Part shown: in pieces, positions 1 to 64,000 of the stretch
How the letters are laid out: every line of letters starts with the position of its first letter
Numbering within the stretch: position 1 is the stretch's first letter
Source: Nocardioides baekrokdamisoli
GTDB taxonomy: Bacteria; Actinomycetota; Actinomycetes; Propionibacteriales; Nocardioidaceae
Length of the DNA stretch: 64,000 nucleotides
Direction: 5' to 3'
Assembly (NCBI RefSeq): GCF_003945325.1
Contig: NZ_AP019307.1
Coordinates: forward strand, 1,612,001 to 1,676,000
Notes under the pieces: model-generated
Databases searched by the model: none
What the model saw: only the letters and a program-made list of their open reading frames with translations
What the model was told of the DNA's origin: nothing
Translations under genes and position numbers: made by a program

Positions 1-991
1 GCGCAACGCCGAGGAGTCGCTTCGTGGCGTCGCCGTGCGGGCCCTCCATCAGGAAGTCGCCGATCCGCTCCAACGTGATCACCTCGGCGGCGATCAGGTC
101 CGCGTAGACCTCCGCGGCCTCGGACTGTCGGCGGGGGAACAAGCCCTGGATCTTGATGCCCAGGAAGTAGCGCGGCTCGGCCGGGTCGAAGATCAGCCAC
201 ATGCCGAGCAGGTTGGTGATCCAACCGACGACGATGCCCATGCACGGCAGCAGCCAGACCAACTGCGACTTCCACGAGGTCTCGTGCACCAGCGAGTCGA
301 TGATCGCCACCGGGATCCCGAGCAGGAATCCGAAGATGAAGCCGAAGACGACCATGAGGCGCAGTTCCTTGGCGCCGAAGTCGCGGAAGATCCGGACGAC
401 CAGCTCGGGATGGTCCCGGAAGTGGTCGATGACCATCAGCTTCGGGTCGAGCAGTTCGTCGATATTCTCGCCGATCTGATCGGTGACCCGCCCGACGATC
501 GATGGCAACTGGCCCTGGACCCGGTCGATCATCGCGGCCTTGAGCGGTGCCGGGATGTCATTCCAGAGGCGCGGGTGCTCCTCCTGCATGATCTGGTCGA
601 CGATGACCGGCAGCTGCGGCTCGAAGATCGTGACGATGTGCTCGGCGATCTTGTCCGGCTCCAGTTGCTGGAAGAACTCGGCGGGAGTGCCCAACTTGGC
701 GATGGCCTTGTCGACGGCGATCGACCCCATCTTGGCCGCGCGGGCCGGGACGATGCCCTGCCAGCCGACCTTGCCGAGCGGAAGCCCCGGGACCTCGTGG
801 ATCTTGCGTGGAAGCGGCGCGATGATCGCCTTCAGACCGGGCACGTTCCAGCCGTGGAAGTGGACCGGGGAGAACAACATCCACAGGCCCGACCAGTTGA
901 TCAGCCAACCGATGACACCCGTGAAGACCGGGATCGTTGCCATCTGGACCCAGTTGATGTGGTGGAACCACTCATTCAGCCAGTGCAGCAC
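1..991 (-). CDS. DUF445-like membrane protein, 3-prime end cut by window edge
   Basis: This gene runs off the window, so its C-terminus is missing. The reading frame from a GTG at 991 stays open to base 1 (about 330 codons). A Shine-Dalgarno-like AAGGG lies 8 nt upstream of that GTG. The N-terminus has a membrane segment with GWLINWSGLWMLFSP, and a second similar motif, GWITNLLGMWLIFDP, appears later. These are the glycine/Asn/LF-P motifs typical of DUF445 proteins (known as predicted membrane proteins of uncharacterised role). It is a close paralogue of the gene at 1966-3246, with shared blocks such as GWQGIVPARAAKMGSIAVD. It lies on the same strand, 88 bp beyond the Abi-alpha-like gene, so one transcription unit is likely. 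Function is unknown. Confidence 0.85.
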   Translation of the reverse strand, partial: MLHWLNEWFHHINWVQMATIPVFTGVIGWLINWSGLWMLFSPVHFHGWNVPGLKAIIAPLPRKIHEVPGLPLGKVGWQGIVPARAAKMGSIAVDKAIAKLGTPAEFFQQLEPDKIAEHIVTIFEPQLPVIVDQIMQEEHPRLWNDIPAPLKAAMIDRVQGQLPSIVGRVTDQIGENIDELLDPKLMVIDHFRDHPELVVRIFRDFGAKELRLMVVFGFIFGFLLGIPVAIIDSLVHETSWKSQLVWLLPCMGIVVGWITNLLGMWLIFDPAEPRYFLGIKIQGLFPRRQSEAAEVYADLIAAEVITLERIGDFLMEGPHGDATKRLLGVA

Positions 992-1078
992 GTCCGCATC
1001 CCTTCGCCGGTGGGGGCTTCCAGCCGGGCGAGCCTAGCGTTCAGCACGCGGCGGACGCCATGAACCATCTCAGGGCGT

Positions 1079-1966
1079 CTAGTCACCCACGCGGCGCAAC
1101 GGATCCGGATCCGCGGGGACCGCGTGCTGGGGACGATCGACCAGACCCTCGAAGTCGGCGAAGCAGGCGACCGCGAAATCCACGCCGAAGGGAGTCAGGT
1201 GCAGGCTCTTGCGCAGCACCTTCGAGCGGCGTACGGACCTGGCCGCCTCGAGCACATCCGGCTGGGCTTCGACGACCTGGTAGCGCAGCAGGTCCTTGAC
1301 CGGATCGTCGCTCTCCCAGACCAGCCCGAGTCGGGTCAGGTTGATGAGGTAGGTCGGGATCGAGTCCGGCGAGCGGAGCGAGGCTCGGCCCCCGATCATG
1401 CTCAGGCCGCTGGCGAGTACGCGCTTGGAGTTGGAGACGATCACGTCGACGGTCGGCTGCGGGCCTTCCTTGAGCAGCAGGACGAGCATGCGTGCCTCGT
1501 CTGGCGCGATGCTCTTGAGGATCCCCTCGAACGCCGGGTGCCGCTCCTCCTCGTGCCAGACGTCACGCGAGCGGCGCAGCAGGTCCTCGCCGGCCCGCCG
1601 CAGGCGATCGGAGTCGCTCTGCTCGACCGGCTCCCCGGTGCCGAGTTGCTCGGCGATGCCCTTCGCGCGGTCCAGCAGGATCGCGCCGAACTCGGCAGCC
1701 CCAGCCAACGGCGTGTTCGCGGTGACCGCGCGGGCGAAGTCGGCGACCTGACCGGTCACCTTCGCGACGTCGTCCGCCAACTCGGCCGCGGCGATCGGGT
1801 CCACCGCCGCCTGGGCGATCCGGCGAGCACCCTTGCTGTACTGGGTCACACCCCAACCAGCGGTGCGTACGAGCGTGGTGGCGCCGATCCGCGCCAGACC
1901 CAGGCCCGACGTCAGGACCAGCCCGCCGTTCGTCTGCGGTGTCTCCTTCTTGCGTGCTCCAGCCAT
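1079..1966 (-). CDS. Abi-alpha / DUF4393-like protein
   Basis: A predicted 295-residue soluble protein. The C-terminal half has the pattern I associate with DUF4393 (Pfam Abi_alpha): DEARMLVLLLKEGP, an IPTYLINLTRLGLVWE block, and a terminal LTPFGVDFAVACF. The N-terminal third is a Gly/Ala-rich helix-prone stretch containing TRLVRTAGWGVTQ-like sequence. The ATG at 1966 overlaps the stop of the upstream DUF445-like gene as TGATG, which supports this start over the longer frame and suggests translational coupling. The family name comes from abortive-infection phage resistance, but no role is shown here. It sits between two DUF445-like membrane protein genes. The family call is moderately sure, the function is not. 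Confidence 0.75.
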   Translation of the reverse strand: MAGARKKETPQTNGGLVLTSGLGLARIGATTLVRTAGWGVTQYSKGARRIAQAAVDPIAAAELADDVAKVTGQVADFARAVTANTPLAGAAEFGAILLDRAKGIAEQLGTGEPVEQSDSDRLRRAGEDLLRRSRDVWHEEERHPAFEGILKSIAPDEARMLVLLLKEGPQPTVDVIVSNSKRVLASGLSMIGGRASLRSPDSIPTYLINLTRLGLVWESDDPVKDLLRYQVVEAQPDVLEAARSVRRSKVLRKSLHLTPFGVDFAVACFADFEGLVDRPQHAVPADPDPLRRVGD

Positions 1967-3246
1967 CAGCCAACTCCGAAGATCGAGAGGTGAATCAACC
2001 CGCCGACGAAGCCCATGATCGCCCCGTGGGCGTAGAGCATCCACTCATCCTCTTTGATGGCGGCGCGCATCATTTCAACGAACACCGGCGCCGGAAGTGA
2101 CCGGCATCGGTCGGCGATGAGCGCACGGATCTTGTGCGCCTGCGCGGTGGAGAACTCGACGTCCCGCAGCGGCTCCATCGTGAGCTCGACCGCCTGCTCG
2201 GCGACCGAACTCCGGATCGCGTCGAAGCGGCTGCGACCCATGGCGATGCGTACCGCCGGCGCGACGAAGCCCAGGGCATCGTTGATCGCAGGCTCCAGTG
2301 CCTCGACCAGCATCTGCCGGGTACGGTCCGCCGACGGGCCGACCAGGAGGTGGTCGCCGATCCGCTCAAGCGTGATCACGTCCATCGCGATGTGGCGACC
2401 GTAGACGTCGGAGGCCTCCCACTGGCGTCGGGCGAACAGCGCGTGGATCTTGAACGGGCCGAACCTCTTGGGCTCGGCCGGCTCGAAGATCAGCCACATG
2501 CCGAGCAGGTTGGTCATCCAGCCGACGCCGACGCCCAGCACCGGCAGCAGCCACCACTGACCGAAGATCTGATCGGCCAATGCCACCGGAACGCCGAGCA
2601 GGAATCCGAAGATGGCGCCGAAGAGCACCATCAGGCGCAACTCGCGCGCACCGAACTCCTTGAAGATCCGGACCACGATCTCCGGGTTCTCCTCAAAGTT
2701 GTCGATCACCATGATCTTGGGATCGATCAACTGATCGATGTGCGTCCCGATCTCGGTGGTGACGTTGCGTACGACGCCCGGCAACTGCTTCTGGACCCGG
2801 GAGATGACCGCGTTGCGCAGCGGCTCGGGCAGATCGCCCCACAGCCGCGGGTGCTCCTGCCACATGATCTCGTCGACCAATACGGGGAGCTCGGGGCGGA
2901 AGGCCTTGACGATGTGCTCGGCGATCAGCTCCGGATCGAGATGCTCGTAGAAGTCCGACGCGGTCGCCATCTTCGACAGAGCCCGGTCCACCGCGATCGA
3001 ACCCATCTTGGCTGCCCGCGCCGGGACGATGCCCTGCCAGCCGAGGTCACCGCGCAACCAGCCGGGAATCTCCTGGAACTTCCGCGGCAGCCGGAGTGCA
3101 AGCTCGCGCAGGCCGGGCACGTGCCTGCCGTGGAACCGGATTGGGGCGAAGAGCATCCACAGACCGGTCCAGTTGATGAGCCAACCGATGATCGCGGTGA
3201 AGATCGGGACGGACCAGAAGTGCACCCAGTCGATGTGCAGTGACAT
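1966..3246 (-). CDS. DUF445-like membrane protein
   Basis: A 426-residue integral membrane protein. Residues 21-35 (GWLINWTGLWMLFAP) and 242-256 (GWMTNLLGMWLIFEP) are two copies of the DUF445 signature, so the protein has an internal duplication. Hydrophobic segments lie near residues 8-34, 203-255 and 404-424. A long charged region separates the first two and is probably cytoplasmic. The ATG at 3246 is preceded by a good ribosome site, AAGGAGG. The stop overlaps the start of the Abi-alpha-like gene. A second DUF445-like gene follows beyond that. The family has no established biochemical function. Confidence 0.85.
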   Translation of the reverse strand: MSLHIDWVHFWSVPIFTAIIGWLINWTGLWMLFAPIRFHGRHVPGLRELALRLPRKFQEIPGWLRGDLGWQGIVPARAAKMGSIAVDRALSKMATASDFYEHLDPELIAEHIVKAFRPELPVLVDEIMWQEHPRLWGDLPEPLRNAVISRVQKQLPGVVRNVTTEIGTHIDQLIDPKIMVIDNFEENPEIVVRIFKEFGARELRLMVLFGAIFGFLLGVPVALADQIFGQWWLLPVLGVGVGWMTNLLGMWLIFEPAEPKRFGPFKIHALFARRQWEASDVYGRHIAMDVITLERIGDHLLVGPSADRTRQMLVEALEPAINDALGFVAPAVRIAMGRSRFDAIRSSVAEQAVELTMEPLRDVEFSTAQAHKIRALIADRCRSLPAPVFVEMMRAAIKEDEWMLYAHGAIMGFVGGLIHLSIFGVG

Positions 3247-3309
3247 CTGGGGGCCTCCTTCGTCCGGTCGTCAGTGGTACGAACCGGCCCCCGACAGTTC
3301 TCGTCGCCG

Positions 3310-3316
3310 AATTTTA
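3310..3316 (-). promoter_or_regulatory. possible -10 element for the DUF445/Abi-alpha operon
   Basis: On the minus strand the sequence reads GTAAAAT, a TAAAAT hexamer about 65 bp upstream of the ATG at 3246. No convincing -35 hexamer is seen at 16-18 bp, so this is only a candidate. The rest of the 130-bp gap (3247-3376) shows no gene and no strong terminator after hspR. Confidence 0.3.
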
Positions 3317-3376
3317 CGGTCCGGCTTCCGTGAGAACTAACCCGAAAGGGCTACTGAGACCACTCTCACACAGCCT

Positions 3377-3817
3377 TCACGACGGGTTGCGCCGCCAGAC
3401 GACGACGGACTGACCGGGCTCCGGCGCCCGCAACACCGGGAGACGCGAGGCTGGCGCGCTCGTCTGGGAAGCGCGAGTGAGCGCCACCGTCTGGCGAGTG
3501 ACCTCCAGTTCGGCGGCGAGCTCGCGCACGCGCGTACGCAGGGCGTCAACCTGGTGCTCCAGATCCATGATCCGGCGTACGCCCTCAATGCCGATGCCGG
3601 TCGACGTCAGCGCTGCGATGTGGCGCAGGACGTCGATGTCGTGCGCGCTGTACCGACGGCCGCCGCCCCCGGTCCGGCCCGGAGTGATCAGGCCGAGACG
3701 TTCATACGTCCGCAGGGTCTGCGGGTGCAGGCCGGTGAGCTCGGCCGCCACCGAGATCACGTAGACGGCGTGGTCACGCTCCGGTTCGGGAGTGTGGCCG
3801 TACAACCCGGTGGTCAT
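3377..3817 (-). CDS. hspR: HspR, MerR-family heat-shock repressor
   Basis: A 146-residue MerR-type regulator. The helix-turn-helix lies near residues 20-65 with HPQTLRTYERLGLITPGR and GGRRYSAHDIDVL, followed by a coiled-coil dimerisation helix (about residues 85-112). In actinobacteria HspR binds HAIR palindromes and, with DnaK as co-repressor, represses the dnaK operon. Its gene is the last of dnaK-grpE-dnaJ-hspR, as is usual. The ATG overlaps the dnaJ stop (ATGA), so the two are translationally coupled. A HAIR site lies upstream of dnaK at 7581-7601, which closes the autoregulatory loop. The identification is strong. Confidence 0.95.
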   Translation of the reverse strand: MTTGLYGHTPEPERDHAVYVISVAAELTGLHPQTLRTYERLGLITPGRTGGGGRRYSAHDIDVLRHIAALTSTGIGIEGVRRIMDLEHQVDALRTRVRELAAELEVTRQTVALTRASQTSAPASRLPVLRAPEPGQSVVVWRRNPS

Positions 3818-4953
3818 GCTTCCTCGAACAGATTGGCGCGCAGCGGCTTGTCGGCGGTTGCGGTGCGGTACGCCTCGACGGCGGCGCGCGTGGCCTCATC
3901 GAGATGCGCAGGCACCTGGACCTGGACGGTCGCCAGCAGGTCGCCGCGTACGCCGTCCTTGCCGGGGACGCCCTTCCCGCGGACGCGGAAGGTGCGGCCG
4001 GTCGGGGTGCCGGCCGGGATCTTCAGCGTGACCGGAGCGCCACCGAGCGTGGGGATCTTGATCTCGGCGCCGAGTGCGGCCTCGTCGAAGGCCACCGGGA
4101 CGTCGATCGTCAGGTTGCTCGCCTTGCGGCCGAAGATCCGGTGCGGGCTGACCCGGACCGTCACGTACAGATCGCCGGCCGGACCGCCGTTCGACCCGGC
4201 GCCACCCTTGCGCGGCAGCCTGATCCGCTGGCCGTCGTTCACGCCGGCCGGGATGCGGGCCTGGATCACCCGATCGCTCTGCCCGCGACCGGTGCCGTGG
4301 CAGGTCGGGCAGGCCTCGTCGTAGACGAGTTGGCGTCCGCCGCACGTCGGGCAGGTCTCATTGATCGAGAAGCCGCCGAGGTTGTTGATGACCTGGCCGG
4401 CTCCCTCACAGGTCGGACAGATGTGCGGGCGCGTACCCGGCTTGCCGCCCGTGCCGCTGCAGGTCGCGCAGGGTGCCTCGCTGGCCAGCCGGAGACTGAC
4501 GGTCACCCCGTCAACGGCGTCGGTGAAGCCGATCGTGGTGGTCGTCTCCGCGTCCGCGCCCTTGCGTGCGGCCGGCCGCGCCTGCTGGCGGCGCTGCGTA
4601 CCGAAGAGGTCTCCGAACATGTCGCCGAGACCGCCCTGCTGGCCGCCGAACAGGTCACCGAAGTTGACCCCCTGGCCGCCGCCGGCGCCACCGAAGCCGA
4701 ACCCGCCGCGTGACATCGAGCGGAACTCGTCGTACTTCTTCCGCTTCGCCGGGTCACTGACGACGTCGTTGGCCTCGGACGCAACCTTGTAACGGTTGTG
4801 CCGCTCGGTGTCGCCAGGGTGGGTGTCAGGGTGGTTGTCCTTGGCGATCTTGCGCCAGGCCTTCTTGATCTCCGTCTCGGTGGCGTCCTTCTTGACGCCG
4901 AGTACGGCGTAGAAGTCCTTGTCGGCCCAGTCGGCGCGGTATTCGTCACTCAT
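3814..4953 (-). CDS. dnaJ: chaperone DnaJ (Hsp40)
   Basis: A 379-residue co-chaperone that delivers substrates to DnaK and stimulates its ATPase. The J domain spans about residues 12-77 with HPD at 41-43. A Gly/Phe-rich linker with FGGAGGGQG follows. The zinc-binding region has four Cys pairs: CATCSGTG, CPTCEGAG, CPTCGGRQ and CPTCHGTG. The third lacks the usual GxG ending but keeps both cysteines. The C-terminal substrate-binding domains are complete. The start ATG follows GGGAGGAGG at a good distance. Unlike the overlapping neighbours, it is separated from grpE by 135 bp holding a long inverted repeat. The actinobacterial DnaJ1 of the hspR operon is the best match. Confidence 0.96.
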   Translation of the reverse strand: MSDEYRADWADKDFYAVLGVKKDATETEIKKAWRKIAKDNHPDTHPGDTERHNRYKVASEANDVVSDPAKRKKYDEFRSMSRGGFGFGGAGGGQGVNFGDLFGGQQGGLGDMFGDLFGTQRRQQARPAARKGADAETTTTIGFTDAVDGVTVSLRLASEAPCATCSGTGGKPGTRPHICPTCEGAGQVINNLGGFSINETCPTCGGRQLVYDEACPTCHGTGRGQSDRVIQARIPAGVNDGQRIRLPRKGGAGSNGGPAGDLYVTVRVSPHRIFGRKASNLTIDVPVAFDEAALGAEIKIPTLGGAPVTLKIPAGTPTGRTFRVRGKGVPGKDGVRGDLLATVQVQVPAHLDEATRAAVEAYRTATADKPLRANLFEEA

Positions 4954-4971
4954 CCTGACCTCCTCCCAAAG

Positions 4972-5085
4972 TCGAAAGGTGAAGAAATTCGGTTCGAGAG
5001 GTGAATGGATCCGGGACCACTGCAGAAGACGGGCGGCGCGTACGCGATCCGCTCACCTCTCGAACCGAACTTCTTCACCTTTCGA
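4972..5085. repeat. 33-bp inverted repeat between grpE and dnaJ
   Basis: Bases 4972-5004 and 5053-5085 are inverted copies of each other, 33 bp each, differing at one position, with a 48-bp centre. One arm begins TCGAAAGGTGAAGAA and ends TTCGAGAGGTGA. Each arm also contains a degenerate direct repeat, CGAAAGGTGA and CGAGAGGTGA. In the transcript this would form a long stem just after the grpE stop (3 nt away) and just before the dnaJ ribosome site. It could be an mRNA processing or attenuation element, or a degenerate MITE-like insertion. No target duplication is obvious at the borders. Confidence 0.9.
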
Positions 5086-5088
5086 TCT

Positions 5089-5675
5089 CTATTCGGGGTC
5101 GACGACGAGGACCTGGGCGGCGCGTACGACGCGGTCGCCGATCCGGTAGCCGGACTTCGCCAGCAACTTGATCGTGGTGACCTCGACGTCCGGGTCGGTG
5201 CCCAGATGGCTGAGCGCCTCGTGGAACGTCGGGTCGAACGGCTCGCCGACCTCGCCGAACTTCGCGAGCCCCTGTGCTGCCACGACCCGCTCGAGCTGGT
5301 CGGCGACCTGCTTCAGGTCCTCACCCAGGTCGCCGTGCTCGCGGGCACGGTCGATGGTGTCGAGGACCTCGACGATCGGCGAGAGCGCCCGGTACGCCGC
5401 GTTCTCCGCGATCAGGTCGCGGTCGCGATCGACACGACGCTTGTAGTTCACGTACTCGGCCTGCAGACGCTGGAGGTCCTCGGTGAGCTCGGCGACGCGT
5501 GCATCGAGGAGTGCGTCGATCGACTGGGTGTCCACCGGCACTTCCACCTCGGTGTCAGGGATCGGCTCGTCCGTCGGGTCGACGTTCAGGGTGTATGCCG
5601 ATTCCGGCTGAGGGGCCGGGGTCTCCTCGACCCCGGCCACCTCCTCCGGCTGCTCGCCGTTCAGCGGCTGATCGG

Positions 5676-5679
<4 letters not shown>
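5089..5679 (-). CDS. grpE: GrpE, nucleotide exchange factor for DnaK
   Basis: A 196-residue protein. The N-terminal 55 residues are acidic and disordered ([16 protein letters not shown]). They lead into a long coiled coil ([23 protein letters not shown]) and the C-terminal beta domain with [17 protein letters not shown] and [16 protein letters not shown], which are GrpE signatures. The start is GTG and overlaps the dnaK stop as GTGA, so it is translationally coupled to dnaK. The stop lies 3 nt before the long inverted repeat. GrpE drives ADP release from DnaK. The call is secure. Confidence 0.96.
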
Positions 5680-7514
<1,835 letters not shown>

Positions 7515-7580
7515 GGGATTTCCTCCTGTTGGGCGCTGAATGTCTCCATCCTGCGCCGCTCGTCCTGATCTGGCAATTTA

Positions 7581-7601
7581 GTTGAGTCGGAATGACTCAA
7601 C
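7581..7601 (-). promoter_or_regulatory. HAIR operator (HspR-binding site) upstream of dnaK
   Basis: The sequence is GTTGAGT, seven bases, then ACTCAAC, a perfect 7-7-7 palindrome. The published HAIR consensus is CTTGAGT-N7-ACTCAAG, so only the outermost base pair differs. It lies just upstream of dnaK and overlaps a plausible promoter on the minus strand (TTGAGT with a TAAATT about 14 bp away; the spacing is short, so the exact promoter is unsure). The rest of the 300-bp gap 7515-7814 holds one terminator-like hairpin and no gene I can support. Confidence 0.9.
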
Positions 7602-7635
7602 TTCACTGAGTGCAACGGGCGACTTCAGGAAAAGA

Positions 7636-7653
7636 TTCCCCTCAGAAGGGGAA
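7636..7653 (-). terminator. intrinsic terminator-like hairpin
   Basis: On the minus strand a 7-bp stem TTCCCCT/AGGGGAA with a 4-nt loop is followed by TCTTTTCC. It lies downstream of the gene at 7815-8399 and upstream of the dnaK promoter, so it may end that transcript and insulate the chaperone operon. Confidence 0.5.
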
Positions 7654-7814
7654 ATCTGCGAGCCAGGGGCCACAACCGGCCCCGACCCAGCCAGGACACG
7701 CCGGCGCGGTCGGCGAGTCGGCACACATTCCGGGCCCGATGCGGCCGTCCGGTTCTCCGTCGATCAGCGATGCCAGGGCCGCCAGCGGAAATACGCGCCC
7801 ACGGCTCTGCCGAC

Positions 7815-8399
7815 TCAGCCGACATTGACGGAGACGGAGTTGCTCACGTCGCCGTTGCTGACATTGCGTACCCGGAACTGCTCGAGGCCCTTGCCCGTCG
7901 GCGTGATCGACCCGGAGAACAACCCGCCCCCGACGACGAACTGGCCGGTCTGACCCGGCGGAGCGAAATCGACCCAGGTGCCGGTGACGAGTTGTTGCAC
8001 CTGGAGCACCGCACCCTCACCCTGCGGATACGTGCCACTCAGATCCAGCAGGATCGTGACGTTGCGCTCCCCGCTCTGCAGGTTGATCGGGAACACCCCG
8101 GACTGGTCGGACGGCAGCGGCTGACTCGAGACGGTCGGAGTTGAGGAGTCGGTGTACTCATCAGTCGGCGTGGCACTGGCGGTCGGCGGCACGGATCGCA
8201 GCACGACCGGCTGCAACTGGTTCGGTTCCGACGTGAAGGGCGGCATCGACAGCGTCATCCCGGAGTCGATCGCACTGCGATCGCGACCGATGGCCGACGT
8301 CTTCACCGCCACCGCCACGGCACCCGCGGCGACGACTCCACCGATGACGGCAACCAGCACGAGAGCGCGTACGCCCGCGGCAATCGGCCGGTCCTGCAT
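7815..8399 (-). CDS. membrane-anchored extracellular protein, unknown
   Basis: A 194-residue protein. The chosen ATG at 8399 follows GGGAGGG and starts [20 protein letters not shown], so residues about 10-32 form one N-terminal membrane helix or uncleaved signal. A longer frame upstream exists, but it overlaps the divergent lyase gene and has no protein-like character. A Ser/Thr/Pro-rich linker ([17 protein letters not shown]) follows. The last 100 residues look like a beta-sandwich with [16 protein letters not shown] and NSVSVNVG. No catalytic motif is seen. It is divergent from the CoA-ester lyase gene, 85 bp apart. I do not recognise the family. Confidence 0.75.
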
Positions 8400-8484
8400 G
8401 GTGGCCCTCCCCGAGTCAGTGGACACGGGCGCATTCTGCCCCGCGAGGGAACGGTACGCTGCCGGGGTTCGTGAGGAGACTGAC

Positions 8485-9567
8485 ATGAGCCTGAAGAGCC
8501 CCAAGGCCTTCTTCGCCCCACTCGCTGTGGGCGCCCCCCAACCGCTGCGTGAGATCCCGGCCCGTCCGAGCCGCGCGATCCACTTCTTCGACCCGTCCAA
8601 CCCGAAGATGGTCGACAAGATCCCGCAGATGGTCGGGACCGTGGACGTACTCCTGGGCAACCTCGAGGACGCGGTCAAGGCGGACAAGAAGATCGACGCC
8701 CGCAACGGCCTGATCGAGATCGCGAAGAACACCGACTTCGGTCCGACCCAGCTGTGGACCCGGATCAACTCGCTCGACTCGCCGTGGGTCCTGGACGACC
8801 TCAACGAGCTCATCCCGGCGATCGGCCAGAAGCTCGACGTCGTCATGGTCCCGAAGGTCCAGGGACCCGAGGACATCCACTACATCGACCGGATCCTGGC
8901 CCAGCTCGAGGCCAAGGCCGGGATCACCAAGCCGATCCTCGTCCACGCGATCCTGGAGACGGCTCGTGGTGTGGCCGAGGTCGAAGCCATCGCGCTCGCC
9001 TCCCCGCGTATGCAGGGCATCTCGCTCGGCCCGGCCGACCTGGCTGCGGACCGCAAGATGAAGACCACCCGCGTCGGCGGCGGCCACCCCGGCTATCTCG
9101 TACGCCAGGACGCACCGAAGGGCGCGGACGGGACCGCCGACATCCACGCGGCCCGCGCAATCTTCCAGCAGGACCTGTGGCACTACACGATCGCCAAGAT
9201 GGTCGATGCCTGCGCCGCCGCCGGGATCTACCCGTACTACGGCCCGTTCGGCGACATCACCGACGTGGTCGCCTGCGAGGACCAGTTCCGCAACGCCTTC
9301 CTGCTCGGCTGCGTCGGCACCTGGTCGCTGCATCCCAAGCAGATCGAGATCGCCAACCGTGTCTTCTCCCCTTCGGTCGAGGACATCAAGCACGCCCGCC
9401 GCGTGGTCGCTGCCATGGGCGACGGCACCGGTGCCGTGATGCTCGACGGCAAGATGGAGGACGACGCCTCGCTCAAGCAGTGCCTCGTACTCGTCAAGCT
9501 GGCCGAGGAGCTCGCGGCGATCGACCCTGCTCTCAAGGCGACGTACGACGCGATCGAGGTGGACTGA
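8485..9567 (+). CDS. HpcH/HpaI aldolase / citrate lyase family CoA-ester lyase, malyl-CoA lyase-like
   Basis: A 360-residue CitE-superfamily TIM-barrel enzyme. Signatures include [16 protein letters not shown], the acidic [23 protein letters not shown], the catalytic-strand region [10 protein letters not shown] and [11 protein letters not shown], and [12 protein letters not shown] near the C-terminus. The length fits the malyl-CoA/beta-methylmalyl-CoA lyase branch better than short CitE proteins. The ATG at 8485 follows GAGGAG. The next gene encodes a second, shorter CitE-like protein 2 bp away, so the two form an operon. The likely chemistry is reversible cleavage of a 3-hydroxyacyl-CoA to acyl-CoA plus glyoxylate; the exact substrate is not shown by the sequence. 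Confidence 0.85.
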
Positions 9568-9569
9568 CC

Positions 9570-10430
9570 GTGACTGAATTTCGTCCCCGCCGCTCGGTCC
9601 TCTATATGCCGAGCTCCAACGAGCGCGCCCTGGAGAAGGCCAAGACCCTCGCCGTGGACGCGCTGATCCTCGACCTCGAGGACGCCGTCGCGCCGGACGC
9701 CAAGGCCGAGGGCCGCGTGAACGCCTGCGCGGCCGTCACCTCCGGTGAGTACGGCGCCAAGGAGCTCGCGATCCGCATCAACGGAGCCGACACCGAGTGG
9801 CACGTCGAGGATCTCAAGGCCGCGGCCGCCGCCGGCCCGCACGCGATCCTCGTACCGAAGGTGAACTCCGCCGACGAGGTCCGCTCGCTGGTCGCGTCGA
9901 TGGAGGCAGCGGGCGTCCCCGAGTCGACGAAGCTCTGGGCGATGATCGAGAGCCCGTACGCGATCCTGCACGCCGAGGAGATCATGGGTGCCTCCGAGCG
10001 CCTCACCGTTCTCGTCCTCGGCACCAACGACCTGGTCAAGGAACTCTTCGTCGACCACGTCCCCGGTCGTACCAACCTGGTGACGTCGCTGCAGCTCGCG
10101 GTCCTGGCTGCACGCGCCACCGGCAAGGTCATCCTCGACGGCGTCTACAACAACGTGAAGGACGAGGACGGCTTCCTCGCGGAGGTCGAACAGGGCCGTC
10201 AGTACGGCTTCGACGGCAAGACGATCATTCACCCGGGCCAGATCGAGGGCGCGAACAACGGTTTCGCTCCGTCGCCGGAAGCCGTCGAGAACGCCAAGGG
10301 CCTGATCGAGGCCTGGGACGCGCGTACGACCGGCGTCGCCACGTACAACGGCAAGCTCGTCGAGAGCCTTCACGTCGAGTCGGCGCAGCGTACGCTCTCT
10401 ATCGCGGAGGCCATCGCCTCACTGGGATGA
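9570..10430 (+). CDS. CitE-like CoA-ester lyase
   Basis: A 286-residue CitE-family protein. It opens with FRPRRSVLYMPSSNERALEK, typical of CitE. It continues with LILDLEDAVAPDAK (Mg-binding acid), ELAIRINGADTEW, ILVPKVNSADEV, AMIESPYAILHAEEI and GKTIIHPGQIEGANN. The GTG start lies 2 bp after the stop of the first lyase, so they are co-transcribed. CitE-like proteins without CitD/CitF partners usually act as malyl-CoA or citramalyl-CoA lyases or related thioesterases, and no citrate lyase subunits are seen here. The pairing suggests linked steps of C2/C3 acyl-CoA metabolism, which is inferred. Confidence 0.85.
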   Translation: MTEFRPRRSVLYMPSSNERALEKAKTLAVDALILDLEDAVAPDAKAEGRVNACAAVTSGEYGAKELAIRINGADTEWHVEDLKAAAAAGPHAILVPKVNSADEVRSLVASMEAAGVPESTKLWAMIESPYAILHAEEIMGASERLTVLVLGTNDLVKELFVDHVPGRTNLVTSLQLAVLAARATGKVILDGVYNNVKDEDGFLAEVEQGRQYGFDGKTIIHPGQIEGANNGFAPSPEAVENAKGLIEAWDARTTGVATYNGKLVESLHVESAQRTLSIAEAIASLG

Positions 10431-10463
10431 TCAGGTATACGTGACGATAGTCACGGAGAACCG

Positions 10464-12962
10464 TTGAACATTCCGGGCGGTCGCCGTCCCGGATTCTTGG
10501 AGGAAGTCTTGGCGGGCAACGAAGAACACCCGTTTGCCAGCATCGTTGCTGCGTATCGCGAGTCGCAGGCGCCTGCCCCCGACACGGACGACGCTGCGAC
10601 GGAGACTGCACCCATCGACGAACCGGCCGTTGTCGCCGCCTCACCCCAGGCTGCGACCGTCGAGCAGCCCGCTCCGATCCAGGAGCCGGCTGCCGTGGAG
10701 ACCGCCGCAGCCTCCGAAGAGCTGACCGACGACCCGACCCCGGCCGAGCCGACTGCGACATCGGCCGCCGAACCTGCAGCCGAGACAGACGTCGTGGCGC
10801 CCGTCGAGGAGCCAACCCCGGCCATGGCGGCCGAGGATGTCCCGGAGGCCGAGAAACCGTCAGCACTCGTGGACCCGTTCAAGAGCATCCTCGCGGCGTA
10901 CTACGCCCAGAGTGTCGAGGAACCGTCGGCGCCGAAGGTTGACCCAGCGCCTGTCGACACTCAGCCAGAACCGGAGCCGGTCGAGCCCGAGGCGGTCGAG
11001 CCCGAGCCCGTTGTCGAAGCATCCGACGCAGCGGCGAGCGTTCTGGCGGCGTACTACGCCGACCCACCCGAAACACCCGCGGACGTGTCCGCCGTTGAGC
11101 CTGCCGCTGAAGCCAGCGCAGAGCCGTTCGTGACCCCCGAGGAACCGGCCATCGTCGACGCCGTCGAGATGCCGGCGGAGATCGCGGCCGTCGAGGAGCC
11201 CCCTGCGGACGAGCCCGAGCCCCCGTCCGACGCGCATGCGACGGGCGCCTGGGGCCGCCACGCGGTGCCCGCGGCCGCAACTGGAGCGGCGGCGAGCGTT
11301 CTCGCTGCGTACTACGCCGGCTCGCCGGAAACGCCTGAGGACGTGCCGGCCGCTGAGCCTGTCGATGAAGCCGCCCGCTCAGTCATCGAGACCGCAGCTG
11401 CCGAGGCCGCACCGACCAGCACCGACGCCACCGCTGTGCTGCCCACGGTCACCGACACCAGCTTCCTCGCCACCCCGGCAAATCCGCTGGGCAACCGGCC
11501 GGCCAGCCGGGGCTGGGGCGAGCAGGCGCTCGCAGCTGCGGCGGGCGGAGCGACCTCGCCGATCGAGCCGGCCAACGAAACCCTGCCGGCGGCAGTACAG
11601 CACCGAGCGACCGAGTTCATCGACACCTCAGCTGAGGAGGAGAAGAACAAGGAACGCTCCGAGGCGCGTCGCAAGTTCCTCATGCTGGCTCCGATCGGCG
11701 CCATCGCGGCACTGGCCGTCCTTGCCGTCCTCCTGTGGAACGGCGACAAGTCCACGCCGAAGTCCACCCAGTCCCCGTCGACGACACCGTCGATCGTCCT
11801 CGTGGGCAGCCCGCTCAAGCGCACGCAGGAGGCGTACGCCAGCGTGCTGACCCGGTTCAACAATGCCAACGACGCCGGCAGTGCCGTGGTCGCCGGCGGT
11901 GCCGCTCACGACACGCTCAAGCTCCTGAAGGACTTCAAGGGCGCGACCGCTCACGAGAAGGCCCTGCTCGCCGCCGAGCGGGCCCACCTCACCTCGCTCT
12001 CCGACCTCGCGACCGCCTCGCCCGGCGGTTTCGGCGGAGCGGCGGGTCAGGCGAAGAACGCTCTCGCGGCGGTACGGAAGGCTGCCGCCGCAGACCCCAA
12101 GGCCGGAGCGCCCAACGGCAGCGCGGCGACGGCCCAGGCGATCGACCTGCTCGGCGAGGGCAACGTCAACAAGCTCCAGGTCTCGCTCAACAGCCTGGTC
12201 TCGCGCGCAGACACCGCCCTGCTCACCGCGCAACTCCGCGGTGTCGCTTCGGACGCGGCCGGGGATGCCGACGCGGCCAACAGCATCTCGTCGGTCATCA
12301 AGAACCCGAGCGTGCAGACCACCGCATCGCAGTTGGCCACCAAGTTCTCCGCCATGGCGCCGATGGCTCGGCTCAGCGGCGACACCCTGAGCGACTGGTA
12401 CAACATTCGGCCCGGAATGGCCTCCGCGTTGGGCGCGGACCCGGTCAACCACATCGACAACCTGATCGCGAGCGCGAAGCAGAAGATCGCGGCGTGGCAG
12501 GCGAATCAGGGCAACAACGCGGACACGCAGGCCATCAACGCGTACGCCAGCGCGATGCGGTCGCACTTCGGGGCATTCGGCAGCGCACTCGGCCAGATCC
12601 CGTCGCTCAACCCCGGCGAGAGTTGCTCCGCGGGTGCAAAGGACGGCACCCGATCCCGCGCCGGCAACGCCGCCCTCGCGGTCAGCCGGGCCGCCTTCGG
12701 CGGCAATCCGCCGGCCTCGCTCGTGGCCGCCCACAACTCCTTGGTCAACGCGATCAACGCCGGCACTGCCGCAGCCACGGCGGGCCAGAACGTCACCGTC
12801 CTCTGCGGCAACGGCACCTACGGTTCCAGCAGTGACTGGGGCACGTACTCCAACAACATCTGGATCAAGGGTGGTTGGGGCGGCAAGGTCGGTGCCTGGG
12901 AGTCGGCGGTCTCCGCCGCGTTGCAGCAAGCCTCGGCGTCCGGCACCAAGCCGGTCGTCTGA
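10464..12962 (+). CDS. single-pass membrane protein with repeated AAYY motifs, unknown
   Basis: An 832-residue protein I do not recognise. It starts at a TTG after CGGAGAACCG. Residues 1-405 are a disordered acidic Ala/Pro/Glu/Val-rich region carrying four spaced short motifs: FASIVAAYRES near residue 24, FKSILAAYYAQ near 139, AASVLAAYYAD near 190 and AASVLAAYYAG near 275. A basic patch (ARRKF) precedes one membrane helix at about residues 409-425, so by the positive-inside rule the acidic half is cytoplasmic. The outer half is mostly helical, Ala-rich and ends with a Gly/Trp-rich region (IWIKGGWGGKVGAWES) and two cysteines. The MFS gene follows by 12 bp. Confidence 0.8.
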   Translation: MNIPGGRRPGFLEEVLAGNEEHPFASIVAAYRESQAPAPDTDDAATETAPIDEPAVVAASPQAATVEQPAPIQEPAAVETAAASEELTDDPTPAEPTATSAAEPAAETDVVAPVEEPTPAMAAEDVPEAEKPSALVDPFKSILAAYYAQSVEEPSAPKVDPAPVDTQPEPEPVEPEAVEPEPVVEASDAAASVLAAYYADPPETPADVSAVEPAAEASAEPFVTPEEPAIVDAVEMPAEIAAVEEPPADEPEPPSDAHATGAWGRHAVPAAATGAAASVLAAYYAGSPETPEDVPAAEPVDEAARSVIETAAAEAAPTSTDATAVLPTVTDTSFLATPANPLGNRPASRGWGEQALAAAAGGATSPIEPANETLPAAVQHRATEFIDTSAEEEKNKERSEARRKFLMLAPIGAIAALAVLAVLLWNGDKSTPKSTQSPSTTPSIVLVGSPLKRTQEAYASVLTRFNNANDAGSAVVAGGAAHDTLKLLKDFKGATAHEKALLAAERAHLTSLSDLATASPGGFGGAAGQAKNALAAVRKAAAADPKAGAPNGSAATAQAIDLLGEGNVNKLQVSLNSLVSRADTALLTAQLRGVASDAAGDADAANSISSVIKNPSVQTTASQLATKFSAMAPMARLSGDTLSDWYNIRPGMASALGADPVNHIDNLIASAKQKIAAWQANQGNNADTQAINAYASAMRSHFGAFGSALGQIPSLNPGESCSAGAKDGTRSRAGNAALAVSRAAFGGNPPASLVAAHNSLVNAINAGTAAATAGQNVTVLCGNGTYGSSSDWGTYSNNIWIKGGWGGKVGAWESAVSAALQQASASGTKPVV

Positions 12963-12974
12963 CACCTCGAACTG

Positions 12975-14135
12975 GTGAGCTCCCGCCCCTGGACGATCCT
13001 CGGCGTCAGCACGTTCGCCCAGACGGCCGCCTCGGCCTCGATGAGCGGTGCGCCGTTCCTGATTCCGGCGCTGCACCATCAGGGTCTGACGGTGGCACAG
13101 GCGTCGCTGCTCGTCGCCGCGCCTGTAGCCGGCGTGATGCTCACGCTGGTCGCGTGGGGATGGTTCGCCGACCACGTCGGTGAACGCGTGGCGCTCATGG
13201 CTGGCCTGTCGCTCACGGTCCTGGCCGACGTGGGTGCAGCCTTCGCCCATTCGCACCTCCTCCTCGGCATCTGCTGGCTGATCGCCGGTGCGTCCGCGGC
13301 GGCCGTCCCGTCTGCCAGCGGCCGCGTGGTGGTCGGCTGGTTCCCCCCGCACCGCCGCGGACTGGCGATGGGCATTCGACAGATGGCACAGCCCGCCGGG
13401 TTGGCCGTCGCCTCAGCGACGCTTCCTGCGGTCGCGGCGGCGTACGACCTGCGGACGGCGCTCCTGATCCCGGCTGCCTTCGCGGCGGCCGCACTGGTCG
13501 CCGTGGCGATCTGGGTGGTCGATCCGCCTCGCGGGGAACGCACGGCACACGTCGCGACGAATCCATACCGGGGAGACCTCTTCCTGACCCGCGTACACGT
13601 CGTGTCGGTGCTGTTGGTGATTCCTCAGTTCGTGGTGTGGACGTTCTCGCTCGTCTGGCTCGTCGACGGTCGCGGATGGGCACCGGCCGCCGCCGGGCTT
13701 GCGGTCTCGATCGCCAATCTCCTCGGCGCCTTCGGTCGCATTGCCGCGGGCCAACTGTCGGATGCCGTTGCCAGCCGGATGCGGCCGATCAGGTGGATCG
13801 CGTACGCCGCTGCAGCGACGATGACCATCCTGGGCCTCATCGCCGGTGGACCGATCTGGGTCGCGGTCGCCGTGATGTTCATCGCATCCGTACTGACCGT
13901 GGCGGACAACGGCCTCGCCTTCACCGCTGTCGCCGAACGCGCCGGGCCCTGGTGGAGCGGGCGCGCCCTCGGCGTCCAGAACACCTCCCAGTTCCTCGCC
14001 AGCGCGATCGTCGCGCCGCTCGGCGGCCTCGCGATCACCCATCTCGGCTTCGGGTGGACGTTCGGCCTGGCCGCGATCCCTGCACTCGCGGCGATCGCAC
14101 TGGTGCCGGTACGCGACGAACGTCCGCTGAGTTAG
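12975..14135 (+). CDS. MFS transporter
   Basis: A 386-residue major-facilitator protein with about 12 hydrophobic segments. The loop 2-3 signature is WGWFADHVGERVALM, and its repeat half has GAFGRIAAGQLSDAVASRM. The loop after helix 4 has PPHRRGLAMGIRQMAQPAG, common in OFA/NarK-like and unassigned MFS groups. The start is GTG, 12 bp after the preceding gene. A weak TTAGG-like region precedes the next gene 94 bp on. No substrate can be read from the sequence. It may be co-transcribed with the repeat-motif membrane protein. Confidence 0.88.
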   Translation: MSSRPWTILGVSTFAQTAASASMSGAPFLIPALHHQGLTVAQASLLVAAPVAGVMLTLVAWGWFADHVGERVALMAGLSLTVLADVGAAFAHSHLLLGICWLIAGASAAAVPSASGRVVVGWFPPHRRGLAMGIRQMAQPAGLAVASATLPAVAAAYDLRTALLIPAAFAAAALVAVAIWVVDPPRGERTAHVATNPYRGDLFLTRVHVVSVLLVIPQFVVWTFSLVWLVDGRGWAPAAAGLAVSIANLLGAFGRIAAGQLSDAVASRMRPIRWIAYAAAATMTILGLIAGGPIWVAVAVMFIASVLTVADNGLAFTAVAERAGPWWSGRALGVQNTSQFLASAIVAPLGGLAITHLGFGWTFGLAAIPALAAIALVPVRDERPLS

Positions 14136-14229
14136 GTCCGGCTCGGCTGGCCGGTCGGCCCGCCGCGGACGATAGGATCCGGGTCATCGTGGGCGCCCTG
14201 CGCCCGCCGGCAGATCCAGAGGAGTCGCC

Positions 14230-17200
14230 TTGCTGCAGACCATCGCCATCGTGGTGAGCCTGGCCATCAGCGCCGTAGCCATCTTCCTGACGGTCAAGGC
14301 CGTCCGGTCGATGCTCGCGGTGATCAAGGTCGGGCAACCGGCCGTTGGCCGCACCGACAAGCCGGGCAAGCGCCTGCTGACCATGCTGAAGGAGACCGCG
14401 CTCCACACCCGGATGCTGCAGTGGACCTGGGTCGGCATTCTGCACTGGTTCGCCTTCGCGGCGTTCCTGATCCTCTCGACTGCCGTCATGCAGGGCCTGG
14501 TCCAGCTCTTCGACCCGGAGTTCTCGTGGCCTCTGATCGGTCACTTCTTCCTCTTCGAGTGGGTCGAGGAGTTCATCGGTCTCCTCGGTGCGGTCGCGAT
14601 CCTCCCGCTCATCGCGTACCGCCTGATGCACCGCCCCGGCACCATGTCGGCCCGGCGTACGCGTTTCTACGGCTCGACCATGTGGCAGGCGTACTTCGTC
14701 GAAGCGATGGTCTTCATCGAGTCGATCGCGATCCTGTTCATCCGCGGCGCGGAGCGGAACCTCGAGCGGCTCACCGAGCCGGGCAAGTACTCCGACTTCC
14801 ACTACCCGCTGTCGCAGGGCTTCTCGGGCCTCTACTCCACGACCAACGAGCACGACATCAAGAACGCCATCGTCGTGATCGCAGCGTTCAAGGTGATCTC
14901 GGCGATGGTCTGGCTGATCGTCATCTCCTCGAACCTGACGATGGGTGTCGCCTGGCACCGCTTCACCGCTTGGTTCAACATCTACTTCAAGCGCGAGTCG
15001 ACCGGCCGCGACACTGACGGCGCGACTCTGGCGCTGGGCGCACTCAAGCCGCTCGTCTCGGCCGGCAAGGTGATCACCCTCGAGGACGTCGACGACCTCG
15101 ATGAGGACGCGAAGCTCGGTGTCGGCGCGATCGAGGACTTCTCCTGGAAGGGCATCCTCGACTTCACCACCTGCACGGAGTGTGGCCGTTGCCAGTCGCA
15201 GTGCCCGGCGTGGAACACGGAGAAGCCGCTCTCCCCGAAGCTCATGATGATGGGCCTGCGCCAGCACGCGTACGAGAAGGCCGCCGGTGTCGAGGGTGCT
15301 GCCGACCGTCAGCTCGTCGGCGCGGTCGACCTCGAGGACGGTCACCTCGATGACGCCCAGTCGTACTTCTACAACCCCGAGGGCGGCAACTTCGTCATCT
15401 CCGAAGACGCCCTGTGGTCCTGCACGACCTGTGGTGCCTGTGTCCAGCAGTGTCCGGTCGACATCGAGCACGTCGACCACTTCGTCGACATGCGTCGCTA
15501 CCAGGTGCTGGTCGAGTCGAACTTCCCGTCCGAGCTCAACGGCCTCTTCAAGGGCCTGGAGAACAAGGGCAACCCGTGGAACATGGCGCCGAACGCCCGT
15601 ATGGACTGGGCCAAGGACCTGCCGTTCGACGTCAACATTGTTGGTGAAGACATCGATGACCTGGACAGCGTCGAGTGGCTGTTCTGGATCGGTTGCGCCG
15701 GTGCGTACGAGGACCGCGCGAAGAAGACGGCCCGCGCCGTCGCCGAGCTCCTCAACATCTCCGGCACCACATTCGGCGTGCTCGGCAATGGCGAGACGTG
15801 TACGGGTGACTCCGCGCGTCGCGCCGGCAACGAGTTCCTGTTCCAGAGCCTGGCGGCCCAGAACGTGGAGACGTTCAAGGAGTTCAAGGTCAAGAAGGTC
15901 GTCTCGACCTGTGCTCACTGCTTCAACACGTTGAAGAACGAGTACAAGGAGTTCGGTATCGAACTCGAGGTCGTGCACCACACCCAGCTGCTGAACCGCC
16001 TCGTACGCGAGAAGAAGCTCAAGCCGGTTGCCGGCGGCGCCGGCGCGCACAGCCGCTCGATCACGTACCACGACCCCTGCTACATCGGTCGTCACAACGG
16101 TGTCTACAACCCGCCTCGCGAGCTGCTGGAGATCCTTCCCGGCGCCAAGGTCGTCGAGATGGAGCGCAACTCCGAGAAGTCCTTCTGCTGTGGCGCCGGT
16201 GGCGCCCGGATGTGGATGGAGGAGACGATCGGTGAGCGGATCAACCTCAACCGCACGGCCGAGGCCGTCGGTACGAACGCCGACCAGATCGCTGTCGGTT
16301 GCCCGTTCTGCCGCGTGATGTTGGCCGATGGTCTGACGAAGATGCAGGCCGACGGCGCTGCTCGCGAAGAGGTCGAGGTCCTCGACGTCGCGCAGATGCT
16401 GCTGGCATCGGTCAAGGGCGAGCAGGCCACCAAGTTGCTTCCGGGTCAGGGAACGCCCGTCGGCGCCCCCGTTGCTGCTCCGCCTGCCGCTCCCGTCACC
16501 GCGCCGGCTGCTGCTGTCGCGGTCGAGGAAGCTCCGGCTGCTCCGGTGGCACCCGCAGGTCCGGCTGGTGGCTCGCTCTTCGGCGACGCCCCGGCTGCGG
16601 CTCCGGCAGCTCCTGCCTCGACTGGTTCGTCCCTCTTCGATGCTGTTCCGGCTGCTCCCGCCGAGACCAAGCCGGCTGGTGGGTCGCTGTTCGACACCCC
16701 GGCGTCCACGGGCGGATCGCTGTTCGACACCCCAGCACCGGCGGCAGAGTCGGCGCCGGCGACTGGTGGCTCGCTCTTCGACGTCGCTCCGACCGAAACC
16801 GCCCCGGCTGCTGCGCCTGTGGCTCCTGCGGAGCCCGCAGAGCTTGCGTCGGACCTCAACGCCGGCGGTTCGCTGTTTGATCTGGCGCCGACCGAGGCCG
16901 CTCCGGCTGCCGTACCGGCCGCTCCCGCCGAGGCACCGAAGGCGGCCGAACCCGCAGCCCCGGCTCAGGACCTGAACTCGGGTGGCTCGCTGTTCGACCT
17001 CTCCGCGCCGGCTGCTCCAGCTGCTCCTCCGACCCCGGCGGTCGAGGAGCCGAAGGTCGCGGCACCTGCCGCAGAGGCTCCAGCAGCTCCCGCGTCGAGC
17101 GGTGCTGCGAGTGCGCCAGCCACGGACGTGGACATCCACGCGATGGGTTCGCTGTTCGACATCGCGGCTCCGGCCGGCGGTGTCGCTGCTGCGCCCGCTG

Positions 17201-17439
17201 CAGATGAACCTGTCGTAGCCGCGGTGCCGGAAACCGCTCCGGCGGAGGAAACTCCGTCGGAGGCTGTCGCCGAGGTACCGACCGATGCCGCGCCAGCAGA
17301 TGAGCCGGTGGAGACCTCGACCGAGGCGGAGCCAGCCGCGGCGCCGACACCGGCCGAGGCCCCGAAGTCATCAGGCGCGACGAACACGCCGCGTACCGAC
17401 GCCGACATCCACGGTGCAGGCTCGCTGTTCGATCTCTGA
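14230..17439 (+). CDS. membrane-bound Fe-S oxidoreductase (HdrD/GlcF-like) with GSLFD-repeat tail
   Basis: A 1069-residue protein starting at TTG after AGAGGAG. The first 240 residues hold about five membrane helices (NarI-like layout). Two 4Fe-4S motifs follow: CTECGRCQSQCPAWN near residue 315 and CTTCGACVQQCPVDIEH near 398. Then come two CCG-type cysteine domains, with CAHCFNTLKNEY and HDPCYIGRHNGV plus FCCGAGGARMWMEE. This core resembles actinobacterial Fe-S reductases such as M. tuberculosis Rv0338c, and electron transfer at the membrane is likely. From about residue 735 the chain becomes a 330-residue Ala/Pro-rich disordered tail with nine GSLFD-type motifs, the last forming the C-terminus (GAGSLFDL). 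Confidence 0.9.
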   Translation: MLQTIAIVVSLAISAVAIFLTVKAVRSMLAVIKVGQPAVGRTDKPGKRLLTMLKETALHTRMLQWTWVGILHWFAFAAFLILSTAVMQGLVQLFDPEFSWPLIGHFFLFEWVEEFIGLLGAVAILPLIAYRLMHRPGTMSARRTRFYGSTMWQAYFVEAMVFIESIAILFIRGAERNLERLTEPGKYSDFHYPLSQGFSGLYSTTNEHDIKNAIVVIAAFKVISAMVWLIVISSNLTMGVAWHRFTAWFNIYFKRESTGRDTDGATLALGALKPLVSAGKVITLEDVDDLDEDAKLGVGAIEDFSWKGILDFTTCTECGRCQSQCPAWNTEKPLSPKLMMMGLRQHAYEKAAGVEGAADRQLVGAVDLEDGHLDDAQSYFYNPEGGNFVISEDALWSCTTCGACVQQCPVDIEHVDHFVDMRRYQVLVESNFPSELNGLFKGLENKGNPWNMAPNARMDWAKDLPFDVNIVGEDIDDLDSVEWLFWIGCAGAYEDRAKKTARAVAELLNISGTTFGVLGNGETCTGDSARRAGNEFLFQSLAAQNVETFKEFKVKKVVSTCAHCFNTLKNEYKEFGIELEVVHHTQLLNRLVREKKLKPVAGGAGAHSRSITYHDPCYIGRHNGVYNPPRELLEILPGAKVVEMERNSEKSFCCGAGGARMWMEETIGERINLNRTAEAVGTNADQIAVGCPFCRVMLADGLTKMQADGAAREEVEVLDVAQMLLASVKGEQATKLLPGQGTPVGAPVAAPPAAPVTAPAAAVAVEEAPAAPVAPAGPAGGSLFGDAPAAAPAAPASTGSSLFDAVPAAPAETKPAGGSLFDTPASTGGSLFDTPAPAAESAPATGGSLFDVAPTETAPAAAPVAPAEPAELASDLNAGGSLFDLAPTEAAPAAVPAAPAEAPKAAEPAAPAQDLNSGGSLFDLSAPAAPAAPPTPAVEEPKVAAPAAEAPAAPASSGAASAPATDVDIHAMGSLFDIAAPAGGVAAAPAADEPVVAAVPETAPAEETPSEAVAEVPTDAAPADEPVETSTEAEPAAAPTPAEAPKSSGATNTPRTDADIHGAGSLFDL
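16567..17436 (+). repeat. nine coding repeats of a GSLFD-type motif
   Basis: Within the Fe-S protein tail, the motif GGSLFG, GSSLFD, GGSLFD (five times), MGSLFD and AGSLFD occurs near bases 16567, 16624, 16678, 16711, 16762, 16861, 16981, 17143 and 17416. The spacers are Ala/Pro/Glu-rich, from about 10 to 90 residues, and differ in sequence, while the motif is nearly invariant. Codons differ between copies (TTCGAC, TTCGAT, TTTGAT), so protein-level selection rather than very recent duplication is suggested. Confidence 0.9.
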
Positions 17440-17452
17440 TCGCAGGCAACTG

Positions 17453-17489
17453 AAAGGCCCGCTCCCCCACATGAGGGGAGCGGGCCTTT
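17453..17489 (+). terminator. strong hairpin terminator
   Basis: A perfect 15-bp GC-rich stem (17453-17467 with 17475-17489, AAAGGCCCGCTCCCC) and a 7-nt loop lie 14 nt after the Fe-S protein stop. No T-run follows on the plus strand. Because the next gene is convergent, the element may act for both strands. The rest of the gap to 17655 shows nothing I can support. Confidence 0.85.
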
Positions 17490-17655
17490 CGTCGTCCTGC
17501 GGGTGCTGATTCACTCCGATCGGTGACGGAGGTCCCGACGGCGGTCAACGTCGAAGCTTTCGGTCACCTGGTGGCTGAAACCTTCGACATTGAGCGCCAG
17601 GTGCCGTGAGGTAGCCGACCGAATTGCCACGCGGAGAGCGCTCCGTCCGTCACCA

Positions 17656-18264
17656 TCAGTAGGCGACGTGGAGGCGCTTGTTCTTGTGCTTTCCGTTCTC
17701 GATCTCGTCGACGTACGCCTTGGCGTAGTCGGCTCCACCGATGGTCGAGTTCCCCTCGGCGTCGGTGATCAGCACGTCATCCGACACGCGGTACGAGCCG
17801 GTCTTCTCACCCTCGGCCCAGGCGCCGAAGGCCGCGGCCGGCGAGACGTAGAACCACTCGGCGTCCTTGGCGTCTGCCCGAAGCGCATCCAGCACCGCGC
17901 CGTGCGCCAGCGCGACGGCTTTGTACTCCGCGGGGAAGGTCGGTGTCTCGACGAGCTGCGGCCCGCCCTCGGCGACGAGCGTCGAACCCGCACCGCCGAC
18001 GAAGCTCAGCCGCGCTCCACCGGTGCGCGCGCCCTCCAGGAGAGTCGGCAGAGCGTCGAGGAGACCGTCAGGCTGGGTCGCAATGACGATCTGGTCGTGG
18101 TCGCGGGCGACGCCGTTCACGAAGTCGGCATCGGCGAACGAGCCCTGGAGGTCCGCCCCCGCAGAGCGAGAGATGACCGAAACGGTGTGGCCGCGCTCAG
18201 CAGCCTCGCGTGCGATGTGGCCGCCGGCGTACCCGGTGCCTCCGAAAATGGCGATCTTGGCCAT
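17656..18264 (-). CDS. NAD(P)H-binding oxidoreductase, YwnB/NmrA-like
   Basis: A 202-residue atypical short-chain dehydrogenase. It begins MAKIAIFGGTGYAGGHIARE, a GxxGxxG dinucleotide-binding motif, followed by SVISRS, which suits NADP binding. Later it has RLSFVGGAGSTLV and a C-terminal VSDDVLITDAEGNSTIGGAD block typical of small NmrA/BVR-B-like proteins. Substrate is unknown. It lies divergent from an AraC-family regulator, 101 bp apart, which makes it a plausible target of that regulator. Confidence 0.88.
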   Translation of the reverse strand: MAKIAIFGGTGYAGGHIAREAAERGHTVSVISRSAGADLQGSFADADFVNGVARDHDQIVIATQPDGLLDALPTLLEGARTGGARLSFVGGAGSTLVAEGGPQLVETPTFPAEYKAVALAHGAVLDALRADAKDAEWFYVSPAAAFGAWAEGEKTGSYRVSDDVLITDAEGNSTIGGADYAKAYVDEIENGKHKNKRLHVAY

Positions 18265-18365
18265 GTCTGTGTCCTCTCCATGGGGTTGCTTGTAGAGGGT
18301 TCAACGGTGAAATCGGTCCGCCCCATCCCTCAAATGCGGTCGGTGGGCGACGTACGATGGTAAAT

Positions 18366-19226
18366 ATGCGACACGCTGCGATCACTCCGGTCGCCTACCA
18401 GCCTCCCGAGGGCAAGGCCGGCGAGGTCGAGGTGACCACCGTCGCGACGATGCTGGCGCGCGGCGGGGCGCAGTTGTTCGACCACGTGCAGCGCCCGGAG
18501 TTCAACTTCGTGCTCCTCACCACCCGTGGCCGCGGAACCCACATGCTCGACTTCACCGACCATCCGCTCACGCCGGGTTCGGTTCTCTGGGTACGCCCGG
18601 GGCAGGTCCAGCGGTGGGGCGACACAGCGGCGTACGACGCGTGGGTACTCATCTTCCCGGCCGGACTGTTGGCGACCACCACCGCACAGCTCACTGAGGC
18701 AGGCTCACCCGGCGCGCCGTGTTGGTGGTCGCCGGGCGACGCGGCGGCTGCAGACGCGGCGACCTTGGTCGAGGCGATCGCCTCCCTGGCCGACGACGCA
18801 TCGATCCCCCGAGAGCTGCGTGCCGCGACCCTGACGCACCTGCTCTCGGCGATGCTGCTCCGGCTCACCGCGCAGGCGCGTACACGCCCGGACGCACCGA
18901 CCGGCTCCGAACCCTGGGTCGCCTTCCGCGACCTGCTGGACCGGGAGCACGTACGCCATCACGACGTCGCCTGGTACGCCCAACGCCTCGGCTGGTCCAC
19001 ACGGACGCTGGCGCGAGCGGCGCGAGTGGCCACCGGCAAGAGCCCCAAGGATCTGATCGACGAGCGCGTACTCCTCGAGGCGCGGCGCTTGCTGGCACAC
19101 ACGGACCTCACCGTCAGGCGGGTGGGTGAATCAACCGGCTTCGACGACGCGTCGAACTTCGGCGCCTGGTTCAGGCTGCGGACCGGTCAGACCCCGAAGG
19201 AGTTCCGCCGACAGGCTCAGATCTGA
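18366..19226 (+). CDS. AraC-family transcriptional regulator
   Basis: A 286-residue regulator. The N-terminal cupin-like domain includes [21 protein letters not shown] and [16 protein letters not shown]. The C-terminal AraC DNA-binding domain (about residues 190-286) has two helix-turn-helices: [20 protein letters not shown] and [20 protein letters not shown], ending with GQTPKEFRR. The start at 18366 is chosen by family length; an in-frame ATG at 18357 adds three residues. No ribosome site is visible, and TACGAT 8 bp upstream could be a -10 element of a leaderless message. It probably controls the divergent oxidoreductase. It overlaps dcd tail to tail by 10 bp. Confidence 0.88.
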
Positions 19227-19792
19227 GTCCGATGGAAGTTCTGGAAGGACCGCGAGGCGGTCGGACCGCGCTGGCCCTGATACCGCGAGCCGTACTTGGC
19301 CGACCCGTACGGGTTCTCCGAGGCCGACGTCAGCTTGAAGAAGCAGAACTGACCGATCTTCATCCCCGGATAGAGCTTGATCGGCAGGGTCGCGACGTTG
19401 GCGAGCTCCAGCGTCACGTGCCCCGAGAAGCCCGGGTCGACGAAGCCGGCGGTGGCATGGGTCAGCAGGCCGAGGCGCCCGAGGGAGGACTTCCCCTCGA
19501 CACGAGCAGCGATGTCGTTCGGGAGAGTGATGACCTCATAGGTCGAGGCGAGGACGAACTCTCCCGGGTGCAGGATGAACGGCTCGTCACCCTCGGTCTC
19601 GACCATGCGGGTCAGGTCGGACTGGTCGGCGGCCGGATCGATCGCGGCGTACTTGTGGTTGTCGAAGACCCGGAAGAAGCGGTCCAGGCGTACGTCGATC
19701 GACGAGGGCTGGAGCATCTCCTGGTCCCACGGGGCGAGCTTGATCCGCTCGGCATCGATCTCGGCGAGGATGTCCCGGTCACTCAACAGCAC
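19217..19792 (-). CDS. dcd: dCTP deaminase, possibly bifunctional dCTP deaminase/dUTPase
   Basis: A 191-residue enzyme making dUTP (or dUMP, if bifunctional) for dTTP synthesis. The chosen start is the GTG at 19792 giving [17 protein letters not shown], which fits the family start and the 190-residue M. tuberculosis protein; the longer frame to 19849 adds an unlikely extension. Conserved parts are [38 protein letters not shown] with [12 protein letters not shown] (catalytic Glu) and [11 protein letters not shown]. The M. tuberculosis homologue does both deamination and diphosphate removal. Whether this one does is inferred. Confidence 0.94.
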
Positions 19793-19859
19793 GCGCCACA
19801 CGCTACCTGTTGCGCACGTCACGCTCACGCGCAGCCACGGATCGGCCACAATCGAGAAC

Positions 19860-20630
19860 GTGACTTTTCATCGGTACGTGGCACTGGGGGACTCGTTCAC
19901 CGAAGGCGTGGGCGATCCGTCCCCGACCGCGCCCAACGGGTGGCTCGGCTGGGCCGACCGCGTCGCCGGAGCCCTGGCAGCCAGGACGGATGACTTCGCG
20001 TACGCCAACCTGGCGATCCGCGGCCGCAAACTGCCGGCGATTCTGGCCGAGCAGGTCGAGCCGGCGATCGCGTTGCAGCCGGACCTGATCTCCATCCATG
20101 GCGGCGGCAACGACCTGCTGCGACCCAACATCGACATCGACGCGCTCGCGGCCGCGTACGACGAGGCAATCGGTCGGCTGGCCGCCAACGGCACCCACGT
20201 GATGATGTTCACCGTCGCGGATCCGGGCCTCAACTCGGCCATCAAAGTCATCCGCGGACGTACCGCGATCTTCAACGAGTGGATCCGCGAGATCGCGGAG
20301 AAGCACGACGCGACGCTGGTCGACACCTGGCGGATGCGCGGCTGGAAGGTCGCCGAGGTGATGGACGTGGACCGTCTGCACCTGAACCCGGTCGGCCATC
20401 AGAACATCGCCATTGCCGCGCTCGATGCGCTCGGCGTCGAGCACGACCTGCAAGCCCTGCCGGTCGTCGAGGCTTCCGAACTGACCCGGCGCGAACAGCG
20501 GGCGGTCGACATCGCCTGGGCTCGCGACCACTTGGCTCCGTGGGTGAAGCGCCGGATCACCGGCCGCTCGTCAGGTGACGGCGTGAGCCCGAAGTATCCG
20601 GTTCTGACTCCGCTCCACCCGGTGGGATAG
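19860..20630 (+). CDS. SGNH/GDSL-family hydrolase
   Basis: A 256-residue esterase-like enzyme starting at GTG 19860. Block I is [12 protein letters not shown] with the nucleophile Ser. Block III is [10 protein letters not shown] with the oxyanion Asn. Block V is [11 protein letters not shown] with the catalytic Asp and His (DxxH). No signal peptide is seen, so it is probably cytoplasmic. It is divergent from dcd (67 bp) and precedes tRNA-Gly. The substrate, an ester or acyl group on lipid or sugar, cannot be told. Confidence 0.9.
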
Positions 20631-20670
20631 CATCGCCCCGCACCCGCTGCTGCAAGGCGAGCGGGGGTAC

Positions 20671-20746
20671 GCGGACGTAGCTCAGTTGGTAGAGCGCAAC
20701 CTTCCCAAGGTTGATGTCGCGAGTTCGAGTCTCGTCGTCCGCTCCA
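20671..20746 (+). tRNA. tRNA-Gly (anticodon CCC), CCA encoded
   Basis: A cloverleaf folds with acceptor GCGGACG/CGTCCGC, D-stem GCTC/GAGC, anticodon stem CAACC/GGTTG with loop TTCCCAA (anticodon CCC), and T-stem GCGAG/CTCGT around TTCGAGT. The discriminator T is followed by CCA in the genome. It reads GGG codons, plus-strand, between the SGNH hydrolase and the convergent lipase gene. Confidence 0.96.
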
Positions 20747-20767
20747 CTGATTCCCGCCGTGCCGGGG

Positions 20768-21694
20768 CTAGAAGCCCCCGACGAACGGCAGCACCAGACT
20801 GCAGGTCACCGGCTTGGCGTGCGCCGGGTCCAGAGTGTTGAGCACGATCTGGGTGGCGTTGCGGTCAGCCGCGATCTCGAAGTGCTCGGTGTAGTCCATC
20901 GCGCAGACGTTCTGCAGCACGTAGTTCTTCATGCCGGACTGCAGACCGCTGGTGTACGGCACGACCAGCTCGTCGTACTTGCTGGTGATGTTCGTGTAGC
21001 GGACCCCCGGTGTCGCCACGACCCCTCCGGCCCGGATCTTCCCCATGAACGCCGACGTCGGCGCGAATTCGCCGCAGGCTACGCAGACCGGCACCAACGT
21101 GTCGACCGGGACGCCGCCGACTGCCGCCAGCACGCTGGCCGCGGCGGAGACATTGGTCCCGTGCCACAGCGGAGCGAGCGAGATGTAGTTGTCGACGTAC
21201 TTCGCACCGCCGAGGTAACGCACGTAGTACTGCGGCATCAACGTGCCCTGCGAGTGCCCGACGAGGTCGACCTTGGTGGCACCGGTCGCCTTGAGCACCT
21301 TCGCGACGAACGCGGCCAACTGCTTGGCGCTCTGCTCCATCGGACCCATTCCGCCGGCGACGTACGAGATCGGCAGGTTGCCGTACGTGCCGTAGGTCAG
21401 GGCGAACACGCAGTAGCCGTTGTTCTTCAGCAGCGGCCCGTACGTCTGCCAGTTGGTCGCCTGGTTGCCGATCGTGCCGTGGACGAGGATGACCGGCCGC
21501 GGGTGCGCGGCGCTGGGCTTGCAGGTCCAGATGTTCGTGCCCGGCGCGTTGGCACCGGGGGCACCTCCGGCGATCGCCGACGGCAGGAATTGGTACGGCA
21601 CCGGCAGCGGTGCGGTCGCCGCACGAGCAGGGCCGATCAAGGAGGCAAGGGTGACAAGGCTCACGGCAGCAGCAAGCAGCATTCGGCGCATCAT
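20768..21694 (-). CDS. secreted lipase/esterase, alpha/beta-hydrolase (class 2 lipase type)
   Basis: A 308-residue precursor. The signal peptide MMRRMLLAAAVSLVTLASL ends with a likely cleavage after GPARA. The mature enzyme has the oxyanion-hole motif VILVHGTIGNQ and the nucleophile elbow VGHSQGTLMPQYY. A likely acid lies in KYDELVVPY and the catalytic His in TEHFEIA. Cysteine pairs (IWTCK, CVACGE) suggest disulphides outside the cell. The longer frame to 21991 crosses the divergent gene and is not used. It probably hydrolyses triacylglycerol or other esters. No strong ribosome site precedes the start. Confidence 0.9.
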   Translation of the reverse strand: MMRRMLLAAAVSLVTLASLIGPARAATAPLPVPYQFLPSAIAGGAPGANAPGTNIWTCKPSAAHPRPVILVHGTIGNQATNWQTYGPLLKNNGYCVFALTYGTYGNLPISYVAGGMGPMEQSAKQLAAFVAKVLKATGATKVDLVGHSQGTLMPQYYVRYLGGAKYVDNYISLAPLWHGTNVSAAASVLAAVGGVPVDTLVPVCVACGEFAPTSAFMGKIRAGGVVATPGVRYTNITSKYDELVVPYTSGLQSGMKNYVLQNVCAMDYTEHFEIAADRNATQIVLNTLDPAHAKPVTCSLVLPFVGGF

Positions 21695-21732
21695 CCGATC
21701 GTAGGTGCCCGGACCCGTCTGAGAGGCAGAAT

Positions 21733-22353
21733 GTGTCGGTGACCTTCTCCGGCATCCCGATCGCGGCGCTCGATTTCTATGACGATCTCGAACAGGACAA
21801 CACCAAGACCTTCTGGGAAGCCCACAAACACGTGTACCAGGAGTCGGTGCTGGAGCCGATGAAGGCGCTGACCGGGGCACTGGCCGAGGAATTCGGGTCC
21901 GCCAAGATCTTCCGGCCGTATCGGGACGTCCGCTTCGCCAAGGACAAGACTCCGTACAAGACCGCACAGGGCGCGTTCGTCGGCGTCGCACCCGAGACCG
22001 GCTTCTACGTGCAGATCTCAGCTGCGGGTGTACGCACCGGGGCGGGCAGTTATCACCTCGAACCGACCCGACTCGCTCACTTCCGTGCCGATGTCGCCAA
22101 CGAGCTCCGGGGGCCGGAGTTGGAGCGGATCCTGGCGGAGTTGGGTGCGTACGAGATCGGCGGCGAGACGCTCAAGACGACACCGAAGGGCTACGACAAG
22201 GAGCACCCGCGGCTTGAGCTCCTGCGGCACAAGTCGCTGACTGCGGGTCGGAACCTGGGCTTCGAAGCGGTCATCCACACGCCGGAGTTGCTCGATGTCG
22301 TACGCGCTGACTGGCAATCGCTGACGCCGCTCGTCGAGTGGCTGTCGCGCTGA
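21733..22353 (+). CDS. DUF2461 family protein
   Basis: A 206-residue protein starting at GTG 21733 (a second GTG at 21739 is possible). Family features are an N-terminal ALDFYDDLEQDNTKTFWEAHK block, FRPYRDVRFAKDKTPYKTAQG, GFYVQISAAGVRTGAG and a C-terminal LTPLVEWL. DUF2461 (TIGR02453) proteins are widespread in actinobacteria and have no established activity. It is divergent from the lipase and 55 bp before the PH-domain protein. Confidence 0.9.
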   Translation: MSVTFSGIPIAALDFYDDLEQDNTKTFWEAHKHVYQESVLEPMKALTGALAEEFGSAKIFRPYRDVRFAKDKTPYKTAQGAFVGVAPETGFYVQISAAGVRTGAGSYHLEPTRLAHFRADVANELRGPELERILAELGAYEIGGETLKTTPKGYDKEHPRLELLRHKSLTAGRNLGFEAVIHTPELLDVVRADWQSLTPLVEWLSR

Positions 22354-22408
22354 CCTGACCGTCGTGATTCGCCTCATCTGGTGATGCGCGCAGTGCCATG
22401 ATGCGACC

Positions 22409-22900
22409 ATGGCGATCTCTCCCCGGCTGCTCAGCGACGGCGAATCCGTCGTACTCAGCGTGCGTACGCACCCCAAGGCGCTGGTGCTTCCGGGACTTGC
22501 CCTGACCGTCCTCCTCGCGATCGGCATCACCGCACAGGTCGAGCTGCACTCCGCGGTCCTTCGCTACCTCATCTGGGCCGTCGCCCTGGTCGGCGCCATC
22601 TGGTTCTTCGTCCGGCCGCTCCTGACGTGGTTGGCCGCGACGTACACGATCACCAATCACCGGTTGCTCACCCGCCATGGCGTCCTCACCCGCCGCGGCC
22701 ACGACATCCCGCTCACCAGGATCAGCGACGTCGCGTACGAGATGGATCTGCTGGATCGCCTGCTCGGCTGCGGCACGCTCAGGATCAGCGATGCCAGCAC
22801 CGACGGGGAGGTCACCCTGCCGGACATCCCGCACGTCGAGGACGTCCAGCGCACGCTCAACGAATTGATCCAGCGCGGCAGTGGCGCAACACACACCTGA
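22409..22900 (+). CDS. bacterial PH-domain membrane protein (YdbS-like)
   Basis: A 163-residue protein with two membrane helices at about residues 26-43 and 51-71, followed by a bPH2 domain with YTITNHRLLTRHGVLTRRGHDIPL and LGCGTLRISDAST. Such proteins are common in actinobacteria, where their role is poorly known. The ATG at 22409 has no strong ribosome site. The acyl-CoA dehydrogenase promoter begins just after its stop. Confidence 0.87.
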   Translation: MAISPRLLSDGESVVLSVRTHPKALVLPGLALTVLLAIGITAQVELHSAVLRYLIWAVALVGAIWFFVRPLLTWLAATYTITNHRLLTRHGVLTRRGHDIPLTRISDVAYEMDLLDRLLGCGTLRISDASTDGEVTLPDIPHVEDVQRTLNELIQRGSGATHT

Positions 22901-22915
22901 GCGCAAACACGCCGT

Positions 22916-22933
22916 CTTGCAAGCACTTGCAAG
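22916..22933 (+). promoter_or_regulatory. tandem CTTGCAAG palindromes over the fadE promoter
   Basis: Two copies of the 8-bp palindrome CTTGCAAG are separated by CA, giving an 18-bp symmetrical site with core CAAGCACTTG. It covers the proposed -35 hexamer, so a repressor bound here would block the promoter. The core matches the CAAGnnCTTG centre of KstR2-type TetR operators, but the flanks differ, so the regulator is not identified. Confidence 0.65.
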
Positions 22934-22945
22934 CGGATTTATGAT
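22917..22945 (+). promoter_or_regulatory. sigma70-type promoter of the acyl-CoA dehydrogenase gene
   Basis: TTGCAA (22917-22922) and TATGAT (22940-22945) are separated by 17 bp, an ideal spacing. The predicted start is near 22952, giving a leader of about 45 nt. This is the clearest promoter in the window, and it is flanked by two operator-like palindromes. Confidence 0.7.
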
Positions 22946-22951
22946 TCCTAA

Positions 22952-22967
22952 GTTACTGGCGAGTAGC
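22952..22967 (+). promoter_or_regulatory. shared operator GTTACT-SGCG-AGTAGC, copy 1 (fadE)
   Basis: GTTACTGGCGAGTAGC lies at the predicted transcription start. The reverse complement of the site at 27388-27403, upstream of the enoyl-CoA hydratase gene, matches it at 15 of 16 bases. Two beta-oxidation genes with the same imperfect palindrome suggest one fatty-acid regulon under a TetR-type repressor; the regulator is not in this window with certainty. Confidence 0.75.
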
Positions 22968-22998
22968 CTTTTCGGCTCCGACACACAAAGGTGAATCT

Positions 22999-24858
22999 GT
23001 GACTCACTACAAGAGCAACCTCCGCGACATCGAGTTCAACCTCTTCGAGGTCTTCGGACGCGACAAGGTCTACGGCACCGGTCCGTTCGCCGAGCTCGAC
23101 GTGGACACCGCCAAGGAGATCCTGGCGCAGATCGAGCGTCTCTCGAGCAACGAGCTGAGCTCCTCCTACGTCGAGGGTGACCGCACCCCGCCGGTCTTCG
23201 ACCCGAAGACCAACACGGCCCCGGTCCCGCCGCTGTTCAAGAAGTCGTACGACGCCCTCGTCGAGTCGGGCATGTGGGCCATCCAGACCCCGTCCGCCAT
23301 CGGCGGCATGGACGCACCGGCCTCGCTCGTGTGGGGCTCCGGCGAGATGATGCTCGGCGCGAACGCCCCGGTGTGGATGTTCTGCATCGGCCCGTTCTTC
23401 GCGAGCGTCGTCTACAAGAACGCCAACGGCGTCGAGCGTGACATCAAGATCGCCAAGCACATGGTCGAGCGCATGTGGGGCGCCACCATGGTCCTGACCG
23501 AGCCCGAGGCCGGTTCGGACGTCGGCAACGGCAAGACGTACGCCACCGACAACGGTGACGGCACCTGGAACATCTCCGGCGTGAAGCGCTTCATCACCAG
23601 CGCCGAGTCGGACCTGCAGGAGAACATCGTCCACCTCGTCCTCGCCCGCCCGCGCGGCGTGGACGGCGTCGGCGGCCCGGGCACGAAGGGCCTCTCGCTC
23701 TTCCTCGTCCCGAAGTTCCACTTCGACGTCGAGACCGGTGAGCTCACCGGCGAGCGCAACGGTGCGTACGTCACGAACGTCGAGCACAAGATGGGCATCA
23801 AGGCCTCCAACACCTGCGAGATCACCTTCGGCGACCCGCAGATCGGCGGCGGCGAGGCGGCCCGCGGTTACCTCCTCGGCGAGGTCCACGACGGCATCCG
23901 TCAGATGTTCGATGTCATCGAGAACGCTCGCATGATGGTGGGTACGAAGGCGATCGCGACGCTGTCGACCGGTTACCTCAACGCGCTCGAGTTCGCGAAG
24001 AGCCGCGTCCAGGGTGCCGACCTCACCGACGCTGCGAAGGACGCCCCCCGTGTGACGATCACGCACCACCCGGACGTCCGCCGCTCGCTGCTGGTGCAGA
24101 AGACGCACGCCGAGGGCATGCGCGCGCTGGTCCACTACACGACCTCGTGGCAGGACGACGTCCTGATCTCCAAGGCGAACGGCGAGAAGAACGAGCTCGC
24201 GGAGGCGGTCAACGACCTGCTCCTCCCGATCGTCAAGGGCTACGGCTCGGAGCGGTCGTGGGTGCTCCTCGGCACCGAGTCGCTGCAGACCCTCGGTGGC
24301 TCGGGCTTCCTCCAGGAGTACCCGATCGAGCAGTACATCCGTGACGCCAAGATCGACTCGATCTACGAGGGCACCACGGCGATCCAGGGCCAGGACTTCT
24401 TCTTCCGCAAGATCGTGAAGAACCAGGGCGCCGCGCTGGGCCACCTGTCCAACGAGATCAAGGCGACCATCGATGCTGCGTCGCAGGCCGAGCTGAAGGA
24501 GACGTACGCGCTCCTCCAGACCGCCCTGGATGACGTCACCGCGATCGTCGGCCACATGTTCAACGACCTGATGTCGGCTCAGAACGAGATCCGCAACATC
24601 TACAAGGTCGCTCAGAACACCTCGCGTCTGCTGCTGGCCGTCGGCGACCTCGTCGTCAGTTGGCTGCTCGTCCGCCAGGCGGAGGTCGCGCTCGAGGCGC
24701 TGGCCACCAACGCCGGCAAGGACACCGACTTCTACACCGGCAAGGTCGCGGGCGCGAAGTTCTTCGGCTCGTACGTGCTGCCGAAGTTGACGTCGGAGCG
24801 CGCGATCGCGGAGTCGATCGACAACTCGATCATGGACCTCCCGCTCGAGGCCTTCTGA
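22999..24858 (+). CDS. fadE: acyl-CoA dehydrogenase, FadE5-like
   Basis: A 619-residue flavoenzyme catalysing the first step of beta-oxidation, alpha-beta dehydrogenation of acyl-CoA. The length and layout resemble M. tuberculosis FadE5. Visible features are an N-terminal helical extension, MVLTEPEAGSDVGNGKTYA (FAD and substrate loop), ISGVKRFITSAE, QTLGGSGFLQEYPIEQ, and IYEGTTAIQGQDF with the usual catalytic Glu. The start is GTG, 7 nt after an AAAGGTGAA that is a fair ribosome site. Its own promoter with two palindromes suggests regulation by fatty-acid availability. Codon use is highly biased, so expression is probably high. Confidence 0.94.
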   Translation: MTHYKSNLRDIEFNLFEVFGRDKVYGTGPFAELDVDTAKEILAQIERLSSNELSSSYVEGDRTPPVFDPKTNTAPVPPLFKKSYDALVESGMWAIQTPSAIGGMDAPASLVWGSGEMMLGANAPVWMFCIGPFFASVVYKNANGVERDIKIAKHMVERMWGATMVLTEPEAGSDVGNGKTYATDNGDGTWNISGVKRFITSAESDLQENIVHLVLARPRGVDGVGGPGTKGLSLFLVPKFHFDVETGELTGERNGAYVTNVEHKMGIKASNTCEITFGDPQIGGGEAARGYLLGEVHDGIRQMFDVIENARMMVGTKAIATLSTGYLNALEFAKSRVQGADLTDAAKDAPRVTITHHPDVRRSLLVQKTHAEGMRALVHYTTSWQDDVLISKANGEKNELAEAVNDLLLPIVKGYGSERSWVLLGTESLQTLGGSGFLQEYPIEQYIRDAKIDSIYEGTTAIQGQDFFFRKIVKNQGAALGHLSNEIKATIDAASQAELKETYALLQTALDDVTAIVGHMFNDLMSAQNEIRNIYKVAQNTSRLLLAVGDLVVSWLLVRQAEVALEALATNAGKDTDFYTGKVAGAKFFGSYVLPKLTSERAIAESIDNSIMDLPLEAF

Positions 24859-24887
24859 TCGCAGGCGCCTCGGCGCCGACATCCTCC

Positions 24888-24935
24888 ACGCCCCGTCCGG
24901 CGCCGCATCCTCCAGATGCGGCTCGGGCGGGGCGT
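24888..24935 (+). terminator. hairpin terminator after fadE
   Basis: Two nested stems are seen: an outer 8-bp ACGCCCCG/CGGGGCGT (24888-24895, 24928-24935) and an inner 7-bp CCGCATC/GATGCGG (24903-24909, 24915-24921). No clear T-run follows. It lies 30 nt after the fadE stop and before the LysE-family gene. Confidence 0.55.
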
Positions 24936-24985
24936 CGGTGCTTTCCGGTGTCGGTTGCACCGGCCGCGGCGCCTAAGGTGCACGG

Positions 24986-25582
24986 GTGGCTGGTCTCGTC
25001 GTCGTCGGTTTCTTCACCGGACTCTCGCTGATCATCGCGATCGGGGCGCAGAACGCGTACGTGCTCCGACAGGGGATCCTCCGCTCCCACGTGCTGCCAC
25101 TGGTCGCCCTGTGCGCACTGTCCGACGTCGTCCTGGAGTTCTCCGGGGTGGCCGGCATCGGTGTCCTCATCACGAACGCTTCGTGGGTCCTGACCGTCGT
25201 GCGATGGTTCGGCGTCGCCTTCCTGCTCTGGTACGCGGCATCGTCGCTTCGTCGTGCCCGGCACGCAACTGGCCTGGCGGCTGCGGCCGGCGAACCGCCC
25301 CGCAAGGTCCTGGTCCGAGCGGCGGCGCTCACCTGGCTGAATCCGCACGTCTATCTGGACACCGTGATCCTGCTGGGCTCGATCGCGAACGCCCACGGCA
25401 GCAGCGGTCGGTGGTGGTTCGCCGCCGGCTCGGCACTGGGCAGCATCGTCTGGTTCACGCTTCTGGGCTATGGGGCGCGCCTGCTGGCTCCGCTCCTGGC
25501 GCGACCGCGGGCCTGGCAGATCCTGGACGTCCTCATTGCGATCCTGATGGTGGGTATCGCCGCCGGACTCGCATTCCCCTAG
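24986..25582 (+). CDS. LysE/ArgO family amino-acid exporter
   Basis: A 198-residue membrane protein with about six helices. The N-terminus holds the family signature LSLIIAIGAQNAYVLRQGI, and the middle has LTWLNPHVYLDTVILLGSI, both close to LysE/ArgO. These exporters remove excess basic amino acids such as lysine and arginine. Start is GTG 24986. No LysG-type regulator is adjacent. Exact substrate is inferred from family only. Confidence 0.92.
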   Translation: MAGLVVVGFFTGLSLIIAIGAQNAYVLRQGILRSHVLPLVALCALSDVVLEFSGVAGIGVLITNASWVLTVVRWFGVAFLLWYAASSLRRARHATGLAAAAGEPPRKVLVRAAALTWLNPHVYLDTVILLGSIANAHGSSGRWWFAAGSALGSIVWFTLLGYGARLLAPLLARPRAWQILDVLIAILMVGIAAGLAFP

Positions 25583-25609
25583 TCATCGGGCCGGGACTAG
25601 GTTTGAGCC

Positions 25610-26515
25610 ATGCCGTGGACCACTGCTCAGATCCCGAACCTTTCCGGCAGGACCGCTCTGGTCACCGGCCCGAGCACCGGCGGGATCGGCTTCTACACCG
25701 CCCGTGAACTGGCTCGCGCGGGCGCACACGTCCTCCTCGCGGGGCGTACGCCGGCCAAGTTGGACGAGGCGGCAGCGGCGATCAGCGCCGAGGTGCCGAA
25801 GGCGTCCACAGCGCCGGTCGTCGTCGACATGGCTTCACTGGAGTCGATCCGGTCGGCAGCGGCCTCGGTCACCGGTCCGTTGGACATCCTGGTCAACAAC
25901 GCCGGCGTGATGGCGACGCCGCACACCCGCACCGTCGACGGGTTCGAGCAGCAGTTCGGCACCAACCACCTCGGCCCGTTCCTGCTGACCGGACTCCTGC
26001 TCCCCCAGCTCGCCGAGGCGGGCGGCCGCGTGGTCAACGTCGCCAGCATCGGTCACAACGCCGCCGTACGTGCGCCCCTGCGGGACCCGTCGGTCGCCCC
26101 GCAGGTCTACAGCCGCTGGCAGGCGTACTTCCAGTCGAAACTGGCGAACCTCTACTTCACCTATGAGGGCGCTCGCCGCTTCGCCGCAGCCGGCCTCGAC
26201 GTGAGCACGTATGCAGCCCACCCCGGTTTCGCCGGGACCCACCTGGTCGGGAACGGGACCAGTTTCGGGTTCCTGTCGGCACCGGGCGATCGGGCCTACA
26301 AAGCGATGTCGCAGTCAGCCGAGGACGGCGCCCAGCCGTCGCTGATGGCGGCCACGGCCGAGCTGCCCTCGGGCACGTTCGTCGGCCCGTCCCGTCGGAT
26401 GACTCTCATCGGCCACCCCGAGGTGCAGAAGTCGTCCAAGCTCTCCTACAACGAGGCGTACGCCGCCCGGCTGTGGGAGATCTCGGAGAAGGCCACCGGA
26501 ATCACCTACCCCTGA
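25610..26515 (+). CDS. short-chain dehydrogenase/reductase
   Basis: A 301-residue SDR with the cofactor motif VTGPSTGGIGFYTARE, LAGRTPAKL suggesting NADP, the structural NNAGVMATPHTR, VNVASIGHNAA with the catalytic Ser, and YFQSK as YxxxK. The type resembles the retinol-dehydrogenase/oxidoreductase group of about 300 residues. It is 27 bp downstream of the LysE-family gene and may be read from the same transcript. Substrate is unknown. A hairpin element starts 2 bp after its stop. Confidence 0.92.
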   Translation: MPWTTAQIPNLSGRTALVTGPSTGGIGFYTARELARAGAHVLLAGRTPAKLDEAAAAISAEVPKASTAPVVVDMASLESIRSAAASVTGPLDILVNNAGVMATPHTRTVDGFEQQFGTNHLGPFLLTGLLLPQLAEAGGRVVNVASIGHNAAVRAPLRDPSVAPQVYSRWQAYFQSKLANLYFTYEGARRFAAAGLDVSTYAAHPGFAGTHLVGNGTSFGFLSAPGDRAYKAMSQSAEDGAQPSLMAATAELPSGTFVGPSRRMTLIGHPEVQKSSKLSYNEAYAARLWEISEKATGITYP

Positions 26516-26517
26516 CA

Positions 26518-26571
26518 ATCTTCCGAACGTTCGGATGGCAGGCGGGACGACCTTCCGAACGTTCGGAAGAT
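26518..26571. repeat. hairpin element with two CCGAACGTTCGG boxes, copy A (intergenic)
   Basis: A 17-bp perfect stem (26518-26534 with 26555-26571) contains CCGAACGTTCGG in each arm, with a 20-nt loop. It sits between convergent genes, so it could be a two-way terminator. The right arm is followed by CGGCGGAGGGGGT. A second copy with the same arms lies inside the E2 gene at 34469-34521, so this is an interspersed repeat rather than a local hairpin. Confidence 0.88.
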
Positions 26572-26583
26572 CGGCGGAGGGGG

Positions 26584-27378
26584 TCAGCGGGAGCGGGGCT
26601 TGAAGGCCGGCTCCACCTTCTTGGCGACGGCCTTCTGGATGATCTTGGTGTTCGCCCCGAAGAGCAGCGGGAGTTGCTCCCGGCGCTCGCGGGCGAACGT
26701 ACGCCGCGGTGAGGCCGACCAGGTGTCGTTGAAGAGCCGCTTGGCAGCTGCCAGAGCATCGGGTGACTTGGTGGCCAACTGCTGGGCGAACGCAGTTGCG
26801 GCGGTGATCGGGTCCTCGGCGATCTCGGTGACCAGACCGAGTTCGGCAGCGCGCGTACCGGAGAACATCTCGGCGGTCATGGTGAGGCGCTTGGCGGTGT
26901 CGATGCCGACGACCTCCGACAGCGACTGGATGCCGCTCATGTCCGGGATGATGCCCCACTTGCCCTCGAGCACCGACCAGTTGGAGTCAGCGGTCGCGAA
27001 GCGGAAGTCCGCACCGAGCGCGATCTGGACACCGCCGCCCAAGCAGTGACCCTTGACCGCGGCGATCACGGGTACCGGGATCCGGCGCCACGCCCAGGCG
27101 GCGTCCTGGAAGATGTTGGTGCCGTGCCACGGGCGAGGGATGAAGGTACGCGCGACGCGGCCGGGCTGCTTCATCACGGTCGCGAAGTCGAGGCCGGCAC
27201 AGAAGGCGTCGCCGTTGCCCGCGATGACGACCGCGCGCACGGACTTGTCCTTGCGCAACCGGTGGGCGACCGCGACCAGTTCCTCGAGGACGTCGAGGGT
27301 GAGTGCATTGAGCTTGTCGGGCCGGTTCAGCCGGACCTGGGCAATGCCGTCGGTGATCTCGCAGGTGACTACAGACAT
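26584..27378 (-). CDS. enoyl-CoA hydratase/isomerase (crotonase) family
   Basis: A 264-residue crotonase that hydrates or isomerises enoyl-CoA in beta-oxidation. The two oxyanion-hole regions are AGNGDAFCAGLDF and AVKGHCLGGGVQIALGAD. The active-site region reads VLEGKWGIIPDMSG, where PDMSG replaces the common PGxGGT, a variant of some actinobacterial crotonases. The ATG at 27378 follows the shared operator by 10 bp. That operator links it to the fadE gene at 22999. Confidence 0.92.
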   Translation of the reverse strand: MSVVTCEITDGIAQVRLNRPDKLNALTLDVLEELVAVAHRLRKDKSVRAVVIAGNGDAFCAGLDFATVMKQPGRVARTFIPRPWHGTNIFQDAAWAWRRIPVPVIAAVKGHCLGGGVQIALGADFRFATADSNWSVLEGKWGIIPDMSGIQSLSEVVGIDTAKRLTMTAEMFSGTRAAELGLVTEIAEDPITAATAFAQQLATKSPDALAAAKRLFNDTWSASPRRTFARERREQLPLLFGANTKIIQKAVAKKVEPAFKPRSR

Positions 27379-27387
27379 GCAGACAAT

Positions 27388-27403
27388 GCTACTCGCGAGT
27401 AAC
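27388..27403 (-). promoter_or_regulatory. shared operator GTTACT-SGCG-AGTAGC, copy 2 (enoyl-CoA hydratase)
   Basis: GCTACTCGCGAGTAAC (plus strand) has the symmetrical core TACTCGCGAGTA, a perfect 12-bp palindrome. Its reverse complement differs from the site at 22952-22967 in a single base. It lies 10 bp upstream of the start codon, where a repressor would block transcription or initiation. Confidence 0.78.
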
Positions 27404-27432
27404 TTAGCCGCGCCATGTGAAGCAGCACACGC

Positions 27433-28236
27433 CTAGCGGCCGGCTGCGGCTTTCGCTGCCTTGCGCTCGGCCCGCAGGCGGAGCTCCTCGGTGTACGCGG
27501 CAGCCGCCTCGTCCAGCGTCGGGGCGCCACCCCCGTACGCGGCCGGAAGCCACCACGCCTTCTCCGCGACACCCTGCTCGAAGTTCGGGTCGGCGAAGAT
27601 CATCGGCTCCAGGAGTGCTTCCATCCGACGCCGGAGTTCGGCGGTCTCGGCGACCGGGTCCTCCCCCGTGACGGCCAGCGGCTCGCCCACGGCGATCTGC
27701 ACGTGGTGGTGGCGCGGCTCAAGTTTGCGGCCCTTGGCCATGATCCGCTGCGTACCCCACACGACGACCGGGATGACCGGCACGCCGGCCTCGGCGGCGA
27801 TGCGTACGGTGCCGGTCTTGACGTCCTTGATGACGTAGCTCTGGGAGATGGTGCCCTCGGAGAAGATCCCGACGACCTCACCGTTCTTGAGGCGTACGAC
27901 GCACTCAGCCATGCCGTCCGCGCCGGCTGCCCGGTCGAGGCTGATGTGGTTGCAGCCGCGCATGATCGGACCGGTCTTGCTGTTGTCGAACAGCTCCGAC
28001 TTCGCCACGAACCGGGTGAAACGACCACGCTTGACCCCCGGGAAGCCCTGGATCAGGTAGTCGACGAACGACAGGTGGTTGCACGCCAGCAACGCCGGCC
28101 CATCAGCCGGAATGTGCTCGAGGCCGGACATCTCAACGGTGATGTCACCGACCCGGAACCACGCCAGCGCGGCACGAATGATCGTGCGGTACGTCCGGTC
28201 GCGGTTCTTGTAGGGACTCTTCTCCATACGCATCAT
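27433..28236 (-). CDS. 1-acyl-glycerol-3-phosphate acyltransferase (PlsC-like)
   Basis: A 267-residue acyltransferase for phosphatidate or related lipid synthesis. It has the HX4D motif in ACNHLSFVDYL, the substrate motif GCNHISLDR and GIFSEGTISQS in place of FPEGTRS. The C-terminal 60 residues are charged and Ala-rich. The ATG overlaps the desaturase stop (ATGA), so it is coupled to the desaturase and may place new unsaturated acyl chains. Membrane association is expected. Confidence 0.9.
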   Translation of the reverse strand: MMRMEKSPYKNRDRTYRTIIRAALAWFRVGDITVEMSGLEHIPADGPALLACNHLSFVDYLIQGFPGVKRGRFTRFVAKSELFDNSKTGPIMRGCNHISLDRAAGADGMAECVVRLKNGEVVGIFSEGTISQSYVIKDVKTGTVRIAAEAGVPVIPVVVWGTQRIMAKGRKLEPRHHHVQIAVGEPLAVTGEDPVAETAELRRRMEALLEPMIFADPNFEQGVAEKAWWLPAAYGGGAPTLDEAAAAYTEELRLRAERKAAKAAAGR

Positions 28237-29435
28237 GCGTCGAGTTCCTTCTGTAGCGCCTCACGGGTCGCCTGGTCGGAGTTGGTCATCTGCTTCAACA
28301 GCCGGAGCTGCTTCGGAAGGGTGCGGACGGTCGTCTTCTGCAGCCAGTTGTTGGGCAGCGACAACCGGACGATGCGGTGCCAGGCCGAAGCGACCTGAGG
28401 AATGAACGGGCGGCTGTTGTAGTCCAGCGCGTACCGCTCGAAGAGGTTGCGCACCCGCGGAGCGACCTGGGCGTACCGGTTCGACGGCAGGTCCGGCCAG
28501 ATGTGGTGCTCGATCTGGTGCGACAGGTTGCCGCTCATCAGGTGCAGCAACGGCGGGCCGGAGATGTTGGCCGAGCCGAGCATCTGGCGCAGGTACCACT
28601 CGCCGCGGGTCTCGTCGGGGTCGATCGCCTCGGTCTCGAAGGTCTGGACGCCCTCGGGGAAGTGCCCGCACATGATGATCGCGTGGGACCAGACGTTGCG
28701 GATCACGTCGGCGGTGAAGTTGGCTGCGAGCGTCGTCAGGAACGAGGGGCCGGACAGGGCCGGCAGGAGTACGTACTCCTTGAACGCCTGGCGCTTCACC
28801 TTGTCGAGCGTGCGCTTGGCATCGCTGTGCCATTCGGGGGAACGGTCCTTCATCGGTACGCCCTTGAGCTGACCGACGTTCAGGTCGTACGCCGCGATGC
28901 CGTACTGGAAGAACAGCATGTTGAAGAAGTTCAGGACTGGCTGCGCGAGATGACGCGGCTCCCAGGTCTGGTCCTCATCGACCCGCATGATCCCGTAGCC
29001 GAGGTCGTTGTCCTGGCCGACGATGTTCGTGTACGTGTGGTGGGTCTCGTTGTGGCTGCGCTGCCAGAGGTCCGTCGGGGTGGCGGAGTCCCAGTCCCAG
29101 ACCGTCGAATGGATCTTCGAGTCCCGCATCCAGTCCCACTGACCGTGCAAGACGTTGTGGCCGATCTCCATGTTGTCGAGGATCTTGGCGATCGACAGGC
29201 CAGCGGTGCCGAGCAGCCAGGCCGGCGGGAAGATGCTCACCATCAGGACCGCGCGCGACCCGATCTCGAGGTAGCGCTGCGCCTTGATCACTCGACGGAT
29301 GTACGCCGCGTCCGCTGCACCACGACTCTCCATGACCTCGCGGCGGATCTCGTCCAACTCACGGCCGATCGCCTCGATGTCAGCGGCGGTCAGGTGTGAG
29401 ATCGGCGAGTTCGCCTGCTTCGTCACAGCGGTCAT
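28233..29435 (-). CDS. acyl-CoA fatty-acid desaturase, DesA3-like
   Basis: A 400-residue membrane di-iron desaturase. The three His boxes are HNVLHGQWDW, HNETHH and HQIEHH. Hydrophobic segments near residues 60-90 and 185-250 fit the membrane desaturase fold. The arrangement resembles M. tuberculosis DesA3 (Rv3229c), which makes oleic acid from stearoyl-CoA with the reductase Rv3230c. Here the reductase gene lies 3 bp upstream and an acyltransferase gene overlaps downstream, so the three form an operon. The regiospecificity is inferred. Confidence 0.94.
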   Translation of the reverse strand: MTAVTKQANSPISHLTAADIEAIGRELDEIRREVMESRGAADAAYIRRVIKAQRYLEIGSRAVLMVSIFPPAWLLGTAGLSIAKILDNMEIGHNVLHGQWDWMRDSKIHSTVWDWDSATPTDLWQRSHNETHHTYTNIVGQDNDLGYGIMRVDEDQTWEPRHLAQPVLNFFNMLFFQYGIAAYDLNVGQLKGVPMKDRSPEWHSDAKRTLDKVKRQAFKEYVLLPALSGPSFLTTLAANFTADVIRNVWSHAIIMCGHFPEGVQTFETEAIDPDETRGEWYLRQMLGSANISGPPLLHLMSGNLSHQIEHHIWPDLPSNRYAQVAPRVRNLFERYALDYNSRPFIPQVASAWHRIVRLSLPNNWLQKTTVRTLPKQLRLLKQMTNSDQATREALQKELDA

Positions 29436-29438
29436 GAA

Positions 29439-30560
29439 TCATTTCCTCGCGGTAATGGCGCAGGCCCCGGCAGCACCGTTGATGCAAGTCTGCACCGAGA
29501 CGCCGTTTTCCGCAGTCTCCCCCGGACGCGCCTCGACAATCGTGCCAGTCCGGAGGTCGCGCACCGCGCCCTCGGTCATCGGCAAGACGCATCCCATGCA
29601 GATGCCCATCCGGCAACCGCTCGGCATCAGGACCCCCGCTGCCTCTGCAGCGTCGAGGATCGTGCTGCCCGCCGGAACGTCGATGACCTGGCCGGCGATC
29701 GCGACAGTGCCGCCTTCTGCCGGGGTGATCGTCGAGACCCGGAACTGTTCGATCTGGAGTTCGAGACCACGCTCGTCGTGGTGCGTACGCAGTGCGTCCA
29801 GGAGGGGGCCGGGACCGCAGGCGTACGTGACGCGCTCGGCGAGGTCCGGGACCAAGGACCCGAGCTGCTCGACGTCGAAGAAGCCGTACTCGTCGTCATA
29901 GTGGGTGATCAGGTTGATCGCGCCAGCGGACCCGAGCTCCTCGAGGTTGCGCACGAAGATCGAGTCCGGGTGGCTGGGCGCGAGGTGGACCACGGTGACG
30001 TCGAGGTCGGAGTGCGGGCGCACCCCCTCGTCGGTCACCGGGTAGAGGTTTCGCAGCATCCCGATGACCGGGGTGATGCCCGACCCGGCGGTCACGAACA
30101 GCAGTCGTCGGTGGCTCTGATCGAGGACGAACTCGCCGGCTGCCTGCTCGAGGTGCACGATCGTGCCGGGCTTGGTCTGATGCACCAAGAACGGACTGAC
30201 CACGCCATCCCGGACGGCCTTGACGGTGATCGAGATCCGACGATCGCGACGCGGTCCGTGGGTCAGTGAGTACGCCCGCCAGTGGCGTACTCCGTCGACA
30301 TCGATGCCGATCCGGATGTACTGCCCCGGAACGTGCCCGGCCCAGTCACGACCGGGCTGCAGCACGATCGTGGCGGCGTCGCGGGTCTCCGGCTGGACCT
30401 CGACGATCCGGGCACGGAGCGGTGCACCGGAGCGCAACGGGGCGACCAGGTCGAGGAAGTCGTCGGGGTCGTGCGGCGTCAGCGCCATCTCGGCGAACCG
30501 GCGTCCGCGGGCACGGACGAGCGCGCCGAACCCGCTGGGTACGTCGTTGGTGATGGCCAT
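29439..30560 (-). CDS. ferredoxin-NADP(H) oxidoreductase with fused 2Fe-2S domain, desaturase partner
   Basis: An electron-transfer protein of about 373 residues. The FAD motif is RAYSLTHG, the NAD(P) motif GSGITPVIGML, and the C-terminal plant-type 2Fe-2S domain has CRMGICMGC and a later Cys in VQTCING. It feeds electrons to the desaturase 3 bp downstream. An ATG at 30569 adds three residues; the ATG at 30560 is preferred because AGGATGGG lies just before it. The gene is divergent from a PucR-like regulator. It resembles Rv3230c, the DesA3 partner. Confidence 0.93.
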   Translation of the reverse strand: MAITNDVPSGFGALVRARGRRFAEMALTPHDPDDFLDLVAPLRSGAPLRARIVEVQPETRDAATIVLQPGRDWAGHVPGQYIRIGIDVDGVRHWRAYSLTHGPRRDRRISITVKAVRDGVVSPFLVHQTKPGTIVHLEQAAGEFVLDQSHRRLLFVTAGSGITPVIGMLRNLYPVTDEGVRPHSDLDVTVVHLAPSHPDSIFVRNLEELGSAGAINLITHYDDEYGFFDVEQLGSLVPDLAERVTYACGPGPLLDALRTHHDERGLELQIEQFRVSTITPAEGGTVAIAGQVIDVPAGSTILDAAEAAGVLMPSGCRMGICMGCVLPMTEGAVRDLRTGTIVEARPGETAENGVSVQTCINGAAGACAITARK

Positions 30561-30626
30561 GTATCCCATCCTGAATCGGGATGCGTCTAAAGTCCTGTGT
30601 ATCAGGCGTGAATAACCAGCCGCAGA

Positions 30627-30643
30627 TTGTTCGTGGAGAACAA
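30627..30643 (+). promoter_or_regulatory. palindrome TTGTTC-N5-GAACAA at the PucR-like gene start
   Basis: A perfect 6-5-6 inverted repeat ends directly before the ATG at 30644 and covers its GGAGAA ribosome site. It lies in the short region between the divergent reductase and regulator genes. It may be an operator for the regulator itself or a translational hairpin. Confidence 0.6.
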
Positions 30644-31771
30644 ATGAGTACGAGTTTTGAAACGCTACCCCCGGAGCTGATCGATCAACTCCGGACGAGT
30701 CTGCCGACCGTCGCCGACGAGGTGGTAGCGGCGGTGATCGCGGGGGTGCCCAGCTATCAGCGGGCGCTGCAGGGACCGATGGGCCAGACCATCGCCAACG
30801 CGGTCCATCTGGCCCTCGACGGCTTCCTCAACCTGGGGCCCACCGAGGCCGGCCCCACGCCGCCGGCCGTCGACGGCGCCTTCAAGTTGGGTCGGGGCGA
30901 GGCTCGGTCCGGGCGTACGACGGAGGCGCTGCTGGCCGCGTACCGGATCGGCGCGCGTACGGCGTGGGAGCGCCTGTCCGGGATCGCCGTGGACAACGGC
31001 ATGAGCCCGAAGGCTCTGGCCGAGTTCGCTGGCATGACCTTTGCGTACATCGACGTACTCTCGGACGCCTCCGCGGCCGGCCATGCCGAGGAGCAGGCGA
31101 CCGCCGGGCGTGCGCGGCAGCGGTATCTCGAGCAGCTCGCGCGGCTGCTCGTCGAAGGCGCCTCAGCCGACGCGATCGAGGCCTCTGCGGAAGCCGCCGA
31201 ATGGCCCCTCCCGACCAACCTCACCGCGATCATCACGCCGCTGGCGCAGACCGGGACCGTGCTCGCGGGCCTGCCGGCAGCGACCCTGGCGTTGGCCGAG
31301 GCGCCCGGCGCGGCAGACGCATTGCTGCTCTGGGTGCCCGATGCGGGCAGGGGCCTACTGAAACGCGCAGCCAGCGGGCTCGGCGCCGTGATCGGCCCGA
31401 CGCGTCCGTGGCGCGAGGCCGACGCGTCCTTCAACCGGGCCGTACGCGCCTGGCAGAACAACCTCCTCGGTGACACCGACGACCATCTGGTCACCCTGCT
31501 GCTGCGCTCGGATCCTGCGGCGCTCGCGGATCTGCGCGTACGCATGCTGGCGCCGCTGGAATCGCTGCGGCCCTCGGCCGCCGAGAAGCTGACCGAGACG
31601 CTGCGGTCGTGGCTGCTGCACCACGGGCGCCGTGAGGACATCGCGGCGGCACTGTTCGTGCACCCGCAGACCGTGCGATACCGGATGCAGCAACTGCGGG
31701 ATCTGTATGGCGATCGGCTCGAGGATCCGGAGACCGTACTCGCGCTGACCGTGGCGCTGGGTGATGGCTGA
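30644..31771 (+). CDS. PucR/CdaR-family transcriptional regulator
   Basis: A 375-residue regulator. The C-terminal helix-turn-helix (PucR/HTH_30) reads GRREDIAAALFVHPQTVRYRMQQL-like, with the motif HPQTVRYRMQQLRDLYG. The N-terminal region is helical with LPTVADEVVAAVIAGVPSYQ, common in actinobacterial PucR proteins. The start ATG is at 30644 after GGAGAAC. Divergent position to the desaturase operon suggests that it controls it, which fits known actinobacterial arrangements but is inferred. The carboxyltransferase gene follows by 25 bp. Confidence 0.88.
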   Translation: MSTSFETLPPELIDQLRTSLPTVADEVVAAVIAGVPSYQRALQGPMGQTIANAVHLALDGFLNLGPTEAGPTPPAVDGAFKLGRGEARSGRTTEALLAAYRIGARTAWERLSGIAVDNGMSPKALAEFAGMTFAYIDVLSDASAAGHAEEQATAGRARQRYLEQLARLLVEGASADAIEASAEAAEWPLPTNLTAIITPLAQTGTVLAGLPAATLALAEAPGAADALLLWVPDAGRGLLKRAASGLGAVIGPTRPWREADASFNRAVRAWQNNLLGDTDDHLVTLLLRSDPAALADLRVRMLAPLESLRPSAAEKLTETLRSWLLHHGRREDIAAALFVHPQTVRYRMQQLRDLYGDRLEDPETVLALTVALGDG

Positions 31772-31796
31772 TGCGCGGAGTCATTAGGGTTTCGCC

Positions 31797-33209
31797 GTGC
31801 CTCGCGTGACCGCCCGTGACCTGATCGGCCAGCTCTTCGACTCCTGGGAGTCGTGGGATGTGCCGGCGTCGTACGTCGGGCTGCCCGAGACCTACTCGTA
31901 CGAACTGGCGACCGCGGCACACAAGGCGGGCGTCGATGAGTCCGTGCTGACCGGCGAGGCCGTGCTCGGTGGGATCCGGGTCGCGGTGCTGGTGTCGGAG
32001 TTCGGGTTCCTGGCAGGGTCGGTCGGGCGGGCTGCGTCCGAGCGGCTGATCGCGGCGATCGAGCGGGCCACTGCCGAAGGCCTCCCGCTGATCGGGCTGC
32101 CCTGCTCCGGCGGGACCCGGATGCAGGAGGGCACTCCGGCTTTCGTGCAGATGGTGCGGATCGGTGCCGCCATCGCAGCCCATCGGGCCGCGCACCTGCC
32201 GTATGTTGTCTGGCTGCGGAACCCGACCACCGGTGGCGTGATGGCCACCTGGGCGTCACTGGGTCAGATCGTGTGGGCGGAGCCGGGCGCGCTCGCCGGC
32301 TTCCTCGGACCGCGGGTGTACGAGGCGATCCACGGCGAGCCGTTCCCCGAAGGAGTGCAGGTCGCGGAGAACCTTGCCGCGCGCGGCGTGATCGACGAGG
32401 TCGTGCCTCTGGCATCGCTCCGGTCGCGGCTGATCGAGGTGACGTCGGTGCTGGCGCCTCCCGCCGGACCGCGCGCGGGCGAGCTGAGCCAGGTCGCGAG
32501 CTCCACCGATCCCGATGCGTGGGACTCGATCCTCACCACCCGATCAGCCCGCCGCCCCGGGATCCGCGAACTCCTCACCGGCGTCCCGCACGTACCCCTC
32601 AGCGGCACCCAGGCCGGCGAGGCCGACCCGGGCATCCTGCTGGCCGTGGCTCGATTCGGTGACCAGCCGTGCGTCGTCGCCGCCCAGGACCGGGCGATGC
32701 AGGCGCGTACGCCGTTCGGGCCCGCGGGGCTTCGGACGGTACGTCGCGGGATCCAGCTCGCGTCAGAGCTGGGCGTCCCGCTCGTGACAGTGATCGACAC
32801 CCGAGGGGCAGCTCTGTCGGCCGAGGCCGAGAACGGGGCGATGGCTGGCGAGATCGCCCGCACCCTGTCCGACCTCGTCAGTGCAACCTGTCCCACCGTG
32901 TCGGTGATGCTCGGCGAGGGCAACGGCGGCGGCGCGCTCGCGATCCTGCCGGCCGATCGGATCATCGCCACCGAGGCTGGCTGGCTCTCACCGCTGCCAC
33001 CCGAAGGTGCCTCGGCGATCGTGCACCGCGACATCGCCCATGCCGACCAGATGGCTCGCGCGCAGAAGGTACGGGTCCAGGATCTGCCGATCGACGTGTT
33101 CGTTCCGGAGGGCGAGCGCCTCACCCAGCGCGTACGCGCCGCGATCGGTGCGGCCGTCGCCGGACTGGTGGCCGGGACCGCGCAGAGCCGCGCCGACCGG
33201 TTCGCCTGA
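31797..33209 (+). CDS. acetyl-/acyl-CoA carboxylase carboxyltransferase, fused beta-alpha (AccD-like)
   Basis: A 470-residue carboxyltransferase starting at GTG 31797. The beta half has VLVSEFGFLAGSVG, PCSGGTRMQEG and LRNPTTGGVMATWAS. The alpha half has FGPAGLRTVRRGIQLA and MLGEGNGGGALAILPADRI with oxyanion-forming glycines. The size and fusion fit M. tuberculosis AccD3 better than the 540-residue propionyl-CoA types. It would transfer carboxyl from biotin to an acyl-CoA; the biotin carboxylase partner is not in this window. No zinc finger is seen at the N-terminus. Confidence 0.9.
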   Translation: MPRVTARDLIGQLFDSWESWDVPASYVGLPETYSYELATAAHKAGVDESVLTGEAVLGGIRVAVLVSEFGFLAGSVGRAASERLIAAIERATAEGLPLIGLPCSGGTRMQEGTPAFVQMVRIGAAIAAHRAAHLPYVVWLRNPTTGGVMATWASLGQIVWAEPGALAGFLGPRVYEAIHGEPFPEGVQVAENLAARGVIDEVVPLASLRSRLIEVTSVLAPPAGPRAGELSQVASSTDPDAWDSILTTRSARRPGIRELLTGVPHVPLSGTQAGEADPGILLAVARFGDQPCVVAAQDRAMQARTPFGPAGLRTVRRGIQLASELGVPLVTVIDTRGAALSAEAENGAMAGEIARTLSDLVSATCPTVSVMLGEGNGGGALAILPADRIIATEAGWLSPLPPEGASAIVHRDIAHADQMARAQKVRVQDLPIDVFVPEGERLTQRVRAAIGAAVAGLVAGTAQSRADRFA

Positions 33210-33216
33210 GTGCTGC

Positions 33217-33600
33217 CTAGCAGCCCGTGACCGTACCTAGGACCACTGGATCGACGTCCGGAGCGTCGTAGCCGTAGTGGATGTCGGACGGCACCGACTT
33301 CAGCAGTCCGGCAAAGACCAGCGTCTTCATGTCAGGGGCATAGATCCCGTTCTGCCGGTGGTAGAGCTCGGTCGCATTCGTCACCTCGGTGACATCAACG
33401 CGGCACTGCGCGACCGCGGCCTCGTCGCTCGGAGCCACCGAGACCGTCGGGAACGGTGACGTCCGGATCGGCGGCAGGCCGTCGGGCGTGCTCGGCCCGA
33501 TCGTCGGAGACGATCCGCCACCTGCCGACGAACTGCCGCACGCCGTCAACACCGCCATGGCGACAGCCATGCCGAGGGCGTACGCACTGCGAGAAGTCAT
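33217..33600 (-). CDS. small lipoprotein with pilin/GspG-like C-terminal region
   Basis: A 127-residue lipoprotein. The signal MTSRSAYALGMAVAMAVL ends at the lipobox LTAC, with Cys 21 as the lipid-bearing residue. A Gly/Ser/Pro-rich linker follows. Residues 70-100 (ATELYHRQNGIYAPDMKTL) recall the post-helix region of GspG/pseudopilins, including a Tyr-x-Asn-Gly-x-Tyr-like pattern, but the pilin helix itself is absent. Two further cysteines are present. Function is unknown. It lies convergent to the carboxyltransferase gene and downstream of the bkd operon. Confidence 0.8.
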   Translation of the reverse strand: MTSRSAYALGMAVAMAVLTACGSSSAGGGSSPTIGPSTPDGLPPIRTSPFPTVSVAPSDEAAVAQCRVDVTEVTNATELYHRQNGIYAPDMKTLVFAGLLKSVPSDIHYGYDAPDVDPVVLGTVTGC

Positions 33601-33622
33601 TGCTCCATCATCGCGTGTCGGC

Positions 33623-34792
33623 CTAGAAGGTGAGAGCCGTACCCGGTTCCTCGATCATCCGGACGATGTCCCGGAGGAAGCGCGAACCAGCCTCGCCGTC
33701 GATGTGACGGTGGTCGAAGGTGAGGCTGACAGTGACCACATCGCGCGGAACGACCGCGTCACCCACGACCCACGGGCGCTTGGCGACCGCGCCGATACAC
33801 AGGATCCCGCTCTCGCCCGGGTTGAGCAGCGGCGTACCACCCTCGATCCCGAACGGGCCGATGTTGGTGATCGTGAAGGTCCCGGCGACCTGCGCCTCGG
33901 GTTGGGTACGCCCGGCGCGCGCGACGGCGACGAGGTCATCGAGCGCCGACTCGAGGCTCGCGAGGTCGAGACGATCGGCTTCGCGGATGTTCGGCACGAT
34001 CAGGCCGCGTGGGGTAGCCGCCGCGATGCCGAGGTTCACGCGTTCGTGCAGGGTCACCCCGTCCGCGGTGAACGTCGAGTTCAGCAACGGGTGTCGCTGC
34101 AGCGCGATGACCGTCATCCGGGCGATGACGGTGAGCAATCGACGGCCGACCCGCTCGGCGAGCTCGAGAGTCCGGGTGGCGTCCGTGCTCGCCCAGATGG
34201 TCACGTGTGGCACCGCTGCGGAGGCGACCATCGCCTCGGCCATTGCCTTGCGTACGCCGCGGATCGGCTCGAAGGTCTCCATCGGCGGCTCGGCGACGCG
34301 CGTGAGATCGTCGGTGGTGATCACGCCGTCAGCGCGGGTGGCGACCACCGCCTCGAGCTCGATGCCGCGCTCTCGGGCAGCCAGCCGAGCCGCAGGTTTG
34401 GCGAGGACGACGCGGGAGGCCCGGATCTCCTTCGGCCCGGACCCGACCAGCGTGAGGGGTTGTGCCGAATCGTCCGAACGTTCGGATGATGCAGAGGGGA
34501 CCGTCCGAACGTTCGGAAGATCGGCGGGGGGTGTTGATGGGACCGACACCACCTCGTCCACCGCTCCGATCCGGACCAACGCAGTCCCCACGGGCACCGT
34601 GGTGCCGACTGGCACGAGGATCTCCGAGACCACGCCGGCGTACGGCGTCGGCAACTCGACGACCGACTTCGCGGTCTCGATCTCGCAGATGATGTCGTTG
34701 ATCGCGACGGTGTCGCCGACGTCGACCCGCCAGGTCACCAACTCGGCCTCGGTCAGGCCCTCACCGACATCGGGCAGCGCGAACTCATTCAC
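33623..34792 (-). CDS. bkdC: branched-chain 2-oxo acid dehydrogenase E2 (dihydrolipoyl acyltransferase)
   Basis: A 389-residue E2 with one lipoyl domain (CEIETAKSVVELP, lipoylated Lys), a peripheral subunit-binding domain (KPAARLAARERGIELE) and the catalytic domain ending with DHRHIDGEAG. GTG at 34792 overlaps the E1-beta stop as GTGA and is preferred to a TTG at 34801. It moves acyl groups from E1 to CoA in Val/Leu/Ile breakdown or branched fatty-acid priming. The flexible linker between lipoyl and binding domains is encoded by an interspersed hairpin element (34469-34521), which appears to be an in-frame insertion. Substrate class is inferred from operon context. Confidence 0.92.
   Translation of the reverse strand: MNEFALPDVGEGLTEAELVTWRVDVGDTVAINDIICEIETAKSVVELPTPYAGVVSEILVPVGTTVPVGTALVRIGAVDEVVSVPSTPPADLPNVRTVPSASSERSDDSAQPLTLVGSGPKEIRASRVVLAKPAARLAARERGIELEAVVATRADGVITTDDLTRVAEPPMETFEPIRGVRKAMAEAMVASAAVPHVTIWASTDATRTLELAERVGRRLLTVIARMTVIALQRHPLLNSTFTADGVTLHERVNLGIAAATPRGLIVPNIREADRLDLASLESALDDLVAVARAGRTQPEAQVAGTFTITNIGPFGIEGGTPLLNPGESGILCIGAVAKRPWVVGDAVVPRDVVTVSLTFDHRHIDGEAGSRFLRDIVRMIEEPGTALTF
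34469..34521. repeat. hairpin element with two CCGAACGTTCGG boxes, copy B (inside bkdC)
   Basis: The arms 34469-34485 and 34505-34521 pair over 17 bp with one mismatch and a 19-nt loop. The right flank AAGATCGGCGG is the same as in copy A at 26518-26571. Here the element lies in the coding strand of the E2 linker and is read in frame as DLPNVRTVPSASSERSDD. Confidence 0.88.
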
Positions 34793-35775
34793 CACGACCA
34801 ACTCCGATCGATCGCCTCCAGCACCCGGTCCACATCAGGCAACCACGACTCCTCGACCCGGGAAGGCGGATACGGGGTGTCGTACCCGCCGACCCGCAGC
34901 ACCGGCGCCTCCAACGAGTGGAAGCACTCCTGCATGACACGGGCCGCGACCTCGGACCCCATGCCGAGATTCACATGCGCTTCATGCACCACCACCACAT
35001 GACCGGTGGCGCGGGCGGCGGCGAGGACCGGGTCGAGGTCGAGCGGCGAGAGCGTACGCAGATCGATGACGCCGACCGACCGCCCTTGACGTTCGGCCTC
35101 CTCGGCCGCCGCGACACAGGTCGCCACCGTCGGCCCGTACGCCACCAACGTGGCCTCCGAGCCCTCGCGTACGACCCTGGACGCCCACAGCGACTGCGGG
35201 CTCTCGTCGAGGGAGATGTCCGCCTTCGCGGCGTGATACTGGCGCTTGGGTTCGAGGAAGATCACGGGGTCGTCCGAGGCGATCGCCTGCTGGATCATCC
35301 AGTAGCCGTCGACCGGGTTGGAACAGGCGACGACGTTCAGCCCCGGGGTGTGCGCGAACTGCGCCTCGGGCGACTCCGAGTGATGCTCGACTGCGCCGAT
35401 GCCGCCGCCGAACGGGATCCTGATCACCACCGGCAGACTCCACCGACCGCCCGAGCGATAGTGCAGCTTCGCGAGCTGGCACACGATCTGGTCGTACGCG
35501 GGGTAGACGAAGCCATCGAACTGGATCTCGACCACCGGCCGGTAGCCACGCATCGCCAGGCCAATCGCGGTGCCGACGATCCCGGACTCGGCCAACGGGG
35601 TGTCGATGACCCGCCCCTCGCCGAAGTCCTTGAGCAGGCCGTCCGTGACCCGGAAGACGCCACCCAACGCGCCGATGTCCTCCCCGAGGAGGACCACCTT
35701 GGGGTCGTCCTCCATCGCCTTCCGGAGGCCAGCGTTGAGCGCCTTCGCCAGTGTGATCGACGTGAGGGTGGTCAT
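34789..35775 (-). CDS. bkdB: branched-chain 2-oxo acid dehydrogenase E1 beta
   Basis: A 328-residue E1 beta subunit, member of the transketolase C-terminal fold. Features are VVLLGEDIGALGGVFRVTDG, DTPLAESGIVGTAIGLAM, IRIPFGGGIGAVEHHSES and VVHEAHVNLGMGSEVAARV. Both ends overlap neighbours by 4 bp (ATGA with E1 alpha, GTGA with E2), so the three subunits are translationally coupled. With E1 alpha it forms the thiamine-diphosphate decarboxylase of the complex. Confidence 0.94.
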   Translation of the reverse strand: MTTLTSITLAKALNAGLRKAMEDDPKVVLLGEDIGALGGVFRVTDGLLKDFGEGRVIDTPLAESGIVGTAIGLAMRGYRPVVEIQFDGFVYPAYDQIVCQLAKLHYRSGGRWSLPVVIRIPFGGGIGAVEHHSESPEAQFAHTPGLNVVACSNPVDGYWMIQQAIASDDPVIFLEPKRQYHAAKADISLDESPQSLWASRVVREGSEATLVAYGPTVATCVAAAEEAERQGRSVGVIDLRTLSPLDLDPVLAAARATGHVVVVHEAHVNLGMGSEVAARVMQECFHSLEAPVLRVGGYDTPYPPSRVEESWLPDVDRVLEAIDRSWSW

Positions 35776-36890
35776 CGCGCCGCACCAGCCCGCTGCAAGA
35801 ACGCCGCCTGCTGGGCCGCCAACTCATCGGTCTGTTCGACGAAGACGCGGTCGAAGAGCGCCGCGGGATCAGGATCGGGCAACGCCTTGCAGCCCTCGCG
35901 CATCTTCACGCCCAGCGCGTCAGCTTCAGCCGCCAGCGACTCGAAGAACTCCTCGCCCGCCAGACCACGACGGCGTACGTACGCCTCGACCCGCGCGAGC
36001 GGATCCTTCAACTTCCAGTGCTCGACGTCCTCGCTGAGCCGGTAGCGGGTCGCGTCGTCGGAGGTGGTGTGCGCGCCCATCCGATAGGTGTACGCCTCGA
36101 CGAACGTCGGGCCGCCGCCCTCGCGAGCCCGCTGCAGAGCGGCCGACATGACGGCGTGCACAGCCAGCACGTCGTTGCCGTCGACGCGTACGCCGGGAAA
36201 ACCAAAGCCTTCCGCGCGGTGATACAGCGGGATCCGGGACTGGCGTTCGGTCGGCTCACTGATCGCGAAGTGGTTGTTCTGGCAGAAGAACACCACCGGC
36301 GTCTGGAAGGACGCGGCAAAGACAAAGGCCTCGTTGACGTCACCTTGGGAAGTGGCGCCATCACCGAGGTGCGCGACCACCGCCGTGTCGCGGTTCGAGT
36401 CGCCGGTGCCGACGGCACCGTCGTGGAGCACCCCGAGCGCGTACCCGACGGCGTGCAGCGTCTGGGCGCCGATGACGATCGTGTACGGCGCCAGCCTCGT
36501 CGTGGTCGGGTCCCAGGTGCCCTGGTCGACCCCGCGGTAGAGCGCCAGCAACTTGAGCGGATCGACACCGCGACACCAGGCGACGCCGTGTTCGCGGTAG
36601 GTCGGGAAGACGAAGTCCTGCGTCCTGAGCGCGCGACCCGCACCAATCTGCGCGGCCTCCTGGCCGAGCAACGGCGGCCACAGCCCGAGTTCGCCGTGAC
36701 GCTGGAGGGCAGTCGCCTCCCGGTCGAGTCGGCGTACGAGATGCATGTCCCGGTACAGGCCGAGGATCTGGTTGTCGGTCCCCGCGAAGGTGTAGTCCGG
36801 ATGGCTGACTCGTTCCCCTTCGGGAGTGAGCAACTGGACCATTTCGGCCTCGCTCGGCATCGGTGCGAGGTAGTCATCCAGAGACGTCAT
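35772..36890 (-). CDS. bkdA: branched-chain 2-oxo acid dehydrogenase E1 alpha
   Basis: A 372-residue E1 alpha subunit. The thiamine-diphosphate motif is GDGATSQGDVNEAFVFAA ending in QNNHFAI. FPTYREHGVAWCRG and a phosphorylation-loop-like YRMGAHTTSDDATRYR also fit the family. The ATG at 36890 is chosen because TTGAAGGAG, read as extra codons in the longer frame, is in fact its ribosome site. It is the first gene of bkdABC. The 123-bp gap upstream contains GGGAGTACTCTC, a short symmetrical site that may be bound by the adjacent Lrp protein. Confidence 0.94.
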   Translation of the reverse strand: MTSLDDYLAPMPSEAEMVQLLTPEGERVSHPDYTFAGTDNQILGLYRDMHLVRRLDREATALQRHGELGLWPPLLGQEAAQIGAGRALRTQDFVFPTYREHGVAWCRGVDPLKLLALYRGVDQGTWDPTTTRLAPYTIVIGAQTLHAVGYALGVLHDGAVGTGDSNRDTAVVAHLGDGATSQGDVNEAFVFAASFQTPVVFFCQNNHFAISEPTERQSRIPLYHRAEGFGFPGVRVDGNDVLAVHAVMSAALQRAREGGGPTFVEAYTYRMGAHTTSDDATRYRLSEDVEHWKLKDPLARVEAYVRRRGLAGEEFFESLAAEADALGVKMREGCKALPDPDPAALFDRVFVEQTDELAAQQAAFLQRAGAAR

Positions 36891-37013
36891 TACGTACTCC
36901 TTCAAGGGCGGTGCGGGGTCTCCGCGAGTGCCGTCAGGTGCCTGGCGGGGTGAGCCAGATCACTTGATTCGAGAGTACTCCCGAGGTTGCCGGGAACGGC
37001 GACACCAGAGCGG

Positions 37014-37463
37014 TCAGACCGCCTGACTCCAACGGTCCAGGACGACCATCGTCTTCGTACTGGCCACCCGTCCGGACGCACGGAGTTGCCGCACGATCCG
37101 GCCCAACTCGTGCACGCCGGACACATTGATCCGCACCATCGCGTCCGGATCGCCGGCGAGGGTCAGCACCTCGCCGACCTCGGGGATGTCGCCGATGAGC
37201 TCGAGCAGCGCAGGCAGTTCGAGGCCTGCCTGATAGCGGAGTTCGACGACCGCCTCGATCCCGGAGGCGACCCGGCTCTGGTCGACCTGGACCGTGTAGC
37301 GCTCGATGACGCCGGCGTCCTCGAGCCGGGCGATCCTTCGCTGGACCGGAGCGACGGTGAGCCCGACCTGTTCAGCGATCGAGCGCAACGGTCGGCGCGC
37401 ATTCTCCTTCAGGAGCCGCAGGATCTGGTGGTCGACATCGTCGAGGGCAATCGGATCGCTCAC
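37014..37463 (-). CDS. Lrp/AsnC-family regulator (BkdR-like)
   Basis: A 149-residue regulator. The N-terminal helix-turn-helix has LDDVDHQILRLLKENARRPLR and VGLTVAPVQRRIARLEDAGVI. The C-terminal RAM ligand domain has ELIGDIPEVGEVLTLAGDPDAM. The GTG start at 37463 gives MSDPIALDDVD; a longer frame from 37529 is not needed. It lies upstream of bkdABC on the same strand and divergent from the indolepyruvate oxidoreductase, so an amino-acid-responsive control of both is likely, as for known BkdR proteins. Confidence 0.92.
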   Translation of the reverse strand: MSDPIALDDVDHQILRLLKENARRPLRSIAEQVGLTVAPVQRRIARLEDAGVIERYTVQVDQSRVASGIEAVVELRYQAGLELPALLELIGDIPEVGEVLTLAGDPDAMVRINVSGVHELGRIVRQLRASGRVASTKTMVVLDRWSQAV

Positions 37464-37500
37464 GCATAAAAGAATACGTCGCTCGCAACAAATGAGACAG

Positions 37501-37515
37501 GTTGGCGCCTCCAAC
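37501..37515. promoter_or_regulatory. palindrome GTTGG-CGCCT-CCAAC, possible Lrp site
   Basis: A 5-5-5 perfect inverted repeat in the region between the divergent lrp and iorA-like genes, 38 bp upstream of lrp. It may be an operator for the Lrp protein. The evidence is symmetry and position only. Confidence 0.4.
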
Positions 37516-37622
37516 GTCGGGATTGTCACGCATTTTCGCTAAATGCCGAGGCCGCACTGGTGAGCCACGCCACATATCGCGCATGGTGGTCACGCGCCCC
37601 CGCGAACACCCCTTGGAGCATC

Positions 37623-40600
37623 ATGGCAACGATCCCGACCGTAGGCCCGGCCCCGAGAGACACCGCCGTCGAGCCGATCGCCGACTACGACCTCGGTCGA
37701 CGCTTCCGGGTCGGGAGCCAGCCGATGCTGCTCACCGGGGTACAGGCACTGGTGCGGATGATGGTCGAGCACAGGGCGTTGGACCGACGCCGGGGTCGCC
37801 ACACGGCCTCCTTCGTGTCCGGCTACCAGGGCAGCCCTCTCGGCGGGTTCGATACCTTGCTGAACGGCATGCCCGACGTACTCGAGGACAGCGCGATCAC
37901 GTTCGTACCCGGGCTGAACGAGGAGCTCGCGGCCACGGCCGTGTGGGGCTCGCAGTCGGTGATCCCTGGTGCCGCTGCGCGCTACGACGGTGTCACCGGC
38001 TTCTGGTACGGCAAGGGTCCGGGCTTCGACCGGGCGACGGACTCGTTCCGCCACGCCAACATGTACGGCGCCAACGCTGACGGCGGCGCCGTGCTCCTGG
38101 TCGGCGACGACCCGGCGTCCAAGTCCTCGACCGTCCCGGCGGTCAGCGAGCGGACCGCGTCCACGCTCGGCATTCCGGTGCTGTTCCCGCGCAATGCCGC
38201 CGAAGTCGTCACGCTCGGTATGCATGCGGTCGAGATGTCCCGTGCGTCCGGTTGCCTGGTCGCGCTCAAGATCGTGGCGGACGTGGCCGACGGCGCGTGG
38301 TTGGTCGACTACCGAGCCAGCGACATCGACCCGGTCCTTCCGGAGATCGAGTGGAACGGCAAGCCGTGGACGTACACCCAACGACAGGTGATCGTCCGGC
38401 CCGACGCGATCATCGGCGCCGAGGCCGAGATGGTCGGCCCGCGTACCGAGATGGTCAAGGCGTACGCGGCGGCCAACGGACTCAACGTGATCGAACTCGA
38501 CGCCCCGAACGCCACGATGGGCTTCGTCGCCTCCGGCAGTTGCTACGACTCACTGCGGCAGGCCTTCCGCGATCTCGGCGTCAGCGACGACGACCTCGCA
38601 CTCGGCGGCATCCGGATCCTGCGCCTGGGGATGATGAGCCCGATCGAGCCGACGATCATCGAGACCTTCGCCGACGGGCTCGACACGATCGTGGTGGTGG
38701 AGGACAAGACCTCCTTCATCGAGACCCAGATCCGCGACATCCTGTACCGCACCCCGAACGCCCCGAGGATCATCGGCAAGAAGGACGCCCAGGGCGCTCG
38801 TTTCATCCCCGACGACGGCGAACTCACCTCCGGCCGACTGTTGTCGCCGATGCGCCACCTGCTCCAGGGCCGCCTCACGGTGACCCCGCCGGCCCCGAGC
38901 CGTACGCCACTGCCGATGCTCTCGACGAGCCGCGCGGCGTACTTCTGTTCGGGCTGCCCGCACAACCGCTCGACCGCGATCCCGGAGGGCTCCATCGGCG
39001 CCGGCGGCATCGGCTGCCACGTCATGGTGACCACCTCGCAGCGCCAGGACAGCGCGGTGGTCGGCGTGACCCAGATGGGCGGCGAGGGCTCTCAGTGGAT
39101 CGGTCAGGCGCCGTTCACCGAGGTCGACCACATCTTCCAGAACCTCGGCGACGGCACGTTCTTCCACTCCGGACAGCTCGCGCTGCAGGCCTGCGTGGCC
39201 GCCGGAGTGAACATCACCTACAAGCTGCTCTTCAACGAGGTCGTCGCGATGACCGGCGCCCAGGACGCCGAGGGCGCCCTCGACGTCCCGCACCTCACCC
39301 ACAAGCTCGCTGCGGAGAAGGTCGCCAGGATCATCGTCTGCAGCGACGAGCCGACGAAGTACCGCAAGCGTGACCTCGCCGCGGGCACGGTCCTGTGGGA
39401 TCGCGACCGGCTCGACGAAGCGCAGCGCATTCTGCGGGAGATCCCCGGCGTCACCGTGCTCATCTACGACCAGCACTGCGCGGCCGACGCCCGCCGTCAG
39501 CGCAAGCGCGGCGGCATCAAGGAGCGTACGAAGCGCATCGTCATCAACGAGGCGGTCTGCGAGGGCTGCGGCGACTGCGGCGTGAAGTCGAACTGCCTCT
39601 CGGTCCAGCCCGTCGAGACCGAGTACGGCCGCAAGACCCAGATCGAGCAGACGTCCTGCAACACCGACTACAGCTGCCTCGACGGCGAGTGCCCGTCCTT
39701 CGTCTCGATCGAGACCGCGCCCAAGCGACGCAAGAAGATCAGGTCGAAGAAGCGCGTCATCCCGACGCCGCCGGAGGTTGCTCCTGCCGCGGGCGAAGTC
39801 AGGGTCACCACCACCCAGAACGCTTTCCTCGTCGGCGTGGGCGGCACCGGGATCGTGACCGTCAACCAGGTGCTGGCGACGGCCGCCGTCCGCGCCGGCT
39901 ACCAAGCCGAGTCCCTCGACCAGACCGGCGTCAGTCAGAAGGCCGGCCCGGTCGTCGGTCACCTGCGTTTCAGCGGGGCCGACCTCGAGCCGGCGAACCG
40001 GCTGACCCCCGGATCAGCCGATGTGTTCCTGGGATTCGACCTGCTCACGCTGGCCGAGGCCCGCAACCTCGCCTACGGCGACGCATCGCGTACGCACACG
40101 ATCGTGTCCACGTCGCGCACGGCCACCGGTGCAATGGTCTACGACCCCGCGGTGCAGCACCCGGACGAGGCGGACCTGCTCGACCGCGTACGCAGCGTCA
40201 GCGCTGCGCTGTGGGACTTCGACGGGCTCCACGCCGCCGACGCGATCTTCGGGAACCGGCTCGCCGCCAACTTCCTGTTGGTCGGGGCCGCGTACCAGGC
40301 GGGCGCTCTCCTGCTCCCCGCCGCCGCGATCGAGGACGCCATCACCATCAACGGCACCGCAGTCGCGTCGAACATCGCCGCCTTCCGCTGGGGCCGGGCT
40401 GCCGTCGCCGAGCCGGCAGCTTTTGCCGCAGCCATCGCCGGTCGCACTCCGCGACCGCTACCGGCCCCGCCGGCCTCGGTCGCAGCGGCCTCGCTGCCGG
40501 CCGATGTCGCTGAGGTCGTCGGGCGGCGTGCTGCGGACCTGGTCGCGTTCCAGAACGAGGGGCTGGCTGACTCGTACGTCGCCGTCGTTGAGCGCGTCGC

Positions 40601-41129
40601 GACTGCTGAGGCCTCACTCGGCGTGGGCACCGATCTCGCCCAGGCTGTCGCGCGGAACCTGTTCAAGCTGACTGCCTACAAGGACGAGTACGAGGTCGCG
40701 CGGCTCATCACCGACCCGGGCTTCCTGGCCGACACCGAGGCCGCGTACCCGGGTGCCACTGCCTCCTTCATGCTCCACCCGCCGGTCCTGGCCGCGATGG
40801 GACGCAAGAAGAAGATCGCTTTCGGCCCGCGCAGCCGACCGGTGCTGCGGACCCTGGCGAAGATGAAGGGGCTGCGAGGGACGGCCTTCGACCCGTTCGG
40901 GTACGCCGAGGTTCGGAAGGTGGAGCGCGAGCTGCGCGACCACTACCTCGGGCTGGTCACGGAGCTGACCGCCTCGCTGACCGCCGACAACCACGACCGC
41001 GCGGTGGAGATCGCCGGACTGCCGGACATGGTGCGTGGGTACGAGTCGGTCAAGCTCGGCAACGTCGAGCGCTACCGCCAGGCGTTGGCCGACCACGGCG
41101 TCGAGCTGGGCACGCTGGCACGGAGCTAG
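37623..41129 (+). CDS. indolepyruvate ferredoxin oxidoreductase (fused)
   Basis: A 1168-residue 2-oxoacid ferredoxin oxidoreductase of the large fused type, oxidising aryl-pyruvates from aromatic amino acids to acyl-CoA. The ATG at 37623 follows TTGGAG; an upstream GTG at 37560 adds 21 unlikely residues. Signs in order are SGYQGSPLGGFDTLL (pyrimidine domain), GGIGCHVMVTTSQ and LGDGTFFHSGQLAL (TPP site), Cys-rich CEGCGDCGVKSNC near residue 646 with later CNTDYSCLDGEC (Fe-S cluster), and the gamma domain GVGGTGIVTVNQVLATAA near 738. The stop shares the tetramer CTAG with the convergent HAD gene. Confidence 0.94.
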   Translation: MATIPTVGPAPRDTAVEPIADYDLGRRFRVGSQPMLLTGVQALVRMMVEHRALDRRRGRHTASFVSGYQGSPLGGFDTLLNGMPDVLEDSAITFVPGLNEELAATAVWGSQSVIPGAAARYDGVTGFWYGKGPGFDRATDSFRHANMYGANADGGAVLLVGDDPASKSSTVPAVSERTASTLGIPVLFPRNAAEVVTLGMHAVEMSRASGCLVALKIVADVADGAWLVDYRASDIDPVLPEIEWNGKPWTYTQRQVIVRPDAIIGAEAEMVGPRTEMVKAYAAANGLNVIELDAPNATMGFVASGSCYDSLRQAFRDLGVSDDDLALGGIRILRLGMMSPIEPTIIETFADGLDTIVVVEDKTSFIETQIRDILYRTPNAPRIIGKKDAQGARFIPDDGELTSGRLLSPMRHLLQGRLTVTPPAPSRTPLPMLSTSRAAYFCSGCPHNRSTAIPEGSIGAGGIGCHVMVTTSQRQDSAVVGVTQMGGEGSQWIGQAPFTEVDHIFQNLGDGTFFHSGQLALQACVAAGVNITYKLLFNEVVAMTGAQDAEGALDVPHLTHKLAAEKVARIIVCSDEPTKYRKRDLAAGTVLWDRDRLDEAQRILREIPGVTVLIYDQHCAADARRQRKRGGIKERTKRIVINEAVCEGCGDCGVKSNCLSVQPVETEYGRKTQIEQTSCNTDYSCLDGECPSFVSIETAPKRRKKIRSKKRVIPTPPEVAPAAGEVRVTTTQNAFLVGVGGTGIVTVNQVLATAAVRAGYQAESLDQTGVSQKAGPVVGHLRFSGADLEPANRLTPGSADVFLGFDLLTLAEARNLAYGDASRTHTIVSTSRTATGAMVYDPAVQHPDEADLLDRVRSVSAALWDFDGLHAADAIFGNRLAANFLLVGAAYQAGALLLPAAAIEDAITINGTAVASNIAAFRWGRAAVAEPAAFAAAIAGRTPRPLPAPPASVAAASLPADVAEVVGRRAADLVAFQNEGLADSYVAVVERVATAEASLGVGTDLAQAVARNLFKLTAYKDEYEVARLITDPGFLADTEAAYPGATASFMLHPPVLAAMGRKKKIAFGPRSRPVLRTLAKMKGLRGTAFDPFGYAEVRKVERELRDHYLGLVTELTASLTADNHDRAVEIAGLPDMVRGYESVKLGNVERYRQALADHGVELGTLARS

Positions 41130-41947
41130 GCCGGGAACCAGCGACGCAGTTCGACCGCGACGCCGTCGTCCTCACAGCTCGCGGTGACCGCGTCGGCCGC
41201 TGCGATCGCCTCGGGCAGTGCGTTGCCCATCGCGACGCCACGGCCGGCCCATTGCAACATTTCGACGTCGTTGCGACCGTCACCCATGGCCAGGACGTCG
41301 GCAGCGTCAACGCCGATCTCCCGGCAGACGTACGCCAGGCCCGAGGCCTTGTTGACTCCGGCGGCAGCGATGTCCATCCAGGCGGTGAAGCCGACCACGT
41401 ACTCGATGTCATGCAGCCCGAGTCGCTCCGCGGCGCGTACGAAATCCTCGACCGACGCACCGGGATCGCGGACGATCACCCGGTCGACCGGCTGGGCCAG
41501 GAGCTCATCGAGAGGCACGACCCGCATCTCCCCGATGAGTTCACCCGGCGGGAAGAGGCCGTTGAGCCGGTAGCCGACGCCACGCTCCTGGACGGCGACC
41601 AGTGCGTCGGGATGCATCTGCAGGATCTCCGCGACCACCGGCCCGGCGTCAAAGGTCGTCTCGTGGACGGCCTCAAGCGGCGGCCACGTCATGACGGTCG
41701 AGCCGTTGCCGACGACGAGCCAGATCCGGTCACCCTCGTCCGGCAGGCCAAGCAGGTCGGCGGCGTTGATCATGCCGAGCGCGGAGCGCCCCGAGCAGAG
41801 TGCGATCGTCGCGCCTGCGTCGTACGCAGCCCTGACCGCAGCGACCACCGCGGGCGAGACCTGTGTCGACGCCTGACCGACGCCGTCAATCCACTGGACG
41901 ACCGTCCCGTCGAGATCGAGAGCGACGACGCGCGGCTTCCAGGTCAC
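41126..41947 (-). CDS. HAD-superfamily hydrolase, Cof-like
   Basis: A 273-residue Cof-type HAD phosphatase. Motif I is VALDLDGTVVQW (nucleophile Asp), motif II IALCSGRSALG, motif III includes GVNKASGLAYV, and motif IV is VLAMGDGRNDVEML. Such enzymes dephosphorylate sugar phosphates or flavin precursors; the substrate is not told. Start is GTG 41947. The gene lies 4 bp after the serS stop on the same strand, so it is probably co-transcribed with serS. It ends at the shared CTAG stop. Confidence 0.93.
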   Translation of the reverse strand: MTWKPRVVALDLDGTVVQWIDGVGQASTQVSPAVVAAVRAAYDAGATIALCSGRSALGMINAADLLGLPDEGDRIWLVVGNGSTVMTWPPLEAVHETTFDAGPVVAEILQMHPDALVAVQERGVGYRLNGLFPPGELIGEMRVVPLDELLAQPVDRVIVRDPGASVEDFVRAAERLGLHDIEYVVGFTAWMDIAAAGVNKASGLAYVCREIGVDAADVLAMGDGRNDVEMLQWAGRGVAMGNALPEAIAAADAVTASCEDDGVAVELRRWFPA

Positions 41948-41951
41948 GCCG

Positions 41952-43223
41952 TCACGCTAGCGGCGTGAGGACCTCGCGGCCCATCCATTTCTGCAGGGCC
42001 AGGGGCACGCGTACGGAACCGTCCGGCTGCTGGTGGGTCTCCAGGATGGCGACGATCGCGCGCGTGATCGCGGTCAGCGTGCCGTTGAGGGTAGCCACAG
42101 GCGTGGTGCCGTTCTCGCCACGCATCCGGGTGTCGAGGCGCCGGGCCTGGTAGTCGAGACAGTTCGAGGTCGAAGTCAGTTCGCGGTACTTGCCCTGCGT
42201 CGGGATCCACGCCTCACAGTCGAACTTGCGGCTGGCGGAGTTGCCGAGGTCGCCGGCGGCCACGTCGATCACCCGGTACGCGAGTTCGAGCTTGTCGAGG
42301 AAGGCCTTCTCCCACGCCAGCAACCGCTCGTGCTCCGCGTACGACTCCTCGAGGGTGGTGTAGACGAACATCTCCACCTTCTCGAACTGGTGGACGCGGA
42401 TGATGCCCTTGGTGTCCTTGCCGGCCGAGCCGGCTTCCTTGCGGAAGCAGCTGCTGAAGGCCGCGTACCGGCGCGGAAGGGTCTCGGGATCGAGGATCTC
42501 GCCGGAGTGGTAGGCCGCCATCGGCACCTCGGACGTACCGACGAGGTAGAGGTCCTCGCCCTCGATCCGGTAGACGTTCTCCTCGGCCTGCTCGAGGAAG
42601 CCGGTGCCCTCCATCGCCTCGGGGCGGACCAGGGCAGGGGCGATCACCGGAATGAAGCCGGCCTCGCGGGCCTGCTCCATCGCCAGGTTGATCAGGGCGA
42701 ACTCCAACTCGGCACCGACACCGGTCAAGTAGTAGAACCGGCTGCCGGAGACCTTGGCGCCACGCTCCAGGTCGATGGCGCCCAGCAACTTCCCCAGCTC
42801 GACGTGGTCACGCGGCTCGAAACCCTCCGCCGCGAAGTCACGGGGGGTGCCGACGGTCTCGACCAGAGCGAAGTCGTCCTCGCCGCCCGCCGGGGTCTCC
42901 TCAGCCGTCACGTTGTGGATCGACTTGAGCAGCCGGGTGTAGTCGGCCTCAGCGGCACGCTGGGTCTCCTCGAGCGCCTTGACCTCGGCCGAGAGCTCCT
43001 TGGTGCGAGCCAGCAGCACCTGCTTCTCCTCGCCCTGGGCCTTCGCGACCTGGCCTCCGAGCTGCTTCTGCTCGGCGCGCTTGGCCTCGAACGATCCGAT
43101 CGCCTCGCGGCGTGCCTTGTCGGCGGCCAGCGCCTCATCGACCACGGACCCGCTCAGCCCCCGCTTGGCCTGCGAGGCGCGTACGCGGTCGGGCTCGTCA
43201 CGGAGAATGCGCGGGTCGATCAC
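41952..43223 (-). CDS. serS: seryl-tRNA synthetase
   Basis: A 423-residue class II synthetase charging tRNA-Ser. The N-terminal coiled-coil arm spans about residues 35-105. The core has [35 protein letters not shown], motif 2 [20 protein letters not shown] and motif 3 [17 protein letters not shown]. Start is GTG. The gene is divergent from the PAP2-DAG kinase gene, 43 bp apart. The call is secure. Confidence 0.97.
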
Positions 43224-43266
43224 GCGCAGAGCCTATCGGCCCCAGCGGGGCCCCTAAACTTCTCGC

Positions 43267-44799
43267 GTGCTGCGTCGGACCCGTCTGCTGGTGCTCGAAG
43301 GGGCTGGGATCGCGTACGCCCTGATGGTCCTGCTCGGTGTCGGCGTCCGGCACGGTTGGTTGTCCGGGATCGACCGATGGCACCCCGCCGTACGGCTGAG
43401 CGACACCTGGCGCCTGGTCGAGGTCCTCGGTGGCACTGTCGGTGCCCTGGTCGCCGCCGCCGCCGTCGCGGCTCTGCTCTTCCGGAGGCACCGCCGGGCC
43501 AGTCTCTATGTGCTCGGTGTGGTGATCGTCGCCGAGATCCTGCACCGGATTGTCGCGTCGTCCTTCGACCGCGCCCGACCACCGTGGCAGTTCGCTGAGC
43601 ATCATCTGTCCTCGCCCGGCTATCCGAGCGGGCACGTCACCGGCGCGATGGCCGTGGTCGGCGCAACGCTGGTGACGGTCAAGATGCTCACGCGTCGTCC
43701 AGCCTTCCGTCGGCTCTGGTACCTCGTCGGTGCCGTCATCGTCGTCCTCATCGCGTACGACCGACTCGCACTCGGCCGCCACTACGTGACCGACGTCGTC
43801 GGTGGGCTACTGCTCGGCGGAGGGACCGTCCTGCTCGGCCTGATGCTCTACAGCCCGTTGCCGAAGCCCGAGTGGCAACCGGAGATGGATTCAGCGCCCC
43901 GCGGGCGGCGGCTGGCGGTCGTACTCAATCCGATCAAGGTCGAGTCGGTACGCCAGTTCCGGCACACGGTGCGCCAGGTCGCGCGCGAGACCGGTTGGGA
44001 CGAGCCCGACTGGTACTTCACCACCGTCGAGGACTCAGGCACCGGGATGGCCGCAGCCGCCGCCGTGGCGGGAGCCGACCTCGTGGTCGTCTGTGGTGGC
44101 GACGGCACCGTACGCGAGGTCTGCGCCGAACTGGCGTCGACGGGCATCCCGGTCGGGATCATTCCGGCCGGCACCGGCAACCTGCTCGCCCGCAACCTGC
44201 AGATCCCGCTCTACCTCCGCGCTGCGATCGGCGTCGCCCTGACCGGCCAGGACAGGGCGATCGATCTGGTCGAGGTCAGTGGCGACGGGTTCGAGGACAG
44301 CGCCTTTCTGGTGATGGCCGGGATGGGCTTCGACGCCGCGATCATGTCCGGCGTCGACGAGGGCCTGAAGGCCCGGATCGGCTGGATGGCGTACATCCTG
44401 TCGGGTCTGAAGGCACTGATGTTCCCGGCCATGAAGCTCGAGGTCTCGGTCGACGAAGGCCCCTGGACCAAGCACCGTGCACGCACCGTCGTGATCGGCA
44501 ACGTCGGCCAGCTCCAGGGCGGCATGCCGCTCATCCCGGACGCGGAGATCGACGACGGCCTGATTGACGTCGTCCTGCTTCACCCTCAGCGATTCCTGTC
44601 GTGGCTGCCGCTGTCGTACCGGATCATCACCAAGCGCCCGCACGTCGACGAGACGGTCATGCGGCTCCGCGGACGTACGGTCCACGTCCGGGCGTCCGCG
44701 GACAACCCGCGCCAGCTCGACGGCGACCCGATCGCCGACGGCCGCGAACTCCTCGCGCGCTGTGCACAGGGACGGTTGCTGGTGCGTGTTCCGCGCTAG
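43267..44799 (+). CDS. PAP2 phosphatase fused to diacylglycerol kinase
   Basis: A 510-residue fusion, known in actinobacteria as bifunctional phosphatase PAP2/DAG kinase. The N-terminal 200 residues hold about five membrane helices and the PAP2 motifs SFDRARPPWQF, YPSGHVTGAM and YDRLALGRHYVTDVVGG. The C-terminal half (about residues 215-510) is a lipid kinase with VVLNPIKV, VVVCGGDGTVREV and GIIPAGTGNLLARNL. The combination suggests turnover between phosphatidate and diacylglycerol or a related polyprenol lipid; the real substrates are not told. Start is GTG 43267. Confidence 0.93.
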   Translation: MLRRTRLLVLEGAGIAYALMVLLGVGVRHGWLSGIDRWHPAVRLSDTWRLVEVLGGTVGALVAAAAVAALLFRRHRRASLYVLGVVIVAEILHRIVASSFDRARPPWQFAEHHLSSPGYPSGHVTGAMAVVGATLVTVKMLTRRPAFRRLWYLVGAVIVVLIAYDRLALGRHYVTDVVGGLLLGGGTVLLGLMLYSPLPKPEWQPEMDSAPRGRRLAVVLNPIKVESVRQFRHTVRQVARETGWDEPDWYFTTVEDSGTGMAAAAAVAGADLVVVCGGDGTVREVCAELASTGIPVGIIPAGTGNLLARNLQIPLYLRAAIGVALTGQDRAIDLVEVSGDGFEDSAFLVMAGMGFDAAIMSGVDEGLKARIGWMAYILSGLKALMFPAMKLEVSVDEGPWTKHRARTVVIGNVGQLQGGMPLIPDAEIDDGLIDVVLLHPQRFLSWLPLSYRIITKRPHVDETVMRLRGRTVHVRASADNPRQLDGDPIADGRELLARCAQGRLLVRVPR

Positions 44800-44810
44800 C
44801 AGGGAACCGA

Positions 44811-45587
44811 ATGGCCGATCTCGCGCATCATGTCCTTGTGAATCGGTTGCTCACCGCCCTTGCTGCGACCCTTGCGATCGGGGTCACCGGGTGCGGATCG
44901 AAGGCGAGCGCACCTGGACCAACCGGCTCGGCGATCAGCGCTCACGCGGCTCCACAGACCGAAGCATCGCTGCGTTCGATCCTCCTCGAGCAGGCACGTC
45001 TCGCGCGAGACACGCATCCGACCAGCCTCTTCTACGCACAGCCGACGCCTCAGCGGGCCTCGTACGTCCTGCTCGCCAAGGGCTGGTTCACCGGCGGGCA
45101 GCCGAAGGCCACTGGTGTGGTGCTCTGCCTCACGGTGCCCGTCGGTACGACCAGCCCGAGTTCGGTCGTCGTCGGCGAAGCCGACCTGTGCGCCCACGAC
45201 ATCGGTCCGTTCGTTCGCCTCGCCGGCGTCCCGCAGCCGCACGATCCTGTCGATGAGCTTCGGGCAGTCGTTCTGGAAGCAGCAGCAGAGTGCCGGGCCA
45301 CCCACCCGACTGGGATGGCCTATCGGCGGACGACGCTGGGGGTTGCTCAGCGTCTCTTCGGCCGTTCATCAGTCGATCCACCGCCGACCACGCCGAAATA
45401 TCTCCTGGTCGCGCACGGCACGTTCCGGTGCCCGTGGGGAGGGACGCTCTACCAACCGTTCGCAACCGGTGACGTGCTCCTGATCGCCGTGGACGTCCAC
45501 AAACCGTTCGTCAAGCCATGGCCGGAAGAGCTGCCACCAACCAGCGCAGTCACCTCAATCATCGGCCCGATGACCAGTCTTGAATGA
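44811..45587 (+). CDS. putative lipoprotein, unknown
   Basis: A protein of 258 residues from ATG 44811 or 249 from GTG 44838. The GTG start gives MNRLLTALAATLAIGVTGC, a textbook lipoprotein signal with lipobox VTGC; the ATG start has a better AGGGA ribosome site and adds nine residues. The frame extends further upstream inside the kinase gene, which is not used. The mature part has repeated-looking blocks RASYVLLAKGWFTG and TPKYLLVAHGTFRC, so it may contain two copies of one fold. No family is recognised. Confidence 0.8.
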   Translation: MADLAHHVLVNRLLTALAATLAIGVTGCGSKASAPGPTGSAISAHAAPQTEASLRSILLEQARLARDTHPTSLFYAQPTPQRASYVLLAKGWFTGGQPKATGVVLCLTVPVGTTSPSSVVVGEADLCAHDIGPFVRLAGVPQPHDPVDELRAVVLEAAAECRATHPTGMAYRRTTLGVAQRLFGRSSVDPPPTTPKYLLVAHGTFRCPWGGTLYQPFATGDVLLIAVDVHKPFVKPWPEELPPTSAVTSIIGPMTSLE

Positions 45588-45602
45588 GCCAGCCCGTGCC
45601 AC

Positions 45603-46025
45603 TCAAGCCGCAGGCTTCGCCTGACTGAGGGCGGCTTCTTCCTGGGGCGACAGCGTGGTGGAGCACTCCCACCCCCGCAGAGCCTTGGCGTACGAGCGAC
45701 CCTCGGTGCGGCCATGGATCGAGGTCAGCAGCAGGCCGTCTCCGGTGCCGTCGGCGATGACGAGCGACCAGGACAGCTGCCCTCCGACGTCGCCGAAGGC
45801 GTCGTAGCGCACGATCGCGATGTGCTGCAGGTTGCGCGAGTTCTCCACCCCGAGAGCTGCGACCTCTGACCGCAGCGCAGCCACCTCGGCCCGCAGACCG
45901 GGTACGTCCTCCGGCAGACCGTTCAGGATCAGGGGCGAGGACGCCAACCGCTGCCGGCGCTCGAACACGGCCAACCCGAGGGCAGCACCGGCGATCAGCA
46001 GCGAAATCAATGCGAGGACGACCAC
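45603..46025 (-). CDS. DUF4446 family protein
   Basis: A 140-residue protein starting at GTG 46025. One N-terminal membrane helix (LALISLLIAGAALGLAVF) is followed by a short coiled coil (LRAEVAALRSEVAAL) and the DUF4446 core with IAIVRYDAFGDVGGQLSWSL and TSIHGRTEGRSYAKAL. The family is of unknown function. It is divergent from pheA, 22 bp apart. Confidence 0.9.
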   Translation of the reverse strand: MVVLALISLLIAGAALGLAVFERRQRLASSPLILNGLPEDVPGLRAEVAALRSEVAALGVENSRNLQHIAIVRYDAFGDVGGQLSWSLVIADGTGDGLLLTSIHGRTEGRSYAKALRGWECSTTLSPQEEAALSQAKPAA

Positions 46026-46047
46026 GTGTCGACCCTAAACTGCCACC

Positions 46048-46899
46048 GTGTCGTCCCCTCGAAGCATCGCCTACCAGGGCGAGCCCGGTTCCAACTCACA
46101 CAGCGTCTGTGTACGCGACTACCCGGAACTGGAGTCCATCCCGTGCGCGTCCTTCGAGGACGTCTTCGCGCTGGTCGAGGGCGGCGAGGCCGATCTCGCA
46201 CTGATCCCGATCGACAACTCCCTCGCCGGCCGGGTCGCCGACATCCACCATTTCCTGCCCACCAGCAGTCTCTTCATCATCGCCGAGAAGTTCCTCCGGA
46301 TCCGGTTCAGCCTGCTCGGCCTGCCGGGCACGGACATCAGCGAGATCCGGACCGTACACAGCCATGTCCACGCGCTCGGCCAGTGCCGGAAGGTGATCAA
46401 GGAGCTCGGCCTCAAGCCGATCATCTCCGGCGACACCGCCGGCGCGGCACGCGAGATCGTCGAGGCCGGTGACAAGAGCCAGGCCGCGATCAGCCCGCCG
46501 TTGGCCGCCGGGATCTACGGCCTCGACGTGCTGCGTGAGGAGGTCGAGGACGAGGACCACAACACGACCCGCTTCGTCGTCCTGAGCCGCGAGTTCGTCC
46601 CGGCGCCGACCGATGCGCCGGCGGTGACGACGTTCATCTTCAACGTCCGCAACATTCCGGCTGCGCTCTACAAGGCCCTCGGCGGGTTCGCGACCAACGG
46701 CGTCAACATGACCAAGCTGGAGTCGTACATGGTGGGCGGGCACTTCGCCGCGACGCAGTTCCTCGCCGAGGTCGACGGCCACCCGGATGATCCGGGACTC
46801 AAGCGCGCCCTCGACGAGCTGGCGTTCTTCACCACCGACATCAAGGTGATCGGCGTCTATCCCGCCGATGCCGCACGTGACGAGCACAGCCGCGGCTGA
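46048..46899 (+). CDS. pheA: prephenate dehydratase
   Basis: A 283-residue enzyme converting prephenate to phenylpyruvate for phenylalanine synthesis. The catalytic domain has IAYQGEPGSNSHSVC, IPIDNSLAGRVADIHHF and SGDTAGAAREIVEAG. The effector-binding ACT domain starts near residue 190 with VTTFIFNVRNIPAALYKAL and TKLESYMVGGHF, the ESRP-like region for Phe binding. Start is GTG 46048. The stop overlaps the next start as TGATG, so the GDT1-like gene is coupled to it. Confidence 0.95.
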   Translation: MSSPRSIAYQGEPGSNSHSVCVRDYPELESIPCASFEDVFALVEGGEADLALIPIDNSLAGRVADIHHFLPTSSLFIIAEKFLRIRFSLLGLPGTDISEIRTVHSHVHALGQCRKVIKELGLKPIISGDTAGAAREIVEAGDKSQAAISPPLAAGIYGLDVLREEVEDEDHNTTRFVVLSREFVPAPTDAPAVTTFIFNVRNIPAALYKALGGFATNGVNMTKLESYMVGGHFAATQFLAEVDGHPDDPGLKRALDELAFFTTDIKVIGVYPADAARDEHSRG

Positions 46900-47495
46900 T
46901 GCTGACCATCGCAGCCGTCACGTTCGCGGCGATCTTCATCGTCGAACTGCCGGACAAGACGTTCTTCGCGGCACTGATGCTGGCGACCCGTTACAAGGCC
47001 CTCAACGTCTGGGCCGGCGTCTCGCTGGCGTTTGCTGTCCAGACACTGGTCGCGGTCGCCGCAGGCACGGTGATCTCGAAGCTCCCTGCCCATTGGGTGC
47101 ACCTCGGTGCTGGCATCGGCTTCCTCATCGGTGCGGGATGGCTCCTGTACGAGGGCCTCAATTCACGCAAGGGCAGCGACGACGACAGCGGCGATGAGTA
47201 CGCCGAGAAGGCCGTGGCTGCAGCTGGCTGGCACCAGATCGGGAAGTCGTTCCTGATCCTCTTCGCGGCCGAGTGGGGCGATCTCTCTCAGATCCTGACC
47301 GCGGTCTTCGTGAGCAAGTACCACGAGCCGATCCCGGTCTTCATCGGCGCGCTCGCGGCCCTTGTCACGGTGAGCGGGCTCGCGGTCCTGCTCGGCGGCC
47401 AGATCACGAAGTTCCTCCGCCTGCACGTCCTCCACTTCGCCGGTGCCACGCTGTGCACCGTGCTGGGCATCTGGACGTTGGCCACCGCCTTCTAG
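46899..47495 (+). CDS. TMEM165/GDT1 family (UPF0016) cation transporter
   Basis: A 198-residue membrane protein with about six helices and the two acidic family motifs, ELPDKTFFAALML and EWGDLSQILTA. Family members (Mnx, Gdt1, TMEM165) move Mn or Ca ions, exporting them from the cytoplasm. The first motif reads ExPDKT rather than ExGDKT. A charged Asp/Ser-rich loop (SRKGSDDDSGDEYAEK) separates the halves. It overlaps pheA, though no functional link is clear. Confidence 0.92.
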   Translation: MLTIAAVTFAAIFIVELPDKTFFAALMLATRYKALNVWAGVSLAFAVQTLVAVAAGTVISKLPAHWVHLGAGIGFLIGAGWLLYEGLNSRKGSDDDSGDEYAEKAVAAAGWHQIGKSFLILFAAEWGDLSQILTAVFVSKYHEPIPVFIGALAALVTVSGLAVLLGGQITKFLRLHVLHFAGATLCTVLGIWTLATAF

Positions 47496-47549
47496 GCAGG
47501 GTGGCACTCGGCCGGCGCAACTCCCACCAGCGCGCCGACCGAGAGTTCT

Positions 47550-48161
47550 CTAGGCCGCTTCCCAGGTGGAGGAGCGGCGCGCGATGTCGTACGCGCTGTC
47601 GGCCACGTCGCTGGGCCACGGCGAGGCCAACTGGCCCAGCCACCAGGTGAGGGCGTCCGGCTCGACGACGGCGACTCCCTCGGACATCAGCGGAATATCG
47701 ACGTGCGAAGCGCCGACCGGGACGACGATGGCGCTGACCGGCACGTTGAAGCCGAGCTTGAGCTCCATCAGAGCGCGGGCGCACAGCGCCGTCGCGCGAG
47801 CATCGACGATGGTCGAGCGGCGGCGGCCCTCGACGATGAAGGCGTCACCGCCGGCCCAGACGCGAGCGTCGTGCGTGTACACGGCCTGGACGATGAAGAC
47901 ACCGGCCGGGCCGACGACGACGGCATCCAGGTCGACGTCCATGGACGGGATGTGGACCGAGTGCAGCACGTGCCAGCCCTCGTGCGAGTCGGCGAAGGTG
48001 TTGAGGTGCCGACCGATGATCATCTCGTCGTCGGTGTCGCCCCACCAAGCCTGCTTCTTGCGAACCCGAGCCCCGTAGCCCGGCTCGTTCAGAGCCAGGT
48101 CGATCGAGCCGTCGTCGGCGAGCAGCCCGCCGAGGTCGTGGGGAAAGCTCAGGATCGTCAT
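47550..48161 (-). CDS. NERD-domain protein
   Basis: A 203-residue protein. The NERD (nuclease-related) core is visible in MIIGRHLNTFADSHEGWHVLH, VDLDAVVVGPAGVFIVQAVY and RRSTIVDARATALCARALM. In active nucleases of this fold a D-x(n)-E-x-K pattern is expected; here the Asp is kept (DLDAVVV) but the second part is VQAV, so catalytic residues seem altered. Function unknown. It is divergent from the cNMP-binding gene, and a CRP-like site overlaps its start. Confidence 0.82.
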   Translation of the reverse strand: MTILSFPHDLGGLLADDGSIDLALNEPGYGARVRKKQAWWGDTDDEMIIGRHLNTFADSHEGWHVLHSVHIPSMDVDLDAVVVGPAGVFIVQAVYTHDARVWAGGDAFIVEGRRRSTIVDARATALCARALMELKLGFNVPVSAIVVPVGASHVDIPLMSEGVAVVEPDALTWWLGQLASPWPSDVADSAYDIARRSSTWEAA

Positions 48162-48176
48162 GTGAACAGGCTCACG
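48161..48176. promoter_or_regulatory. CRP-like site TGTGA-N6-TCACG
   Basis: TGTGAACAGGCTCACG matches the CRP/GlxR consensus TGTGA-N6-TCACA at 9 of 10 fixed bases. It overlaps the start codon of the NERD gene by one base, so it could repress that gene. It lies about 165 bp upstream of the cNMP-binding and cyclase genes, so cAMP feedback on that pair is possible. Confidence 0.6.
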
Positions 48177-48341
48177 TACTCGGGAGCGTGGAGCCTCCCC
48201 GCAACGTACGAACGTGCGGTAGTACCTTCGAACTATTCCAGTGGTCGCGATTTCTCGGCATTCCTAGCGGGCCGTCCTCCGATCCCACTAGCATCTGCTT
48301 GATGTAGCCGGCGTCACAACGCCAGACCGAAGGGACACCCC

Positions 48342-48716
48342 GTGGCCGAGACCTTCTTCTCCCTGTTCACTCCGCAGGAGATTGCCAAGATCAGCTCCTC
48401 TGGCACCCGCGTGAGCCTGCCCGAGGGCTGGTCGCCGATCTGGAAGGACACCCCGGCGGACAAGGCGTACATCATCCTGTCCGGCACGGTCAGCGTTCGG
48501 ATCAAGGGCCAGGAGATCGCCCAGCTCGGCCCCGGCGACATCATGGGCGAGCAGGCGATCCTCAACCACTCGCTGCGTACCGCCTCGTTGGTCGCCCTCA
48601 CGCCGCTGGACCTGATCCACCTCACCGCCGAGACGCTCACGAAGCTGTACATCGAGATGCCGTCGTTCCACAACGCGCTCGAGAAGGTCGCGGCTGAGCG
48701 CTTCGGCGACAAGTAA
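48342..48716 (+). CDS. stand-alone cyclic-nucleotide-binding protein
   Basis: A 124-residue cNMP-binding domain with no helix-turn-helix or other output domain. The phosphate-binding cassette is GDIMGEQAILNHSLRTASLV, keeping the Glu and Arg that hold the ribose and phosphate of cAMP or cGMP. IILSGTVSVRIKGQEIAQLG is the upstream beta-roll. Start is GTG 48342. It abuts the cyclase gene with no gap, which suggests that the two proteins act together, for example as sensor and maker of cAMP. Confidence 0.88.
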   Translation: MAETFFSLFTPQEIAKISSSGTRVSLPEGWSPIWKDTPADKAYIILSGTVSVRIKGQEIAQLGPGDIMGEQAILNHSLRTASLVALTPLDLIHLTAETLTKLYIEMPSFHNALEKVAAERFGDK

Positions 48717-49712
48717 GTGCCCGACGAGGTCGCCCCGCCGGACTGGGCGGGCTACCTCGACCTGATCGAGGCATTCCTCCTCGGTGAACCACCGACCCTG
48801 ACTCGGCATCAACTGTCCGAGTTGTCCGGAGTCCCCACCGAGGAGGCTGCGGAGCTGTGGCGCGAGCTCGGTTTCCCGCAGGTGCCCGACGATGTCGTCG
48901 CCTTCACCCCGGCCGACGCCGACGCTGAGCGCGAGGCTCAGGAACTGATCAACCTGGGGATCCTGTCCGAGGACCGAAAAGCGGCCTTGGTACGCACCTG
49001 GGGCCGGTCGTACGCCCGCCTGGCGGAATGGCAGTCGGCGCTCCTGCTCGACGTGGCGACCGAACGCAAGGGCAACCCGACCGACGAACTCGTCTGGCTG
49101 GCGGCTGAGATCGTGCCGCGGGTGGAGCGGCTGCAGGCGTACGTCTGGCGTCGTCACCTGATCTCCGCCGCGGCCAGGATCGTCGCGGATCCCGAGGCGC
49201 TGGGCAGCGCCAAGCAGCAGCTCGCGGTCGGGTTCGTGGACATCGTCGGCTACACAGCGCGATCCAAGACGTTGTCGGAGGAGGACCTCGTCGCCTGGAT
49301 CGAGCAGTTCGAGGACGCGATGACGCATCTGGTCACCGATGCCGGCGGACGGGTGATCAAGAACCTCGGCGACGCGGTGCTGTACGTGTGCGAGAGCCCC
49401 CTCGCCGCTGCCGAAGTGGCCCTCACCGCGGTCACCCGCGGGGCTGACGACGAGGACTCCTTCCCCGAGGTCCGGGCAGGGGTCGCGTACGGCGACGTGG
49501 TCACCCGCCTGGGCGATGTGTTCGGACCGACAGTGAATATCGCCTCGCGGCTCACTTCGGTCGCCCGACCGAGCACGGTGGTGGTCGACGAGGGCATGGT
49601 CGACGAACTCGAGGACGTCCCGACGATCGAGACCCGGAAGCTTCGGAGGGTGGGCGTGAAGGGCTACTCCCGGCTGACCATGTGGCACCTGCGAAGTGCC
49701 GGCGGGTCCTAG
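48717..49712 (+). CDS. class III adenylate/guanylate cyclase, Rv1264-like
   Basis: A 331-residue soluble cyclase starting at GTG directly after the previous stop. The N-terminal 150 residues resemble the pH-responsive regulatory domain of M. tuberculosis Rv1264 (AEIVPRVERLQAYVWRRHL). The catalytic domain begins near residue 170 with VGFVDIVGYTARSKTL (metal Asp), then GGRVIKNLGDAVLYV (second metal Asp), and the transition-state Asn/Arg pair in TVNIASRLTSVA. The nucleotide-selecting Lys of adenylyl cyclases appears in IKNLGD. cAMP production is likely. The stop shares CTAG with the convergent GDPD gene. Confidence 0.93.
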   Translation: MPDEVAPPDWAGYLDLIEAFLLGEPPTLTRHQLSELSGVPTEEAAELWRELGFPQVPDDVVAFTPADADAEREAQELINLGILSEDRKAALVRTWGRSYARLAEWQSALLLDVATERKGNPTDELVWLAAEIVPRVERLQAYVWRRHLISAAARIVADPEALGSAKQQLAVGFVDIVGYTARSKTLSEEDLVAWIEQFEDAMTHLVTDAGGRVIKNLGDAVLYVCESPLAAAEVALTAVTRGADDEDSFPEVRAGVAYGDVVTRLGDVFGPTVNIASRLTSVARPSTVVVDEGMVDELEDVPTIETRKLRRVGVKGYSRLTMWHLRSAGGS

Positions 49713-50500
49713 CCAGCTGCGCCCATGGGCGTACGCCCCAACTGCTCCATCACGTACGCCGGCCGATCGGTGATGATCCCGGCGACTCCGAGACGGAGAC
49801 AGCGCTGGACGTCGGCGGCCTCGTTGACGGTCCACACGTGGACCGGCCGCCCGGTCTCGACCAGACGGCGCGCCCACTTGGGGTGGTCGCGGATCTCCTT
49901 GATCCCCGGCCCGAGCCACCAGTCCTCTCCGATCACGCGACGGAGCATCGGCCAGTACTGCGCCTTGTCCATGAGCATGACCATGTTGAGGTCGGGCGTG
50001 AGCCTGCGCATGCGGTGCAGCGCGGCGTAGTTGAAGCTCATCACCCTGACCGGACTGTCAGCACCGTCGAGCCCGTGATACTTCAACGTCCGAGCCAGTT
50101 TGTGCTCAACCAGGCCCCCGAAGCGGGTCGGGTGCTTGGTCTCGATGGCCACCTCGACGCGCCGACCCGCGTTCATCACCGTCTCGAGGAGGGTGTCGAG
50201 CGTCAGGATCCGGGTGTAGCGGTCATCGATGTCCGGCTGAAACGGTCCTTTCCAACTGGCGAACTCGAAGCTCTCGAGATCTTTCAGTTCCATCTCGGAC
50301 ACCAGGGCCGGCACCCCGGCCGTCCGATTCAGGGACCGGTCGTGGACACACACCAGATGGCCATCGGCCGTCAGGCGTACGTCGCACTCCACGGCATCGG
50401 CACCGATCCGGAGAGCTTCCACGTACGCACCGAGCGTGTGCTCGGCGATGTCATGACTCGCGCCTCGATGGGCCACCACTTGCGGGCTCATGCTTGCCAT
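49709..50500 (-). CDS. glycerophosphodiester phosphodiesterase
   Basis: A 263-residue GDPD-type TIM-barrel enzyme that releases glycerol-3-phosphate from deacylated phospholipids. It has VVAHRGASHDIAEHTLGAY (HRG and Glu), ECDVRLTADGHLVCVHD (metal ligands and catalytic His) and VHVWTVNEAADVQRCL. No signal peptide is seen, so a cytoplasmic enzyme is likely. Asn of the usual PENT is replaced by His (AEHT). Confidence 0.93.
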   Translation of the reverse strand: MASMSPQVVAHRGASHDIAEHTLGAYVEALRIGADAVECDVRLTADGHLVCVHDRSLNRTAGVPALVSEMELKDLESFEFASWKGPFQPDIDDRYTRILTLDTLLETVMNAGRRVEVAIETKHPTRFGGLVEHKLARTLKYHGLDGADSPVRVMSFNYAALHRMRRLTPDLNMVMLMDKAQYWPMLRRVIGEDWWLGPGIKEIRDHPKWARRLVETGRPVHVWTVNEAADVQRCLRLGVAGIITDRPAYVMEQLGRTPMGAAG

Positions 50501-50600
50501 GGTGAAGCCTCCGGGGCGAGGAAAGGCGCATTACGGGCTACAAATCGGCGAACCCCCTGTGAATCTAGTGGGGAGAATCCGGCTTCACTACGCTGAACCC

Positions 50601-51467
50601 GTGCCCGAACTGCCCGAAGTTGACGCTCTCGTCGCCGACCTCCGGCGCCGGTTGGACGGCCGGGCCATCGTGAAACTGCACGTGCCGCAGTTCAGCGCGC
50701 TCAAGACGTTCGACCCGCCGCTGCACGCACTGGAGGGGACCCTGGTCGACGGGGTCTCGCGCCACGGGAAGTTCCTCGACATCGAGGCGTCCGGGCTGCA
50801 CCTGGTGATCCACCTGGCGCGGGCGGGCTGGATCCGATGGCGCGACTCCATGCCCCCGGTGCCACCGAAGCCGTCGACCAAGTCGACGCTGGCCGTACGC
50901 GTGGTCCTCGACGACGACTCGGGCATCGACATCACCGAGGCCGGCACCAAGAAGTCGCTGGCCGTCCATGTCGTACGCGACCCGCAGGACGTGCCGGGCA
51001 TCGCCTCGCTCGGCCCTGATCCGCTCACCGACGACTTCACGGTCGACGTCCTGGCCGGCATCCTCAGCGACGCCGGCGGGAAGCAGTTGAAGGGCGTTCT
51101 GCGTCACCAGGGGACGATCGCAGGGATCGGCAACGCGTACTCCGACGAGATCCTGCATGCGGCGAGGATGTCGCCGTTCAAGCCGTCGAACGGCCTGTCG
51201 CCCGACGAGGTCGAGGTGCTCTGGCAGGCGATCCGGACGACGTTGTTCGACGCCGTGAAGCGTGCCGACGGCGTCGCCGCGAGCGAACTCAAGGGCGAGA
51301 AGAAGTCCAACATGGCCGTGCACGGACGGACCGGGTTGCCGTGTCCGGTGTGCGGCGACACCGTACGCGAGGTGTCGTTCGCGGACTCGTCGTTGCAGTA
51401 CTGCGCGACGTGCCAGACCGGCGGGAAGCCGTTGGCGGATCGCCGGATGTCGAAGCTGCTGAAGTAG
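50601..51467 (+). CDS. Fpg/Nei-family DNA glycosylase
   Basis: A 288-residue base-excision enzyme with AP-lyase activity. GTG 50601 gives MPELPEVD, where Pro2 and Glu3 are catalytic after Met removal. The helix-two-turn-helix is in GTIAGIGNAYSDEILHAARM. The zinc finger is CPVC and CATC near the C-terminus. The family includes Fpg (oxidised purines) and Nei (oxidised pyrimidines); the loop VPPKPSTKST is not decisive. The longer frame starting at 50490 is discarded because catalysis needs Pro2. Confidence 0.93.
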   Translation: MPELPEVDALVADLRRRLDGRAIVKLHVPQFSALKTFDPPLHALEGTLVDGVSRHGKFLDIEASGLHLVIHLARAGWIRWRDSMPPVPPKPSTKSTLAVRVVLDDDSGIDITEAGTKKSLAVHVVRDPQDVPGIASLGPDPLTDDFTVDVLAGILSDAGGKQLKGVLRHQGTIAGIGNAYSDEILHAARMSPFKPSNGLSPDEVEVLWQAIRTTLFDAVKRADGVAASELKGEKKSNMAVHGRTGLPCPVCGDTVREVSFADSSLQYCATCQTGGKPLADRRMSKLLK

Positions 51468-51468
51468 C

Positions 51469-51807
51469 TCAGGCCTGGGCGGCCAGGTGGCTCTCCATCA
51501 GGGCCAGGGTCTGCTGCGTCTGGAGCAATGTCGCCTCGGCGACGGCCACCATCTGCTGGACCTTCTCGCTGACGCTCACAATCTCGGCGAGGCGGGCATC
51601 GACGTCAGCGAGGCGCGCGTCCACGCTCGCCAGCACATGGTCGACCGATGTCAGGGTCCCCTCAACCGTGCCCAACGTCCCCTCGACCGTCGCGAGCGTG
51701 CCGTCGACCGTGGAGAGGGTGCCACCGACCGACGAGAGCACCTTCTCGGCGTCGTTGAGCGTACGGCTGGCGGTCTTGAGGACCTCACCGATCGGGTTCA
51801 GTGCCAT
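51469..51807 (-). CDS. heptad-repeat coiled-coil protein, unknown
   Basis: A 112-residue protein made almost wholly of seven-residue repeats (GTLSTVD, GTLATVE, GTLGTVE, GTLTSVD, HVLASVD, ARLADVD, ARLAEIV), so a long amphipathic coiled coil is expected. The underlying DNA shows 21-bp repeats. No membrane helix or signal. It lies 20 bp downstream of a TetR gene on the same strand. Short helical proteins of this kind can be phasins, scaffold or partner proteins; nothing here decides. Confidence 0.8.
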   Translation of the reverse strand: MALNPIGEVLKTASRTLNDAEKVLSSVGGTLSTVDGTLATVEGTLGTVEGTLTSVDHVLASVDARLADVDARLAEIVSVSEKVQQMVAVAEATLLQTQQTLALMESHLAAQA

Positions 51808-51827
51808 GGATCTTCCTTCCGAATGGT

Positions 51828-52445
51828 TCAGTCGCGACGCGGCCGGAGACCGCGTACGAGGTCATCGAAGAGCTGGCCCACGACGTCGACATCGACCGAG
51901 TCGGGGGAGGCGACGAAGGAGCGGCCGAAGTGTTCGGCTGCCGCGACGAACGCCTGCGCTGCAGCGAGGTGGCGGGGCATCTGGTCGCTGCCGTACGCAC
52001 CGGCGAGGGCCTGCGCCAGGGCGGCCGTCACGGTGTCACGTCCCTGACCGATCCGCTGCAGCACCGCGTCGGGCGTACCCGGCCCGATCCTGAGGATCGG
52101 CGCCCACGTGTTCGGGTGCTCCCGGACGATCGTCAGCCAGGCGCGAGTCATCTGCGAGGGCAGCATCGAGGGACCCGTCACAGCTGCCAGTAGCTGCGAG
52201 AGGGCGTCGTTCTGGGTGCGGTCGAGCAGATCCTTCAGGAGGGCAGCCACGGTTGGATAGGCGGAGTACAGGACGGGCTTTGTGACCCCGGCGGCGGCCG
52301 CGATCGCCTCGACGGTCAGCCCCTGGTACCCCTGCTCGCCGATGAGACGCAGCGCGGCTGAGCGCAGCTGTTCGCGGCGCTCCTCGACCGGCATGCGAGG
52401 CGCGTACGCCCGCCGCTGGCGCGGTGCCGCGGGTGCTGTCGTCAT
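51828..52445 (-). CDS. TetR-family transcriptional regulator
   Basis: A 205-residue regulator. The N-terminal helix-turn-helix reads LRLIGEQGYQGLTVEAIAAA and GVTKPVLYSAYPTVAALL, typical TetR. The C-terminal half is the variable ligand domain. An in-frame GTG at 52451 adds two residues. It is divergent from the DUF2236 fusion gene across a perfect palindrome (52482-52499), so it probably represses both itself and that gene. Confidence 0.92.
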   Translation of the reverse strand: MTTAPAAPRQRRAYAPRMPVEERREQLRSAALRLIGEQGYQGLTVEAIAAAAGVTKPVLYSAYPTVAALLKDLLDRTQNDALSQLLAAVTGPSMLPSQMTRAWLTIVREHPNTWAPILRIGPGTPDAVLQRIGQGRDTVTAALAQALAGAYGSDQMPRHLAAAQAFVAAAEHFGRSFVASPDSVDVDVVGQLFDDLVRGLRPRRD

Positions 52446-52481
52446 GGCCACGAACGTAATCCAATCGCTGGTTCTTCACAA

Positions 52482-52499
52482 TACTACTCCACGGTAGTA
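52482..52499. promoter_or_regulatory. operator TACTAC-N6-GTAGTA between tetR and the DUF2236 gene
   Basis: A perfect 6-6-6 inverted repeat lies in the 64-bp region between the divergent genes. A TTCTTC-N17-TAGTAA promoter-like pair (52472-52500) overlaps it. The layout is typical of a TetR autoregulatory site. Confidence 0.75.
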
Positions 52500-52509
52500 A
52501 TCTGCCGTC

Positions 52510-54327
52510 ATGAACTCGACCACTCCTGCACACCCCGGCCGCGGCCTCGCCGCCGGACTCGCCGGCGCAGCAGCTCTCGCCGCAGTGGTGCTCCTCTTCA
52601 CCGACACCTGGGTGATGTGGGCGTGGCGGATCAACGAGCACGCCTCTGCCACTGCTCTGGCGGTGGCGTTCCTCGCCGGCGCACTTCTGCTCGGCGCCGC
52701 CGCATTCGTGGGGACCGCCGGCGCGATGCGACTCGCGTTCGCGACGATGCTCGTCTTCAGCGGCATCGCCCTGTGGGTGACCTTCGGTCACCACCTCGTC
52801 GGGGACACCAGCCCGGGCATCCCCAAGAGCGTGGCCTTCCTCTGGGAGGCGATCCTGATCGTCGGCGTACTCGGGTCGGCGGTTCAGCTGATCACCGCAG
52901 GGCGGCGCGGACCGCGTACGCCCAACGCCGAACTGCCGCTCGTCCTCGTCGCCCCGGCCCTGATCCCGGGCGTGCTTTTCGGGTACGCAGGGCTGAAGCT
53001 CCTGTCCGGGCCCGAGTCGGCACACTCCTTCATCCCGTGGCAGGCCCAGCCGAACGACCTGCGCCTGTTCGGCGCGGTCCTGGTCGCAGTCGCCGTCGGA
53101 AGCCTGATGGCGATCCTCGAGCGCGACGCCAACAGCATTGCCGGCGGAGCCTTCGGCGCCGGCGCCCTGGGCATCGGGATGCTCGTGGTCGCCGCGCAGG
53201 ACCGGCACACCTTCGGTTGGCAGACCGCCGACGGGATCCGCTACCTGGTCGCGGCGGGCGTACTCATGGTGCTCGGCGCGATCGGCACGACGCTCCACGC
53301 CGTGATGCCGAACGCCCAGCGCTGGGAGGCGTTCGTACGCGCCGACCACGGCCCGCGCTCGACCAAGGTCGGCGCCGCTGCGGACGCCGGGTTCTTCGGC
53401 CCCGACTCCGTGGCCTGGCGGGTCTGGTCGTACCCCACCTCCCCGGTCATGGGCTTCCAGCGAGCTGTCGGCATCGAGGAGCTGGACCCGTTCCTCGTGG
53501 CCGCCGTCGATGCGACCAAGCGCATCCGCGAGTACCCGGCCAAGCGTTACGACTACACGCTGCTGTACTTCGCCACTGTTGCCTTCGGTGACACCCGTTC
53601 GGTGGTGAAGGCCTCGCAGGCGCTCACCCGGATGCACGCCCGCAACACCGGCACCGAACCGTTGTCGGGCAAGCCCTTCGATGCCAACAACCCCGACTCA
53701 CAGCTGTGGATCCTGGTCACCGGCTGGCACTCCGTCCTGAAGGCGTACGAAATGTACGGCCCGGGCCCGCTCACGGAGGCCGACGAAGCCGAGTGGTGGG
53801 CAGCCTGCGCGCTCGCCGCGGAGTTCCAGACCTGCGACCCCGCCGCCGTGCCACGCAATCGCGCCGAGCTCCGGGCGTACTACGCCCGGGTGAACCCGGG
53901 TCTGGTCGCCAGTCCGGTCGCCGTCGACACCTTCGAATACCTGCTCAACCCGATCAACCTGATGCCCGACCTGCCGGCGATCCTGCGGCCCGGCGCGAAG
54001 GTGATCAACGCGATCGGGCGTGCCGCGGTCATCGCCACGTTGCCGACGTGGATGCGTCAGCAGACCGGCATCAACCAGCCCGCTTGGGTGGACAAGGCTG
54101 TGGCTCCATGGATCCGGATGTCCTTCGGGTTCGTCTCGCGGCTCCCGTGGCTCGAGATCCAGATCCTCAAACTGATCTCACCCAGCACCATCAAGGTCGT
54201 CGAGCCGGTCCTGTACGGCGTCCACCCCAGCCGCACGCAGGTGTCGTCGCCGGCCGCAGCCTTCGCTGCACACGACGTCCCGACGCCGGCGGCGATCATC
54301 GCCGGGAACGACCGCCAGGAGGCCTAG
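52510..54327 (+). CDS. membrane domain fused to DUF2236 (MpaB/Lcp-like) oxygenase
   Basis: A 605-residue protein. Residues 1-270 hold about eight membrane helices. From about residue 300 it is a DUF2236 domain: DAGFFGPDSVAWRVWSYPTS, LYFATVAFGDTRSVVKASQA, MHARNTG and ILVTGWHSVLKAYEMYG with candidate haem-ligand or catalytic histidines. DUF2236 proteins include MpaB and the rubber oxygenase Lcp, which are haem or related oxygenases; the substrate here is unknown. Fusion to a polytopic membrane domain is unusual to me. It ends at CTAG shared with aat. Confidence 0.86.
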   Translation: MNSTTPAHPGRGLAAGLAGAAALAAVVLLFTDTWVMWAWRINEHASATALAVAFLAGALLLGAAAFVGTAGAMRLAFATMLVFSGIALWVTFGHHLVGDTSPGIPKSVAFLWEAILIVGVLGSAVQLITAGRRGPRTPNAELPLVLVAPALIPGVLFGYAGLKLLSGPESAHSFIPWQAQPNDLRLFGAVLVAVAVGSLMAILERDANSIAGGAFGAGALGIGMLVVAAQDRHTFGWQTADGIRYLVAAGVLMVLGAIGTTLHAVMPNAQRWEAFVRADHGPRSTKVGAAADAGFFGPDSVAWRVWSYPTSPVMGFQRAVGIEELDPFLVAAVDATKRIREYPAKRYDYTLLYFATVAFGDTRSVVKASQALTRMHARNTGTEPLSGKPFDANNPDSQLWILVTGWHSVLKAYEMYGPGPLTEADEAEWWAACALAAEFQTCDPAAVPRNRAELRAYYARVNPGLVASPVAVDTFEYLLNPINLMPDLPAILRPGAKVINAIGRAAVIATLPTWMRQQTGINQPAWVDKAVAPWIRMSFGFVSRLPWLEIQILKLISPSTIKVVEPVLYGVHPSRTQVSSPAAAFAAHDVPTPAAIIAGNDRQEA

Positions 54328-54998
54328 GAAGGCGCCGAAGGCCACGCCGGCGAGGGCTTGTCCAATGCGACCCCGAGCAGGGTCAGGTAGTCAGCTCGAC
54401 TGATCTCGATGACCCCGAGGCTGGCCAGATGATCGGTCTGCCACTGGACGTCGAGCAGACGGGAAGTCCCGTCGGCCCCGAGGAGGTCGACCAGCCCGAC
54501 GAGAGCCGCCTTCGAGGCATCGCGTACGTGGTGGAACATCGACTCACCGGCGAACAGCCCGCCGATCGACAGCCCGTACAGACCGCCCACGAGGACACCG
54601 TCCTGCCACGCCTCCACGGAGTGGGCCCAGCCGAGCTCATGCAGCTGCGCGTACGCGCTGATGATCTCCTCATCGATCCAGGCTCCGTCGCGGGACGGAT
54701 CGGCGCAAGCGCGTACGACCTCCACGAACGCGGTGTCGACCCGGATCTCGAAGCGCTTGAGGGACTTCGTCAACGACCGGGTCACACGCAGACCGTCCAG
54801 CGGCAGAATTCCGCGGTGGACCGGGGAGTACCACCAGATCTCACCCTGGGGGCCCGGCATCGGGAAGAGGCCACTGCGGTACGCGGCGAGCAGGGTCCCG
54901 GGCGCCAGGTCGGCTCCGACCGCGACCAGATCGTCGTCGAACTCCGGCGAACGTGCGTCCGGGAAGATCCAGGGCGACGGCTCGGGCTCGATCGGCAC
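54324..54998 (-). CDS. aat: leucyl/phenylalanyl-tRNA-protein transferase
   Basis: A 224-residue enzyme adding Leu or Phe to proteins with N-terminal Arg or Lys for ClpS/ClpAP degradation. GTG 54998 gives MPIEPEPSPWIFPDA, with GGGAG upstream; the long frame to 55766 covers the divergent gene and is rejected. Family motifs are DLVAVGADLAPGTLLAAYRSG and FPMPGPQGEIWWYSPVHRGI, then GGLYGLSIGGLFAGESMFH and LLDVQWQTDHLASLG. It ends at the shared CTAG. Confidence 0.93.
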   Translation of the reverse strand: MPIEPEPSPWIFPDARSPEFDDDLVAVGADLAPGTLLAAYRSGLFPMPGPQGEIWWYSPVHRGILPLDGLRVTRSLTKSLKRFEIRVDTAFVEVVRACADPSRDGAWIDEEIISAYAQLHELGWAHSVEAWQDGVLVGGLYGLSIGGLFAGESMFHHVRDASKAALVGLVDLLGADGTSRLLDVQWQTDHLASLGVIEISRADYLTLLGVALDKPSPAWPSAPS

Positions 54999-55052
54999 GC
55001 CCCAAGGCTCCCACAGGGTGGCCGCGACCAGATCCCTCCTAGGCTTGCCCCC

Positions 55053-55745
55053 ATGAGTCGCAGGACCAACTACGCCAAGGCCATCGGTGGGGCCCTCGCC
55101 CCCAAGGCCATCGAGCTCGCGCCCGGCGCGACCGCCTCGGTCATCCAGGCCGCCCTGCATCGCGCGATCGTCGGCGTGGGCCCACTGCCCGGCGCAGCCG
55201 AGTCCGCCGAGCGGCAGCTCGTACGCAATGACGGCGACGTCAATCGCGCGATCAGTGACCTCATCCGCATCCACGTCGCGATGGCAGGGACCGCGGGCTT
55301 CGCCACCAACATCGGCGGCCTGGTCACCGTGGCCGTCACGCTCCCGGCGAACCTCACCGGCCTCGCCGTGATCGAGAGTCGGCTGGTCGCCTGCATCGCG
55401 CACCTGCGGGGCTACGACATCAATGACCCGCGGGTACGCAACGCCATCCTCATGGCCGAGCTCGGTGACGAACGCGTACGCAAGCAGATCAAGGCCAAGA
55501 AGCTCCCGGGGACGCCGATGGCGGTCGCGACTGCTCCGGCGTACGACCCGAACCTCGACCGTGTGGTCGCGGCCGAGGTCGCGGCCGAGATGCTCACTGC
55601 GATCGCCGGCAAGCGATTGGCGACCACGATCGGCAAGCACGTCCCGATCATCGGCGGCGCGGTCGGAGCCAGCACCGACGGCTGGGAGACGTACCAGATC
55701 GGGCGGTACGCCCGACGCGAGTTCCTGCCGCGCCCCAAGGCCTGA
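55053..55745 (+). CDS. EcsC-family-like protein
   Basis: A 230-residue protein with hydrophobic stretches (TAGFATNIGGLVTVAVTLPA, HVPIIGGAVGASTDG) and the pattern GYDINDPRVRNAILMAELGDE, which recalls the EcsC family (named for the B. subtilis ABC-transporter operon ecsABC, role unclear). ATG 55053 is divergent from aat. No transporter genes are adjacent. Family call moderate. Confidence 0.8.
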   Translation: MSRRTNYAKAIGGALAPKAIELAPGATASVIQAALHRAIVGVGPLPGAAESAERQLVRNDGDVNRAISDLIRIHVAMAGTAGFATNIGGLVTVAVTLPANLTGLAVIESRLVACIAHLRGYDINDPRVRNAILMAELGDERVRKQIKAKKLPGTPMAVATAPAYDPNLDRVVAAEVAAEMLTAIAGKRLATTIGKHVPIIGGAVGASTDGWETYQIGRYARREFLPRPKA

Positions 55746-55804
55746 CCCTCGATCATCGACTCCCACCCGGTCATCGAGCTTGTCGGGATGCCTAGGCTGG
55801 CCGC

Positions 55805-56263
55805 ATGAGTCTTCTCGACCTGCCCATCGCCACGCTCGACGGAACGCCCGGCACGCTCGCCGACCTCACCGGCGGCAAGCCCGCCCTTCTGGTCAACGTC
55901 GCCTCCAAGTGCGGTCTCACGCCGCAGTATTCAGGCCTTGAGGAGTTGGCGCGGACGAACCCGGACGTGGCTGTCGTCGGCTTCCCGTGCAACCAGTTCG
56001 GCGGCCAGGAGCCGGGCTCGGCCGAGGAGATCGCCGAATTCTGCTCCGCGACGTACGGAGTCACCTTCCCGATGAGCGAGAAGATCGACGTCAACGGACC
56101 GGGTCGGCACCCGATCTACCAGGCACTGGTCGGCGACGGACCGGACATCGCCTGGAACTTCGGCAAGTTCCTCATCTCCGCCGACGGCACGCATGTCCAG
56201 CGTTTCGAGCCGGGCGTCACCACCGCCGATGCCGAGCTGATCGACGCCATCGCCGCACTCTGA
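55805..56263 (+). CDS. glutathione peroxidase-family thiol peroxidase
   Basis: A 152-residue peroxidase. The peroxidatic Cys is in VNVASKCGLTPQYSGLE, with the family motif VVGFPCNQFGGQEPGS containing a possible resolving Cys and the catalytic Gln, and AWNFGKFLI as the WNF motif. Actinobacteria of this type lack glutathione, so thioredoxin or mycothiol is the likely reductant, an inference. A strong terminator follows 4 nt after the stop. Confidence 0.95.
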   Translation: MSLLDLPIATLDGTPGTLADLTGGKPALLVNVASKCGLTPQYSGLEELARTNPDVAVVGFPCNQFGGQEPGSAEEIAEFCSATYGVTFPMSEKIDVNGPGRHPIYQALVGDGPDIAWNFGKFLISADGTHVQRFEPGVTTADAELIDAIAAL

Positions 56264-56267
56264 CCGA

Positions 56268-56323
56268 GCAACAACCAAAGAGGCTCCCCCGCCAACCGGC
56301 AGGGGAGCCTCTTTGGTTGTTGC
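56268..56323. terminator. 22-bp perfect hairpin, two-way terminator
   Basis: GCAACAACCAAAGAGGCTCC and its continuation (56268-56289) pair perfectly with 56302-56323 over 22 bp, with a 12-nt loop. It lies between the convergent peroxidase and secreted-protein genes and reads similarly on both strands, with AACAACCAAAG/CTTTGGTTGTT giving A- and T-rich flanks. Confidence 0.93.
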
Positions 56324-56329
56324 TGGGTG

Positions 56330-57016
56330 TCAGCGAACGACGAGGTCCGGCAGAGCGGTCTGACCGTTGACGTCGACGAACGCGCCGAGGTCGTGGGCGG
56401 CGTTGAGGTAGTACGTCCGCAGCGTGCTGACAGCGCCGGCGGCCGACCCGTGGGCCGAGTCGACAGTGAGGTACGGGCGGAGTCGAGCGTCCGGGAAGTT
56501 TGCCGTCGAGACGGTGACCACGAAGTGGTTGCCCCAGGTGGACACCTTCGTCACGGTGAAATTCCGCGTGAAGGAGGAGCTCAGCGACTCGACCCGGGGG
56601 TGCTGAGCGCTCACGCCGAGCAGCGGCTGGAAACCGAGCTCGTACGAGTAGGAGTTCAGGCGTCCGGTGGTCGTGTTGACTCCGCGGAAGGCCACCAGCA
56701 CCACGCAGCTGCGTCCACCCGTGCGCACGCAGTTCGTCGAGTTGATCGGGGCGTTGGTGGTGATGCTGATCGTCATCGTCCGCGCAGCGCGATCGGCGGT
56801 GATCGACGCGGCCCGCAGGTCCATCACGGTGCTCGCCGGGGGCGGCGGCACTTCTGTGCCGGTGTCGAAGTTGAACGACTCCGCCGACGTGTCACCCGGC
56901 AGAGCCGGGTCGGTCAGCGAGAGCGAGGTGCCCACGGCGGCGTCGGCCGAAGACAGCGGAAGAATGAGCAGGGCGCTGACAAAGGCAAGCGCCAAGGTGC
57001 GTACGCGAGTGGACAT
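56330..57016 (-). CDS. secreted protein, unknown
   Basis: A 228-residue precursor. The signal peptide MSTRVRTLALAFVSALLILP ends after SSADA. The mature part is Ser/Thr-rich and beta-like, with ASTVMDLRAASITADRAART, a Cys pair in TNCVRTGGRSCVV and HFVVTVSTANFPDARLRPYL. It may be a cell-surface or exported beta-sandwich. No family is recognised. It is divergent from the MFS exporter gene. Confidence 0.78.
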   Translation of the reverse strand: MSTRVRTLALAFVSALLILPLSSADAAVGTSLSLTDPALPGDTSAESFNFDTGTEVPPPPASTVMDLRAASITADRAARTMTISITTNAPINSTNCVRTGGRSCVVLVAFRGVNTTTGRLNSYSYELGFQPLLGVSAQHPRVESLSSSFTRNFTVTKVSTWGNHFVVTVSTANFPDARLRPYLTVDSAHGSAAGAVSTLRTYYLNAAHDLGAFVDVNGQTALPDLVVR

Positions 57017-57075
57017 GCGACCAATAGAACGCCATTCGGCATCTCAGACAAAATTCAGGTGGCGTTTCATCGAAT

Positions 57076-57095
57076 GTGAGCGAGCACTCACTCAC
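57076..57095. promoter_or_regulatory. inverted repeat GTGAGCGAG-CA-CTCACTCAC
   Basis: The two 9-bp arms match at 8 of 9 positions. It lies in the region between the secreted-protein gene (minus) and the MFS exporter (plus), about 43 bp upstream of the latter. The TGAGTGAGTGCTC-type sequence is common in TetR-family operators of exporters, but no tetR gene is adjacent. Confidence 0.6.
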
Positions 57096-57137
57096 TAGGA
57101 CTGGGAGATTGTCGGCTCTCGCAGTTAGCGTTGCTCC

Positions 57138-58643
57138 GTGACTACCGCCGTCAAGACGCCCGACGCCGCTGATGCGGCCCTTCCCGCCGCAGACGAAGGC
57201 TTCTCCAAGCACGTCTGGCTGACTGCCGGTGTGATCGTGCTCGGCGCCATCATGTCGATCCTGGACATGACGGTCGTCTCCGTCGCGCAGCAGAAGTTCA
57301 TCGACGTGTTCCACTCCAACCAGGCGCAGGTGGCCTGGACGGTCACCGGATACACGCTCGCGCTCGCTGCGGTCATTCCGCTGACCGGGTGGGCCGCTGA
57401 CCGCTTCGGCACGAAGCGCCTCTACCTGATTGCGATCGCGGCGTTCGCCGTCGGTTCCGCGCTCTGTGCTGCGGCCACGACGCTTCCGATGCTCGTCGCG
57501 TTCCGCGTCCTGCAGGGTCTCGGCGGCGGAATGCTGATGCCGCTCGGCATGACGATCATGACCAAGGCCGCCGGGCCGGACAAGGTCGGCCGGATCATGG
57601 CCGTCCTGGGCATCCCGATGATGGTCGGCCCGATTGCGGGACCGATCCTCGGTGGCTGGCTGATCGACGCGGCGTCGTGGCAGTGGATCTTCCTGATCAA
57701 CATCCCGGTCGGCATCGCGGCGTTCGTCTACTCGCTCGCCGTCCTCGAGAAGGACGACCCGAAGCCGTCCGAGTCCTTCGACTTCGTCGGCATGCTGCTG
57801 CTGTCCCCCGGTCTGGCGACCCTCCTCTACGGCATCAGCTCAATCCCGGAGAAGGGCACGTTCTTCACTCCGAAGGTCGAGATCTTCACGGCAATCGGCG
57901 CCGTACTGACCATCGCCTTCATCCCGTGGGCGTTGCGCAAGAAGAACATCCACCCCCTGATGGACCTGCGTCTCTTCAAGAACAAGGAGATGACCATCGC
58001 AGCCGTCTCGATGACGCTCTTCATGTTGGCGTTCATGGGCGCCAGCCTGTTGTTCCCGCAGTACTTCCAGTTCGTACGCCACGAGAACTCGCTGCACGCC
58101 GGTCTGATGCTGGCCCCGCAAGCCGTCGGCTCGATGCTGACGATGCCGATCGCCGGGATCATCTCCGACAAGCGCGGACCGGGCAAGGTCGTCCTGGTCG
58201 GCATCGTCGTGACGGTCGCCGGCCTCGCGATGTTCTCGATGCTCACCGACACCACGCCGTACTGGTACCTGCTGCTGGCCCTCTTCATCATGGGCCTCGG
58301 CATGGGATCCACGATGATGCCGATCTTCTCGGCAGCTCTCGCCACCCTGCGCGATGCGACCATCGCCCGCGGCTCGACCCTGACCAACATCATTCAGCAG
58401 GTCGCCGCCTCCATCGGCACGGCGATCTTCGCAGTGGTGCTCACCAACGGCCTGCGAGCCAAGGGCCTGGGTCAGGGGATGACCCCGACCGGGACGAACC
58501 CGCTCCATGACATGGCGCACGCCTACAGCAGCACGATGTGGATCGCGACGATCCTCGTCGCCCTCGTCTTCATCCCGGCGCTGTTCCTGCCGAGGACCAA
58601 GATCGAGAACCCGGATGCGGCCAACATCCCGATGGGGCACTGA
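57138..58643 (+). CDS. MFS drug exporter, DHA2 (EmrB/QacA) type
   Basis: A 501-residue transporter with about 14 helices. It has the DHA2 motifs ILDMTVVSVAQQKFIDVF (motif D1), GWAADRFGTKRLYLIAIA (motif A), FRVLQGLGGGMLMPLGMTI and the antiporter motif C-like GIPMMVGPIAGPILGGWL. These export drugs or small toxic organics using proton exchange. Start is GTG 57138. An imperfect palindrome upstream suggests local repression. Confidence 0.94.
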   Translation: MTTAVKTPDAADAALPAADEGFSKHVWLTAGVIVLGAIMSILDMTVVSVAQQKFIDVFHSNQAQVAWTVTGYTLALAAVIPLTGWAADRFGTKRLYLIAIAAFAVGSALCAAATTLPMLVAFRVLQGLGGGMLMPLGMTIMTKAAGPDKVGRIMAVLGIPMMVGPIAGPILGGWLIDAASWQWIFLINIPVGIAAFVYSLAVLEKDDPKPSESFDFVGMLLLSPGLATLLYGISSIPEKGTFFTPKVEIFTAIGAVLTIAFIPWALRKKNIHPLMDLRLFKNKEMTIAAVSMTLFMLAFMGASLLFPQYFQFVRHENSLHAGLMLAPQAVGSMLTMPIAGIISDKRGPGKVVLVGIVVTVAGLAMFSMLTDTTPYWYLLLALFIMGLGMGSTMMPIFSAALATLRDATIARGSTLTNIIQQVAASIGTAIFAVVLTNGLRAKGLGQGMTPTGTNPLHDMAHAYSSTMWIATILVALVFIPALFLPRTKIENPDAANIPMGH

Positions 58644-58699
58644 CCCTCTGCAGCCGGACCCACTGGCATCGGCTGCCGCCGATAGGGCATGATCGCAGT

Positions 58700-58753
58700 C
58701 ACAAGAGCCACCCGGCTCGCTCGGACCCGAGACCGAGCGAGTCGGGTCTTGTG
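58700..58753. terminator. hairpin terminator between exporter and M13 peptidase
   Basis: Nested stems are CACAAGA/TCTTGTG, CCCG/CGGG and CTCGCTCGG/CCGAGCGAG with an 8-nt loop, small bulges between them, followed by TTTCTG on the plus strand. It lies between convergent genes. Confidence 0.8.
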
Positions 58754-58782
58754 TTTCTGAGCGCGTGCGGGTCAGCCCGCGA

Positions 58783-60735
58783 TCACCAGATGCGTACGCG
58801 CTCCGCCGGGTCGAGCCAGAGGCCGTCGCCGGGCTTGGTCTCGAAGAGGTCGTGGAACTCGTCGAGATTCCGCACGATGTTGGCCCGGAACTCCGCAGGG
58901 CTGTGCGGGTCGACGGTGATCAACTGCAACAGCTGCTCCTTGCGCCGCTTGCCGCGCCACACGTGAGCCCAGTTGAGGAACAGCTTCGTCTGGTCCTCGG
59001 CACTGGCTGATCCGCCTGCGGCGAGATTGAACGCCTTCAGGGCGATGGTCAGGCCGCCGAGGTCACCGATGTTCTCGCCAACGGTGAGCTGCCCGTTGAC
59101 GTGCTCGCCCGGGAGGTCGCGCGGGGAGAACCCGTCGTACTGCGCCACGAGAGCCTTTGTCTTCACCTCGAAGGCGGCCTTGTCCTCCGCCGTCCACCAG
59201 TCATTGAGGTTGCCGTCCGGGTCGAACTGCGCACCCTGGTCGTCGAACCCGTGGCCGACCTCGTGGCCGATCACCGCACCGATGCCGCCGTAGTTCTCAG
59301 CCACCTCCGCATCGGGGGCGAAGAACGGCTTCTGCAGGATGCCGGCAGGGAAGCAGATCTCGTTGGTGCCCGGGTTGTAGTAGGCGTTGACCGTCTGCGG
59401 AAGCATGAACCACTCGTCGCGGTCGACCGGCTTGCCGATCTTCTCCAGCTCACGGTCCGTTCCCCAGGCGGACGTGGCGACGATGTTGGTGAGGAGGTCG
59501 TCGGCAGTGATCGTCAGCGCCGAGTAGTCCTTCCACTTGTTCGGGTAGCCGATCTTCGGCATGAAGGTGTCGAGCTTCGCGTACGCCTTCTGCTTGGTCT
59601 CCTCGCCCATCCAGTCGAGCTTCTCGATCGAGGCGCGGTACGCGGCAAGCAGGTTGGCGACGAGGTCCTCCATCATCGCCTTGGACTCGGCCGGGAAGTG
59701 CCGGGCCGCGTACTCCTTGCCAACGGCTTCGCCGAGGGCTCCCTCGACGAGCGAGACGCCGCGCTTCCAGCGCTCGCGCAGCTCCGGGGTGCCGTTGAGC
59801 GTACGTCCGTAGAAGTCGAAGTTGAGTTCGACGAAGTCATCGGTCAGGTACGAGGCAGCCCACTTGAGCACCTTGCACTTCAGGTAGATCCTGACGTCCT
59901 CGATCGGGGTCGCGGCGAGGACCTTGGAGAGATGGTCGAAGAAGCTCGGCTCACGGACAGTGGCCTCGGCCAGCAGCTGCTCGGCGGTCCGGGCGCCGCC
60001 GGCGAGCGCGCCGATGTACGCGCCGAAGTCGAACCCCGCGGCGAGCTCGGTGATCTCGGCGAGGGTCTTGAGGTTGTACGTCTTCTGCGAGTCACGGGTC
60101 AGCTCGCGTGCCCAGTGACCCAGGGCGATCTCGGTCTCCAGCCCGATCACGGTCCGGGCGCAGGTGAGGCCGTCCGGCAGGCCGCCGAGGGTGAAGAGCT
60201 TGTCCAGGTAGGTCTCGTACGCCGCTCGGATGTCGGCGAACTTCTCCTCGCGGTAGTACGACTCGTCCGGCAGCCCGATCCCGCCCTGGAGCAGATTGAA
60301 GATGTAGCGGCTGGAGTCCTTGTCGTCGTTGTCGATGTAGGACCCGAAGAAGCCGCCACCGCCGAGGCGCTCGAACTCACCCAGGAACGCAGCGACGTCG
60401 TGGAGATCGACGATGGCATCCACCTTCGCGAACCACGGCTCCAACGGTGCGGCGCCACGAGCGTTGACCGCGTCGATGTCCATGAAGGAGGCGAACAGAT
60501 CACCGATCTTCTGGGCCTCCGATCCGGGCTCGCCGCCCGAAGCAGCGAGCTCCTCGATGATCGCGCGGACCTGCGCCTCGGACTGATCGGCCAACATCGC
60601 GAACGGTCCCCACGCCGACTTGTCGGCGGGAATCTCCGCCGTGGCGAGCCAGGTGCCGTTGACGTGACCGAACAGGTCATCCTGCGGGCGTACGGACAGA
60701 TCCATGCCCTCGCGGGCGTCATCAAGGATGGTCAC
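58783..60735 (-). CDS. M13-family metalloendopeptidase (PepO/neprilysin-like)
   Basis: A 650-residue zinc peptidase. The zinc site is IGHEVGHGFDDQGAQFD (HExxH), with the third ligand Glu in VGENIGDLGGLTIAL. The substrate-positioning NAYYNPGTNEICFPAGILQ is kept, and the C-terminus ends VRIW as in the family. No signal peptide or membrane anchor is seen, so it is likely cytoplasmic, as in other actinobacteria. Start is GTG 60735, 3 bp after the hydrolase stop on the same strand. Confidence 0.95.
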   Translation of the reverse strand: MTILDDAREGMDLSVRPQDDLFGHVNGTWLATAEIPADKSAWGPFAMLADQSEAQVRAIIEELAASGGEPGSEAQKIGDLFASFMDIDAVNARGAAPLEPWFAKVDAIVDLHDVAAFLGEFERLGGGGFFGSYIDNDDKDSSRYIFNLLQGGIGLPDESYYREEKFADIRAAYETYLDKLFTLGGLPDGLTCARTVIGLETEIALGHWARELTRDSQKTYNLKTLAEITELAAGFDFGAYIGALAGGARTAEQLLAEATVREPSFFDHLSKVLAATPIEDVRIYLKCKVLKWAASYLTDDFVELNFDFYGRTLNGTPELRERWKRGVSLVEGALGEAVGKEYAARHFPAESKAMMEDLVANLLAAYRASIEKLDWMGEETKQKAYAKLDTFMPKIGYPNKWKDYSALTITADDLLTNIVATSAWGTDRELEKIGKPVDRDEWFMLPQTVNAYYNPGTNEICFPAGILQKPFFAPDAEVAENYGGIGAVIGHEVGHGFDDQGAQFDPDGNLNDWWTAEDKAAFEVKTKALVAQYDGFSPRDLPGEHVNGQLTVGENIGDLGGLTIALKAFNLAAGGSASAEDQTKLFLNWAHVWRGKRRKEQLLQLITVDPHSPAEFRANIVRNLDEFHDLFETKPGDGLWLDPAERVRIW

Positions 60736-60738
60736 ACC

Positions 60739-61371
60739 TCACACCGTATCCGCGCCGACAACCAGCTCGGTCACGGTGTGCAACAGATAGGTCTCCCAGC
60801 GCTTGCTCCGCAACATGTAGTGCGTGTCGCGACCCATGTTCTGGACACGGACATCCGCGGTCTCGCTCGCCCTGGCCAGGAACTTCTTCATCGAGGGGTA
60901 GGGGCAGTCCCAGTCCCACTCCGCGAAGGCGACCCGCAACGGCATTCGCGCCGGCGGTACGACCTCGTTCGCCGGGTACCAGGGGCAGAGCGCGATCAGG
61001 CCGATGAGAGAGGGATCTTCGGCCACCCGCAGGGACGTACGCGCCCCCATCGAATGACCGACGAGGATGACCGGCACCCCCGGCCGCAGTCGGCGTGCTT
61101 CGTCCAGCGCCCATTGCAGATCGGGGACCGGTGACGGGTGGGCGTCGGAATTCCACCCGGCATAGCGATGCAGAAGCCCCCACATCTCGACGCCTCGCGC
61201 GGCGAACCTGGTGGACAGCCGGTCCTGGAAGTACCGGGTGTGGGGCCAGCCGATCGAGGGATGCCCCTCGTGCACGGGCAACTTGGAACGCACCAGCCCG
61301 CCGTGGACCAGCAACACCAGCGCGCGCGGCTGATCGACCTCGATCACCCGGCGCAGACGAGGTGCTCCCAT
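60739..61371 (-). CDS. alpha/beta-hydrolase
   Basis: A 210-residue hydrolase with LVLLVHGGLVRSK, the nucleophile elbow VILVGHSMGARTSLRVAE, a possible acid in FAEWDWDCPYP and His in RDTHYMLR. It looks like a small cytoplasmic esterase or peptidase. It lies upstream of the M13 peptidase, 3 bp apart, so the two are probably co-transcribed. Substrate unknown. Confidence 0.88.
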   Translation of the reverse strand: MGAPRLRRVIEVDQPRALVLLVHGGLVRSKLPVHEGHPSIGWPHTRYFQDRLSTRFAARGVEMWGLLHRYAGWNSDAHPSPVPDLQWALDEARRLRPGVPVILVGHSMGARTSLRVAEDPSLIGLIALCPWYPANEVVPPARMPLRVAFAEWDWDCPYPSMKKFLARASETADVRVQNMGRDTHYMLRSKRWETYLLHTVTELVVGADTV

Positions 61372-61395
61372 GGCGAGTGAGGGTACGCCCGCGGA

Positions 61396-62016
61396 TCAGT
61401 CGGTGAGCGTCGAGTCGTACGGCACGCCGAAGCGGTCGCCGAAGGCGAAGGCCGCGAGCGGTTTGCGGGTCCGCGGACGGTTCTGCTTCTCGACCAACGC
61501 GTCGGTCGCGGCTGACACGTCCCCGGGCGCCCCGACGGCGACGGCGCACACGATCTGGAACCAGTCGGGTACGCCGAGGGCGAGGGCCAACTCGCCCGCG
61601 TTGTATCCGCCGAACGGATGCGTGGCCAGGCCGAGGGCGGTGGCCTCGATGAGCAGCGAGGCCGCCGACAGGCCGGTGTCGAAAGCCGCTGTCAACGGAC
61701 GGTCGCGACCGTTGCCATCCGGGTCGGTCGCGATCTGCGCAGCCGCGACCAGGACGGCCGATGCCGCCGGCACCCAAGGCACGTTCCCGTCGCTCAGTGT
61801 CTCCAGGAGACGACGGTGACCCTCCGACCCGCGAGGCAGTACGAACCATGCCCACGGCTGGGTGTTGCCACCGCTCGGCGCCCACTGCGCCGCACGGAGC
61901 AGTCGTTCGAGGTCGTCGCGGCGCAACTCGTACGCGGGGTCGAAGATCGTCACGCTGTGGCGGTCGCGCAGCGCCGGCGTCAACCCTTCGACGCTCGGGT
62001 GGGGGGTGGTCACCAC
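61396..62016 (-). CDS. nitroreductase-family protein
   Basis: A 206-residue FMN-dependent oxidoreductase. It has LRDRHSVTIFD (FMN phosphate Arg/Ser), LRAAQWAPSGGNTQPWAWFV and ATALGLATHPFGGYNAG, all family motifs. It may reduce nitro groups, quinones or flavins; the substrate is unknown. GTG starts at 62016 and 62013 are both possible. It is divergent from the LPG-synthase-like gene. Confidence 0.92.
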   Translation of the reverse strand: MVTTPHPSVEGLTPALRDRHSVTIFDPAYELRRDDLERLLRAAQWAPSGGNTQPWAWFVLPRGSEGHRRLLETLSDGNVPWVPAASAVLVAAAQIATDPDGNGRDRPLTAAFDTGLSAASLLIEATALGLATHPFGGYNAGELALALGVPDWFQIVCAVAVGAPGDVSAATDALVEKQNRPRTRKPLAAFAFGDRFGVPYDSTLTD

Positions 62017-62088
62017 ATCATTCTTGCCGACCGGCCCCGGCCTCGACCTCGCGGGCTGGCACGGTCCGAGGCACTAGGCTCATCCTCC

Positions 62089-63870
62089 GTGGCTACCACT
62101 GGTTTGAAGCGCTTCTGGGACGGCGTTCGTACGCCTGTCTGGGTGAGTCGCATCGTCTTCTTCGTCGGCCTTGCGAACCTGTTGAGCGCGTACTTCCCGA
62201 TCGAGGTGGGCCACCGCGTCCGCTGGATCGAGCAGATGGTGCCGGATGCGTTCCCGGCGGCCGCGACCACCGGTTCTGCGGCCCTCGGTCTGCTCCTGAT
62301 GGTCCTGTCCCGAGCGATCCGTCGCGGCAAGTTCCGCGCATGGCTGGTGGTCACGATCTCGACGGTGCTGACCATCGCGCTGCACTTCTTCCGCGGCGTA
62401 CGCGGCACGCCGGAACTCCTCTGCATCCTGTTGCTCATCCTGCTGCTCGCCGCCCGGCCGAACTTCCAGGCCCGACCCGACCGCCGCTCGGTGCGCCGGT
62501 TCCTGACGGTCGTCGTCCTGGGCCCGATCGTGGCCACCGGAATGGGTTGGCTGTGGCTGCAGGTGTTCGACGGGCAGCAGGCTCACGGCACCACCTCCTG
62601 GGAGCGCCTCCAGCATGCGTTCGTCGGACTTGCTGGGTTCACCGGGCCGGTCAACTACGTCGCCAGCAACCGCCACCCGGCGTCCTACTACGCCGACCAC
62701 GCCGCGGTCGCTCTGGTGGTCCTCGGAGCAGCCGTGCTGATCGCAGCCATTCTGACGGCGATGGAACCGGCCGACGGGCCGACGTTCATGTCTGCCGACG
62801 ACAGCGAGCGCGTCCGAGCCATGCTCGACAAGTACGGCAGCAACGACTCGCTGGGCTACTTCGCGACTCGCGACGATCGGCACGTCATCTTCAGCCCGTC
62901 GGGTCAGTCCGCGATCTCCTACCGGGTCGTGGGCGCAGTCTCGTTCGCAGCCGGGGACCCGCTCGGCGTACCGGCAGACTGGCCGGAGGCGATCAATGCC
63001 TGGCTGGCCGAGGCCAAGACGTACGGGTGGACGCCCGCCAACCTCGGCGCCAGCGAGCGCGGCGCCGCCGCGTTCCACAAGGCCGGGCTCGACGTGCTCG
63101 AGCTCGGCGACGAGGCGATCCTGCACACGGATGACTTCTCGCTGGAGGGCCGCTCGATGCGCGGCGTACGCCAGGCGGTCGCGCGGGTCAACCGCGCCGG
63201 GATCACCGCCGAGTGCCACCGCCTCGCCGACCTGACCCCGGAGCAGCGTCGTGCGCTGCGCCAGAAGGCGGTCGAATGGCGTGAGGGCCCAGTGGAGCGC
63301 GGCTTCTCGATGGCGCTCGGCCGGTTCGGGCAGATGCGCGACAGCCAGTCGGTCGTCGTCGTCGCCACCCAGACCACCGAGAACTCCCAGGAACAGGTCG
63401 GCCTGCTCTCACTCGCCCCCTGGGGCAAGGACGGCGCCTCGCTGGACCTGATGCGGCGGACTCGTGGCGCCGCCGGGTTCGGCACCGAGAACGGCATCGT
63501 CGAGCTCATGGTCACCCAGCTGATGGCAGACGCTCCCACCCTGGGCATCAAGCACGTCTCGCTCAACTTCGCGGTCTTCCGGAGCGCGTTCGAGCGCGGC
63601 GAGCGCCTCGGCGCCGGCCCGTCGACGCGGTTGTGGCGCGGCGTACTCATGCAGGCCTCGAAGTTCGCCCAGATCGAGTCGCTCTACCGTTCCAACGCGA
63701 AGTACCAGCCCGAGTGGCTGCCGCGCTTCATCGTCTATCCGAGCGTGAGCGACATTCCCAAGATCGCCACCGCGGCCCTGCGGGCCGAGGCGTTCCTGGT
63801 CGCCCCGAACTGGTACCTGCGCCTCACCGGTCAGGCTCCGTCGGACATCGACACGATCGAGCGGGACTAG
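62089..63870 (+). CDS. membrane protein with LPG-synthase C-terminal domain (DUF2156)
   Basis: A 593-residue protein starting at GTG 62089. The first 240 residues hold about six membrane helices. From about residue 270 it has the DUF2156/LPG_synth_C fold (GNAT-like) with SLGYFATRDDRHVIFSPSGQ, VGAVSFAAGDPLGVPADWPE, RQAVARVNRAGI, and near the end RFIVYPSVSDIPKIATAALRAE. MprF-type enzymes attach amino acids to phosphatidylglycerol, changing membrane charge. No LysS-like fused synthetase is present. Role inferred from family. Confidence 0.9.
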   Translation: MATTGLKRFWDGVRTPVWVSRIVFFVGLANLLSAYFPIEVGHRVRWIEQMVPDAFPAAATTGSAALGLLLMVLSRAIRRGKFRAWLVVTISTVLTIALHFFRGVRGTPELLCILLLILLLAARPNFQARPDRRSVRRFLTVVVLGPIVATGMGWLWLQVFDGQQAHGTTSWERLQHAFVGLAGFTGPVNYVASNRHPASYYADHAAVALVVLGAAVLIAAILTAMEPADGPTFMSADDSERVRAMLDKYGSNDSLGYFATRDDRHVIFSPSGQSAISYRVVGAVSFAAGDPLGVPADWPEAINAWLAEAKTYGWTPANLGASERGAAAFHKAGLDVLELGDEAILHTDDFSLEGRSMRGVRQAVARVNRAGITAECHRLADLTPEQRRALRQKAVEWREGPVERGFSMALGRFGQMRDSQSVVVVATQTTENSQEQVGLLSLAPWGKDGASLDLMRRTRGAAGFGTENGIVELMVTQLMADAPTLGIKHVSLNFAVFRSAFERGERLGAGPSTRLWRGVLMQASKFAQIESLYRSNAKYQPEWLPRFIVYPSVSDIPKIATAALRAEAFLVAPNWYLRLTGQAPSDIDTIERD

Positions 63871-63878
63871 GTCGCGAA

Positions 63879-64000
63879 CTACTTCCAGACGCGTACGTAG
63901 TCGACCAGCGTCGTCGCCGGGATCGGCGTCTTGTCGCTCATCGAGTTGTGTGACTCACCCAGCGCTGCCGTGAGGTTGAGGATGTAGCGCTCGGCGAATG
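63879..64000 (-). CDS. probable glycoside hydrolase family 16 protein, 3-prime end only
   Basis: Only the last 40 codons are in the window, ending at TAG (63879-63881). The sequence reads RYILNLTAALGE and ends TTLVDYVRVWK. The terminal VDYVRVW is typical of GH16 beta-glucanases and related lectin-like enzymes. The N-terminus and catalytic ExDxxE region lie beyond the window, so the call is tentative. Confidence 0.6.
   Translation of the reverse strand, partial: FAERYILNLTAALGESHNSMSDKTPIPATTLVDYVRVWK

Follow-up and report, generated by a model that had tools for sequence, protein, structure and literature searches.

Dispersed arrays of an invariant palindrome between and inside genes of a Nocardioides genome

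Two arrays in the window and their family in the genome

The stretch analysed here (the window, 64,000 nucleotides) covers positions 1,612,001-1,676,000 of a single 2,965,302-base contig of Nocardioides baekrokdamisoli. An earlier note had described two copies of a hairpin element in it, one between convergent genes and the other in frame in the hinge of an E2 gene, and both copies were found in these settings (Table 1). Array A separates a short-chain dehydrogenase gene from an enoyl-CoA hydratase/isomerase gene, and array B lies between the lipoyl and E3-binding domains of E2; the branched-chain type of this E2 is the name given by the earlier note, its class here being 2-oxoacid dehydrogenase acyltransferase. 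Each "arm" is itself a palindrome, CCGAACGTTCGG, so that the copies are at once direct and inverted repeats. When up to one mismatch was allowed, the window held four matches to this core, all exact, against a mean of 0.39 in shuffled sequence, and none of 100 shuffles reached four.

Table 1. Features of the window (positions within the window) and settings of the arrays found in the whole genome
Feature	Position	Strand	Remarks
Short-chain dehydrogenase (SDR) gene	25610-26515	+	stop 1 bp before array A
Palindrome array A	26517-26572		AATCTT-core-20 nt spacer-core-AAGATC; intergenic, between convergent genes; spacing 32
Core palindrome A1, CCGAACGTTCGG	26523-26534		invariant 14-mer TCCGAACGTTCGGA at 26522-26535
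Core palindrome A2	26555-26566		invariant 14-mer at 26554-26567
Enoyl-CoA hydratase/isomerase gene	26584-27378	-	convergent; its end 11 bp from array A
E2 (2-oxoacid dehydrogenase acyltransferase) gene	33623-34801	-	domains by residue: lipoyl 6-78, E3-binding 132-166, catalytic 175-389
Palindrome array B	34468-34522		AATCGT-core-19 nt spacer-core-AAGATC; in frame in E2 gene, residues ~94-112; spacing 31
Core palindrome B1	34474-34485		in E2 frame part of SSERSD
Core palindrome B2	34505-34516		in E2 frame PNVR
L017			inside cobaltochelatase-like gene (TIGR02442 729.6 bits, below cut-off 779.5); spacing 33
L023			inside mycothiol synthase MshD gene (193.1 bits, cut-off 163.1)
L025			inside the window's E2 gene (= array B)
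L026			inside PabB-like gene (304.2 bits, below cut-off 328.4)
L027			inside MenD gene
L028			inside NuoG gene
L018			over 3' end of TetR-like ORF, last residues and stop within array (TetR_N E 9e-5, just under cut-off)
L016, L020, L021, L022, L024, L029			intergenic, between convergent genes
L019, L030			intergenic, between tandem genes; could be promoter-proximal

In order to follow the element beyond the window, the 2.97 Mb genome was searched for further pairs, as the earlier note had proposed. The core occurs in 35 exact copies (the reversed control in none), and every one of them belongs to one of 15 arrays, of which ten hold two cores and five hold three; not one exact copy is solitary. 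The search thus added 13 arrays, and the spacing of the cores, first given as 31-32 bp, is 31-33 bp. The 14-mer TCCGAACGTTCGGA around the core is the same in 35/35 copies. With two cores, the unit measures 55-57 nt and runs from a RATCTT-type end through the TCCGAACGTTCGGA cores to an AAGATY-type end. Read outward, the outer flanks are AAGATY, with A at +4 in 29/30 and T at +5 in 30/30, and the inner flanks are AHGG, with G at +3 in 38/40 and at +4 in 29/40. The contrast between outer and inner flanks gives the array recognisable ends. A further unit, truncated and with half a core, adjoins array L021 and indicates that units can break. As for the features of a miniature inverted-repeat element (MITE), inverted ends (RATCTT/AAGATY) are present, and a target-site duplication would be indistinguishable from the palindromic, GATC-like ends.

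A chance origin of the arrays was rejected on the window shuffles, the reversed control and the recurrence of other palindromes: in 493 kb of the window's genome no other palindromic 10- or 12-mer recurred within 60 bp, and in 536 kb of congener loci no 12-mer and four 10-mers did so. The observation thus stands, far exceeds what chance would give and reaches further than first described. What is new in it is the modular array, with its invariant cores and unlike spacers, and the rule of spacing inside and outside genes given below.

Placement of the arrays and the linkers that hold them

With genes called by codon usage trained on the genes of the window, six of the 15 arrays lie in frame inside genes, one over the 3' end of a gene and eight between genes (Table 1); the TetR-like ORF at L018 was missed by this gene calling and found separately. 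Arrays inside genes are in deficit relative to a coding share of 83% (p 2e-4). Of the nine non-genic arrays, six occupy convergent gaps, compared with 32 of 199 gaps in the baseline (gaps of at least 20 bp in 394 kb of the same genome, of which convergent ones make up 16%, or 19% of gap bases), an excess with p 0.001-0.002. No array (0/15) lies in a divergent intergenic region.

Spacing follows this placement. It is 31 in five of the six genic arrays and 33 in the sixth, whereas all 14 spacings of the nine non-genic arrays are 32 (Fisher 2e-4 for a split noticed after the fact). The simplest reading is that a unit of the 32 type, not being a multiple of three, was kept within genes only as indel variants; the 33-spaced L017 would need a second indel, and the frame argument alone is insufficient for it. 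The cores are translated in three different frames, as PNVR, ERS and RTF, which places the constraint on the DNA and not on a peptide.

Along the chromosome no significant clustering of the arrays was seen (Rayleigh p 0.23, with neither origin nor terminus placed). No dnaA or parS motif was found in the sequence stretches scanned, and the GC skew was too noisy to locate the origin. The idea of nucleoid-occlusion sites, suggested by a gap in the array distribution, was accordingly dropped. No tRNA was associated with the arrays in the eight loci scanned, and the only match to a known RNA family in the 15 loci was a cobalamin riboswitch close to L017, though not at the array itself. A TetR gene adjoins array L030.

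To compare the host proteins with those of congeners, linker lengths were taken for E2, MenD, NuoG and PabB in the genomes that returned the locus (29/39 for MenD and E2, 23/25 for NuoG and PabB), and MshD was compared with solved structures. The MenD linker has 40 residues, longer than in any of 29 congener rows (21-30, median 24), a gain of about 16 residues. The E2 hinge, to which the element had been said to add about 18 residues, has 53 residues as against 67-145 in 29 congener rows, many of them only 41-50% identical and perhaps not strict orthologues, so that a net gain is unsupported. The PabB-like linker (38 residues) lies within the range of 29-48 in 22 rows, row L192, which lacks the linker, having been dropped from the length count, and again no net gain is seen. 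The NuoG segment around the array is shorter, at 47 residues, than in 23 rows (60-79). The tetrapeptides encoded by the cores (PNVR, ERSE/ERSD, FRTF) occur in congeners at most singly: in E2 1/29, in MenD 0/29, in NuoG 1/23 and in PabB 0/23. For E2, where the earlier note had called for this comparison, the lone row carries PNVR and the other 28 carry none of them. Neither of the two outcomes by which the note's reading was to fail, a lack of further copies in the genome or the same E2 linker residues in distant orthologues, thus occurred. The genic arrays therefore occupy variable linkers, and among the four genes compared a net gain is seen only in MenD.

A different palindromic repeat, with the core GAGGTTGCGCAGCAACC, lies in frame in the E2 hinges of five congener relatives, where it encodes VVEEVAQQPSR and variants. 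Its core was found in 11 of 58 genomes searched, in up to 62 copies, and in none in the genome of the window; we know of no curated name for it. With two unlike palindromic repeats in the same place, the E2 hinge seems to take up such repeats repeatedly.

Invariance of the cores and explanations for it

The earlier note had described conserved arms and differing loops. This holds as far as the letters go, all 35 cores being the same and the spacers varied; as shown below, it does not extend to a hairpin as the conserved thing. In the five three-copy arrays, 23 of 100 aligned spacer positions differ (2, 3, 4, 5 and 9 in 20 per array), and no core position does. Under neutrality the chance of unchanged cores would be about 1e-8, or 2e-5 without L021, the most diverged array. 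The two spacers of one three-copy array are alike, which suggests tandem duplication of a 32-bp unit. A search of the whole genome for pairs at spacing 32 with up to three mismatches returned 14 pairs, all with none. In 394 kb of the window's genome single near-matches were not in excess, with one one-mismatch site and 30 two-mismatch sites; for 11 control palindromes of matched composition the medians were 3 and 28. Two-mismatch sites were more numerous genome-wide than those of the reversed pattern (244 vs 110), an excess that was gone against the composition-matched palindromes within the 394 kb. Among the two-mismatch matches listed, which reach up to 1.107 Mb, one degenerate pair at 748 kb has no T..A flanks and was taken as chance. 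A lack of decayed copies would also be expected from a very recent burst.

We then have to ask whether the cores are held as a folded strand or as a double-stranded site. The predicted single-strand fold was strong in the 12 elements tested, out of 15 (z -5.2 to -9.0), as follows from the presence of two self-complementary cores. Beside the cores, pairing was close to expectation at the inner positions 2 (8/20 vs 7.8 expected), 3-4 (30/40 vs 29.3) and 5-8 (18/80 vs 21.6), and at the outer positions 6-8 (19/45 vs 20.1). At outer position 2, 14/15 arrays were paired against 12.3 expected (p 0.14), and L022 is changed there on both sides. The middles of the spacers, in the nine arrays with a 20-nt spacer, were matched in likeness by 210 of 1000 shuffles when the best orientation was taken; in the given orientation they were slightly, non-significantly alike (borderline, 55/1000 shuffles). 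A hairpin would explain the matching outer changes of L022 and the matching inner arms of two arrays in a related genome (see below). As the variable positions flanking the cores show no significant co-variation, hairpin pairing was rejected as the main conserved feature, and recognition of the double strand by a protein is favoured over a hairpin.

Taken together, these findings lead us to lean towards lineage-specific dispersed palindrome arrays that spread as a unit and whose cores are held by a putative dimeric DNA-binding protein. The dispersal, the architecture, the placement, the spacing rule and the invariance are observed; what these observations suggest is that the arrays spread as whole units and duplicated in tandem, that a protein binds the cores and that selection acts on them. 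The unit would consist of a RATCTT-type end, two or three TCCGAACGTTCGGA cores at 31-33 bp (about three turns of DNA) and an AAGATY-type end, and would have spread whole through some copying step. Copies may have survived where harm was small, that is, beyond gene ends, chiefly between convergent genes, and in frame in linkers between domains, much like Rickettsia palindromic elements. Three-copy arrays would have arisen by tandem duplication of the 32-bp core and spacer. The cores would be invariant because a dimeric protein, possibly of the TetR helix-turn-helix type, binds them as double strands, with two or three such sites facing the same side of the helix. A wider form of the proposal, in which the arrays spread as a mobile element does and are the working sites of a chromosome-wide DNA-binding system, a lineage-specific organiser or silencer that bridges the 15 loci, seems distinctly unlikely to us; if true, core metabolic genes would hold functioning binding sites for a protein within the in-frame coding sequence of their linkers.

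Other explanations share part of this evidence. The arrays may be a selfish palindromic element of the RPE or MITE kind, moved as a hairpin in a recent burst, with arms that are invariant owing to the needs of the mobilising machinery, loops made or changed by the mechanism, and no other binder. The strong predicted folds, the defined outer ends, the in-frame genic copies, the absence of the pair from 339 of 341 family genomes and the matching changes in the outer ends of L022 and in both arrays of the related genome all speak for this account. It is opposed by the spacers that diverged within tandem arrays around unchanged cores and by the lack of significant co-variation beside them. Moreover, the one transposase type searched for, Y1_Tnp (PF01797, RAYT), was found in 0/40 genomes of the genus, that of the window included, as against 5/14 control genomes, and a resident Y1/RAYT transposase was rejected as the mobiliser on this ground. 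On balance we regard the selfish element as possible, if rather unlikely.

That the arrays end transcription at the ends of genes, as hairpins or as protein roadblocks, and that some of them were captured by coding regions, would fit the excess of arrays between convergent genes and the stable predicted hairpins. However, array A, the only one scanned, showed no T-run, six arrays are situated well within genes, and the same absence of significant co-variation weighs against a hairpin, which makes this account improbable. Operator arrays of an ordinary transcription factor regulating the neighbouring genes are equally doubtful to us. A TetR gene stands beside L030, a TetR-like ORF overlaps L018, and a pair in Variovorax precedes a TetR gene; these neighbours may nevertheless be chance, and an operator agrees poorly with arrays that lie in no case in a divergent region and mainly between convergent genes or inside genes.

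Distribution and comparison with known systems

Among 96 relatives searched first, the pattern of paired cores was found in one, the window's own genome, and among 341 genomes of the family in two, the second (G299) being the Nocardioidaceae MAG Lab288P1bin133 of the same genus. This MAG holds two arrays only, at spacing 29-30 and with flanks unlike those in the genome of the window (CTAA-core-TGAAT...ATTCA-core-TTAG and CTAA-core-TGAGA...TCTCA-core-TTAG), one between convergent and one between tandem genes. Their inner arms match as in a hairpin (n=2). A scan of 84,980 species, which may leave out the window's own genome, returned the pair only in the Nocardioidaceae MAG, in Variovorax WDL1 (two places) and in a Clostridia MAG (one place). 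One of the Variovorax pairs, made of this same 12-mer, precedes a TetR gene by 39 bp, a hint, from one unrelated bacterium, at the kind of protein that may read it. The ORF beside one of the MAG arrays had no Pfam or NCBIfam match; it showed a weak local match to the TetR-like ORF at L018 (E 0.002, 14/47 identical) and none to the TetR at L030, and these comparisons showed no shared subfamily. The pair pattern had no match in viral contigs, and a phage or plasmid origin was rejected on this result together with the lack of a match in plasmids (searched with copy B) and phages (searched with copy A).

Several known systems share single traits with the arrays. REP/BIME elements with their RAYT are likewise palindromic, mostly outside genes and often between convergent genes; in contrast, no Y1_Tnp was found in the genome of the window, and the arrays lie also inside coding sequence and repeat a perfect palindrome core in phase. 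The sites of SlmA, Noc and MatP, which bind at many chromosomal sites, resemble them as palindromes of about 12 bases that occupy a few dozen loci, in part within genes. Unlike these, the cores always stand in arrays of two or three and number 20 pairs in the window's genome, with one other genome among 341 holding two pairs whose flanks differ; the Rayleigh value, with the origin not located, gave no significant sign of a biased distribution. CRISPR arrays go with cas genes and have repeats of about 23-50 nt, whereas the repeats here have 14 nt and form 15 dispersed arrays. An intrinsic terminator has a T-run after its stem-loop, and none was found at window positions 26400-26700, around array A. 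A classical operator belongs to promoter regions, whereas the arrays are divergent in none of 15 cases, convergent in six, intragenic in six, at a 3' end in one and tandem in two. The GAGGTTGCGCAGCAACC repeat of the congeners is also dispersed, palindromic and in frame in the E2 hinge; it differs in sequence and appears, by eye, to be a single stem-loop whose arms are interrupted.

Rickettsia and Wolbachia are the best-known hosts of palindromic elements that lie in frame in core genes, and to our knowledge the origin of such elements is unexplained. The earlier note had likened the element to the invasion of coding regions by Rickettsia palindromic elements, and as far as placement goes the arrays, with in-frame copies in linkers of conserved proteins, do appear to resemble these. 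Both are dispersed short palindromic repeats in many copies (here 15 arrays with 35 cores), and both lie in frame inside conserved genes (here 6/15 arrays), in a frame that differs by gene. The differences lie in the hosts, which are Rickettsiales in the one case, where the 84,980-species scan found no pair, and an actinobacterium in the other, and in the make-up of the arrays, with their modular two or three self-palindromic cores, unlike spacers and invariant 14-bp core. The arrays thus offer an actinobacterial case in a one-contig genome, with spacings of 31 or 33 inside genes and 32 outside them. In them one can ask directly whether such elements stay intact through a bound protein or through recent spread, and also how proteins acquire linker segments from DNA repeats.

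Palindrome arrays at and within genes

The arrays of this genome's own palindrome family lie at or inside several genes. The NuoG product is at least 13 residues shorter around its array than in 23 rows from congeners, as if the array stood in place of part of the domain. At the 3' end of a TetR-like ORF, the array supplies the terminal residues LPNVRKECA together with the stop codon. We further found a cobalamin riboswitch (RF00174, 61 bits) directly upstream of the array-bearing cobaltochelatase-like gene.

At an intergenic, convergent array (L021), an extra truncated unit with half a core lies immediately right of the third core, and is the sole broken copy seen. On the + strand, all 15 arrays taken together showed a slight left/right asymmetry, which may be due to chance: outer position 6 was T on the left in 10 of 15 arrays and on the right in 3 of 15 (p 0.025), and inner position 5 was a pyrimidine in 15/15 and 10/15, respectively (p 0.042).

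Features located in the window, in array-bearing loci of the same genome, in congeners and in Variovorax
Feature	Location	Strand	Remark
Long inverted repeat	window 4972-5085		distinct from palindrome arrays
Iron-sulfur type protein ORF	window about 16442-17447	+	GGSLFD repeats
Cobalamin riboswitch	L017:4040-4206	-	
TetR-like ORF	L018:2871-3404	-	
NuoG	L028:1625-3394	+	
GAGGTTGCGCAGCAACC family repeat or variants	congener E2 loci L090, L091, L099, L101, L102		in frame in E2 hinges
GAGGTTGCGCAGCAACC repeat family	also loci L115-L144		
12-mer pair	L048:1367-1412		Variovorax sp. WDL1
12-mer pair	L050:5425-5465		Variovorax sp. WDL1

Other repeats in the genus and in the window

Another palindromic repeat family, with the core GAGGTTGCGCAGCAACC and the peptide VVEEVAQQPSR, is dispersed among other species of the genus. 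Its core was present in 11 of 58 genomes searched, at up to 62 copies each, and three E2 hinges (L099, L101 and L102) carry two occurrences of the repeat or its variants.

The long inverted repeat of the window has 40-nt arms, 93% complementary and separated by a 34-nt gap; when pieces of it were compared with the other loci examined, no further copies were detected. The GGSLFD repeats lie in the Ala/Pro-rich C-terminal tail of the iron-sulfur type ORF, which we take to be CCG-type.

The array 12-mer in Variovorax

Two places in Variovorax sp. WDL1 carry a pair of the 12-mer that forms the array core. A TetR gene lies 39 bp downstream of the pair at L050, and from this arrangement the pair looks like an autoregulated operator of the adjoining gene.
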